From positions 1 through 36,216 of IMG/VR virus record IMGVR_UViG_3300035688_000030: a DNA stretch of 36,216 bases; one strand, written 5' to 3'. Source of the DNA: a virus. Numbering within the stretch: position 1 is the stretch's first letter; every line of letters begins with the position of its first letter. Below, in pieces: positions 1 through 36,216 of this stretch. The notes under the pieces are model-generated. The model did no database searches, was not told the DNA's origin, and saw nothing but the letters and a program-made list of their open reading frames with translations. A program made the position numbers and the translations under genes.

Positions 1-127
1 TGCTGCATGAAATCTTCGTATGTCACTTGTTTCGGCGCCTGTTCTCCTGGTGCCACGTTGACTACTCCTTGTGCTTGATGCGGAGAAGCCTGTTGCTGCG
101 CATTTTGTGCAGACAAAGGCTTCACCT
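1..127. repeat. Terminal direct repeat, left copy (circle closure)
   Basis: The first 127 bases are identical to bases 36090-36216. A reading frame passes unbroken across the junction, so the repeat marks a circular or circularly permuted molecule rather than a biological terminal repeat. The exact length of 127 is a common largest k-mer in short-read assemblers, which fits an assembly overlap. Unique length is about 36,089 bp. Confidence 0.95.
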
Positions 128-761
128 CCTCTTTCTTTGGTTTGTTTTCAGGTTCTTGCAGGTTTCCCTTAGAACCCACATCTTTGTTACCTTCCGATAA
201 CCGTGAAAAGTCCTCTAAGAGCGCAGATTGTTGCTCATTCATTGCTGAAGAGAACCCCGTAGGCTTGAACGTCGTATTCCTGTAAGCGGGACTCGCAACG
301 ATGCTGAGTTCCCTGACGCGAGGCTTGTGCACGATTTCCCATGCTCCTGGGCAAAGGTGGATCATAACGCCTTCCTTTCTGGTAGGCTTCTTGCACTTGC
401 TGCATTCAACTTCGTCGCTGTCAACTTGGATGCTGACGTGATCCACGTAGCCGCGCAGGATTTTCTCGATAAGCTTCTCGTCTCCAACCTCACCCTTAAA
501 ATAGACCTCTTGTCCTTTGCGGCCTGCTTCGGGCACTTTGCCTACGACCATGAAAACGCTTTCTGCATGATCTGCGCGCAGCTGGGCGCCCTTCAACGTT
601 TCAAGCAGATAATCAAGATCCTCTTCAGGTACTTGCCACTTATTCGCGTTGACGCTGGTATCTATAGCAGTGCCTTCAATATTCAGAAGCTTATTCTGCA
701 AGGCCGAAGCAAGATCTTGGTTACCTTGAGCCTTGAAAGGAACAAAATAGCGGAGCTGCAT
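1..761 (-). CDS. Prohead protease fused to scaffold, N-terminal part (continues at 35729-36216)
   Basis: This is the first part of a 373-residue protein that crosses the circle join and ends at 35729. The ATG at 761 follows AAGGTGA at a good distance. The N-terminal ~160 residues resemble the HK97/U35 prohead serine protease family: ADHAE (H65), GYVDHVSIQ (H108, S110) and RELSIVASPA (about 150-159), the last matching the family's E-[LI]-S-[LI]-V..PA strand. Between these lies C120-x2-C123 ... H135-x-C137, a possible metal-binding insert not usual in the family. The rest is acidic, Gln-rich and coiled coil, as expected of a scaffold. Known role: it templates the procapsid, then cleaves itself and the scaffold. 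Protease assignment is from motifs only; the catalytic residues are inferred. Confidence 0.8.
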   Translation of the reverse strand, partial: MQLRYFVPFKAQGNQDLASALQNKLLNIEGTAIDTSVNANKWQVPEEDLDYLLETLKGAQLRADHAESVFMVVGKVPEAGRKGQEVYFKGEVGDEKLIEKILRGYVDHVSIQVDSDEVECSKCKKPTRKEGVMIHLCPGAWEIVHKPRVRELSIVASPAYRNTTFKPTGFSSAMNEQQSALLEDFSRLSEGNKDVGSKGNLQEPENKPKKEEVKPLSAQNAQQQASPHQAQGVVNVAPGEQAPKQVTYEDFMQ

Positions 762-772
762 CCTATTTCACC

Positions 773-1390
773 TTAAGCGGAGCCTATTTCTTCTCCTATA
801 GCATGTTTCAGAATGTCAATTTCAGCAGAAAGCTTCTCTATTGCTAACGTTATTTGTTTCCGTTTTTCATTGTACTTTTCATCTATCGGCTTGTTTTCTC
901 TTTGCTGCTCTTGCCAGAGGTCACTAGATTCTGTTTCCAGTTTTCTACGTTGCTCCATTAAGGCTTCTAGTTTTTCCCGTAATGAAAGTTCCTTTTTTGC
1001 GTCGTCTTGTGCTCTCAAGAAACCTTTGTGCCAACTTCTGAAAGCATTCACGTCTTCAAGCATGCCCTTCTTTTCTTGTGTGTAGCCCTTGCATCCTGAA
1101 ACACTGCACTTCGGATGTTCGAGGCCGAGCTTCTTGTACGCTTCCAGCAACGTATCATGTGCCCTCTTCTGGTCAGTCTTACTCAGGTTCGTGTGTGTGA
1201 CTCTGGCCATAGCATTTCTCAGATGGGGCAAGTCTACTTTGTCATTTCGGTCCTTGTACGGCAGGTTTCTGTTTGTTCTTGGGACCGTTCTGCCTTCCTT
1301 ATCCTTCTCGCCTGGCACGACGAGAGCGAAGGCGCTGTCTGGCAACGTGTTTATGTATGCTGTATCCCATTCTCTCGCCACAAAACTCAT
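773..1390 (-). CDS. Conserved phage protein with DUF6582-like N-terminus and coiled coil
   Basis: 205 residues. Residues ~1-90 carry the pattern LPDSAFALV...GKT/RTVPR...LPY...HLRNAMARV, seen in phage proteins encoded next to prohead proteases and portals (DUF6582-like, from memory). A single CxxxC pair follows (CSVSGC, about 96-101), then a long Lys/Glu-rich coiled coil from ~125 to the end. The ATG follows GAGTGATCG. It lies 11 bp before the protease start, so both are probably translated from one head-operon message. The function of this family is not known; a capsid-assembly role is inferred from position only. Confidence 0.75.
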   Translation of the reverse strand: MSFVAREWDTAYINTLPDSAFALVVPGEKDKEGRTVPRTNRNLPYKDRNDKVDLPHLRNAMARVTHTNLSKTDQKRAHDTLLEAYKKLGLEHPKCSVSGCKGYTQEKKGMLEDVNAFRSWHKGFLRAQDDAKKELSLREKLEALMEQRRKLETESSDLWQEQQRENKPIDEKYNEKRKQITLAIEKLSAEIDILKHAIGEEIGSA

Positions 1391-1396
1391 TTTCGA

Positions 1397-1708
1397 TCAC
1401 TCAACATTTGAAATTTGGACATAGGCATTCAGGACCCTGCGCCGGTACTCGTTCCAAGCCTTGAAGTCCAGCAGGGTCCGGATCTCGCCCTTCAGGTGAG
1501 TGTCAAGCCAGGTTCTGACTTGCTCGCGGGTTTTGAACCGGCCCTTCTCAAACATGTAGTTCTGGATCTCCCACCGATCGCTATTCTTGACTTTCCCAAG
1601 GGTAATCTTGACGCCTTTCCCAAGCTCCTTAACCCTAAACTTCTCAAATTTACCCGGGTCCTGAACTCTGTATCTCCAAATGTTCTTGTCCTCATCTATT
1701 CCTGGCAT
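1397..1708 (-). CDS. Conserved phage head-operon protein, unknown function
   Basis: 103 residues. The start IWRYRVQDPGKFEKFR followed by GKGVKITLGK and DRWEIQNYMF resembles small proteins that recur between portal and protease genes in environmental viruses. No catalytic motif, membrane segment or signal peptide is visible; it is basic and probably one compact domain. The ATG follows a strong GGTGATC site. It lies between the 85-residue zinc-type protein and the DUF6582-like protein in the same transcription unit. Function not recognised. Confidence 0.65.
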   Translation of the reverse strand: MPGIDEDKNIWRYRVQDPGKFEKFRVKELGKGVKITLGKVKNSDRWEIQNYMFEKGRFKTREQVRTWLDTHLKGEIRTLLDFKAWNEYRRRVLNAYVQISNVE

Positions 1709-1719
1709 CTAGATCACCG

Positions 1720-1977
1720 TTAGTTTGCTAACCATTCACAAACCGTGAGGAGCCGCTTCAGAATCGCTGCCTTTAAGCGCGCAAGCCGTCTCCCATTGTC
1801 AATAAACAACACGTAAGTAGTACAATCCTGGGGCATCACAATTCGCATTTGCTTGTTGTAATGGTACTTGCTCTTGTCCATCTTACCGTAAAACCATCGT
1901 CTAACCCTGCAGTACATGCAGCTGAAATGCGGCCTTCTCAAATCGTGTCCGCATAGTTTCCTACAGGCTAGACTCAC
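1720..1977 (-). CDS. Small Cys-rich basic protein, unknown
   Basis: 85 residues with a GTG start preceded by GGTGA about 8 bases upstream. Cysteines are clustered at the N-terminus (C-x3-C at 5-9, then SCMYC at 20-23), with His nearby, suggesting a small zinc-binding fold. The remainder is Arg/Lys-rich and helical. It sits in the 9-bp to 11-bp gaps between the MuF-like gene and the 103-residue gene, consistent with a genuine operon member. No family recognised. A nucleic-acid-binding role is possible from charge and cysteines, but unsupported otherwise. Confidence 0.55.
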   Translation of the reverse strand: MSLACRKLCGHDLRRPHFSCMYCRVRRWFYGKMDKSKYHYNKQMRIVMPQDCTTYVLFIDNGRRLARLKAAILKRLLTVCEWLAN

Positions 1978-1986
1978 GGTTTTTAT

Positions 1987-2277
1987 TCACCAAAGGACAT
2001 CTTCTTCTTTCACGATCATGCAGCGACAGTTTGGATGAACATTCGGCGCAAACGTATCATCATCAGTAAATTCGCCGTAACGAAACATCCCAAGCAGATC
2101 GTCAGGATCTTCAAGCTCGTACACGTCATCTTCGTATTCGATGCAGCTTTCGCATGTTCTATCGTCAACGACGGGGATGAAACGCCAAACTGAATACTTC
2201 ACGCGCAGCTCAGTGACTGCAGCTTCAAATGCTATGAAGGCTCTGAAGGCTTCAAGTGCTTCAGCTTGCCTCAGCAA
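1987..2277 (-). CDS. Minimal MuF/SPP1 gp7-like head morphogenesis protein
   Basis: 96 residues. The C-terminal half contains DDRTCESC ... NVHPNCRC, the conserved Cys/His signature of the phage Mu gpF / SPP1 gp7 minor head protein domain. The N-terminal ~40 residues are one Ala-rich helix. Family members are normally 250 residues or more, so this is a stripped-down version retaining mainly the Cys/His core. It overlaps the portal gene end by 17 bp, the usual portal-MuF order. Known members sit inside the capsid bound to the portal and may be ejected with the DNA. The reduction here is real, since no upstream frame continues the domain. Confidence 0.8.
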   Translation of the reverse strand: MLRQAEALEAFRAFIAFEAAVTELRVKYSVWRFIPVVDDRTCESCIEYEDDVYELEDPDDLLGMFRYGEFTDDDTFAPNVHPNCRCMIVKEEDVLW

Positions 2278-3613
2278 TCAGCCATCGCTTCCCCTTCGGC
2301 CTCGCAATAGCCTTTTCACCTTCAGCCTTGGGTACGTCGGGAGTTTTCGGGCCTTCAGGAGTTTCAGGAAAGCCAAGCTGACTTCTCGCTTCCTCACGAT
2401 CTAATATGCCCCTATCGACGAGATCACCGATGAACTTCGCTTTATCCTGGATCGTTGGCTCCCAAATCGGCCTCCACTTTACCTTCGGAACCTCAACGCC
2501 CTCACCGAACTTTTTCGTGATAAGCTGTTTGAAGAGGATTGTTTCAAGCATATCACCGATCAGCTCCTGGAGCATCCTCAGCCTAGTAACGTACTCTTGC
2601 ATCACAACTTCAGCCGTAGCCCTGTTTGTGCCTTCGCTCTTGCCCATGAAAATCTTTGGCACGCCCAAGACTGCTTCACGTTGGGTGTAGAGGTAGTCGA
2701 GCCAAAACTGCACGTTAACGTCACGTGTCATGCTTGGAATAACGTCAACTGAGACGTCGCCTCGGACGAACACGTCTGTGGCTGCTTGGCGAGTGCTGAA
2801 AGCTTGCATCAGTGCTGTTAGCTGCGGGTCGCTGAACGGCTTTTCAGGCGTGCCAGCTTTGACGACGAGCATCGGCTTAGTGTAGGTGTGAATGATGATT
2901 GCCATGTCGTCTTCAAGCTGATCTAGGAGCGCTTGAATTTTGAGTAGAGGTCTCAACTGCGAAGTGCCATAGCTGAATTCGTACCACCAGCTCTTAGCTC
3001 CCCAGCGGAAATGCACGATCTGTTCTGGCGTGAAGGCTACTGGCGGAAACGTGAGGAGCTGAATATAGCCGAACACATTGCCATAAGCGTCTCGGCGAAC
3101 GCGAAGGTGCACGGGATCCAGCGGCTTCAACCAGCTTATCTCGCTCGTGTCCTCGTCCTTGCAGACTTCGAGAAAGGCATTGCCAGACACGAGCATGTCA
3201 GTCCCGACAATCCGGAGGGTCTGAAGGATGTTTTGCTCGTCAAGCCAATTGGTAAGCCACTCTCGAACTCCTTTATCTTCGCATTCAAGCTCAAAGCCGT
3301 TTGAGATAGCCAAGTTAATTGTAACATCAATGGCTGCTTTGATGTAGGGCGTGAAAGTGTAGAGGTCCTTGTACTTTGGCAGATCCTCGATCGGTGTTGC
3401 ACCCCAGAGGCGCTCCCAATAGGCCATGTAAGGAGGAGTTACGAAGCCTGCGCCGCTACCCTTAAGCATATATTTTGATACGTAGCCCCAAAGCGCATTA
3501 TCAGCTTTCCAGCTGACAGGAACCTCTTCTTCAATCTGCTTGCGCGCGAGATCCTCAGGCAAGTTTCGCTGAGCCAGAAAAGTCTGCTCTTCCTTTTGGC
3601 CCTTCCAAGGCAA
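2261..3613 (-). CDS. Portal protein (HK97-type)
   Basis: 450 residues. Recognised by the portal pattern: YTFTPYIKAAIDVTINLA near 90-110, GNAFLEV near 160, LDPVHLRVRRDAYGNVFGYIQ and FTPEQIVHFRWG around 180-220, YGTSQLRPLL, then VLGVPKIFMG near 330 and ITKKF. Portals form the dodecameric vertex through which terminase pumps DNA and to which the neck attaches. The C-terminal ~50 residues are Pro/Glu/Lys-rich and probably disordered. Start is TTG at 3613, two bases after the stop of the 59-residue gene; no other upstream start exists. It lies between terminase and MuF-like genes as in most tailed viruses. Confidence 0.93.
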   Translation of the reverse strand: MPWKGQKEEQTFLAQRNLPEDLARKQIEEEVPVSWKADNALWGYVSKYMLKGSGAGFVTPPYMAYWERLWGATPIEDLPKYKDLYTFTPYIKAAIDVTINLAISNGFELECEDKGVREWLTNWLDEQNILQTLRIVGTDMLVSGNAFLEVCKDEDTSEISWLKPLDPVHLRVRRDAYGNVFGYIQLLTFPPVAFTPEQIVHFRWGAKSWWYEFSYGTSQLRPLLKIQALLDQLEDDMAIIIHTYTKPMLVVKAGTPEKPFSDPQLTALMQAFSTRQAATDVFVRGDVSVDVIPSMTRDVNVQFWLDYLYTQREAVLGVPKIFMGKSEGTNRATAEVVMQEYVTRLRMLQELIGDMLETILFKQLITKKFGEGVEVPKVKWRPIWEPTIQDKAKFIGDLVDRGILDREEARSQLGFPETPEGPKTPDVPKAEGEKAIARPKGKRWLIAEAS

Positions 3614-3615
3614 TT

Positions 3616-3795
3616 TTAAGCGCCCTTCCTCACGATTGTAAGCCGCACTTCCTCAAGCAGGACCGTCTTCGTGATGTCTACGCCGTTAACGTAAACGTGT
3701 ATGTCTTCAACATTGCAGTTCAAAGCGACACCTAACGCTTTCACGATCTTTTCTTTGCTTGAAGCTGAGAACACTTCTTCTTCCAAATTCTTCAC
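3616..3795 (-). CDS. Small protein (59 aa) between terminase and portal
   Basis: This frame starts with GTG overlapping the terminase stop (GAGGTGAAG) and ends with TAA two bases before the portal start. It encodes 59 residues beginning VKNLEEEVFSASSKEKIV and containing CNVEDIHVYVNGVDITKT and EEVRLTIVRKGA. The composition is ordinary for a folded alpha/beta protein, and it fills the otherwise empty 180 bp between two essential genes exactly. No family recognised. It may be a packaging or portal accessory, by position only. Confidence 0.6.
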   Translation of the reverse strand: MKNLEEEVFSASSKEKIVKALGVALNCNVEDIHVYVNGVDITKTVLLEEVRLTIVRKGA

Positions 3796-3796
3796 C

Positions 3797-5047
3797 TCAT
3801 TGATGCGGAAGCATAATCGCGCCTACGCCCGGAGGGGCGACAGCACTTTTGAGGCTGTACCTGAGCGCGTCGACAGCATGATCATTCTCTTTCACTTTTT
3901 CGCTGTACTCGAGAAGTTCGCTGATCAGGTTCACGCATTTTTTGCTGATGAAGATTCTTGGTTGGCCATCCCCGGCCTTAGGGAATCTTCCGCCGAGCTC
4001 GCGGATTCCATCTTCACGTTTTCCCCGGTAGCCAACTGCGTCGAGCCCAGAGGTTCTAAGCGCGTCAATCGTCTCAGGATTACTGGGATCGCAGATAACT
4101 GAGCCTGCGCCATACTGAACCTTCCACGCCAGGAGCGCCTCGATGATAACTTCTTTTTTGAGTTGCCTCTGGTAAACTTCATCTAACACCCATATTCTGC
4201 CATCACCGTCATAGCCGACAGCAAGGATCGCAGTGGGGTTTGTCCATCCGAAGTCTACGCCGTACCTTACTTCTTTGATAAGTGCAAATTCGATTTCTCT
4301 CACGTGCACGCTCGAGTCAAAGGCAAAGGTTCCGCCTCCGACAGCTGCAAACCTGCCCCAGATAAAACGGTCTGCCAGGCCTCCCGTGTGAGTGCGAACC
4401 ATCTCTTCAACATAGGCTTTAGGTAGCTTAGGATTGTCAAATAGGCTCCAACGGTACACGTGGCAGTTTGGGCTTTTCGTCTTCGGGTTCTCTACAGCAT
4501 CATACAGTTCGGTTTGAGGAGCGCTCGGTGTTGTTGTTAGCCACACTCCTGGCTTGATGGGGACTTTGCATCGTCCGCTACCCCTTAGCCGGCGCAGGAT
4601 CGTCTGCCAGGCAAGGCCGAAATGAAGCACAAGCCTGGCCTCGTCGATATGAGCGTAATCTACGTTGGGCCCCTCGCTCCTCTCAGGGTCATCGAGGCTT
4701 ACGAACCACCATTGGCTGCCATTCTTCCACTCGACCATCTGGTCCATCTTGCTGTACCGTGCGATCTGCGGGTTCTGCGTGAACGGTTCACCGAGCAGCT
4801 GAGGACTTGACAGTGTTGGCAGGAGGATCCTGCGGATCATGGGAAAGTTCGGCTCGAAAATGTAGCCGACACTTCCAGGATAGTCCCGTGCCCACCGGAT
4901 GTCCTCGTAGAGGCCGCATAATGTTTTGCCTGCGCCCGTTCCGGCGAGGGCTGCTCTTTGAGGCCAGATGCCCATGCCAGCGTGAAACTTCAGTTGTTCC
5001 TTGTGTGGGCAATACTGCATGTTAAGCCGTTGTTGGTGGCTGCTCAT
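3797..5047 (-). CDS. terL: Large terminase subunit, ATPase and nuclease
   Basis: 416 residues. N-terminal ATPase: Walker A LAGTGAGKT (about 34-42), Walker B VDYAHIDEA (129-137, with D135-E136), and coupling motif WLTTTPSA near 170. C-terminal RNase H-like nuclease: YGVDFGWTNP (D265), VICDPSN (D320) and NDHAVDALRY (D389, D393), so the metal-binding acidic residues are present. Terminase cuts concatemeric viral DNA and pumps it through the portal. The gene overlaps the putative small terminase end by 26 bp and is followed directly by the 59-residue gene and portal. All expected motifs are intact. Confidence 0.95.
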   Translation of the reverse strand: MSSHQQRLNMQYCPHKEQLKFHAGMGIWPQRAALAGTGAGKTLCGLYEDIRWARDYPGSVGYIFEPNFPMIRRILLPTLSSPQLLGEPFTQNPQIARYSKMDQMVEWKNGSQWWFVSLDDPERSEGPNVDYAHIDEARLVLHFGLAWQTILRRLRGSGRCKVPIKPGVWLTTTPSAPQTELYDAVENPKTKSPNCHVYRWSLFDNPKLPKAYVEEMVRTHTGGLADRFIWGRFAAVGGGTFAFDSSVHVREIEFALIKEVRYGVDFGWTNPTAILAVGYDGDGRIWVLDEVYQRQLKKEVIIEALLAWKVQYGAGSVICDPSNPETIDALRTSGLDAVGYRGKREDGIRELGGRFPKAGDGQPRIFISKKCVNLISELLEYSEKVKENDHAVDALRYSLKSAVAPPGVGAIMLPHQ

Positions 5048-5501
5048 TCTGCTGTTTCCTCTGCCGCTCAGCCTCTTCTAGGAGCGCTCTCTTCAGTTCT
5101 GGGTCAGCTTCGAAGCCCAAACCAACGCTGAAAAGGTTCAGTTCAGCCGGCTTCTTCTCTATGGCGCCGACACTCTGCAGGATCTCAAGGACTTGAATGT
5201 TAGTGTCTTTGATTAGTTTCAAGACTCCGAGTTTCACGAAGTCGTTCTCCGTGTCCTGCAGGAGAAACCACGCCTTAGGTAAGACAGATTTGGCGCCTTC
5301 AAGAAACTTGTGCAGAAGGGTCGGATCGTCAAGCTGCACTACTTGCGGAATCCACTTTTGTCGTCTCCCCCAATCAACGTAAAGTCGATGAGCCTTTACC
5401 CCAAACTCCTCTTCAAGATTCTGAACTATCAGCTTAAGAGGGACCCCCATTAAATGCTCTTGAAGCATCCTTGTCCGTCTCTCCAGCAGGTTCTTATCCA
5501 C
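5022..5501 (-). CDS. Putative small terminase subunit
   Basis: 159 residues, GTG start overlapping the end of the GNAT frame. Residues ~10-50 look like a helix-turn-helix (LMGVPLKLIVQNLEEEFGVKA and then LYVDWGRR), followed by helices and an acidic/Gln-rich tail ending in KQQNEQPPTTA. Immediate position upstream of the large terminase, size and a DNA-binding N-terminus fit a small terminase, which recognises the packaging site and loads the large subunit. Small terminases share little sequence, so the call rests on position and architecture. Confidence 0.7.
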   Translation of the reverse strand: MDKNLLERRTRMLQEHLMGVPLKLIVQNLEEEFGVKAHRLYVDWGRRQKWIPQVVQLDDPTLLHKFLEGAKSVLPKAWFLLQDTENDFVKLGVLKLIKDTNIQVLEILQSVGAIEKKPAELNLFSVGLGFEADPELKRALLEEAERQRKQQNEQPPTTA

Positions 5502-6001
5502 TAGACTACCCCCCTAGAAGTCACTTTTGTGTGACATTCTCTCTGCTGAGGCACGTAGCGCATGGAGATTGTTATCCTCTTCTCGCTTGAAGCAGTGTAC
5601 GGATGAGCCAAGTTTCGAGAATCAACCCTTTGGCCTCGGCCAATATGCGTGATCTTCCAGCCTTCAAGGCTGCCCCGTATTAGCTGCGGGTTGCTGGTTA
5701 TGATTGTGAAGGGAAGCTTCGTTCTCACCGTGTAGTATTCAGCCATGAAGTTGAGAAACCGTTTGCCGACGCCTATGCCCTGATAATCTGGAAGGACCAC
5801 AAGCCTGCTGACTCGGTAATAGAGTGCGCTCATCTTCACTTTCATGACTGCAATGAATGCGATTGGCTTGCCTCTGTATAGTGCAACGTAGTTCTTCGTG
5901 AAGGGGCTGAGTTCAGAGTTTAGATAGTGATATTGCCTAAACTGTCGCCAGAGACTTGCGCTGCACCTGCGAATGTCGAGGTCAATTTGTGGTCTGGCTC
6001 T
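5501..6001 (-). CDS. GNAT acetyltransferase domain of COG2401-type protein, read by -1 shift from the ABC ATPase
   Basis: From the A9 tract at 6001-6009 to the stop at 5501 this frame encodes 166 residues: RARPQIDLDIRRC, LWRQFRQYHYLNSEL, KNYVALYRGKPIAFIAV, and the acetyl-CoA site VSRLVVLPDYQGIGVGKRFL. This is the C-terminal acetyltransferase half of COG2401 proteins (ABC ATPase fused to GNAT). The RP-x-I linker and YHYLN segment lie between the tract and the first in-frame ATG at 5845, so starting there would remove conserved sequence. The natural product is therefore probably an ABC-GNAT fusion of about 361 residues made by frameshift or slippage, unless the tract is a sequencing error. The substrate is unknown; a Mom-like DNA-modifying role is a speculation. 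Confidence 0.75.
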   Translation of the reverse strand, partial: RARPQIDLDIRRCSASLWRQFRQYHYLNSELSPFTKNYVALYRGKPIAFIAVMKVKMSALYYRVSRLVVLPDYQGIGVGKRFLNFMAEYYTVRTKLPFTIITSNPQLIRGSLEGWKITHIGRGQRVDSRNLAHPYTASSEKRITISMRYVPQQRECHTKVTSRGVV

Positions 6002-6585
6002 TTTTTTTTACTGAATTCCATCGTATCCGTCGTGAAGATCCAATCAGGTTCAAGCCAGTCGACTACGTCGTAGTGGCATGTTACGGCGATGAATCGTTTC
6101 CGGGTCTTTCTTATGGCTTTGGAGATGGCGAAGGCCGAGACTTGGGCGATTTCTCTGTCGATGACGCTTGTGAACTCGTCAAATACGATCAGGTCCTGCT
6201 CGAGCATTAGGGCCCGTGCGATATCAACACGCATTTTTTCGCCTTGGCTCAGCTGCTCGTAACTCTTAAGCCAATCAGGAGGGCTTGCAAAACCTACGCT
6301 GCAAAGAGCCCTTGTTATGTCTCCAACTGAAAGGCTTTCGGGAAAGTCGTCTAGGATGCTCTTGTGCGTGTAGTCAAACCTGCTGATGTAGGCACTTTCG
6401 AAAAGCTCTTTGGCAATGCTTGTCTTGCCTGTGCCGCTGCGGCCTACGATTACGCCGATCTGCCAAGGCTCCTCATCAATAGGCAAGGACCCTTTGAAAC
6501 GCTTCTCAAGCTTGCAGTCTAAGAGCGCAAATGAGCCTATGACACTTTGAGCCCGGAACGATTCGGGGTTCTCCCAAGTTTTCAC
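5920..6585 (-). CDS. ABC-type ATPase (COG2401-like), N-terminal half of ABC-GNAT
   Basis: 221 residues from GTG at 6585, which overlaps the upstream stop (GTGA); a longer in-frame start at 6663 would add residues lying inside the ParB-like gene. Motifs: Walker A GRSGTGKT (48-55), signature LSQGEKMRVDIARAL, Walker B DLIVFDEFTSVID, H-loop VTCHYD. TWENPESFRAQSVIGSFAL is typical of COG2401 soluble ABC ATPases, not of transporters, and there are no membrane segments. In the zero frame the last ~24 residues after the A9 tract (EPDHKLTSTF onward) are out of the conserved frame. Its neighbours, a ParB/Srx-like gene and terminase, suggest a DNA-linked role. Confidence 0.85.
   Translation of the reverse strand: MKTWENPESFRAQSVIGSFALLDCKLEKRFKGSLPIDEEPWQIGVIVGRSGTGKTSIAKELFESAYISRFDYTHKSILDDFPESLSVGDITRALCSVGFASPPDWLKSYEQLSQGEKMRVDIARALMLEQDLIVFDEFTSVIDREIAQVSAFAISKAIRKTRKRFIAVTCHYDVVDWLEPDWIFTTDTMEFSKKKEPDHKLTSTFAGAAQVSGDSLGNITI
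6001..6009 (-). other. A9 slippery tract, candidate -1 frameshift or slippage site
   Basis: Nine consecutive A on the coding strand, read AGT AAA AAA AAA GAG in the ABC frame. A one-base backward slip (or one extra A by transcriptional slippage) places translation into the frame encoding the conserved COG2401 linker and GNAT domain. The two frames overlap by about 90 bp downstream. An assembly or sequencing indel in the homopolymer is the main alternative. Confidence 0.6.
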
Positions 6586-7145
6586 AAGGTCAAAACACGG
6601 CACTTCAGGCCCTGCTCCACGAGTTTCTTGTAGGTCTCCTCTTGCTGCTTCTCGCTCTCGCATTCGACGACAACTTCCCAGGTTGACTTGAAAGTCATCC
6701 CTCCTTCCTGATCGTGAAGGCGTTTGAGTGAGCGTTCAAGGCTCTGGTCTGAGAGCATCAGCAGCCTCTTCAGGTCGTCTTCGCGTCCGGCATCGATGAT
6801 CCGCTTGAACTCTTCAGCGTCAGCTTTGAGCTCGTGTTCGCCCTTCAGCTTGTTCAAAACTTGCCGGAGGAGCCGTCGATCGACGTCCTCGACTGGAAGC
6901 TTGATAACTTGGACTTGTTTCATGCCTAGTGCTTTGGCTTCTTGCAGCCGCTGCTCGCCGTCAGCGATTAGGAGGTCCTTGTTCGTGATTATAGGTACGA
7001 TGAAGCCATAGCGCAGGATTGACTCTCTGAGGGCCTTATGCTGCTTCACACTCATCTTGTTAGGGTTCTGCCCGTCTGTTTTGAGACTTGCGATATCAAC
7101 GAGTTCGACAAGCGGAATCTCCACGCTATTTTGCGTCTTTTCCAT
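6582..7145 (-). CDS. ParB/sulfiredoxin-fold protein (orphan, nuclease-domain type)
   Basis: 187 residues. Residues 10-85 match the ParB/Srx nucleotide-binding fold: IPLVELVD...DGQNPNKM, LRESILRYGFIVPIITN, LLIADGEQRLQEAKALGM and VQVIKLPVEDVD. The G-E-Q-R box is the usual nucleotide-contacting motif. There is no helix-turn-helix, so it is not a centromere binder; the rest is helical, with a small alpha/beta tail ending WEVVVECE...LKCRVLTL. It overlaps the ABC start by 4 bp and the membrane-protein gene by 20 bp. ParB-like plus ABC-GNAT beside terminase suggests a nucleotide- or DNA-modifying cassette; this is inference. Confidence 0.85.
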   Translation of the reverse strand: MEKTQNSVEIPLVELVDIASLKTDGQNPNKMSVKQHKALRESILRYGFIVPIITNKDLLIADGEQRLQEAKALGMKQVQVIKLPVEDVDRRLLRQVLNKLKGEHELKADAEEFKRIIDAGREDDLKRLLMLSDQSLERSLKRLHDQEGGMTFKSTWEVVVECESEKQQEETYKKLVEQGLKCRVLTL

Positions 7146-7299
7146 GGTTAGCTTCGACCCCGTTTTTTAGGACGTAGCCGCAGATCCCGCCTATGGCAAC
7201 CCCTGCAAGGTCTCCCTGATCATGACTCATCGCGAAGCAGGCAATTACGCAGAGCACGACGCAAACAACAATATCCCGTACGATTTTAGTAAGCTTCAT
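7126..7299 (-). CDS. Small membrane protein (57 aa)
   Basis: ATG at 7299 overlaps the upstream stop in ATGA. Two hydrophobic stretches are seen: IVVCVVLCVIACFAM (about 8-22) and LAGVAIGGICGYVL (about 30-44), with a charged DQGDLAG turn between and a Lys/His-rich tail. This hairpin topology is shared by small holin-like or superinfection-exclusion proteins, but nothing more specific is visible. No other lysis candidate was found nearby. Function unknown. Confidence 0.6.
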   Translation of the reverse strand: MKLTKIVRDIVVCVVLCVIACFAMSHDQGDLAGVAIGGICGYVLKNGVEANHGKDAK

Positions 7300-7571
7300 G
7301 AGAGTTGCCTCTGGCATGATCCTTCGCCCCGCGGATCCAGCAGGACTTCGCCACGCTCAACAGTGATCGCTCCCGGTAGCACGTATTCAAAAGTAGCTGC
7401 CAAAATACTGCTGATCTCTTCAGTTCCCGTGACATTCACGATCTCATAGATTATGTTGTCTTGAAAGGCATTGTTGAGGGCGACCCGCTTCGCTAATCGT
7501 CGCTGCTGCGCAAATATACTATGCTTGTGGACCATGGTTAAGAAGCACGCTCGCTCAACTCTTTCTCGCAT
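7296..7571 (-). CDS. Hypothetical protein
   Basis: Up to 91 residues; an internal ATG at 7535 (MVHKHSIFAQQRRLAKRV) would give 79 and starts where the sequence becomes protein-like. The core IIYEIVNVTGTEEISSILAATFEYVLPGAITVERGEVLLD looks like a small alpha/beta domain, but no family is recognised. The gene overlaps the next by ATGA coupling. A TATA-like box and a GC hairpin lie just upstream, so it may begin a new transcript. Confidence 0.5.
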   Translation of the reverse strand: MRERVERACFLTMVHKHSIFAQQRRLAKRVALNNAFQDNIIYEIVNVTGTEEISSILAATFEYVLPGAITVERGEVLLDPRGEGSCQRQLS

Positions 7572-7601
7572 TTCCAGCGAGATGGCTGAAAGTGAAAAGT
7601 T

Positions 7602-7626
7602 GGGCCCGCAGGCCCTGTATAATAAA
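7602..7626 (-). promoter_or_regulatory. GC hairpin and adjacent TATA-like box
   Basis: On the minus strand a TATA-like TTTATTATA (about 7618-7626) is followed by GGGCC-TGCG-GGCCC (7602-7615) and AACTTTTC. The hairpin plus T-run could end the RHH transcript, and the TATA-like box could start the 7571 transcript. Both readings are from sequence only. Confidence 0.35.
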
Positions 7627-7632
7627 AATCGG

Positions 7633-7806
7633 CTAAGCGTCGGCTTTTAAACTTTTACGGTTTTGCCGTACAGAAAGGAGGTAGGTTTTGCAGGCCAGTT
7701 TTATAAACTCCGTCCGTTTGATCTTGAGAAGGGCTGCTGTACTGTCGATACGATCAAGCAGGTCCTGTTCGAATCGAAGCTCAACGCGCCTCTTCAAGCG
7801 GTTCAA
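7633..7806 (-). CDS. Ribbon-helix-helix DNA-binding protein (57 aa)
   Basis: TTG start at 7806 with GGGAG six bases upstream, overlapping the end of the AbrB-like gene by 26 bp. The sequence KRRVELRFEQDLLDRIDST, LLKIKRTEFIKLACKTYL is a classic MetJ/Arc/CopG ribbon-helix-helix: a basic beta strand, an amphipathic helix and a second helix starting after K-R-T. Such proteins dimerise and bind operators as repressors. Coupling to an AbrB-like gene suggests joint control of this unit. It is not a toxin-antitoxin pair by any visible toxin motif. Confidence 0.75.
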   Translation of the reverse strand: MNRLKRRVELRFEQDLLDRIDSTAALLKIKRTEFIKLACKTYLLSVRQNRKSLKADA

Positions 7807-8017
7807 ACAGCTCCCGATGCTTGCGAACTTCTATGAGTTTAAGCTTCAGAATGTCACCTGGAAGTAGGCCATAAGCGCGAATGGTCTTCAGGTCAATCGT
7901 GACATAATATCCGCGCGCAGTGCTCTTCAGAAAGAACAAGTCCACGAGACCTAAGGACTCTATAGAATCTACAGATGTCTGAGACGGTTTTTTCGGGCCC
8001 CTACGTTTAGGTGTCAT
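7781..8017 (-). CDS. AbrB/SpoVT-like DNA-binding protein (possible)
   Basis: 78 residues. The core LKSTARGYYVTIDLKTIRAYGLLPGDILKLKLIEV follows the swapped-hairpin AbrB pattern (strand, TIP-like turn, helix, LxPGDxLxL strand). The basic N-terminus TPKRRGPKKPS suggests nucleic-acid binding. The ATG follows AAGGAGGAAAC, a strong Shine-Dalgarno. It shares 26 bp with the RHH gene, implying co-expression. Family members are transcription regulators or antitoxins; no toxin partner is seen. Confidence 0.65.
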   Translation of the reverse strand: MTPKRRGPKKPSQTSVDSIESLGLVDLFFLKSTARGYYVTIDLKTIRAYGLLPGDILKLKLIEVRKHRELFEPLEEAR

Positions 8018-8177
8018 ACTGATGTTTCCTCCTTAATTTTTCTCCGTAAACGTGTCAATCGATGGTGATTCTTGGATTGGTAAGAGCATGCTTTGCGAGT
8101 TTGCAGCTGCTGAAGCTAGGCTAATTGTTGAAAGAGGCCTCAGTCGTGAAAAGCATGGACTTTTCCCATAGTGTATT
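8018..8177. other. Short intergenic stretch, no gene seen
   Basis: 160 bp between the 8178 gene and the AbrB-like gene. It holds the GGAGG site of the AbrB-like gene at its low end. No convincing frame, palindrome or terminator was found. A minus-strand open frame crosses it but lacks a credible start. Confidence 0.4.
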
Positions 8178-8555
8178 TCAGATCACTCCTAGGACACGTT
8201 TCACCGTGCTATATGGGCCCTTTTTCTGCTCTTGTTCAAGACAGCCTCTGCACGTGCCAAGGGTTCGGCCGCTCTTGTATAGCACTTTGATGAGACTTTC
8301 AAATTCGCCCTTGCAGCGGAAACATTTTTTCTTGTCTGTTAAGCCGAACTTTGGCAGGACTGTTTGGCTGTTGCCCGGAGGCCAATTATGCTCCTTCAGA
8401 AAGGGCAGGACTGCTTTCTCGAAAAGTATGTCTCTGATTGTGAGGCCGTTTCTGGCCACGATTTCTTTGAATGCGCGAACGTAGATTTCTTGCTCGGGAC
8501 TGGCAGCCAGGACAAGACGGTTACTTTTGCCCCCCGGGTCCGGCGGCTTAGGCAA
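8178..8555 (-). CDS. Zinc-finger protein, unknown
   Basis: 125 residues, TTG start preceded by GGAGG. The N-terminal part (SNRLVLAASPEQEIYVRAFKEIVARNGLTIRDILFEKAVLPFLKEHNW) resembles an RHH-like or helical DNA-binding domain. The C-terminal part carries CFRCKGEF and GTCRGCLEQ, two CxxC knuckles forming one zinc site. Such proteins in viral early regions are usually DNA binding. Its promoter is probably the very AT-rich tract at 8597-8625. No named family recognised. Confidence 0.7.
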   Translation of the reverse strand: MPKPPDPGGKSNRLVLAASPEQEIYVRAFKEIVARNGLTIRDILFEKAVLPFLKEHNWPPGNSQTVLPKFGLTDKKKCFRCKGEFESLIKVLYKSGRTLGTCRGCLEQEQKKGPYSTVKRVLGVI

Positions 8556-8596
8556 TAAAAGGGCCTCCGGAGGAAGTCTTGATGATCTGGTGAGGA

Positions 8597-8625
8597 TATG
8601 ATATTATAATATTATAATATAATAT
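8597..8625 (-). promoter_or_regulatory. AT-only tract, probable TATA promoter
   Basis: A 29-base stretch of nearly pure A/T with the repeated unit ATTATA on both strands, 42-70 bp upstream of the TTG at 8555. It is far more AT-rich than its surroundings. It fits an archaeal TATA region for the 8178-8555 gene and downstream regulators; a DNA-unwinding element is an alternative. An ACT trinucleotide run follows at 8635-8645. Confidence 0.45.
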
Positions 8626-8675
8626 GAACACTACACTACTACTACTCTCTTCCTTTCCAGTGGAAACAGAGGTCA

Positions 8676-8867
8676 TTAGAAGTACCTCCCTGGAATTGAA
8701 ACGCAAGAAACAAGAGAAGCTCTCAAAGGCAGCCCTGACTTCAATATCTGCTCTTCAATAGGGGGAGAATTGGCCAAATGATTCTTTTCCGCTAGATGAC
8801 TCAAAATTAAGTATCGTTCATCTTCCGACAAAGCAGCCTCTCGCGAAGCATCCTCAAACTTCAACAT
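8676..8867 (-). CDS. Hypothetical small protein (63 aa)
   Basis: Starts with ATG inside the last codons of the upstream gene (GAATGTTGAAG), the translational coupling seen throughout this block. The N-terminal helix MLKFEDASREAALSEDERYLILSHLAEK is acidic; the end LVSCVSIPGRYF is mildly hydrophobic. No family or motif recognised. It is the last gene before the AT-rich promoter tract. Confidence 0.5.
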   Translation of the reverse strand: MLKFEDASREAALSEDERYLILSHLAEKNHLANSPPIEEQILKSGLPLRASLVSCVSIPGRYF

Positions 8868-9262
8868 TCAGCCTCCTCTGGATATTCTTCTGGATCAATT
8901 TCTGGGTCCTCTTCATCTGGGAAATCAGGCAGGAATAACCCCATGTGATTTGTACCAGCACTGCTAACATATTTTCCTCGAAGAGGTAAGCGGTTCTTTT
9001 TCATCTCATCTTCAATAACGGATTTTGGGACTCCAAAACGGTTAGCCAACATATCAAGCATTATACTGATTTGCTCAGACGTCATTTCTTCATGGTAGAT
9101 TAAGTAGCATTGTTCGTCTTGTCCTTCAATCTTGCACCAAGTTGGAATCATTGATATGACTGGAACGGTTCCGTTTTCCCAGATTTTTCCGTACAGTTTT
9201 TTTCCTTCATCATTCAAGTTTGCCCAGTGCTTAAAGTGACGTTCTTCCATGCTCATTTTCAC
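8861..9262 (-). CDS. Hypothetical acidic protein (133 aa)
   Basis: 133 residues; MSMEERHFKHWANLNDEGKKLYGKIW, then a mixed alpha/beta middle (VISMIPTWCKIEGQDEQCYLIYHEEMTSEQI) and a helix-turn-helix-like segment MLANRFGVPKSVIEDEMKKNRLP near 85-105. The C-terminus is strongly acidic (DEEDPEIDPEEYPEEAEC) and encodes the GGAGG of the next gene. No family recognised. The HTH-like segment is suggestive only. Confidence 0.6.
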   Translation of the reverse strand: MKMSMEERHFKHWANLNDEGKKLYGKIWENGTVPVISMIPTWCKIEGQDEQCYLIYHEEMTSEQISIMLDMLANRFGVPKSVIEDEMKKNRLPLRGKYVSSAGTNHMGLFLPDFPDEEDPEIDPEEYPEEAEC

Positions 9263-9477
9263 TTAGCCTCCTTGGCCGTACCTTCGTAAGCCTCATCCAT
9301 TGGATCAGGCCGATCAGGGCTTCCACACTCATCCCATTTCCAATATTTCTCGCAACCCTGACAACTTCCACTCCAATGTTCACAGTCACAATCGTCGCAC
9401 GTTGAGCATGCATCGCCGATCGGATTACAAACACTATCGTACTTCTGCAACTGCGCCTCAGAATAGGGACAACTCAT
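9259..9477 (-). CDS. Small Cys-rich protein (72 aa)
   Basis: 72 residues with ten cysteines: CPYS, CNPIGDACSTCDDCDCEHW, GSCQGCEKYW, DECG. The spacing suggests two zinc sites. An alternative overlapping frame (9231-9434) is rejected because this one couples to both neighbours by overlap and is Cys-rich like the adjacent proteins. Its last codons GCCAAGGAGGCTAAG form the Shine-Dalgarno of the next gene. Function unknown; part of the zinc-protein series around the HerA-like gene. Confidence 0.65.
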   Translation of the reverse strand: MSCPYSEAQLQKYDSVCNPIGDACSTCDDCDCEHWSGSCQGCEKYWKWDECGSPDRPDPMDEAYEGTAKEAK

Positions 9478-9698
9478 CTTGAAAGCTCAACTCCTCTCTT
9501 TCCTTTGACGCGAACTATTTTAGCATCCGTGAATCTGCCCATCTTGTCAGCGATAACGGTAACATCTACTTTTGAACATCCGCATTTCGGGCAGCCCTTA
9601 GGCCAAATTTCCCAAGGCATTTTCAGTTTTGAAGGGTCATACGGGATAGATTGGCTATTTCCACACTTCACACATTCAATGACTTGCACAAGACTCAA
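9474..9698 (-). CDS. Zinc-ribbon protein (74 aa)
   Basis: 74 residues, TTG start overlapping the upstream TGA. CVKCGN (about 9-14) and CPKCGC (about 36-41) form a four-Cys zinc ribbon, followed by the strands VDVTVIADKMGRFTDAKIVRVKG. Single zinc ribbons of this sort act as nucleic-acid or protein adaptors. It is tightly coupled to the two flanking zinc proteins. No named family. Confidence 0.7.
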   Translation of the reverse strand: MSLVQVIECVKCGNSQSIPYDPSKLKMPWEIWPKGCPKCGCSKVDVTVIADKMGRFTDAKIVRVKGKRGVELSR

Positions 9699-9877
9699 GA
9701 TTTTGCCTCCTTGGCTTCTTCAAATTCTGTCGACTCACAAAACGGGCAGCAGGGCTTCTCAACGATCACGCGTGTTGGAGCGTCAGGCGAGAAGCTTGGA
9801 GGCGGCCGCTTCTCAATGCTTATTCGGCCTAGTATAGGAAAAGTTTTGAGGCACTGCGGGTTCTTGCACTTCCACAT
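9695..9877 (-). CDS. Zinc-ribbon protein (60 aa)
   Basis: 60 residues. Two Cys pairs, CKNPQC (about 4-9) and CCPFC (about 43-47), bracket a basic Pro-rich linker. Start overlaps the HerA-like gene stop, and the end AKEAKS contains the Shine-Dalgarno for the following gene. It is probably translated with the ATPase. Function unknown. Confidence 0.65.
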   Translation of the reverse strand: MWKCKNPQCLKTFPILGRISIEKRPPPSFSPDAPTRVIVEKPCCPFCESTEFEEAKEAKS

Positions 9878-12552
9878 CAGCTAGAAGCCTCCTTGATGCG
9901 GTCCTTAGCTCCAGAATAAGCGGAGTAAATCCACTGGCCATTCTCCTGCTTGCGATCTAGAAAGTGCATCTTAAGCAGCTCCACAAGCTCATTGCTGATC
10001 AAAGCTGCATTCGGCAAACTGCCATAATCCTGCTGCAGCCGCTCACGCACGGGCGTAAGCTTCCTAGCTGCGTCAAAGAATCCCTTAGCAACAAGCAACA
10101 GCAGGCGTCCGCGCCAATTGCCCTCATTAGTTTCCACAAGAGGCTTTGAAACTTTGATCGTGACCTGCGGGATCTCCTGGCTCACGACAACTTCAGAAGG
10201 CACGTTAGCATCTGGTTGCAGGAAAGGATGCGGTCCTATGCTCTTCGGAAACATCCTGCGAAGGACGCTTTTCAACTCGTCGTAAAGCTTCAGTTCCTCT
10301 TCAGTCCCTTTCAGCTTCTCCTGCAAGTCCTTCTTGACGGCCTCAAGAAAGCGCACTTCCTTCTCAAGTTTCTCCTTACTTTCCTTATCCTCCTTACTGG
10401 GAATAGGTGTCATGACACCTACGGCTTTATCCTCCGAAAGCATTTCCTTGACTGAAAGCTTGATGTTCACCTTCTCCAGGAGCTGCTTGACTTGCTCACG
10501 CAGCTGCCCGATCTCTTTCTCTTGGCGTTTGATGATTGACTCTTCACCCTTCTTCGCTTCAACGGCCTTGCTGATTTCTTCTCTGAGGTTTCCGAGGGCC
10601 TGACTGAGATCTGCGGTGAAGGGTTTCGCTTCGATGAGCGGCGTGTCGGCGCCGTGAGGACATAAGCGCTTGCGGACCGCAACAGTGTCGACTCCGGCCT
10701 TGTGCGCTACGATAAACGAGCCCGTTGGCAACTTCATGATTTGCTCTTCAGTTATGGCTAAGTGCTGTTTTTTGACGAGGAACATGAGGCCCGTCTTCGG
10801 ATCCAAGTCTGCGGGGCTCGTGAATTTGCCGAAAAGGTTAATGTTGCATTGGCTCAGAGGGCTCTTGTGCAGGTCTGCGGGGCGCTGGCTAATCAAGATT
10901 GGAAAAATGCCGATTTTGCGGCCGTGCTTCGCGATGAGGCTGACTCGAGAGAGGCTGGGCTTGCTTGCCTGATCCCAACTCTGAGGAGCGTAAATATCCG
11001 CTTCCTCAAGGACCAGGAAGAGGACGCGGCGATACTTCTGCTCGAGGCGATAAAGGTTCCACAAGAAGCTGCTGATGAAGTGCAGCTGGTCGACGTCGTC
11101 TTCGATGTCGCTCACGTTCACGACGAGGGATATCCCCTTTTCCAAGGCAGCTTTCACGTACTCATGAGCGAAGGCCGCCTCGAGGGGGAGATCCTGGTAG
11201 GGCCCGCCGATTACTACTACTGTGTTGAATTTGGCTTTCAAAGTGTTATGCGATACTAAAGGTGTCTCTCCACAAACTAAATTGTGAGTTTTAGGAACGA
11301 GTGTCCCGATTACCTCAAAGATACCTGTCACTTTTCGCACACTTGTGATTTTGACTGAGTCAAAATTGCTGCGGAAAGCATGTTTGTAGGAAAGATGCGA
11401 GCTTTTTACTAGGAGGACCCGGTACCAAGTTGGCTGCCTTGCAGTTATGAAATGTGTTCGTTTTTTCTCCACGATAAAATGCGGATCTGAAACCTTAGTT
11501 TCATTCAAACTTGCATGATAGCCTGCTCGCTCAGCTAAGTAACACAGTTGAATTGCAGCCCACTTTGAATAAGTGGCTATTGTGCGGCCGGAGCCATCGC
11601 ACTCAGCATACGCCTTGATGAAAGGGTGCAGCAGGTCATTATGAGCACGCATGATTACTTTGGGTATTGTCAGCGTTGAAGCTTTGCGTCCACTCTGTAA
11701 ACGCAACACTCTTTTGAGGAAGATACCGAGTGCTTTATTGCTGACTGTGTAGGTCCATTTGTCCGGTGAATCGATACCTTCTGCATCAAACAATTCTCGG
11801 GTTAGTTGTGCGAATCGCTTTCTGCGTTCTTGGTTCCCCTCAATGAACATCACTTTGTAGAGGTCTTTTGAAAGATGGCCATCAGCTAGGAAATAGCCCA
11901 ACCATTCACAGAGTTGAGGCGTAAGATGGCTTTGAATTTTGCACTTCGGTTTGTTTCCATGACGAGGATTCCAATATAAGTATTCATTGACGACAACTCC
12001 CCTAGAATCTTTTAGATTCTGCAACAACGGTAATTGGCTCTTCGGACGAAACAGCTGAGGAAATTTGCGGGGAATAAGCAGTCTATCGCCTACATGAATT
12101 TCATCCAATCTAATCCATGATACAGCATGATTTTTCAGAATCGCAACTTTATGATTAATTGTTCCCCTCAGTTTTCTGCCCATTCGAGCTTCTATCTCGA
12201 TTAATTCAGTGACCTTTTCTCTTGTTACTTGAGTGAGAGGTGTTGCTTTGAATCCTGAATGACCGTAAGACACTACTCTAATGGTCCCTTTTTTCAATCT
12301 CCTTTCCAAATCATCAGCTAAGACGACTTCTCCATTGCCTAAGAGAATTGGAGTGTCAGGTGTCACACAGTGCCATTCTGGTATGGGCTCGATGATGATT
12401 ACTTGTCCGTGCTGTTCCAGGACGTCTTCGACTAGGTCTGCTGCAGCGTTGCTTTTGCCGTGGCCACTCATCGCTAATATACTGAAGCGTAGGCCCTCAC
12501 GCTTGTAATCGTCAGTGTCGATAGCAAAATCAGAGGATAAACGTAATTTCAT
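9877..12552 (-). CDS. HerA/FtsK-like P-loop ATPase with intein
   Basis: The precursor has 891 residues and the spliced protein about 516. N-extein: Walker A AMSGHGKS (27-34) followed by QVIIIEPIPEWH (50-61), equivalent to the strand in HerA that reads D-x-H/D-GEY. The intein occupies 62-436. C-extein: Walker B VLFLVLEEAD (510-519), AKHGRKIGIFPILISQRPADL with a sensor Gln and Arg, then a long coiled coil and a winged-helix-like end (LISNELVELLKMHFLDRK). HerA ATPases translocate DNA, often with nuclease NurA; viral relatives also package DNA, but this virus has a terminase. A PD-(D/E)XK-like gene lies 2 kb upstream. Exact role unknown. Confidence 0.88.
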   Translation of the reverse strand: MKLRLSSDFAIDTDDYKREGLRFSILAMSGHGKSNAAADLVEDVLEQHGQVIIIEPIPEWHCVTPDTPILLGNGEVVLADDLERRLKKGTIRVVSYGHSGFKATPLTQVTREKVTELIEIEARMGRKLRGTINHKVAILKNHAVSWIRLDEIHVGDRLLIPRKFPQLFRPKSQLPLLQNLKDSRGVVVNEYLYWNPRHGNKPKCKIQSHLTPQLCEWLGYFLADGHLSKDLYKVMFIEGNQERRKRFAQLTRELFDAEGIDSPDKWTYTVSNKALGIFLKRVLRLQSGRKASTLTIPKVIMRAHNDLLHPFIKAYAECDGSGRTIATYSKWAAIQLCYLAERAGYHASLNETKVSDPHFIVEKKRTHFITARQPTWYRVLLVKSSHLSYKHAFRSNFDSVKITSVRKVTGIFEVIGTLVPKTHNLVCGETPLVSHNTLKAKFNTVVVIGGPYQDLPLEAAFAHEYVKAALEKGISLVVNVSDIEDDVDQLHFISSFLWNLYRLEQKYRRVLFLVLEEADIYAPQSWDQASKPSLSRVSLIAKHGRKIGIFPILISQRPADLHKSPLSQCNINLFGKFTSPADLDPKTGLMFLVKKQHLAITEEQIMKLPTGSFIVAHKAGVDTVAVRKRLCPHGADTPLIEAKPFTADLSQALGNLREEISKAVEAKKGEESIIKRQEKEIGQLREQVKQLLEKVNIKLSVKEMLSEDKAVGVMTPIPSKEDKESKEKLEKEVRFLEAVKKDLQEKLKGTEEELKLYDELKSVLRRMFPKSIGPHPFLQPDANVPSEVVVSQEIPQVTIKVSKPLVETNEGNWRGRLLLLVAKGFFDAARKLTPVRERLQQDYGSLPNAALISNELVELLKMHFLDRKQENGQWIYSAYSGAKDRIKEASS
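11245..12369 (-). other. Intein with LAGLIDADG homing endonuclease (375 aa)
   Basis: Begins with Cys62 (CVTPDTPILLGNGE, block A) and ends THNLVCGETPLVSHN before Thr437. Block B is GTINHKVAIL with the T-x-x-H motif. The two endonuclease motifs are LGYFLADGHL and IKAYAECDGSG. The C-terminal His-Asn and the +1 Thr are intact, so splicing and probably homing are functional. Insertion lies in the conserved ATPase core, between EWH and TLK, where excision is essential. Confidence 0.92.
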
Positions 12553-12854
12553 TTAGAAACCTCCTCCTGCATAGGCGATATCACGCGCTTGATTCGCCAC
12601 CATTCACCCTCTGCACCGCTGAACTGTGACGCATCCAACGGACCTCTATACCATTCAACATCAACAGTTGCGATCGTAGCGAGCCTTGTTCCGCGGTCGA
12701 CGACACCTTGAACATTTGCGGCCACATCAATGGAAGTAGGCCGCTCATTTGTGTATCTTCGAAGATAGTTCAAGAACCGTTTTGCAGCAACTTCTGGCGA
12801 GGAAGCTTTGAAGAAGCGAGAATGCTTCGAGCTCTTCACAAGAAACTCAATCAA
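12549..12854 (-). CDS. Hypothetical protein (101 aa)
   Basis: 101 residues; MIEFLVKSSKHSRFFKASSPEVAAKRFLNYLRRY, then strands around VDVEWYRGPL and GEWWRIKRVI. It has a basic N-terminus and conserved-looking aromatics, no cysteines and no motif I can name. Its last codons GAGGAGGTTTCTAAATGA provide the Shine-Dalgarno and the ATGA overlap for the HerA-like gene, so the two are translationally coupled. An accessory role to the ATPase is possible but not shown. Confidence 0.6.
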   Translation of the reverse strand: MIEFLVKSSKHSRFFKASSPEVAAKRFLNYLRRYTNERPTSIDVAANVQGVVDRGTRLATIATVDVEWYRGPLDASQFSGAEGEWWRIKRVISPMQEEVSK

Positions 12855-13186
12855 GCAGAAACCTCCAGCTCGAGGCGTTTCTGTCCGACTACCGGGAGGC
12901 CCTGCCGTTTAGCTTTGAATCGCTCGAAAAACCGACTCTTGTAATAGTCCTTTCCAAGCAGTTTAGGCCAACGAAGTATGAATGCTCCCTTGACACGTTT
13001 TCCATGTCGACCTGTTCGCCGATAAAAACAATACTGATCTTCAACGATATCGCCAGGCTTAAGATCAGCCCATTGTGGATACTCGAGCTGAAACTCCTCG
13101 AATCGTGCCATATCGATGTCTGTTATCCAACGGTAGCTATGCCAGCAAATAGAGTCCTCATAGCCGCACTTTGGGCAGAATCTCAT
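12851..13186 (-). CDS. Zinc-binding protein (111 aa)
   Basis: 111 residues. Starts MRFCPKCGYEDSICWHSYRW: a CxxC pair plus a further Cys/His, a partial zinc ribbon. The middle contains LKPGDIVEDQYCFYRRTGRHGKRVKGAFILRWP, a short beta-rich segment resembling an OB or SH3-like barrel. The C-terminus is basic. Coupled by overlap to both neighbours. No family recognised. Confidence 0.6.
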   Translation of the reverse strand: MRFCPKCGYEDSICWHSYRWITDIDMARFEEFQLEYPQWADLKPGDIVEDQYCFYRRTGRHGKRVKGAFILRWPKLLGKDYYKSRFFERFKAKRQGLPVVGQKRLELEVSA

Positions 13187-14067
13187 TCAGAAGCCTCCAG
13201 GAGCTTTCGCACCTTCCCACGGAAAAGATCCCACAGATCCTTATCGTCTTCAAGCAAAGCGTCACCGTAAGCAACGTAGATCGAATCGGGAATCTTGACT
13301 TGGCCCTTGAGCTCCTTGATTTCCAGGCCCTGCATGATTAGCGTGATGTTTTGTTTCTGCAGGAGAAAGAGGATATCCGCAAGAAGCTTGACCGCGGGAT
13401 CCGGTAGAGACAGCGGTGTATGCGTCGGTGTAGAGATCGGTTCATGCACTGGTGTATCAGTCTTCAGATCAGGTGTCCCTTTAAGGGTCGCGGGTTCAAG
13501 TCCCTCTGGGCCCTTGGGCTCTTTTTCGGCTTTTTGCTTCCATCTAGGTTCTATGCGTTTGAGCTTCTTGAGTGCTTGGAGGCGCATTTTAACTGATTCA
13601 TAGCTTCGACCAGGAACCTTTTCCGCTATGGCTGAAACAGTCTTTCGTTTTTTCCACAGTTTAACAAGTAATTCATCGTCCTTGTCATTCCAAGGAACAT
13701 GCCTCTGTCTAAGCGCTAGGCCAGAACGCCCTGGAAACTCAGGCATAAGCAGCTTTTTCTCCTCTTCATCAGACCACTGAAATTCTGCCATGCTTCCATG
13801 AGATAACTCTGGTTTACGTTCATTTCTTGGAGAGTAGACAGGGCGCTCTTGGCCTTCAGCTTCTTCCTTTTCAGGCACTGATTCTGCTTCACTGCCCAGA
13901 ATGATCAGCGTAACAGGCTCTCCTTCGATCATCACATCCTCAGTTTGCTCTTCGACATCTCCTTCCCAGTCGGGGTTAAAATCGGCTCCAGGAATGACTA
14001 TGCAGGACCCGTAGGGAGCAACGTCTTTGACGGGATACTTCTGCTTCAACTCCTCAATGCTGATCAT
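13183..14067 (-). CDS. Myb/SANT-like DNA-binding protein
   Basis: 294 residues. An acidic N-terminal third with FQWSDEEEKKL near 95-105 precedes VPWNDKDDELLVKLWKKRK and VSAIAEKVPGRSYESVKMRLQALKK (about 123-170). These match the Trp-spaced three-helix Myb/SANT pattern (W-x-x-x-D/E-D-E-x-L, I-A, G-R-S-x-x-x-V). A Pro/Thr-rich linker follows, then helices at the C-terminus. Such domains bind DNA, and the N-terminal WSDEEE may be a second, degenerate repeat. The sequence at 13481-13514 within it resembles a tRNA 3' half on the opposite strand (see findings). Confidence 0.7.
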   Translation of the reverse strand: MISIEELKQKYPVKDVAPYGSCIVIPGADFNPDWEGDVEEQTEDVMIEGEPVTLIILGSEAESVPEKEEAEGQERPVYSPRNERKPELSHGSMAEFQWSDEEEKKLLMPEFPGRSGLALRQRHVPWNDKDDELLVKLWKKRKTVSAIAEKVPGRSYESVKMRLQALKKLKRIEPRWKQKAEKEPKGPEGLEPATLKGTPDLKTDTPVHEPISTPTHTPLSLPDPAVKLLADILFLLQKQNITLIMQGLEIKELKGQVKIPDSIYVAYGDALLEDDKDLWDLFRGKVRKLLEASE

Positions 14068-14240
14068 GCTGCACGCCTCCTCAGGTCCGGCTCGTGATTG
14101 TTGTGATGGGCGGCTTTAAAGCGTAGGGGTTTATGATGGATGGGGCAGAGTGCTCTTCCGCCTGGCTTCTTCTCTTCCGTACCCTTCGAGACCCAATGGG
14201 CAGCGAACGTGCACCAAAAGTAATGATCATAGAACCGCAA
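14064..14240 (-). CDS. Small Cys/His protein (58 aa)
   Basis: The start chosen is TTG at 14240, since GGAGG lies six bases upstream; the longer frame overlaps most of the previous gene and is unlikely. The protein begins RFYDHYFWCTFAAHW and has ALCPIHHKPLRFKAAHHNN. Cys and many His suggest a metal site. It overlaps the Myb-like gene start (GCATGATC). Function unknown. Confidence 0.6.
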   Translation of the reverse strand: MRFYDHYFWCTFAAHWVSKGTEEKKPGGRALCPIHHKPLRFKAAHHNNHEPDLRRRAA

Positions 14241-14559
14241 GGTTTTCCTCCTCCAAAAACTGCTTATGCTTCGACACTTCGGCGCCGCAGTAGGGACAAG
14301 AAAGGCTGAACAGTGTTTTTTGGGAATCACCAACGAACTTCTGTTTTTCCTCAATCATCGCTTCTGTCGCGTCAAACGTTCCAGAGCAGCCTCGGCAGCG
14401 GTACTGCTCATCACGTGCATCACTCAAGCAGCCCCAATGCCACAACCGACCATCTTTCGTGCGGGCAATATTTCTTTCAATTTGCTTATTGCATAAATAG
14501 TAACTGCAAAGGCGTTGAGCTAGAGGGACCTTACGGTAGACTACGCGATCACTCATCAT
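14227..14559 (-). CDS. Zinc-finger protein (110 aa)
   Basis: 110 residues with several zinc-type pairs: CSYYLCNKQIER (11-residue knuckle near 18-24), WHWGCLSD, YRCRGCSGTF and SCPYCGAEV. The N-terminal part resembles a treble-clef or PARP/HNH-like knuckle with nothing catalytic, while the last two pairs form a conventional ribbon. The GAGGAGG near its end serves the next gene. Likely nucleic-acid binding; no family named. Confidence 0.65.
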   Translation of the reverse strand: MMSDRVVYRKVPLAQRLCSYYLCNKQIERNIARTKDGRLWHWGCLSDARDEQYRCRGCSGTFDATEAMIEEKQKFVGDSQKTLFSLSCPYCGAEVSKHKQFLEEENLAVL

Positions 14560-15019
14560 TAGCCCTCTTTTTTATGTCAAATGCTTGTCTCTCCGATTCC
14601 ATTTCGGGAAAGTGAAGAATAACATCATATTTTGCACAGCAGTTTTTGAGAAATTTGTACGTGTGTTCGGCAATTTCTGCGCTAGCGTAGATGATGTACC
14701 TAATCATTCGTTGCTTCGGGTCCTTAAATTGTTCGCGATACAGAAGAACCTGGCCTAGAGCATGCGCAATATCGTTGACAGTTGGATGGAATTTCACTTC
14801 GTAAACCCTAATTTCAGTGTCGTTCCACAAAACAAGATCTGCGCGCCCATACTTTCCCCGTACGTTCAGCTTAGCACAATATCCCTCAGGCCTGTTGTAC
14901 GCGAGGCTCATTATCACATCATGCTCATTGTGAAAGTCAAAAAGATAACGCGTGAGAGCCGCTTCAGCAGATTTCGGGGCAGACAGTGGTAGCGGGGATC
15001 CTTCTTGTTTTTTCATCAT
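14549..15019 (-). CDS. PD-(D/E)XK-like nuclease
   Basis: 156 residues. The core GYCAKLNVRGKYGRADLVLWNDTEIRVYEVKF shows the metal-site pattern: D in GRADLVL, then E-x-K in YEVKF. ALGQVLLYREQF gives the helix Gln seen in many restriction-like folds. It is flanked by strands MIRYIIYAS and VILHFP. This fold covers Holliday resolvases, NurA-unlike archaeal nucleases and restriction enzymes. It lies between the ParB gene and zinc proteins, upstream of the HerA-like ATPase, so a DNA-end processing partner is plausible. Substrate unknown. Confidence 0.75.
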   Translation of the reverse strand: MMKKQEGSPLPLSAPKSAEAALTRYLFDFHNEHDVIMSLAYNRPEGYCAKLNVRGKYGRADLVLWNDTEIRVYEVKFHPTVNDIAHALGQVLLYREQFKDPKQRMIRYIIYASAEIAEHTYKFLKNCCAKYDVILHFPEMESERQAFDIKKRANDE

Positions 15020-16381
15020 TTAGGCCTCTTTGAACTGTTGGATCCTATGATCAGCGGGGCCGAAATGTCTAACGCGGAAGATGGTCCCGCAAACTCGGCA
15101 GGTGATCTCTTCGATATCAATAGGCTCAGATTTGATGCCTTTAGAAGTTTCTGGACTTTGCGTTTCAGGGTTCTCTTGTGCTTCATCCACGTGGCCCTCT
15201 TCAAACGGGCCCACATGCTCCTCAGGAAGGGCGCCGGCCTTGGACTCGGCGACAACTTGCTCAGCACATTCAGCATCGTAATACTTGCCCTCGCCGAGAT
15301 GAATGGGCGTGCCTTCTATGGGCTCGCCACAACGAGCACAAGAGATCTGCTTCTCCGGACCGCGCGATTCTCTAGGAGGCCCTGCTTCTTCGTGCTTTTC
15401 TGGGATCTGCGGGATCTCTGGTTTAGGCTGGAGCTCGAGGATCCGTGTTTCGAGATCTCTCGTCGAAAGGCCATACTTCACGACCTCATTGGCCAAGCGA
15501 GTCTGGAGTTCAGGACTTTTTAGGGTTAGAAGCTGCAGAGCATGATAGAAGCTAACATTATGTAGCGCTACATAATGTTGAACTTCTTTCGGCAATTGTA
15601 ATAATCTGATGTGGTGCGAGACAGTTGATTGGTCTATTCCTAGTTCCTGAGCAAGTTTTTCTTGAGTCCACTGGAAAGCGTTGACGAGGATATCCAGTTT
15701 CTTCGCAAGTGTAATCGGGTCCTCTTCGAGGCGGTCCTTGTTTGTGATGACTGATTCTATGATGACTTGTTCGTCTGTTCGCTCGGAGACTTCTGCGGGG
15801 ATCTCCTTCCAGCTAAGTTGCTGGGCGCTTGTGAGCCGTAAGTAACCGTCGATCAGTTCATAGGTTCCAGGTTGAGGTCCTGGCCTTACTTTTATGGGGT
15901 ATTTCAAACCGTGCTTTTTGATGCTGTCCCGAATTACCTGCAGCTTCTCGTGAGTAAGGGCCTCTCTTGTTGGCAGGAATGTTGGAATCGAAATTGCTTC
16001 AAGCCGAATTGATAGGACCCTCGGTGTTAGGCTTGATGGTTCAGTTGGGAGCGCATTGCCAGGCTCTTTATAAGCAGGTTGGGAATCGATTCCGTGCCCT
16101 GATGGTTTCTGCTCTGAGGCCGTAGAGCCCTTTTTCACATAGGCACCGGGGACCTTCCAAGCTTTGGCGCCCTTCAAATAATCCTCCCCGCCCAAGTCAC
16201 GTGTGAGCCTGCAGACAGCGATGAAGTCAGGCTTATCCAATACTTTCTTAGGCTTCAGAATCGCCCAGAAGTACCCTGCCTTGTCCTCGCTGAAGTCAAG
16301 CATTTCGTCGACTGCACTGAGTTGCCAATTCAACGTGTCAGCGATTTTCTTGGCAAAATCACTGGGGATTTTCAATGACAT
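15020..16381 (-). CDS. parB: ParB-type centromere-binding protein with C-terminal zinc ribbon
   Basis: 453 residues. Residues ~1-110 form an N-terminal extension (ILKPKKVL...DFIAVCRLTRDLG...WKVPGAYV). The ParB N-domain follows (~120-215): ALTHEKLQVIRDSIKKHGLK, YPIKVRPG, YELIDGYLRLTSAQQL. An HTH segment WTQEKLAQELGIDQSTVSHHIRLLQLP (~235-262) and helices come next, then an acidic linker and zinc ribbons (CARCGEPI, CRVCGTIF). ParB proteins load at parS and spread with CTP; the usual GxxRxxA box reads DGYLRLTSA here. No ParA partner is found. A 26-bp palindrome inside the gene, repeated at 33.06 kb, is the likely binding site. Confidence 0.88.
   Translation of the reverse strand: MSLKIPSDFAKKIADTLNWQLSAVDEMLDFSEDKAGYFWAILKPKKVLDKPDFIAVCRLTRDLGGEDYLKGAKAWKVPGAYVKKGSTASEQKPSGHGIDSQPAYKEPGNALPTEPSSLTPRVLSIRLEAISIPTFLPTREALTHEKLQVIRDSIKKHGLKYPIKVRPGPQPGTYELIDGYLRLTSAQQLSWKEIPAEVSERTDEQVIIESVITNKDRLEEDPITLAKKLDILVNAFQWTQEKLAQELGIDQSTVSHHIRLLQLPKEVQHYVALHNVSFYHALQLLTLKSPELQTRLANEVVKYGLSTRDLETRILELQPKPEIPQIPEKHEEAGPPRESRGPEKQISCARCGEPIEGTPIHLGEGKYYDAECAEQVVAESKAGALPEEHVGPFEEGHVDEAQENPETQSPETSKGIKSEPIDIEEITCRVCGTIFRVRHFGPADHRIQQFKEA
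15554..15579. promoter_or_regulatory. parS-like palindrome 1 (inside parB)
   Basis: A perfect 26-bp palindrome: AACATTATGTAGC followed by its reverse complement. With flanks, bases 15551-15577 match bases 33082-33056 (reverse) at 25 of 27 positions. The two differences fall symmetrically, so both stay perfect palindromes. It encodes HYVALHNV in parB. It is probably the ParB site; binding is inferred. Confidence 0.7.
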
Positions 16382-16385
16382 GTTT

Positions 16386-17036
16386 TTACTTCCTTTCTGC
16401 GTTTCGCAGGAGGCGGTTGAGGGTTCGAGACTGCCACTGACGGTCAGCCGACCAAGCAGCCGACTCAGCCAACCAAGCAGCCGACCGAGCAGCCGACCAA
16501 GCAGCCGACTCAGCCGACTCAGCCAACCCAGCAGCCGACCAAGCAGCCGACTCAGCCAACCAAGCAGCCGACCGAGCAGCCGACCAAGCAGCCGACCCAG
16601 CCGACCAAGCAGCCGACTTATTTTCCTCTGTTGGATTCTTCAAGCATTTTTCTGCTGCATGAATCGCTTCGATGATCCTCTTATCCTCTGGATACTTGGC
16701 CTTCCAATGTTTGTAGCAACGTTTCGCGCATGCAATGGCAAAAGGAACAAGTGTAGCCGTTACTGGTAACTCGCGGATTAAACGCATTTCCCTAGCCGCA
16801 AACTTGTCCGTAGACCGCAGAATCTCGCCGCGAGCCTCAACCTGAAACCATCGATTGCCATAAACATAGTTTAAACTGTCTAGTGGAGATTCGCATGCGT
16901 GAAGCCCATTCTGGCAGATTTCGAGAGTTCCCGCGCACTTCTGCCATTCGCCAACTTTCCAAGTGCAGTCGCCCTCTTTGCTCTTCAACTCAGATGTTAC
17001 GAATTTGTAGCCAACAACAACCTTTTGTCCTGTCAA
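16386..17036 (-). CDS. DUF7666-like protein with Trp/Ala repeat tail
   Basis: 216 residues, TTG start after GGAGGATTAGGG. The N-terminal ~110 residues (KFVTSELKSKEGDCTWKVGEW, CQNGLHACESPLDSLNYVYGNRWFQVEARGEI) match a phage-borne family with the G-L-H-A/C motif (DUF7666-like, from memory). Residues ~140-200 consist of repeats of SAAWSA, SAAWLAE and SAARSAAW, encoded by tandem DNA repeats. Similar Trp/Ala repeats are known attached to this domain in phages. The repeat tail is probably an amphipathic helix bundle. Function unknown. Confidence 0.7.
   Translation of the reverse strand: MTGQKVVVGYKFVTSELKSKEGDCTWKVGEWQKCAGTLEICQNGLHACESPLDSLNYVYGNRWFQVEARGEILRSTDKFAAREMRLIRELPVTATLVPFAIACAKRCYKHWKAKYPEDKRIIEAIHAAEKCLKNPTEENKSAAWSAGSAAWSAARSAAWLAESAAWSAAGLAESAESAAWSAARSAAWLAESAAWSADRQWQSRTLNRLLRNAERK
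16433..16618. repeat. Tandem repeats in the Trp/Ala tail gene
   Basis: Imperfect units built from CAGCCGACCAAG and CAGCCGACTCAG recur about every 12-24 bases. They encode the SAAW/LAE repeats on the minus strand. A 63-base block (SAAWSAARSAAWLAESAAWSA) occurs twice almost exactly, indicating recent unequal expansion. Confidence 0.85.
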
Positions 17037-17038
17037 CC

Positions 17039-17233
17039 CTAATCCTCCACAAAATCAGTCATCAAGCCCATCAGCAACAAGGCCGTTGCGTAGTTGCCGC
17101 GCTTCTGGTTCCACCTGGCGCCACGGTAGAGCCAACGGCAGATTCTCTGGACCCTGTTCACATGCTTCTCGTGGATCTTGCGGCGCTGATGCTTGGCGGT
17201 GATGGGATTGAAGGAACGTGGAAGACGCATCAT
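17039..17233 (-). CDS. Small basic protein (64 aa)
   Basis: Start chosen at ATG 17233, right after the upstream stop (TAACATGATG); an upstream in-frame start would overlap the previous gene by 68 bp. The protein is strongly basic: MMRLPRSFNPITAKHQRRKIHEKHVNRVQRICRWLYRGARW, with a hydrophobic helix ATALLLMGLMTDF near the end. GTGGAGGATTAG at its end carries the Shine-Dalgarno for the Trp/Ala gene. Possibly nucleic-acid binding from charge. No family recognised. Confidence 0.6.
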   Translation of the reverse strand: MMRLPRSFNPITAKHQRRKIHEKHVNRVQRICRWLYRGARWNQKRGNYATALLLMGLMTDFVED

Positions 17234-17234
17234 G

Positions 17235-17441
17235 TTATTTCCTGACAAGTTTAGTCTGCTCTCCTTCCAGGATCTTGACGGTGAATTCTTGGCCGATCTC
17301 AAACTGACTGAGCATCTGCGCCGATTCCAGGTGAAGCGTTAACCTTTCAGCTTCGCTTGTTGCGAGTTCGACGTAGGGCTTGTCTCGGTGCTTGCCCCTC
17401 ATGCCCTTCGAAGAGACTTTAAAGTCGCGTTGCAATACCAT
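17235..17441 (-). CDS. Small beta-rich protein (68 aa)
   Basis: ATG at 17441 lies four bases after GGAGGTGA, a perfect Shine-Dalgarno; a longer start at 17462 is rejected for that reason. The sequence MVLQRDFKVSSKGMRGK, YVELATSEAERLTLHLES and FEIGQEFTVKILEGEQTKL looks like a small beta-barrel with basic residues (AbrB-like or OB-like). No family named. Part of the early operon below the RHH gene. Confidence 0.65.
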   Translation of the reverse strand: MVLQRDFKVSSKGMRGKHRDKPYVELATSEAERLTLHLESAQMLSQFEIGQEFTVKILEGEQTKLVRK

Positions 17442-17445
17442 GTGC

Positions 17446-17607
17446 TCACCTCCAAGTTGCATGTCGCATGCGTTCTGGGCGGCCTATAGCAATCTGCAAG
17501 CAACGATGAAAATCCTCGACGTACCGTTCCTTCTCAGATCCTAAACTCTTGTTCATCATAAGAATCGTCTGACGGAGTTGCTCGGCAAAACGAGCGGCAG
17601 TCTGCAA
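17446..17607 (-). CDS. Small helical protein (53 aa)
   Basis: TTG start at 17607, with GGGAGGCC upstream inside the end of the 27-residue gene. It encodes MQTAARFAEQLRQTILMMNK, SEKERYVEDFHRCLQIAIG and ends RHATWR, where TGGAGGTGA supplies the next Shine-Dalgarno. The all-helical amphipathic pattern supports a real gene. Function unknown. Confidence 0.55.
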   Translation of the reverse strand: MQTAARFAEQLRQTILMMNKSLGSEKERYVEDFHRCLQIAIGRPERMRHATWR

Positions 17608-17610
17608 CTC

Positions 17611-17694
17611 TTAGGCCTCCCTAGCAGGCGCTTTTTTAAGCAGTTTTCGATATTCGACAGCAAGTTCATGGAGTAAATCACTGAGCTTATCCAT
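17611..17694 (-). CDS. Micro-ORF (27 aa)
   Basis: ATG at 17694, eight bases after GGGAGG. It encodes MDKLSDLLHELAVEYRKLLK and ends KAPAREA. Start, spacing and coupling match the neighbours, and the sequence is one amphipathic helix. It may be a genuine micro-protein or a translation-coupling device; no function can be assigned. Confidence 0.45.
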   Translation of the reverse strand: MDKLSDLLHELAVEYRKLLKKAPAREA

Positions 17695-17695
17695 T

Positions 17696-17842
17696 TCAAG
17701 CCTCCCTGGATTGGTTGTGGGTTGCTGGATGGGCTGCGCAAACACATAAGAGGAATGCTCGTGACAGAATCTCTATAAACTGCCACGAGTTTCGAACCCA
17801 CCAGCAACCTTTCACACTATGACGCGAGGACAGTTCCGGCAT
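17696..17842 (-). CDS. Small protein (48 aa), Cys/Trp-rich
   Basis: ATG at 17842 six bases after AAGGAGG, which is in the last codons of the RHH gene. It encodes MPELSSRHSVKGCWWVRNSW, QFIEILSRAFLLCVCAAHPA and ends NQSREA. The middle is hydrophobic enough for one membrane helix (IEILSRAFLLCVCAA). Function unknown. Confidence 0.5.
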   Translation of the reverse strand: MPELSSRHSVKGCWWVRNSWQFIEILSRAFLLCVCAAHPATHNQSREA

Positions 17843-17843
17843 G

Positions 17844-18020
17844 TTATGCCTCCTTGCGAGCAGATCTGTGAAAACTGCGATCATAGCACTCTTTGATGAT
17901 GCTCCTGATAACTTCGGTGTTACTTTCAAGTCCTTTCGATTCTTTGATCTTTTCGAAAAATTGTGCAGTCGTCCCTTTTAGGATGCAGTTAATCTTGATT
18001 ATTCGATCTGTATCATCCAT
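17844..18020 (-). CDS. RHH-type repressor-like protein (58 aa), minus side of divergent pair
   Basis: MDDTDRIIKINCILKGTTAQ, FFEKIKESKGLESNTEVIRS, IIKECYDRSFHRSARKEA. The strand, helix and E-V-I-R-x-x-I second helix are a ribbon-helix-helix. Compared with the divergent plus-strand protein, K-[IL]-N-x-I-L-K-G-x-T-A-x-x-F-x-x-I-K and GLE-x-x-TEVIR are shared, so they are paralogues. The ATG at 18020 follows GAGAGGCATAAG. It heads the long minus-strand operon and probably represses one or both divergent promoters. Confidence 0.75.
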   Translation of the reverse strand: MDDTDRIIKINCILKGTTAQFFEKIKESKGLESNTEVIRSIIKECYDRSFHRSARKEA

Positions 18021-18133
18021 TTCTTATGCCTCTCATCCAGAATCTATGTATTATGCTTATAACCTTTGTCATCATGTATTTATGGGAATAATCCTTAAAT
18101 GTGATCATTAACTTATACATAAATTGTGTTAAA
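18021..18133. promoter_or_regulatory. Divergent control region between two RHH paralogues
   Basis: 113 bp, clearly AT-rich compared with its surroundings. Plus side: TTAAATG at ~18095 and CTTATACATAAA at 18112-18123 are TATA-like, and there is no Shine-Dalgarno before ATG 18134, consistent with a leaderless or near-leaderless start. Minus side: GGTTATAAGCATAATA (about 18048-18063). Related words (TATGTATTAT, CATGTATTTAT) recur and could be operators. Confidence 0.55.
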
Positions 18134-18526
18134 ATGTCCAAGAAAGAGGAGAAGACCGAAAAACTGAACGTTATTCTAAAGGGCAATACTGCAGATAGAT
18201 TTAGGCGAATCAAGTCAATGCTAGGCTTAGAACAGGATACTGAAGTTATTAGAGCACTGATCACATGGTATTATAATCAGCATGAAAAAGAGCTAACAGG
18301 ACCGCCTAAGACTATGTGGCACTTGAACTTGAATGATGATGGTGTACTAGTGTGGGACCCAGATGTGTCAGAAGGTGTCCAGATTAATTTTAAACGTGAT
18401 GGAATCCATTGCTTATACTGCGGGAAAGATGATTGCAGGCACATACAATTCGCAATCTCCAAAACGGACATTCAGGGAGTCATTCGTAAGAGGCGAAAGG
18501 AAGGGTGGAAGCTTCCTGACGTTTGA
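18134..18526 (+). CDS. RHH regulator with C-terminal CxxC-CxH zinc motif (130 aa)
   Basis: Start ATG at 18134 (MSKKEEKTEKLNVILKGNTA); the frame opens 33 bases earlier, but that part is promoter-like. Residues ~10-55 form the RHH: KLNVILKGNTADRFRRIKSMLGLEQDTEVIRALITWYY. The C-terminal half has LNLNDDGVLVWDPD and HCLYCGKDDCRHIQFA, a C-x2-C-x4-C-x-H cluster reminiscent of SWIM-type zinc fingers. This is one of few plus-strand genes and faces a smaller paralogue. It may maintain the quiescent state and sense something through the zinc domain; this is inference. Confidence 0.78.
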   Translation: MSKKEEKTEKLNVILKGNTADRFRRIKSMLGLEQDTEVIRALITWYYNQHEKELTGPPKTMWHLNLNDDGVLVWDPDVSEGVQINFKRDGIHCLYCGKDDCRHIQFAISKTDIQGVIRKRRKEGWKLPDV

Positions 18527-18538
18527 GTCGTGTAAAGA

Positions 18539-18829
18539 ATGAATTTCAGAATAATAGCTATCGTCATTTCCTGCATCGCTTTTCTGCTTGCCTTATATAA
18601 TATCCTGAGTATTCCGAGCTATGCTTGGCAATACGTGACAGCTACGGAAGCATCTGTTCTGATCTCCAACATATGTGTTATCGTGTCTGGGCTCTTTATT
18701 GCTTGGTGGATTTATCATGACTATGAAGAGATCCAAAAACGATGGAAAGATAACAAGGTAGCGAGCGACAGAATCAATACACTTGAAGAAAGACTTAAGA
18801 AATTCGAAGAAGAAAATAAAAAGGCTTGA
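18539..18829 (+). CDS. Two-TM protein with coiled-coil tail (96 aa)
   Basis: Hydrophobic helices FRIIAIVISCIAFLLALYNIL (3-23) and ASVLISNICVIVSGLFIAWWIYH (38-60) are followed by a highly charged coiled coil (EEIQKRWKDNK...LEERLKKFEEENKKA). It lies 12 bp after the RHH-zinc gene and is convergent with the integrase, so the two plus genes form a short operon expressed from the lysogenic-type direction. Topology suits a holin or a superinfection-exclusion protein; neither is proven. Confidence 0.65.
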   Translation: MNFRIIAIVISCIAFLLALYNILSIPSYAWQYVTATEASVLISNICVIVSGLFIAWWIYHDYEEIQKRWKDNKVASDRINTLEERLKKFEEENKKA

Positions 18830-18842
18830 CAAGTTAAAGTAA

Positions 18843-19994
18843 CTATTGTCTCCGTAATCTTCCTTCTTTGAAGTCCTGGAGCATTAACTTGAAAGTTGCA
18901 AAGTCTTCCTCGCTTATGCCCAAACGCTCATTCTCAGCGGCCTTGCCACTGTAAACATTCACGTACGGTTCGAGCTTCGCGTATTCCTTCTCAACTACGT
19001 TTGCGTAAAGCTCAGGAGTCCGATCATAGGGTCCACCAACACTGTGAATTCCGCCTCTGTGGCCCATCATAAACTCGACATAGTCACTGTTTATGCCTCT
19101 TTCCGGCGGGCTACTTTCAGTTTTGAACATGCGTCTGAACATGTGACTGCGAAAAAGAAACGCGCGTTTATGGAGGCCCAATCTGCAGGTTTTTTGGTAA
19201 AAGATACATTCAAACTTCTGCCTAGTTAACACTGAACCCTTGCGAGTGATGAAAATGGCATCGCTTGATTTCTTCGCTTCGTTCAACCATTCCATCCGAG
19301 TCTTAAGCCACACACGAAGTTCTTGGCAACCGTCAGCTCCGATGAAGGTGAAATATTGGAAATTGTTCCTCTTACGTTCATCAAAATCTACGCGCAGCCT
19401 GTTAGCGCCACTGTCAAGCTCTTTCTGAACATAGGCCAGTTGATAATTGAATTTGTTGAGAACATCACCAATGCTCATGCCACTCTGCAGCATAACGAAA
19501 CAAATTGTCTTTTCCCTCTCGCCCAGTAAACCCAAAGCCCTCTTTGCTTCTGAAACACTCAGCTGCTCAATCGAAAACTTCCTCAAACACCTACCATTCC
19601 ACACGTGTCCATTGGACAAGTCAGCAGCGTGATAAGCAAAAAACTGTTTCAAAACATTGAACAAACTGTGCCGATAAGTGTCAGAACACCCGCTAAAATC
19701 AGGGTTATCACGACAAAAGCCCAGAATCAACCGCGAAGCCCAACTCCGCTCCCGAACAGTAACAACATTTCTTCGCTTCACATGTTCATTCAAAAACTCT
19801 TCAGGACTCAACTCAACATTCTTCACAATTTTCAGCCAACGAAAGAACATCGCCAAAGTTCTAGCATAATCCGAAAAGGAACTGCGACCAGCATACTTAT
19901 CCAAAAACTCCCTAACCACACTACTGCCCTCAACAAAAACAGCAACATTATCCCTCGTCACCCCATAAACATACACACAACCCCGCCCAACCAC
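18843..19994 (-). CDS. int: Tyrosine recombinase / integrase (archaeal type)
   Basis: 383 residues, GTG start. The N-terminal SAM-like core-binding domain (~25-150) precedes the catalytic domain. Visible residues: Lys in FDERKRNNFQYFTFIG, H-x-x-R in RSHMFRRMFKT, GHRGG, and Tyr in GGPYDRTPELY. At the site of the usual first catalytic Arg (sGLRisE) the sequence is QSGMSIGDVL, with no Arg. Related archaeal recombinases show the same pattern in my memory, but this should be checked. It integrates or excises the genome at att sites, so the virus is probably temperate. It lies alone on its own transcript from the promoter region at 20.0 kb. Confidence 0.88.
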   Translation of the reverse strand: MVGRGCVYVYGVTRDNVAVFVEGSSVVREFLDKYAGRSSFSDYARTLAMFFRWLKIVKNVELSPEEFLNEHVKRRNVVTVRERSWASRLILGFCRDNPDFSGCSDTYRHSLFNVLKQFFAYHAADLSNGHVWNGRCLRKFSIEQLSVSEAKRALGLLGEREKTICFVMLQSGMSIGDVLNKFNYQLAYVQKELDSGANRLRVDFDERKRNNFQYFTFIGADGCQELRVWLKTRMEWLNEAKKSSDAIFITRKGSVLTRQKFECIFYQKTCRLGLHKRAFLFRSHMFRRMFKTESSPPERGINSDYVEFMMGHRGGIHSVGGPYDRTPELYANVVEKEYAKLEPYVNVYSGKAAENERLGISEEDFATFKLMLQDFKEGRLRRQ

Positions 19995-20192
19995 AGACCC
20001 ACACCCTCAATCAAACCGACAAAGCTTATTAACAAATATAACACTTCCCTATACTTAACGGTAAAGCGGTAATATGGGGGCTAGTGTTTGTTAATAACTT
20101 CTATATCGATGAATGCATTAATGATAATTGAGTGCTGTCGAAGCGAGAATTAGGAGAGTGGAATAATCTCAGAATCTGTTGAACATGAAACT
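19995..20192. promoter_or_regulatory. Divergent intergenic region with 11-bp inverted repeat
   Basis: 198 bp between int (minus) and the 20193 gene (plus). TTATTAACAAA at 20026-20036 is inverted exactly as TTTGTTAATAA at 20087-20097, with ACACT/AGTG extending both arms. The region also has TATA-like words and a GGAG site at 20153. Candidate roles are an int promoter or operator, or recombinase arm-type sites. Confidence 0.5.
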
Positions 20193-20621
20193 TTGAAAGC
20201 CATAGGAAAAGAAATATTGAGAAGCAAAGGTTTTACGGACAAAGAGATCTTCGTAGAATTTCCAGTACTCTACGCGGGCCAAATCTTCGAGAAAGAATGT
20301 TACGGTGAACGTCCTCTCAAGATGACGGTTAAGCGAGGCATCATCGCCGACGTTATTGGATTGAATGAACAGCATAGTATTGTCATTGAGTGTGGCTCCA
20401 CGCCCTCAGATAGGTTATGCCAATTGAAGCTGTTTTTTGATGAAGTTCTATTTCTTCCTTATGTTAAAACTATGGGTCGTCCTGAAAAAGACATCCTTGA
20501 ACTGAACAGTCAAATCACATCACTCACTGAACAAAACATGCAGCTACAACGAGAGAATGAGTGGTATAAGCAAAGGCTGGACGCTTTAGAGACTAAAATA
20601 AGAGAGGCACTTCGAAAATAG
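20193..20621 (+). CDS. Predicted nuclease-like protein with coiled coil (142 aa)
   Basis: Start is uncertain: TTG at 20193 is the first conventional start, but the open frame begins at 20154 after GGAG, with no ATG/GTG/TTG, so sequence such as SESVEHETLKAIG may belong to it. The core GIIADVIGLNEQHSIVIECGSTPSDRLCQLKLFFDEVLFLPYV has the D...E-C-G layout of restriction-endonuclease-like folds, with Gly in place of the usual Lys. The C-terminal ~45 residues are a coiled coil (LNSQITSLTEQNMQLQREN). Its function may be regulatory rather than catalytic. Confidence 0.6.
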   Translation: MKAIGKEILRSKGFTDKEIFVEFPVLYAGQIFEKECYGERPLKMTVKRGIIADVIGLNEQHSIVIECGSTPSDRLCQLKLFFDEVLFLPYVKTMGRPEKDILELNSQITSLTEQNMQLQRENEWYKQRLDALETKIREALRK

Positions 20622-20942
20622 GGCGGGTCTGGGAGGGCGTAATCCCTGGTTGAAGAGGGCTAGTTTGAAGAGGATTGAAAATTAGTGCTCTTCAATGGGG
20701 TTTTTGCAGTGCTGAAAACTCTGGTTGAAGAGCGCCCGTTTCAAGAGCGCCCAATCCCTGGGAGGGAAATCTTTAAGGTTGAGAAAGAGAGTCGTTATCA
20801 GGGCTGCTGGCTGCCGAACCAACCTTTTTCAAGCCTAAACCTCTTGAAAAACCGGTGGCCAGCGGCTCTGTTGATACGCTTCATTTCATTGACAAACGTT
20901 TAAATCTGCCAGTGCCAACAGTTCTTTTAGAGGTTTAGGCAA
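20622..20942. promoter_or_regulatory. Non-coding region with repeats and an RNA hairpin
   Basis: 321 bp with no convincing gene. The first half holds direct repeats: CTGGTTGAAGAG at 20646 and 20721, AATCCCTGG at 20641 and 20753, AAGAGCGCCC at 20728 and 20743. The second half holds an 11-bp outer stem (20806-20816 with 20853-20863, G-U pairs allowed) and a perfect 9-bp inner stem (20825-20833 with 20843-20851). The loop region GCCTAAACCTCT (20833-20844) is exactly complementary to AGAGGTTTAGGC (20929-20940), the Shine-Dalgarno region of the next gene. A TATA-like ACGTTTAAAT lies at about 20896-20905. Confidence 0.6.
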
Positions 20943-21206
20943 ATGCAAGACGTAAAAATAGAAAAGAGGCCAGATTTGGCTTTAGTTAAGAAAAAAGATT
21001 TTGAGCCAGTGTGCTATAACTGCAGCAGCCAGTGCGACCGCTATGATAAATGCAAAGGAGCGCAGAAGATGGCGAAGGCCGTTCAAGTCTGGTGGAACGG
21101 AAAACTAGTTGATATCATCTCAGACTTGGAGGCACGCAAGATCCTTGCAGACGGAAATGCAGTGCAAATCGCCGAGAACATGATTAAGATAACGCCTAAG
21201 TGGTGA
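20943..21206 (+). CDS. Hypothetical Cys-containing protein (87 aa)
   Basis: ATG at 20943 after AGAGGTTTAGGC. FEPVCYNCSSQCDRYDKC carries four cysteines in a C-x2-C-x3-C-x5-C arrangement, consistent with a zinc or iron-sulfur knuckle. The rest, VQVWWNGKLVDIISDLEARKILADGNAVQIAENMIKI, is a compact alpha/beta segment. First gene of the plus-strand operon ending with the ASCH protein. The upstream RNA structure suggests translational control. Function unknown. Confidence 0.65.
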   Translation: MQDVKIEKRPDLALVKKKDFEPVCYNCSSQCDRYDKCKGAQKMAKAVQVWWNGKLVDIISDLEARKILADGNAVQIAENMIKITPKW

Positions 21207-21210
21207 TGAA

Positions 21211-21459
21211 GTGCAGTCGAAGGGAAAGTTCTGGCCGCGCATAAGGCCGTTGATCTGGGAGAAGGCCCAGGATCTCTTCCAGGCAGAAGAGGCCAGGCAT
21301 ATGGAAGAGGATTTTAAGGGAATAACAGCAGAGAGGCACGAGCTGCGCCAGGCAGGATATTTTTATACCGCAAAACTGATAGTTTTGAGGGATCTCTGGT
21401 TGCAGAAGAAAGGCTTACCAACAAGTGATGAGGAGGCTCAACAGCATGGCCATTTTTAA
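21211..21459 (+). CDS. Hypothetical helical protein (82 aa)
   Basis: The start at 21211 follows the upstream stop by two bases (GTGATGAAGTGCAG). Sequence MQSKGKFWPRIRPLIWEKAQDLFQ and ERHELRQAGYFYTAKLIVLRDLWLQKK is mostly amphipathic helix. It overlaps the next gene by 14 bp, and its AGGAGGCTCAA provides the downstream Shine-Dalgarno. No family recognised. Confidence 0.55.
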   Translation: MQSKGKFWPRIRPLIWEKAQDLFQAEEARHMEEDFKGITAERHELRQAGYFYTAKLIVLRDLWLQKKGLPTSDEEAQQHGHF

Positions 21460-21775
21460 GCGGAAGTATATTCCCCTAGTTTTGGATGGTCGAAAGGTTC
21501 AGACGCGGCGTGTCCACAAGCAAGAGTGGCAAGTTGGCAAAACTTACGCGGTCCGGGACACGTGGTTCAGCAAGCCCCAAGGCCGCATAGTTGTTCTGCG
21601 AAAATTCAGGCAGCGGCTAGGAGATATCTCCACTGAAGATGTGAGAAAAGAAGGATTCAGCACCTTGGACGAGTTTGAGGAAGCGTGGATAAAAATTAAC
21701 GGCTCCTGGGACGCAGACAAAGTAGTGATCGTCTACGAGTTTAAGCTAGTTCGATCGCCAAGTCTCCAGAGATGA
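21446..21775 (+). CDS. ASCH-domain protein (109 aa)
   Basis: ATG at 21446 is eight bases after AGGAGG. MAIFKRKYIPLVLDGRKVQTRRVHK, GKTYAVRDTWF and RIVVLRKFRQRLGDIS...EEAW match the ASCH domain (pseudouridine-synthase-like beta-barrel), in which G-R-K-x-Q-T-R-R is the hallmark. ASCH proteins bind RNA or modified nucleosides, and some hydrolyse N4-acetylcytidine. It ends inside the 3' end of the convergent fibre gene (35-bp overlap). It may act on RNA during infection; substrate unknown. Confidence 0.8.
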   Translation: MAIFKRKYIPLVLDGRKVQTRRVHKQEWQVGKTYAVRDTWFSKPQGRIVVLRKFRQRLGDISTEDVRKEGFSTLDEFEEAWIKINGSWDADKVVIVYEFKLVRSPSLQR

Positions 21776-24095
21776 GGAATATCTTCTTTTTCGGGTCAGA
21801 TTTATTCATGGGTACGGCCTCATCCCCGATGATCATCATCATTTTCCCAGCCGGTGTGATTGGAAGCGCAAAATCTTTGAGGACCAGAAGCACAAGCGGA
21901 TGAGCAACACCTATAATCGAAACAATAATAATGTCGTTGCCTGTGCACTGGTCGAGGATACTTAATAAGCCGCTGATGCTTAAGCCCTCGAGTCCCTGAC
22001 AGGAATCTATGATGGCTACTTGTGCTTGAACAAAAAGTGAGTCTAAGCTTTCACCTATGTCTGAAACTGTTATAGCTCCGCTACCAGTAACTGAAACACC
22101 GTCAATTCCTTGCCCATTCTCGGTTATTGGAACTTGAGCCTGAAGAGACAATATATCAGAACCCAACCCCGAATCAGAGACGGGAACATTGGCTTGAGCG
22201 GCTATTCCATCCAACCCAGAACCTGCCTCGCTTACTGGGACCCGCGCCTCAACTGCGATGGCATCATTTCCCGCTCCCGTTTCGACAACAGGAATTTGAC
22301 CCTGAATAGTTGCAGCATCAGAGCCTGAACCTACATCGCTTACCGGTATCTGGGCTTGAAGAGATATAGCGTCACTTCCTTGTCCTGTTTCGCCAACTGG
22401 AATCTGCCCTTGAACGTTTAATGTATCTGTGCCTGAACTTACATCAGAGATCGGAATTTGACCCTGAATCGCTGCCGTGTCTGAACCTGAACCAGAATCT
22501 GTAACTGGTACTTGCGCTTGAAGGCTAAGATCATCCGAACCTGAGCTTGAGTCTGACACGTTTATGGGTATTGCACCTGCACTCACATCTATACTATCTA
22601 AGCCGCTTCCAGAATCTGCAATGGGCAATTGTGCCTGTATTCCGACACTATCGGAACCTGAGCCCACATCACTTATCGGCAGTTGCGCTTGAATACTGAG
22701 AGCATCAGTACCTGAATTTGTTTCTGGGACCGAGACCTGCGCTTGAATCCCGATGGTGTCAGAGCCAGAGCCATTATCTGAAGCTAGAACTTGGTTAGCG
22801 CCCAATACAGCGTCTGTTCCCAAGCCCGTATCGGCCACTGTTAGTTGAGCCTGAAGAGACAAACTATCTGAGCCTGCGCCGCTATCGACGACTGGAATCT
22901 GAGCTTGCAGAGAAACATCGTCTAAGCCTGAACCCGCATCTGGAACGTTAATGTAAGTGTAAGCCTCTAGTATGACGTTTATGATGATCCATGAGGCTGC
23001 AGTGTAGGCTCCGCCGCCGTTCGTGTGATGTTCCGCGTCAAACTCATGCTGATCTGTGAGTATTAAGCTGCCGCTGCGGAGGCGGGTCCAAGTCGTCGTA
23101 GTTGTTATTTGTTCGCTATCGGTGACTATACTGCTGCTGGTGGCATCATAAAGTGCGTTGTATGCGTTCCAACTTGCGCTAGAACTCTTCATTGTTGCTT
23201 CATAATAGAATGTTAAATTAGGGGGCAAATCGCTCTTGTCAAGAAGGGTTTGATTGTAGATACGTATGTACCCAGTAGAAGTCGTTGATGCTGGGTCTGC
23301 GGTTTTCTTCCGCAGTTGCGTTTTAGTTATTGTTCCGCTTTGCTGGATGATTAGCCTTGCGCCTGTTACCGTGTTTGTTTTGCCGCTTGAACTGCGTTTT
23401 TTAACTACGTATTCCTTTCCGTCTATAAGCGTGATGGAGCTTGAACGCACGCGTCTAGGCACCGCATTTGTGGTGGCAATTTCGACGACCTCTATGTTAT
23501 CAGTCTTGTTCCATAAGCTCACTTCAACGCTTTTGCCGCTTTGTGAACTGTAGAAGCAAGCCTCAAAATATGAGGTTACAGTGCCATCGCGGGGTGCTGA
23601 CTCATAAAGGTATATCGGCTGGTTCAAAAGGTTAACTGCTGTAGCGCTTGTTGTAGTTTCATTAGCTGCGCCGATTTCTATTTGCTCCTCTCCCGACGTC
23701 CACTCTCCATATTCCGTTATGTCATCGATAATTATGATACGGGCTGCTCTTACCCAACACGGATTCGAAAAGCCAGTTTTAAGCTGAAATTTGAACTCAT
23801 GGAAGCTAGTGAGCGAGATAGGTCCGGACCTTACGCGGGTAGTAATAGAAGATGACGTAGAGACTTCACTGCCACTAACGGCTGCACCGCTTGTAACGTC
23901 ATAGAGCTGAGCATAAACAGTACCAGGTGCTGCTGCAATGTTCAAGTCCGCCTCAAAATAGAAAGTTGGTAAAACAAACTTGCTGGTGTCGAGGTAGCCG
24001 TTTTGCAGGTAAGCATTTGCGGGGTCAACGTAACTAGCGCTAAGTGAGCTTACGTTAGCGTCCAGCAGGTCGATCTGATACTCAACTTTCGCCAA
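21741..24095 (-). CDS. Repeat-rich tail fibre/adhesin (784 aa)
   Basis: The last gene of the structural operon. Residues ~1-380 comprise about three beta-sandwich-like repeats of ~125 residues (LPTFYFEADL, SYFEACFYSS, LTFYYEATMK mark equivalent strands, each followed by a TRVRSG/RRVRSS/TRLRSG turn). Then 19 tandem repeats of 18 residues, consensus IPVSDSGSGSDSLSLQAQ, span DNA 21915-22952. A short C-terminal domain of ~60 residues ends the protein. Asp/Gly-rich turns at a fixed period suggest a calcium-binding or beta-solenoid stalk. Inferred role: host recognition fibre. The repeat count probably varies by recombination. Confidence 0.82.
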   Translation of the reverse strand: MAKVEYQIDLLDANVSSLSASYVDPANAYLQNGYLDTSKFVLPTFYFEADLNIAAAPGTVYAQLYDVTSGAAVSGSEVSTSSSITTRVRSGPISLTSFHEFKFQLKTGFSNPCWVRAARIIIIDDITEYGEWTSGEEQIEIGAANETTTSATAVNLLNQPIYLYESAPRDGTVTSYFEACFYSSQSGKSVEVSLWNKTDNIEVVEIATTNAVPRRVRSSSITLIDGKEYVVKKRSSSGKTNTVTGARLIIQQSGTITKTQLRKKTADPASTTSTGYIRIYNQTLLDKSDLPPNLTFYYEATMKSSSASWNAYNALYDATSSSIVTDSEQITTTTTWTRLRSGSLILTDQHEFDAEHHTNGGGAYTAASWIIINVILEAYTYINVPDAGSGLDDVSLQAQIPVVDSGAGSDSLSLQAQLTVADTGLGTDAVLGANQVLASDNGSGSDTIGIQAQVSVPETNSGTDALSIQAQLPISDVGSGSDSVGIQAQLPIADSGSGLDSIDVSAGAIPINVSDSSSGSDDLSLQAQVPVTDSGSGSDTAAIQGQIPISDVSSGTDTLNVQGQIPVGETGQGSDAISLQAQIPVSDVGSGSDAATIQGQIPVVETGAGNDAIAVEARVPVSEAGSGLDGIAAQANVPVSDSGLGSDILSLQAQVPITENGQGIDGVSVTGSGAITVSDIGESLDSLFVQAQVAIIDSCQGLEGLSISGLLSILDQCTGNDIIIVSIIGVAHPLVLLVLKDFALPITPAGKMMMIIGDEAVPMNKSDPKKKIFLISGDLAIELA
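21915..22952. repeat. 19 x 54-bp coding repeats in the fibre gene
   Basis: A 54-base period encodes 18-residue units V-P-[IV]-x-D-x-G-x-G-x-D-x-[IL]-x-[ILV]-Q-[AG]-Q on the minus strand. DNA copies have diverged considerably, so the period is selected at protein level. Two units carry one or two extra residues (near 22560 and 22080). Confidence 0.9.
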
Positions 24096-24098
24096 AAG

Positions 24099-24557
24099 TC
24101 AGCCGCCCTTGACCGTGATTAATTCTGCATAAGCATTTTTCATTTTGGTTATTTGCGATGGACTTAGTGTTCCTTCAACCCAGATTTGCAGCACGTCATG
24201 TGTCGGCTGCGCCCAGAACACCCATTTAATCTTTATTCCCGTGGCTGATTCAATGGCACTCCAAGCGTCATGTAGGTCTTTGACTTGAAAAACAGTGAAG
24301 CCTATTCGGCTCTTGGGATAGAGCCCAGCGTCTATTTGGCTCATAAACGCGTCAAGTGCAGCCTTCTCCACGTCGGATAATTGCCTAGCGCTATGAACAA
24401 TTATTGTGTCCTGATTTGCACTGAAACCGCAGAACCAGTCGTTACTATCAGGCCGAATCTTGAATGCCTCAAATAGTTTAACCATCAGTGTCCAGTAGTC
24501 CCAATTCTCGCTAAGTTTCGGATACGAATACTGAAAAAGGGGGATCAGACTCATCAT
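24099..24557 (-). CDS. Tail-associated protein, unknown (152 aa)
   Basis: 152 residues: MMSLIPLFQYSYPKLSENWDYW, then an alpha/beta region with SANQDTIIVHSARQLSDVEKAALDAFM and a second half with VFQVKDLHDAWSAIESATG, VFWAQPTHDVLQIWVEGTLSPSQITKMKNAYAELI. The two halves look like a duplicated ferredoxin-like unit (strand, DVEKAALDAFM versus SPSQITKMKNAYAEL helix). It lies between fibre and tail-tip genes. Possible fibre assembly or attachment factor. No family recognised. Confidence 0.6.
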   Translation of the reverse strand: MMSLIPLFQYSYPKLSENWDYWTLMVKLFEAFKIRPDSNDWFCGFSANQDTIIVHSARQLSDVEKAALDAFMSQIDAGLYPKSRIGFTVFQVKDLHDAWSAIESATGIKIKWVFWAQPTHDVLQIWVEGTLSPSQITKMKNAYAELITVKGG

Positions 24558-24587
24558 CTTTCACTGTCCTTATAGCATAAGTTCTAC

Positions 24588-25193
24588 CTAAGACCACGTT
24601 ATGGTGACAGTAAGAACCCAAGTTTGCCCGCTTGTCTTTGTACCCTGCGCTGAGACCTTGCGATTCAGATTCAGTCCCGAATCATCGGCGGCGTTTACGA
24701 CTGTAAACTCGTTCCAAGCGTAGTTGGCTTCTGTGCTGCCGTAAGTGCTTCGCCATGAAAGTGCTTGCCCGCTTCTGCTCGGATAACTTGCGTCCATGAT
24801 TCTCCAGAACTTGTTTGTTGCCGCTTGAAGTCCTGTCTGTGTTGCATTTTCGCCTGTGGCTGAGTCGCCAACTCCTGTTCTTGCGTTTGTGTTGTCCCAT
24901 TTTGTCGGTGTTGCGATTCCGGCGAGTAATTCTTCGAATGCTTGTATGCCTTCGTTGAGACAAACGTTGCCTTCGAATTCCACTGCGCCTAAGAATCGCT
25001 CGGGAAACATGGCAATGAGTTCTTCAACGCTCATGCCCTGTCTGCTCAGTTTTGCGATCTCGTCCGTTGGATCGTCAAACTTGTGTATCTGCCATGTCGT
25101 CTTGCGCTTCATGCCGTCATGTATTTCAATCTTCTGTCCTCTCATGACGCTTACAGCGTCACTTCCTCTGACTTTATCAGATTGTCTAAGCAT
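24588..25193 (-). CDS. Virion tail-tip protein, unknown (201 aa)
   Basis: 201 residues. Contains VEFEGNVCLNEGIQAFEELLAG, WDNTNARTGVGDSATGENATQTGL and a beta-rich end SYPSRSGQALSWRSTYGSTEANYAWNEFTVVNA...TWVLTVTITWS. The NT-x-x-x-GVGDSAT segment followed by beta strands is a pattern I associate with environmental virus structural proteins of the tail tip; identity is not certain. The ATG overlaps the stop of the 51-residue gene. It lies in the tail module on the late transcript. Confidence 0.6.
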   Translation of the reverse strand: MLRQSDKVRGSDAVSVMRGQKIEIHDGMKRKTTWQIHKFDDPTDEIAKLSRQGMSVEELIAMFPERFLGAVEFEGNVCLNEGIQAFEELLAGIATPTKWDNTNARTGVGDSATGENATQTGLQAATNKFWRIMDASYPSRSGQALSWRSTYGSTEANYAWNEFTVVNAADDSGLNLNRKVSAQGTKTSGQTWVLTVTITWS

Positions 25194-25341
25194 TCGCCGC
25201 AGCCTCCACTATCGCGGGAAGAGCCAGCAGTTGTTTCTTCGTTGGATTTATCCGTATGCTCTGATCCGTGCTGATGAGCATTAACTGTCCGTCATCCAGC
25301 TTTATGAGTTCCCATTCCGCGTTCTTACAAATTGATTCCAT
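25186..25341 (-). CDS. Small tail-module protein (51 aa)
   Basis: ATG at 25341 with AGGAGTG upstream. MESICKNAEWELIKLDDGQL, MLISTDQSIRINPTKKQLLA, LPAIVEAAANA. It overlaps the next gene by 8 bp and fills the space between two structural genes. The beta-then-helix pattern is protein-like. Probably a minor structural or chaperone protein; family not recognised. Confidence 0.6.
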   Translation of the reverse strand: MESICKNAEWELIKLDDGQLMLISTDQSIRINPTKKQLLALPAIVEAAANA

Positions 25342-25376
25342 TTTCTATTCACTCCTGTCATGATGATTTTTCATGA

Positions 25377-25589
25377 CTATGATCTTGTGATGCTCATGAC
25401 ACTTCCAGCGCTGTAGCTGAAAGTTAAAGTGAAAAGCGTCGTACCACCCGACTCTTTGAAGATGATAGTATTTATTGAGCCGTCGTCATTCCAAGTGAAA
25501 TCAACTTGCTTAATCTTCTTGCCCGTCGGCGCAGCGGAGATGCTACTGAGAATCGCATCATGAATTGCCTCGCCACCCCAAACACTCAT
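25377..25589 (-). CDS. Small tail protein (70 aa)
   Basis: 70 residues: MSVWGGEAIHDAILSSISAA then beta strands IKQVDFTWNDDGSINTIIFKESGGTTLFTLTFSYSAGSVMSITRS. The beta half resembles short domains repeated in phage tail-tip proteins. The ATG overlaps the hub stop (ATATGAG), and GGTGAG is the Shine-Dalgarno. Probably a virion component. Confidence 0.6.
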   Translation of the reverse strand: MSVWGGEAIHDAILSSISAAPTGKKIKQVDFTWNDDGSINTIIFKESGGTTLFTLTFSYSAGSVMSITRS

Positions 25590-28294
25590 ATTGGTCCACT
25601 CACCTTTTCCTTACGTTTTCTACAGATCTTCATCCATAGCCGGTTCAGTTTGAAGCTCTTAGGACGCAACTTCCCGAAGAGCGCGAGATCCCCGTTTTCG
25701 TCAAGCAGCATTATCGCCTTCCCTTTTGGATTGAGGAAAGCAAGCCCCTTTCCCAGATTGAGGTTTTCGGCTTCTGTGATGCGAAAATCGTTTTTGAATA
25801 TTATATCTGTGGCATGCCAATTCGTGCAGTTTACAGCACCAGTTGCAAGACTGGAAGTTGTTATCCCTCCCGGGAATGTTACAACATCATTGAAATTATG
25901 GGGTATGCGCGCTTCATCGAATGTTCCAGAAGTAATGGCGCTGGCACTATGCGTGTGTGATGATGGTGGGTAAGTGCTTGGCTTGTCTGGAATATTCGCC
26001 CAGAATGCAGCACTCCAGAAGTCAGTGATTTTAGAACGCGTTAAGTCAGGAATTCGGGCAGCATCGAATATGCCTGAGGTTATGATGCCAGCGTCTGCAG
26101 TTACGTTCTGAAGAATCCTACCTGAAGTGATAACTTCAGTTGCTCCGATGCGAAGAGCCAACGCGTCGAAGTTATCGTCAGTCTTCAGGACGTCAGCAGC
26201 AGAACGATAAAGCTTCACGTCAGCGCCCGCGGATCCAGGACCCAGGTAGATGCCAGTAGTGTCTATTTGGACGTGGGGGTAAGTTGAGATTTTGATTAGA
26301 AGAGCGGTTCTTGCTGAAATGTACTCTGCGCGCATCCAAGACCAGTAGTAAGTATCATCACCAAGCTGTCCGACTCCAGGGTTAGTTGGAGCAAAAATGT
26401 GGTTTAGAGTAGCTGAGCCTGCTTTGTTCTTCGTGCGGAACCAGAAATATTCTGCTCCGTCTGAAAAGGGCCCCAAGTAAGATGGGCTTAGCCAGCCTGA
26501 AATGCGGTCAGAACCCCCTAAGCTCGGACCAGACCAGATAGCGCCGGATTCGTCGCCTGCTTCATGCGTCGTCTTATGCGGTGGGGATTGAGCGGCTAAG
26601 ACTGCGATTATTTGTGAAAGTGCTGAGCCTTTTCCAAGCTTGACTCTCGCAAGCTTTTCAACCGTAACTGTCGTCGCTCTGAGGCCGTAAAGATAGTCTG
26701 CCAGGAGAGGCGGAACCTTTCCCAAGTCAAACGTGAGTTCGAGCGTTTGGCTATTTGCATAGACGTGATAGTCAACAGCTTCGATGCGGTAATCCCCGTT
26801 AATGTTCTCGTTGTACAGATGGACGTGAATCTTATCAGCTGCCAGAGGTGGCGTCGTGCCGTAATCTATGATTGTGCTTCTCACGGTCAAATAGTCTGCT
26901 GGATCCTTGAAGTAAGCGAGGAGAGACTTTGCCCTCAAATCACATTCATTGTCAGAAGCAAGCTCATCATCAGTTTCAGTGAGCTCACGCAGGCCATAGA
27001 GGGCCTGGCTAGCAGAGTCTTGTTCTAACGCTGAAAATCTCCCATTCTTGAAGTAAAGCTGGTCGATATGAAGTGTTGAGCGCCCGAGCCCGCTTTTAGT
27101 CACATAACCCTCGATGTAGACCAAAACCTTGTTTATGTTCTTCCAGTTGGGGCTCCCTGTCTTCGTCCAGGCAGGCGTCGTTCCAGACGCTGTCTCGTAT
27201 GGTTTGCCGATTTTCTCGTCATGATAAATCCAGCGGACGTCTGCAGCTTCGCTTTTGGTGAGGACGAATTCTTTCTGGAAGTAGTTGCTATCATCAGTCA
27301 TCAGTTGAATCCGGATCTTGCTGCAGCGATATTCACACCCGGAATCCAAGTCTTCGCCCGTTGCTCTCAATACAGCACATATGCTCTGATACCCGTAGTC
27401 GCCGCCGCATCCCATTGGCGATGCTAACGTATATTTTGCCCAGCCGCTCGTCGTTCCTGCTCGGCCTGTGCGGAGCTTTATGCTTGCCGTTCCAGCAACT
27501 TTGTCGCTTGAATCAGCCGTAAGTGTTGAGCCGCCTGCGTCATGCGTCCAGCCTGTTATCGTTTCAGTCCAAGCGTCCATGTCTGAAGGGTTAACCTTCG
27601 CTGCCATCCCGTAAGCTATGATCTTGTTTCGGACCCTGTGAATGTCTCTTTTGTAACTGCCAACCTCAACATTATCGACCAGACTTATCGACGCGCTCTT
27701 GCTGTTCTTTGCGAAAAACTCGAACTTCCCATCTGGCGCCACGCGAAAATCGTAGCCTATGACGCCAGCTTTGTCGCTGCTTTCAGCAATGTATTTCAGG
27801 ACGTCCCAGAGAGGCGTATTCTCGTATTCCAGCTTGTTAAACGTCGTGTCAGTGTTTTCAACAAGCTCCGTCCCGCCTCTATTATGACTCAAAATCGCAT
27901 AGTTATCCATGAGGTCCTTGACTACGGTCTCGCCCTTGCTCGAGGAGTAGTCTTTAGTGATGACCCGCCTGAACAGTTTCTCGCCAAGGCACCTGCCTGA
28001 AACAGTAACGTAGTTCTCGTCTGGGTTGGGATGCTCGTATTCGACGCTTTCAACGTGGCAAGCTATTATTGGGGGGAGGTTTGAGCCGCGGCCGATGTTT
28101 ATGCTCCCATCCAAGCCCACCGTGATAGGCGAGGATCCGCCCGGACTGTACTTCTTATCCCAATTCTGCAGCTTCACGCTGAACGAAGATACTTCCTTCG
28201 TGCAACCCAGGTGAACGTTCAGGTCTATGATGTCGCCTTGGGGTGGAGTGACTGAGCCGAAACTCATGCTTACGACGGGAAGGGCAACGCTCAA
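25586..28294 (-). CDS. Baseplate hub / tail-tip protein (902 aa)
   Basis: TTG start immediately after the upstream stop. Residues ~1-230 resemble gp27/gpD-type hub domains (KLQNWDKKYSPGG, CHVESVEYEHP, VTVSGRCLGEKLFRRVITKDY). Residues ~240-420 look like a carbohydrate-binding beta-sandwich (WTHDAGGSTLTADSSDKVAGTASIKL ... HIDQLYFKNG). A second hub-like stretch (LTVRSTIIDYGTTPPLAADKIHVHLYNENINGDYRIEAVDY) follows. The last ~300 residues are fibre-like, with the repeat ITSGTFDEARIP/ITSGIFDAARIP. Such proteins cap the tail tube and carry receptor-binding parts. It follows the tape-measure gene as expected. Confidence 0.82.
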   Translation of the reverse strand: MSVALPVVSMSFGSVTPPQGDIIDLNVHLGCTKEVSSFSVKLQNWDKKYSPGGSSPITVGLDGSINIGRGSNLPPIIACHVESVEYEHPNPDENYVTVSGRCLGEKLFRRVITKDYSSSKGETVVKDLMDNYAILSHNRGGTELVENTDTTFNKLEYENTPLWDVLKYIAESSDKAGVIGYDFRVAPDGKFEFFAKNSKSASISLVDNVEVGSYKRDIHRVRNKIIAYGMAAKVNPSDMDAWTETITGWTHDAGGSTLTADSSDKVAGTASIKLRTGRAGTTSGWAKYTLASPMGCGGDYGYQSICAVLRATGEDLDSGCEYRCSKIRIQLMTDDSNYFQKEFVLTKSEAADVRWIYHDEKIGKPYETASGTTPAWTKTGSPNWKNINKVLVYIEGYVTKSGLGRSTLHIDQLYFKNGRFSALEQDSASQALYGLRELTETDDELASDNECDLRAKSLLAYFKDPADYLTVRSTIIDYGTTPPLAADKIHVHLYNENINGDYRIEAVDYHVYANSQTLELTFDLGKVPPLLADYLYGLRATTVTVEKLARVKLGKGSALSQIIAVLAAQSPPHKTTHEAGDESGAIWSGPSLGGSDRISGWLSPSYLGPFSDGAEYFWFRTKNKAGSATLNHIFAPTNPGVGQLGDDTYYWSWMRAEYISARTALLIKISTYPHVQIDTTGIYLGPGSAGADVKLYRSAADVLKTDDNFDALALRIGATEVITSGRILQNVTADAGIITSGIFDAARIPDLTRSKITDFWSAAFWANIPDKPSTYPPSSHTHSASAITSGTFDEARIPHNFNDVVTFPGGITTSSLATGAVNCTNWHATDIIFKNDFRITEAENLNLGKGLAFLNPKGKAIMLLDENGDLALFGKLRPKSFKLNRLWMKICRKRKEKVSGPI

Positions 28295-28900
28295 CTATTC
28301 TACCCCATGGCGATACATTGCTTCTTCGCCCGCACGTGTTATGCCATGCATTTTCGCGGGAGTCTCGGAAGCAGCTTCATTGTAGCCTTTGATAGCTGAG
28401 GTTGCAGCGTTCATGTTCGCTGCGAATATGGCTACTGCCGCTGCGGCAGCAACCAGGACGCCGATCCCTATTCCCGTTAGAGCGATCGCGGCTGCCTGGC
28501 TTATGTTGAAGGCGTTCTGGGCTGCTGTTGCGATAGCTAAGAATCCTGAATGTATCTTGTGAGCTATGCCTGAGAGACCTAAGACTGACGCGTTTGCTGT
28601 TTGTGTGGCAGTGTTTACGGCTACCGAGGCAGTGTGTCCGGTCGTTAGAAGTGTGAGGTAGGACTGCATTCTAGCAAATGTTGAGATCGTTGTGATGACA
28701 AGCATTATGGTGCGTACCCATTTGGACGTCTCTTTGTCTATGATGCCGAAGTCAGCTGCAAGCGTAGTCAGATGTATCCCCATCGAGCCCACAGTGCTTA
28801 TTGCCCTGGCAACTGATGTTAGGCTTACTTCAACGGCCTCACACGTAGGTGTGGCCTCGTTGACGCCGCGAATGACGAAGCTTATTTCTCCTAAACTCAT
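28295..28900 (-). CDS. Very short tape-measure-like protein (201 aa)
   Basis: 201 residues. Starts MSLGEISFVIRGVNEATPTC, then helical Thr/Ala-rich segments and a hydrophobic stretch SQAAAIALTGIGIGVLVAAAAAVAIFAANM (about 135-163), a hallmark of tape-measure proteins, followed by ATSAIKGYNEAASETP. The position between tail chaperones and hub is that of the tape measure. Family members usually have 600 or more residues, so tail length here should be small (by the usual 0.15 nm per residue, roughly 30 nm; inference). Confidence 0.65.
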   Translation of the reverse strand: MSLGEISFVIRGVNEATPTCEAVEVSLTSVARAISTVGSMGIHLTTLAADFGIIDKETSKWVRTIMLVITTISTFARMQSYLTLLTTGHTASVAVNTATQTANASVLGLSGIAHKIHSGFLAIATAAQNAFNISQAAAIALTGIGIGVLVAAAAAVAIFAANMNAATSAIKGYNEAASETPAKMHGITRAGEEAMYRHGVE

Positions 28901-29271
28901 TCTGCTGCTGCCTCTGTTGTTCCATGTTCGAAACTTGATTGAAGGATGGATAGAAGTCTAGGCGCTGTTTCCGCAAGGGCTCGTGTTAAGAAGTAGCGGG
29001 GCTGAATGTATGTTGTTCCGAATTCTTGGAAATAGGCGTAGGGCACGTAGCAGCCAACTTTGATTATCCAGCGGTATATTACTTGAGCGTAGATGCTCTG
29101 CATTAGACGTCCCGTTCGAATAGGCGCCAAGACCTTCGCACGCCACATCGTGTCTTCCGCTAATTCGACAAGGCCCTGTTGGATTTGCTCCTGCATGGCC
29201 TCGTCAAGCCGCCTAATCTTGCGAGCGAACGCTTCAATGTCGCTGGCTTCAACTCGGATCTCGATGCTCAA
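28897..29271 (-). CDS. HK97 gp10-like tail completion protein
   Basis: 124 residues. MSIEIRVEASDIEAFARKIRRLDEAM, LAEDTMWRAKVLAPIRTGRLMQSIYAQ and VPYAYFQEFGTTYIQPRYFLTRAL match the HK97 gp10 family (APIRTGRLxxSI ... YAxxxEFGT...PRPFL). These proteins help complete or join the tail to the head. Its place after the tail chaperones rather than before the tail tube is unusual. All signature residues are present. Confidence 0.82.
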   Translation of the reverse strand: MSIEIRVEASDIEAFARKIRRLDEAMQEQIQQGLVELAEDTMWRAKVLAPIRTGRLMQSIYAQVIYRWIIKVGCYVPYAYFQEFGTTYIQPRYFLTRALAETAPRLLSILQSSFEHGTTEAAAE

Positions 29272-29480
29272 AGTGTTCTGCCTCTGAACGTGCTTGTCTG
29301 CGGTTTTGCTTTGTCTAATTCCTCTTGCGCTTGCCGGTCCATCTCTCCGAGGATAAGCAGAAACTCATGGACCTTCTTTGCCGGCTGCGCATCAAGCTGC
29401 TGAACAGTCCAGCCGAATTCTTTGCATAGCCGAAAGTCTGCGAGGGCTGGATGTGGCTTTCCACTCCTCATCGCCCTCAA
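29268..29480 (-). CDS. Tail assembly chaperone, C-terminal frameshift part (gpT-like)
   Basis: The zero-frame start at 29480 gives 70 residues, MRAMRSGKPHPALADFRLCKEFGWTVQQLD then KKVHEFLLILGEMDRQAQEEL. The same frame is open upstream to the slippery site at 29483-29489. A -1 shift fuses it to the preceding protein as ...DETKKLLRAMRSGK. The FGWT...Q-x-x-x-P-A-K-K-V-x-x-F pattern is common in gpT-type segments. Probably made mainly as the fusion, which loads tail tube onto tape measure. Confidence 0.8.
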   Translation of the reverse strand: MRAMRSGKPHPALADFRLCKEFGWTVQQLDAQPAKKVHEFLLILGEMDRQAQEELDKAKPQTSTFRGRTL

Positions 29481-29815
29481 GAGTTTTTTGTTTCGTCTGG
29501 TCCTATGCTATTGAGCCTGTTTGCCGCTTTAGCTAAGAGCTCGCCTAAACCGATTGGAATGCCATTGTCTCCTTCACTCAGAAATCGCTCAAGAGTTATC
29601 GGCTTGCTTGGCGGCTGCTCCTTAAGGCTTGCGAGAAGGGTTTCTGCTTGAATGGCCACGTGGTCGATGTTGATGACTTTTCCAGTTTGAGGGTTATAGT
29701 GCGTGTATCTCGTTATGATTCTGCTGCGTTTTGCCCATGTGATTTCTTGGAGAAGGTATTTGCCTTTGAACTCTTCGCCGTAGGTCTCATCTACTTCAAC
29801 TATTGTTGTTTTCAT
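29477..29815 (-). CDS. Tail assembly chaperone (gpG-like)
   Basis: 112 residues. MKTTIVEVDETYGEEFKGKYLLQEITWAKRSRIITRYTHYNPQTGK, then HVAIQAETLLASLKEQPPSKPITLERFLSEGD and IPIGLGELLAKAANRL, which fits the gpG/TAC pattern (a small beta unit with a K-x-R-I turn, then helices). It directly follows the tail-tube gene. The end ETKNS contains the A AAA AAC heptamer, so two products (G and G-T) are expected in a fixed ratio. Confidence 0.82.
   Translation of the reverse strand: MKTTIVEVDETYGEEFKGKYLLQEITWAKRSRIITRYTHYNPQTGKVINIDHVAIQAETLLASLKEQPPSKPITLERFLSEGDNGIPIGLGELLAKAANRLNSIGPDETKNS
29483..29489 (-). other. Programmed -1 frameshift heptamer A AAA AAC
   Basis: On the coding strand the frame reads ACA AAA AAC TCT TGA. 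The heptamer fits X XXY YYZ in the correct phase, four codons before the zero-frame stop. The -1 frame continues into the 29268-29480 protein. This is the standard G/G-T arrangement of tailed viruses. Confidence 0.85.
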
Positions 29816-29816
29816 T

Positions 29817-30701
29817 TTAGTAACCTGCCGAAAGCGTTAACGACTTTGCCGTAAACGGGCACTTAACCGGGACGAGATCCTCAATCTTGGTTAGAAAACT
29901 TGCTGAGTCCCACTTGCAGCCTGAAAACGTGAATTTATGTCGCCCTTCAAATGTGCTTACCATGCCTATTTCCAAGGTGAACTCTGTGTCAGCGATAATA
30001 TCATCTGCCTCTGCTTTACTCTCGAATTCGAAGATTAGCTCGCCGTCAATCGTGCGGTGCCTTGGCTGCAGGTACATTAGTATGTCTGCTCCTGTGGCGC
30101 CGCTTGGATCTCGGAATACTGGGACTCGTTTTAGATTGTTGTTCAGTGTCCAGCGCCAGTCTGTGCACCGCGAGAGCAAGCTTCCAGCCTTCTTTATGTA
30201 CGTGTCCACCCAGCTCACGGGACCCTCAGCATACGGCGAGTTAGCGGAGTTGACTTTAGATGTTCCTGTTATGGGTCTCTGAGCCCACAATTCGCTGCTG
30301 ACTAGAACGTTCTGCTCCATTCCGCACGCCATTTCAATCTTGTTGAACTTGCACCCGGCGAACTGCAGCGAGATGATGCTGCCACCTGGAACACCCGTGT
30401 AAGCCGCTTCAATGTACATGCTATTTACGTACGTGATCCCCTGCTCGAGCCACTCATATGGCTTGTAAGTTTGCGGAAGATGCTTAACTTTGAGCACTGG
30501 TGTCTGCAGACCCTTCTTGATGAAGTACAAGTCTCGGCTGCCAACGCCTGGAACCTTGATGTTTGACCGTTCAACTAGCGGCTCGAACTCTTCTGCAAGA
30601 AGCTGGGGAAACCAGGAAGGCACGCCTGGCAGCTGGCCATAGGTTGATTCTACGCAATAGGCCAGTGTTGCTTCATGTGCACCATATGGATGTGTACTCA
30701 T
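29817..30701 (-). CDS. Major tail tube protein
   Basis: 294 residues. Starts HPYGAHEATLAYCVESTYGQLPGVPSWFP, as in many siphovirus tube proteins, with alternating strands (YNSMYIEAAYTGVPGGSIISLQFAGCKFNKIEMA ... DGELIFEFESKAEADDIIADTEFTLEIG ... HKFTFSGCKWDSASF). The C-terminus VPVKCPFTAKSLTL is typical. It hexamerises into the tail tube around the tape measure. ATG follows GGTGATTGTGA. Position just before the chaperone pair supports the call. Direct family name not needed for function. Confidence 0.83.
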   Translation of the reverse strand: MSTHPYGAHEATLAYCVESTYGQLPGVPSWFPQLLAEEFEPLVERSNIKVPGVGSRDLYFIKKGLQTPVLKVKHLPQTYKPYEWLEQGITYVNSMYIEAAYTGVPGGSIISLQFAGCKFNKIEMACGMEQNVLVSSELWAQRPITGTSKVNSANSPYAEGPVSWVDTYIKKAGSLLSRCTDWRWTLNNNLKRVPVFRDPSGATGADILMYLQPRHRTIDGELIFEFESKAEADDIIADTEFTLEIGMVSTFEGRHKFTFSGCKWDSASFLTKIEDLVPVKCPFTAKSLTLSAGY

Positions 30702-30715
30702 TCACAATCACCAAA

Positions 30716-31951
30716 TCACGTTTTAGTCGGGTAAACTTTCACGTAGTAGCTGACCCCGCCGATCTTGATTTCAACGATTTTCGGCGTTCCGCTCAGAGTA
30801 GCATCAACATAGTTCTTCGGGTCAAGCAAGTAGCGGCTGTTCATGGAGAAGTCATAGTTAGTATCGATGGAGGCGCCGCCGTTCTTGATTTCAAAATAGT
30901 TAGTGACATTCGTCTTGTCTATTCCTGAGCCGCCCACGTATTGCGGGCAGATTACGTTTATGTTTCTTGCTGGGCATTGGATATGAGGGCCGCCTGCGTT
31001 GCGTTCAAGTTTTCCGCCTATGATGTTGATTGACTCAACTGCCGGATTCAGCGTACTGTAGATGTTGGGCGCATCACTTGCTACGACAGTGGATCCAGCC
31101 ATCGTTATCTCGTTTGACTCGATGTTCTGGAGTAGAATGTTCGGGTGCGCTCCGGTTCCGCCGTCAAACCAGCAGCCGTTAAAGAGGAGTTTCGGCGCAA
31201 GCCAGTCTGGACCGGTGCCGCCCTCGAGGATCGCGTGTGCTATGAAATCTGTGCTCCACGTGTATTTGCTTGCGAATAAGCTGCCGTAGATTTTGAGATC
31301 CCAAACGTTCTTCGCGTAAAGATCAGCCTTTTTCTGGTAGCCGAATTTGCAGTCGTAAAGGTTGATCTGGCCGCCTGTTCTGTTACCGTCTCCTGCTTCG
31401 CCTATTCTAAGCCCATAGTCGCCGTAGAGGTTTGTGGTGTCATCTGCTTTTCTTCCGTCAAACCAGGAGCCTATGATGCTGCTGTCTTCGCACCCAGTAA
31501 AGTCGATGCCGCAGTCTGTTGCCCCCCAGAATTTGGAGAATCGCAGCTCGTGCATTCGGGGTCCACTTGGTGAGTTGAGGCCATCAATGCATTTGGCTGC
31601 GAGCCCGTAGCCGTTCAGGAATACTCCGTTCAAGTGGCAGTAGCGCAGGCCTCTTAGGTCAAGCATTCTGTCCATTGCTGAATGCGCGCGGACTTCTGCT
31701 CCTTGGCTCAGAATCCAGAAGTCTTCAGAAGGCGGGATTATCGGCGTATCAATCAGGAACAGCTCTTTCTTTAGCCAGAGGCTTTTTGCACCTGCCGTTA
31801 ATGCTGCTTGAATGGTTGTGTAGTCTCCGCCTGTTCCGACGATCGTGTCTGCAGCTGTGTGCTTGTGTCCTGCAAGGTCGTCCACGAGAGCGTTTATGTA
31901 TGTTGGATCTCCCAGGTCGCCATTGCTTAGATGATTCGGGTATGTTGGCAT
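30716..31951 (-). CDS. Right-handed beta-helix protein (411 aa), putative tail spike/neck appendage
   Basis: 411 residues. MPTYPNHLSNGDLGDPTYINALVDDLAGHKH is a virion-anchor type start; GTGGDYTTIQAALTAGAKSLWLKKE is the classic entry to a pectate-lyase-like beta-helix (VGxGGDYxTIQxAI). Coils follow, with short strands such as HLNGVFLNG, CIDFTGCEDSSIIGSWFDG, QINLYDCKFG and LLFNGCWFDGG. The last ~60 residues (NYDFSMNSRYLLDP...EIKIGGVSYYVKVYPT) form a small beta domain. Such proteins bind or cleave surface glycans. Its location between tail terminator and tube genes, away from other fibres, is odd. Confidence 0.8.
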   Translation of the reverse strand: MPTYPNHLSNGDLGDPTYINALVDDLAGHKHTAADTIVGTGGDYTTIQAALTAGAKSLWLKKELFLIDTPIIPPSEDFWILSQGAEVRAHSAMDRMLDLRGLRYCHLNGVFLNGYGLAAKCIDGLNSPSGPRMHELRFSKFWGATDCGIDFTGCEDSSIIGSWFDGRKADDTTNLYGDYGLRIGEAGDGNRTGGQINLYDCKFGYQKKADLYAKNVWDLKIYGSLFASKYTWSTDFIAHAILEGGTGPDWLAPKLLFNGCWFDGGTGAHPNILLQNIESNEITMAGSTVVASDAPNIYSTLNPAVESINIIGGKLERNAGGPHIQCPARNINVICPQYVGGSGIDKTNVTNYFEIKNGGASIDTNYDFSMNSRYLLDPKNYVDATLSGTPKIVEIKIGGVSYYVKVYPTKT

Positions 31952-31960
31952 TTTCTCTCA

Positions 31961-32422
31961 TTAACCCTCCTGACCGTAATGGACTGTCTGAACCACGACA
32001 ATCCTGTGAAACAGCATCGGGGAACCGACGCGGTCATCATCTCTCGAGTTGACCTTCTTGATCCAAGAGAGATTATCAAGCGAGTTAGAATCATGCTCGT
32101 GGACTTTGATGATATCTTTGATTTTCTGGACTGCTGCAGTGCAGATGCTTTCAGCCTCTATCCCAGTTTTCTCTCTTACCCAAACACCAAGCCGGTAGAG
32201 CCCCGTATATTGGAAGTATGCGACTGTAGCAATCCTCTGAGCCTTCTCAGTTTCTCGGCCTACTGTTATTATGACATCATTCGTTTCGAAGCTCTTCAAG
32301 AGCTCCTGCTCTGGCAACTCGAACTCCACGAGAACTACCGCTTCACTTGCCTCATCTTTTGAGACGTGGAAGAAGGTTTTCATCAAGTTTAGAAGTGTCG
32401 TTTTCGGATCAACAAACACCAT
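31961..32422 (-). CDS. Putative tail terminator / tail completion protein
   Basis: 153 residues. The N-terminus FVDPKTTLLNLMKTFF precedes a strand-rich middle (EAVVLVEFEL, DVIITVGRE, TVAYFQYTGLYRLGVWVREK, then helix ESICTAAVQKIKDIIKVHE, then LFHRIVVVQTVHY), the layout of gpU/gp17-like tail terminators. It lies between head-tail adaptor and tail tube genes, where the terminator is expected. Known terminators cap the growing tube and attach to the neck. Call by fold pattern and position. Confidence 0.6.
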   Translation of the reverse strand: MVFVDPKTTLLNLMKTFFHVSKDEASEAVVLVEFELPEQELLKSFETNDVIITVGRETEKAQRIATVAYFQYTGLYRLGVWVREKTGIEAESICTAAVQKIKDIIKVHEHDSNSLDNLSWIKKVNSRDDDRVGSPMLFHRIVVVQTVHYGQEG

Positions 32423-32426
32423 ACTT

Positions 32427-32852
32427 TTACCATCCCCACTGCTCGCAGAAGCAAACTCGAAACATGAACAGTTTTCCGATCATCATCTCCTGCGGCGGAC
32501 TCTTCACTTCATACTCAGTGCCGTTCCAGACAATGCGGTCCAGATGCTTCAGGCCATCAAGAGCGTAAACCCTGATGGGAGCGTGCACTCGAGCTCCAGG
32601 ATGCAACCATTCAACCGCTCCCGGCTGAGACTGAACCAGAACGTCAACGTCGTGATCCACGAAGCTGTAGGTAGGCTTCCCTGTCTGAGGATCCACGCCT
32701 GTTTCAACGCGCTCACGCCAAACAACACTGACGCTACCACTATCAACTGCTTTCAGATCCTCCAAGATACGCGTCAGTACAGAGGGGACTTTGTATATTC
32801 CCCAGCGGAAGCTGCCCCAGTGTATCTTTCCCCAAACTGCAGCTTCACTCAT
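32427..32852 (-). CDS. Putative head closure / head-tail adaptor
   Basis: 141 residues. VWRERVETGVDPQTGKPTYSFVDHDVDVLVQSQPG, then VYALDGLKHLDRIVWNGTEYEVKSPPQEMMIGKLFMFRVCFCEQW. The order of strands with D-R-I-x-W-x-G-x-x-Y-E-V-x-S is that of gp16-type head closure proteins. It closes the portal after packaging and provides the tail docking face. Neighbours support it: connector upstream, tail terminator downstream. Confidence 0.65.
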   Translation of the reverse strand: MSEAAVWGKIHWGSFRWGIYKVPSVLTRILEDLKAVDSGSVSVVWRERVETGVDPQTGKPTYSFVDHDVDVLVQSQPGAVEWLHPGARVHAPIRVYALDGLKHLDRIVWNGTEYEVKSPPQEMMIGKLFMFRVCFCEQWGW

Positions 32853-32967
32853 TCTTGAGCAACCCGTTAACTAGCTTGTGGACCTCGCAGGACCTGCAAG
32901 CCGAATAGTCTGTTTGCCCGCAGCTCCTGCAGAGGAGAGAGCTGAGCCTCTTCAGCTTCTCAATCAT
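32845..32967 (-). CDS. Small Cys-rich protein (40 aa)
   Basis: ATG at 32967 starts MIEKLKRLSSLLCRSCGQTD, YSACRSCEVHKLVNGLLKNE. A GTG-type start at 33027 would give 60 residues but adds a sequence with no obvious structure. The C-x2-C ... C-x2-C-x2-H pattern is a zinc knuckle. Gene end overlaps the adaptor start by 8 bp. Function unknown; note the parS-like palindrome lies upstream. Confidence 0.55.
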   Translation of the reverse strand: MIEKLKRLSSLLCRSCGQTDYSACRSCEVHKLVNGLLKNE

Positions 32968-33055
32968 GTTTTCTCGCCCACACAGCAAAGGTGATCCCCG
33001 ATTGGAGAAAGGAGAATTGGCTTTCACGAATGAAAGGCTGCGTGGGTTTCGAGAC

Positions 33056-33082
33056 CATTATCTAGCGCTAGATAATGTTAGC
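33056..33082. promoter_or_regulatory. parS-like palindrome 2 (intergenic)
   Basis: A perfect 22-bp palindrome, CATTATCTAGC plus its reverse complement (33056-33077), lies between two small genes. Read in reverse with its flank, it matches 15551-15577 at 25 of 27 positions. The two sites lie about 17.5 kb apart, nearly opposite on a 36.1-kb circle. Intergenic placement and conservation favour a protein-binding site over a terminator. Confidence 0.7.
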
Positions 33083-33084
33083 CG

Positions 33085-33216
33085 CTAGCTTGGGCAGACT
33101 ACTTCAACATCGTACCCGTCGTTGATTAGCTGCTGAAGCTCAGCGCTCGTCAAAACCTTCTTTGTACCGTTGACCTTGGCAACAATGTAGTTACCCTTGC
33201 CCAACACGTGGCTCAT
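33085..33216 (-). CDS. Small neck-module protein (43 aa)
   Basis: ATG at 33216 overlaps the upstream stop in ATGA. MSHVLGKGNYIVAKVNGTKK, VLTSAELQQLINDGYDVEVV, CPS. Strands then a helix and strand, a compact protein-like pattern. Phage operons often hold such tiny genes (30-60 residues) after the connector. Function unknown. Confidence 0.6.
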   Translation of the reverse strand: MSHVLGKGNYIVAKVNGTKKVLTSAELQQLINDGYDVEVVCPS

Positions 33217-33677
33217 GGATTAATCAGGCCTCCGCGATACGTGGGAACTTCGTCAGCTGCACTTGCCTCAGCAGCGATTATGGGAGTTGCGAAGTTGACA
33301 AGCATTGCAGCCAGATCATTCTTGAAGCCTTCAACAGCCTTTTCAAACGCTAGCCGTCCGATACTTGCCTTCGTAACGTAAAGATCACCCAGACGGTAAT
33401 CAAAAGCGCCCAGCAGCATGCCACCGCTTGCAGCCACGAGAATTCGGAGGCACGCCATCTCCAGAGCAGCTAGCTTCGCCCAATCATATCGCTTGCTAGT
33501 TGCATTAAGGTCAGAGCCCACGATAGCATTCACGTAAGTGTTCGCGTGGCTAACGTGCGCCTCGAAGCTTGCCTGAGATACAGACAAGCCGAAAACCGTG
33601 TACGTCAACGTGAGAGAATCATAACTAGCGTTAAGATGAGCTTGCACATCGCTAGTTGTGATGTATGCTACTGTCAT
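33213..33677 (-). CDS. Putative head-tail connector
   Basis: 154 residues. MTVAYITTSDVQAHLNASYDSL, then helices SQASFEAHVSHANTYVNAIVG, KLAALEMACLRILVAASGGMLL and LAFEKAVEGFKNDLAAMLVNF. An all-helical bundle of this size following the capsid gene is typical of gp6-like/gp15-like connectors, which sit under the portal. The motif VQAHLN...ASxDSLT matches the start of many such proteins. Call by fold and position. Confidence 0.65.
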   Translation of the reverse strand: MTVAYITTSDVQAHLNASYDSLTLTYTVFGLSVSQASFEAHVSHANTYVNAIVGSDLNATSKRYDWAKLAALEMACLRILVAASGGMLLGAFDYRLGDLYVTKASIGRLAFEKAVEGFKNDLAAMLVNFATPIIAAEASAADEVPTYRGGLINP

Positions 33678-33744
33678 AAGTTTGAACCTCGACGAATTTG
33701 GAAACTAAAAAGGGAAGAGAGCGGAGGGAATTAAAACCCCTAGA

Positions 33745-34275
33745 TTATACTGTAGTACTTGGAGCAGCTGCTTGAGCAGCTTTGACCATTTCTTGCTCGC
33801 GTTCATCGAAGTCCATGCTGATTATCCCAGCGATCGGAACTATGAAGCCAATTCCAAAGACTGCTAATGCCATTGCCCAAGGCGGATTGTAAGGTCCAGG
33901 TGCAGGGGCTCCGGCAGCAACAGCAATTGCGTTTGTACTTGTGATGAAGTTGAATGAAGCCATGAAGCCCACAAGTCCAACTACCATGCCTGTGAGAACG
34001 CCAAGGAAGATTTTGTGTACGAATTTGCTTCTTCCAGTCTTTGATGACATGTCCATGCTTATTATGCCAGCGATTGGAACTACGAAGCCGAGCCCGAAAG
34101 CGCTCAGTGGAAACGCCCAAGGCGGATTATACGGCCCTGGTGCAGGAGCGCTGGCAGCGACTGCAATTGCATTCGTGCTCACAACGAAGTTATAGGATAT
34201 GAAGAAGCCAACTAAGCCGAGAAGCATACCTACCAGAACGCCGAGAAAAATCTTATGGACGAATTTTATTCCCAT
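33745..34275 (-). CDS. Four-TM protein with internal duplication (176 aa)
   Basis: ATG at 34275 is eight bases after GGGGGTGA. Two ~80-residue copies: KFVHKIFLGVLVGMLLGLVGF ... STNAIAVAASAPAPGPYNPPWA ... FGLGFVVPIAGIISMD, repeated with KFVHKIFLGVLTGMVVGLVGF ... STNAIAVAAGAPAPGPYNPPWA ... FGIGFIVPIAGIISMD. Each has two membrane helices with an APAPGPYNPPW loop. It lies directly downstream of the capsid gene behind a hairpin, so it is likely expressed late. A virion-membrane, lysis or host-envelope function is possible; no family is recognised. Confidence 0.75.
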   Translation of the reverse strand: MGIKFVHKIFLGVLVGMLLGLVGFFISYNFVVSTNAIAVAASAPAPGPYNPPWAFPLSAFGLGFVVPIAGIISMDMSSKTGRSKFVHKIFLGVLTGMVVGLVGFMASFNFITSTNAIAVAAGAPAPGPYNPPWAMALAVFGIGFIVPIAGIISMDFDEREQEMVKAAQAAAPSTTV

Positions 34276-34300
34276 CGACACATTCACCCCCTCTTAGGCT

Positions 34301-34338
34301 TGTTTCCCCCACCCCGCATGTGAGTGGGGAATGAAACA
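34301..34338 (-). terminator. Stem-loop downstream of the capsid gene
   Basis: Arms TGTTTC-CCCCAC (34301-34312) and GTGGGG-aat-GAAACA (34324-34338) pair over 12 bp with a three-base bulge and an 11-base loop. It lies 46 bp after the capsid stop on the minus strand. No T-run follows, so it may be an RNA-processing or stabilising hairpin that raises capsid expression rather than a full terminator. Confidence 0.5.
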
Positions 34339-34384
34339 GAAAAAAGAGGAAAGAATGCTCTGAAAACAAGCTATTATGTAGCTA

Positions 34385-35278
34385 CTATGCTGTTGCTAAT
34401 CCTGTTACTTTGAAGATTGCTTCTCCATTCAGCACAACAGGAGCGTATCTCGTTGTCAAGATTACGTCGACAGAGTCGAATTCCTTCTTGATTTCCATGT
34501 CAGTTAGCAGGGGCCGTTTGATTATGAAGAATCCCATGGGCGCGTAGGATGCTGAAAGGTTCGATCCTGTGCTGAGAACATATGCTGTGCCTGCGCTTAC
34601 CACGTTTGTCACGAAGACTCCCATGCCGTAGATCAGGCCGATCAGGCCCGTCTGGACTACTGGCTCGCCGTACTGCATGTGCAAGCTGAACTGGGGCAGG
34701 TACATTACGTCTCTGGCGTTTATGGGGTTCAGTATTATGCTGTCTGGGATGAAGTTGTACGCTTCGATTTTTGCCTTCGCATTGAGAATGTCCTTTGTTC
34801 CTAGGCCGCCACTGATCGTGAACTCTGTGCCCGTTGCGCCCAGGCTTACTCCTGAGCCTGCTGAAGTACCTCCGGCTGCTGTGCCGATGACATTCATGCA
34901 GTCAAGGTCAATAGTGTAGGCCATACGTCTAGCAAGCCTGCGGAGCTGGTCCTCGATTACGGGGATGTACAGGTCTTCGATGTTCTCTCGGCTTATGCGC
35001 TCTCTGAGGCCCTTCTTGTACGGCGTGACTGTTACGTTTGAGTATGGCGTGAAGTCCATCGGAATCTCTACGCCTTCGCTGAGCTCGCTGATGGCTGCTG
35101 ATCGACTACCAGACTGCTTGACGAATGTCGCTGACTTGCCGGCGACAAGCGGAAACTCTGGGAAAAGCTTCTTGACGACTAGCGCTGGCATTGTGAGTTC
35201 GATGATCTTCTTGTGCAGTGCTGGGTATCCTACTGCTCCAGTGTCGACCCATGTTAAAGCATCACGAACAAGACTCAT
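34385..35278 (-). CDS. Major capsid protein (HK97 fold)
   Basis: 297 residues. VKKLFPEFPLVAGKSATFVKQSGSRSA (N-arm and E-loop region), FTPYSNVTVTPYKKGLRERISRENIED, LRRLARRMAYTIDLDCMNVI (spine helix), KAKIEAYNFIPDSIILNPINARDVMYLPQFS and the C-terminal strands MGFFIIKRPLLTDMEIKKEFDSVDVILTTRYAPVVLNGEAIFKVT. This is the P-domain/A-domain pattern of HK97-type capsids. It lacks a long N-terminal delta domain, consistent with a separate scaffold fused to the protease. ATG follows AGGTGA. It assembles the procapsid. Confidence 0.93.
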   Translation of the reverse strand: MSLVRDALTWVDTGAVGYPALHKKIIELTMPALVVKKLFPEFPLVAGKSATFVKQSGSRSAAISELSEGVEIPMDFTPYSNVTVTPYKKGLRERISRENIEDLYIPVIEDQLRRLARRMAYTIDLDCMNVIGTAAGGTSAGSGVSLGATGTEFTISGGLGTKDILNAKAKIEAYNFIPDSIILNPINARDVMYLPQFSLHMQYGEPVVQTGLIGLIYGMGVFVTNVVSAGTAYVLSTGSNLSASYAPMGFFIIKRPLLTDMEIKKEFDSVDVILTTRYAPVVLNGEAIFKVTGLATA

Positions 35279-35288
35279 GGTGTTTCAC

Positions 35289-35717
35289 CTACGTTAAGAG
35301 GATGTATGCTGTGCCGCCGCTTGCAGCGCCGTAGATTGCTCTGCCCAGGATTTTTCGAGAATTGTTGATTGCGAGTGCTATGCCTGCGCTGGAAATTAAA
35401 TCTGCGTCAGCTGCATCTGCGATCGTTGCTACTCTACCGTACCGAGCTGTGCCGAGTCTGTCACCTGCGGTAATTGTGCCATAAGCGATAGCGCGTGCTA
35501 AGCCTCTCAAGATTACTGAAACTTTCTTGCCGCTCAGGGCTGACGTTAGGCATATTCCGCAGAATTTTAGGCTTGGATTTGTCGTTGGTTTCGCTACTGT
35601 CCAATCAGCTGAGATCTCAACGACTTCGCCCATAGTGAGATCTTCGCCTGCTGTTGCCGTGATTATGTACCGGTCTGAGACAAGCGGATTGGTTCCCTCG
35701 TATACTGGTGTTGCCAT
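35289..35717 (-). CDS. Capsid decoration/stabilising protein (DUF2190-like)
   Basis: 142 residues. Beta-rich with TATAGEDLTMGEVVEISADWTVAKPTTN, LKFCGICLTSALSGKKVSVILRGLARAIAYGTITAGDRLGTARYG and SSAGIALAINNSRKILGRAIYG. The layout G-E-x-L-x-x-G-x-V-V-x...G-x-A...A-G-x-R-L is that of DUF2190-type trimeric decoration proteins. It lies between protease and major capsid, the usual order. ATG follows GGGTGAACTGA. Known relatives bind the outer capsid lattice and stabilise it. Confidence 0.85.
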   Translation of the reverse strand: MATPVYEGTNPLVSDRYIITATAGEDLTMGEVVEISADWTVAKPTTNPSLKFCGICLTSALSGKKVSVILRGLARAIAYGTITAGDRLGTARYGRVATIADAADADLISSAGIALAINNSRKILGRAIYGAASGGTAYILLT

Positions 35718-35728
35718 TCAGTTCACCC

Positions 35729-36216
35729 TTAGCTGAATCCTATGAGGCGCTTGTGAGCCTTGAGCATGTCCTTGAACCAGTCGAAGTTGCCCAGCGCGTC
35801 CTTGTTGATTTCGTCGACTGCAACGATCCCTCTGCCGGAAGCACGTTGTGCTTCGCCAGCTTTAGGAGGAATGTTCGTGTCGTTCTTGTCTTCGCCTTCT
35901 TCAGCAGGTTCGGCTTGTTCGCTTTGAAGCTTTTTCGTGAGTTCGCTGATCTTCTTGGCAAGGTCTGCTTTGCGTGCTTTCTTTCCTATTTCTGATTCGA
36001 GTTCTCCGACTTTCTTTGTTAGAGCATCTAGTTCTGCGTCTGTTGCTGTGGATCCGCCTTGCTTGATCTGCTTCTCAAGCTGCGTTAGTTGCTGCATGAA
36101 ATCTTCGTATGTCACTTGTTTCGGCGCCTGTTCTCCTGGTGCCACGTTGACTACTCCTTGTGCTTGATGCGGAGAAGCCTGTTGCTGCGCATTTTGTGCA
36201 GACAAAGGCTTCACCT
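35729..36216 (-). CDS. Prohead protease-scaffold, C-terminal part (continues from 1-761)
   Basis: The C-terminal part of the protein begun at 761 on the other side of the join (bases 36090-36216 repeat 1-127). It is rich in Gln, Lys and Glu: QQQASPHQAQGVVNV, DFMQQLTQLEKQIKQGG, DALTKKVGELESEIGKKARKADLAKKISELTKKLQ. These form long coiled coils, followed by an acidic linker (EPAEEGEDKND) and a terminal IVAVDEINKDALGNFDWFKDMLKAHKRLIGF. Helical C-terminal tails of this kind bind capsid subunits in scaffold proteins. Stop is TAA at 35729-35731. A start at 36214 should not be used: it is a GTG in mid-gene. Confidence 0.85.
   Translation of the reverse strand, partial: VKPLSAQNAQQQASPHQAQGVVNVAPGEQAPKQVTYEDFMQQLTQLEKQIKQGGSTATDAELDALTKKVGELESEIGKKARKADLAKKISELTKKLQSEQAEPAEEGEDKNDTNIPPKAGEAQRASGRGIVAVDEINKDALGNFDWFKDMLKAHKRLIGFS
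36090..36216. repeat. Terminal direct repeat, right copy
   Basis: Identical to bases 1-127; see the left copy. The protease-scaffold coding frame is unchanged across it, so the window should be treated as a circle with one copy removed. Confidence 0.95.

Follow-up and report, generated by a model that had tools for sequence, protein, structure and literature searches.

A candidate Shine-Dalgarno-masking leader RNA in an operon of a tailed virus, probably of Bathyarchaeia

In this study, we describe an RNA hairpin and a complementary Shine-Dalgarno (SD) region at the head of a small operon of a tailed virus whose host most likely belongs to Bathyarchaeia. Our preferred explanation, which we hold with somewhat better than even confidence, is that of a structured 5' leader RNA that controls translation of the operon's first gene in cis by masking its SD. 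In this model, a long outer stem would support an inner hairpin that presents a loop complementary to the SD. The closed state would be an H-type pseudoknot over the outer stem, in which the SD region pairs with the loop and probably also with the 3' arm of the inner stem; this would bury the SD core (GAGG or AGGAG, in both the window and its diverged relative) so that ribosomes presumably could not load, while in the open state the inner stem would form and leave the SD free. The model takes the hairpin to be transcribed together with the gene, the loop:SD pairing to lower translation, and some factor or condition to shift the balance between the two states. It is built on sequences, predicted structures, statistics and compensatory change in one diverged relative.

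The virus and its operon

The window, that is, the whole stretch of DNA analysed, is a 36,216-base IMG/VR virus record that encodes a portal protein, a terminase and a major head protein, and is therefore, by gene content, that of a tailed virus. It also holds, at 9877-12552, an 891-aa ORF with matches to intein splicing, LAGLIDADG and HerA/DUF87 helicase domains. The tyrosine integrase gene lies near the hairpin (18843-19994). A tblastn search with this integrase matched solely viruses of archaea, and the 82-aa gene of the operon has relatives on seven Bathyarchaeota contigs, so that a host within Bathyarchaeia is most likely; a search of genome contigs with the integrase gave no match. Viruses of Bathyarchaeia, some of them carrying integrases, are known from metagenomes (PMC10848311).

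The operon is read on the plus strand and begins with the 87-aa gene that stands under the SD (20943-21206). Its product has no Pfam match, shares the start MQDVKIE with its counterpart in the diverged relative L087 and is barely alike in the remainder (15/64 identical); phages and ten operon-relative records gave no relative of it, and among viral contigs only a near-identical twin contig did. A role for this product as regulator of its own leader is unlikely, given how little of it is conserved between the two carriers. Next come the 82-aa gene (21211-21459), which is the conserved marker of the operon and occurs in Bathyarchaeota genomes, and, at the operon end, a gene for an ASCH-domain protein (21425-21775; PF04266, E 6.4e-6). 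The ASCH protein had been put forward in the earlier note as a candidate RNA-binding regulator, and a search for the family in virus records at first looked consistent with an association with the hairpin, but tblastn then found ASCH adjoining the 82-aa gene at four hairpin-less Bathyarchaeota loci (L097, L098, L099 and L103), and the proposal is not supported. The upstream regions of L097, L099 and L103 contain no SD complement longer than 6 nt.

The hairpin and its complement at the Shine-Dalgarno region

In the predicted plus-strand fold, an outer stem of 17 bp leads through an asymmetric internal loop to an inner stem of 9 bp, capped by an apical loop of 9 nt. The 5' arm of the outer stem (20800-20816) pairs with the 3' arm (20853-20869) through 13 Watson-Crick and 4 G-U pairs. 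Between them lie an 8-nt internal loop (20817-20824), at which place L087 has a small side hairpin, the 5' arm of the inner stem UUUUUCAAG (20825-20833; seven pairs identical in L087), the apical loop CCUAAACCU (20834-20842) and the 3' arm of the inner stem CUUGAAAAA (20843-20851), for which the 5' arm and positions 20919-20930 compete. The perfect 9-bp inner stem described earlier thus stands, and the outer stem, previously given as 11 bp, has 17 with its four G-U pairs included. The folding z-score of the hairpin is -6.2 to -6.3, a value equalled by none of 200 shuffles, and in a 70-nt fold scan of both strands the hairpin is the best plus-strand place in the window, while places on the minus strand at 16430-16610 fold more strongly. 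The latter is a repeat tract (GACCAAGCAGCCGACTCAGCC...) inside a DUF7666/Imm5-like gene, with the strongest predicted minus-strand RNA folds of the window. The noncoding stretch 5' of the hairpin carries a direct repeat of 32 nt in two copies (20641-20747) that are 81% alike and lie 75 nt apart, and the same region holds TTGAAGAG motifs and a 17-nt inverted repeat.

The segment GCCTAAACCTCT at 20833-20844 has its exact reverse complement, AGAGGTTTAGGC, at 20929-20940, which is the SD region (AGAGGUUUAGGC) and stops 2 nt short of the start codon, ATG 20943; on re-reading the sequence, the positions reported before for all three proved correct. Among 206 starts of ORFs of at least 50 aa in the window, the longest SD complement is this 12-nt one, the runner-up reaching 8, and when the upstream sequence was shuffled 20,000 times, a complement of 12 nt arose once. 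The observation of a hairpin with an SD complement is thereby confirmed as real and well above chance.

All nine bases of the apical loop are complementary to the SD region, so that the loop supplies 9 of the 12 long-range pairs and only three bases of the inner stem are overlapped; the 12-bp pairing alone is compatible with an intact hairpin, as a pseudoknot. The complementarity, however, extends further: a downstream arm of 27 nt (20914-20940, plus strand), whose GUUCUUU is unchanged in L087, is 81% complementary to 20833-20859. This extended complementarity takes up the entire 3' arm of the inner stem, so that either the inner stem or the extended pairing can form, but not both. In the predicted structures the outer stem need not open for the SD to be paired, and the inner stem alone competes. 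The earlier idea that the hairpin and a 12-bp pairing exclude each other is thus retained for the inner stem against the extended pairing and given up for the outer stem, and the modelled switch is of the pseudoknot type, rather than one of the entire hairpin against a long-range pairing.

Calculated energies of the separate helices in the window and L087 are -11.5 and -14.4 kcal/mol, respectively, for the loop alone with the SD, and -21.6 and -22.0 kcal/mol for the extended duplex versus -4.8 and -4.6 kcal/mol for the inner hairpins. In the case of nested folding, whose energies exclude pseudoknots, both states of L087 lie within 0.2 kcal/mol (-60.4 and -60.2), and in the window the open, SD-free state is favoured by about 15 kcal/mol (-62.0 versus -46.6), because nested folding has to break the outer stem; this preference speaks against the masking model.

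Compensatory changes in a diverged relative

L087 (IMGVR_UViG_3300035688_000080, G004; minus strand) is a virus contig first found via its terminase, and carries a start region of the operon's first gene like that of the window. Its leader comprises an outer stem (3491 to 3396), an inner stem CAAG/CUUG, a loop with CCUAAACUC and the SD region AGGAGUUUAGG. When the outer stems are aligned without gaps from the inner end, 12 of 12 pairs are kept in the two sequences, with three double compensatory changes (A-U/G-C, C-G/U-A and U-A/A-U) and three single consistent changes via G-U. In the loop:SD helix (20834-20844 with 20929-20939), all 11 pairs are kept with two double compensatory changes, CCUAAACCUCU:AGAGGUUUAGG in the window versus CCUAAACUCCU:AGGAGUUUAGG in L087. 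Under a simple null, in which an equal number of substitutions is placed randomly on one arm, these patterns have values of 0.0004 for the outer stem and 0.006 for the loop:SD helix. Two independent sequences, the window and L087, enter this comparison; the twin contig, 99.9% identical there, is uninformative and was left out.

The viruses of the window and L087 are, by their sequences, far apart: in the 82-aa gene, identity at third codon positions is 42%, and of 55 conserved residues 21 have the same codon. By contrast, GTTTAGGCAAATGCAAGACGTAAAAATAGAAAA, which runs from the SD through the seventh codon and slightly further, is unchanged in L087 although the proteins then diverge, and the start region is therefore either constrained as nucleic acid or more recently exchanged. 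At 2336-2875 on its minus strand, directly before ASCH, L087 has an ORF, recognised by eye, for a LAGLIDADG-like homing endonuclease. Its first residues, MAVFK, are like the start of the ASCH protein, as though a short duplication had accompanied its insertion.

Chance complementarity combined with shared ancestry, by which L087 would have kept the pairing by luck, could appeal to the fact that there are two sequences only; against the combined pattern of compensatory changes and the shuffle results, we give it hardly any probability at all. The very stable outer stem, conserved as RNA, could also be accounted for by a hairpin that mainly protects or paces the mRNA, through stability, RNase processing or ribosome standby, with the loop:SD pairing of minor importance; since this leaves the concerted change of loop and SD unexplained, we regard it as quite unlikely. 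That the pairing is kept despite the changed letters suggests a genuine RNA control element that has not been described before. What is found, in two independent sequences only, is an SD-complementary loop that is correctly placed and conserved by covariation, as expected in general of a cis-acting RNA that sequesters the SD. Alternative structures of which one sequesters the SD, as in a riboswitch, are likewise found by prediction and covariation. The two alternative RNA structures postulated in the earlier note are in this way backed by covariation in L087, a check that the note had named, and also by the sense-strand specificity described below.

An RNA rather than a DNA element

Folding of the sense strand is much stronger than that of the complementary strand, with z-scores of -6.3 versus -2.4 in the window and -6.0 versus -3.3 in L087, as expected if G-U pairs matter. 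As the sense strand alone folds strongly, this argues for an element acting as RNA rather than as a recombination core, an origin or a protein-binding palindrome. A DNA-level site, either a recombination core for the tyrosine integrase encoded nearby at 18843-19994 or an inverted repeat for replication or protein binding, is suggested by that neighbourhood and by the inner 9-nt arms that flank a 9-nt spacer like a tyrosine recombinase core site. This reading is nonetheless very unlikely in view of the G-U pairs and the single-strand-biased folding in both sequences, the passage of outer-stem changes through G-U, and the location of the second complement at the SD instead of at a random place. 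A tyrosine recombinase core site in particular was rejected, the strong sense-strand preference in folding and the G-U pairs being at odds with its symmetry.

Two further observations concern the DNA of this region. The twin contig (IMGVR_3300035660_001408) matches the window over 18828-27763, with 99.9% identity in the integrase-side part and 98.5% overall, while identity in the adjoining ParB region is only about 80%. The transition at 18828 is sharp and adjoins the integrase gene, in the manner of a module exchange. The window also has a perfect 20-bp palindrome, ATTATCTAGCGCTAGATAAT, at 33057-33076, and ATTATGTAGCGCTACATAAT at 15557-15576, inside the ParB-like gene (15020-16381), which differs by two symmetric changes that keep the palindrome; the twin has TCTAGCGCTAGA in its ParB region. 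No such 20-bp palindrome is expected in the window by chance, and the palindrome is a candidate parS site.

Candidate promoters and transcription-based alternatives

Whether the hairpin and the gene lie on one transcript bears directly on the model, and candidate TATA-like boxes, read from the sequence, flank the hairpin on both sides. P1, CTTTAAGG (20771-20778, plus strand), lies 22 nt 5' of the hairpin, and from its TTTAAG to the hairpin foot is a distance of about 27 nt. L087 has a similar CTTAATG at a P1-like place. P2, GTTTAAAT (20898-20905, plus strand), lies between hairpin and SD, includes TTTAAAT (20899-20905) and aligns with CTTAATTA in L087, so that both sequences have a TATA-like box at this place, a point against the cis model. 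P1 would start the leader near the hairpin foot, whereas P2 would give a leader of 13-17 nt and turn the hairpin into a separate trans RNA. In L087, the leader is located downstream of a divergent small gene (read by eye), which puts the operon promoter no more than about 240 nt 5' of its ATG.

A separate hairpin small RNA made from P1, pairing in trans, antisense-like, with the SD of an mRNA that starts at P2 with the short leader UUUUAGAGGUUUAGGCAAAUG, would account for the boxes that precede the hairpin foot and the SD block of the window by about 27 nt each, with similar boxes in L087, and the loop:SD covariation fits trans pairing equally well; masking of an SD by an archaeal small RNA has a precedent in sRNA162 (PMC3510493). 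We nevertheless think it unlikely: no terminator-like signal was found 3' of the hairpin (with a scan consensus of the bacterial type), TATA-like strings are common in AT-rich DNA, and the close linkage of loop and target favours pairing in cis. Transcription attenuation, in which the pairing would decide on terminator formation before the operon, fits with mutually exclusive pairings and was rejected as highly improbable, as the bacterial-type scan gave no terminator-like site in 20600-20960 and no attenuator peptide was found, the sole plus-strand ORF of at least 60 aa across the hairpin (20685-20903) having no counterpart seen in L087. Masking of the SD by a leader in cis is our preferred reading.

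Distribution of the element

In the limited collections searched, the element was found in the window, its twin and L087 only. A covariance model (R1), which recovers these three, gave nothing in 257 Bathyarchaeia genomes or in 398 genomes drawn from its phylum. In viral contigs, exact 15-mer and relaxed hairpin patterns returned 69 and 17 stretches, respectively, with a downstream complement only in the twin and L087, and a search by SD/start pattern found the complement in the same pair alone. DNA matches to the SD region in the 257 Bathyarchaeia genomes were put down to chance, the best of them having no upstream complement and looking like coding sequence.

Close relatives of the operon are without the leader element, which also weighs against the model. 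Six loci (L093, L094, L095, L096, L100 and L101) have no hairpin and share another element, approximately GCGATTCTAACC(C)ATTTTTAGA, upstream of the first operon gene, in most followed by GCCTAA and often with TTCACAT/TGTGAA repeats further up; this is perhaps a promoter and operator.

Discussion and comparison with known systems

Our analysis points to an RNA element that is likely new but belongs to a familiar general type, the SD-masking leader, and is present in two independent sequences. To our knowledge, few regulatory RNAs have been described for Bathyarchaeia, and a limited literature search found no description of an SD-masking leader in an archaeal virus. If real, the element would be a compact translational switch with defined pairing in this host class, and its leader gives exact mutations for reporter assays as well as a covariance pattern to seek in new metagenomes. 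The bolder proposal, a ligand- or protein-sensing pseudoknot switch of Bathyarchaeia viruses that would be the first of a new RNA family and perhaps time the small-protein/ASCH operon by host state, we consider doubtful.

Among translational riboswitches, preQ1-II and SAM-II have an H-type pseudoknot that pairs with the SD. The SAM/SAH riboswitch is a further one (PMC7367207), and the likeness to the predicted viral leader lies in a pseudoknot between the loop of a hairpin and a segment further down, at the SD. These riboswitches are compact, short aptamers whose ligand is known, whereas the viral leader has a 17-bp stem and a pairing of 9-18 bp and is without an Rfam match: at gathering and relaxed thresholds, Rfam 15 gave nothing credible for the window or L087, and thus no known aptamer. 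In the rep leaders of IncB/IncI-alpha plasmids and in ribosomal-protein mRNA pseudoknots, an upstream hairpin loop pairs near a downstream start, but here there is no rep or ribosomal protein gene and no known counter-transcript.

Structured 5' leaders have been related to translational control in archaea in the case of L7Ae, which regulates itself via a k-turn in 5' UTRs (PMC5539422), and the viral leader, as proposed, would be alike in this regard. It differs in its internal loop, which, as read from the sequence, has AACCAACC opposite a single C and no tandem G-A pairs; an L7Ae leader was rejected, as tandem G-A beside a 3-nt bulge is missing. Finally, the archaeal sRNA162 masks a ribosome binding site in trans (PMC3510493), and hiding of the ribosome binding site by base pairing is what we propose for the viral leader as well. 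While sRNA162 pairs through the unstructured linker of a separate RNA, the viral element would do so through a hairpin loop encoded directly upstream of its target.
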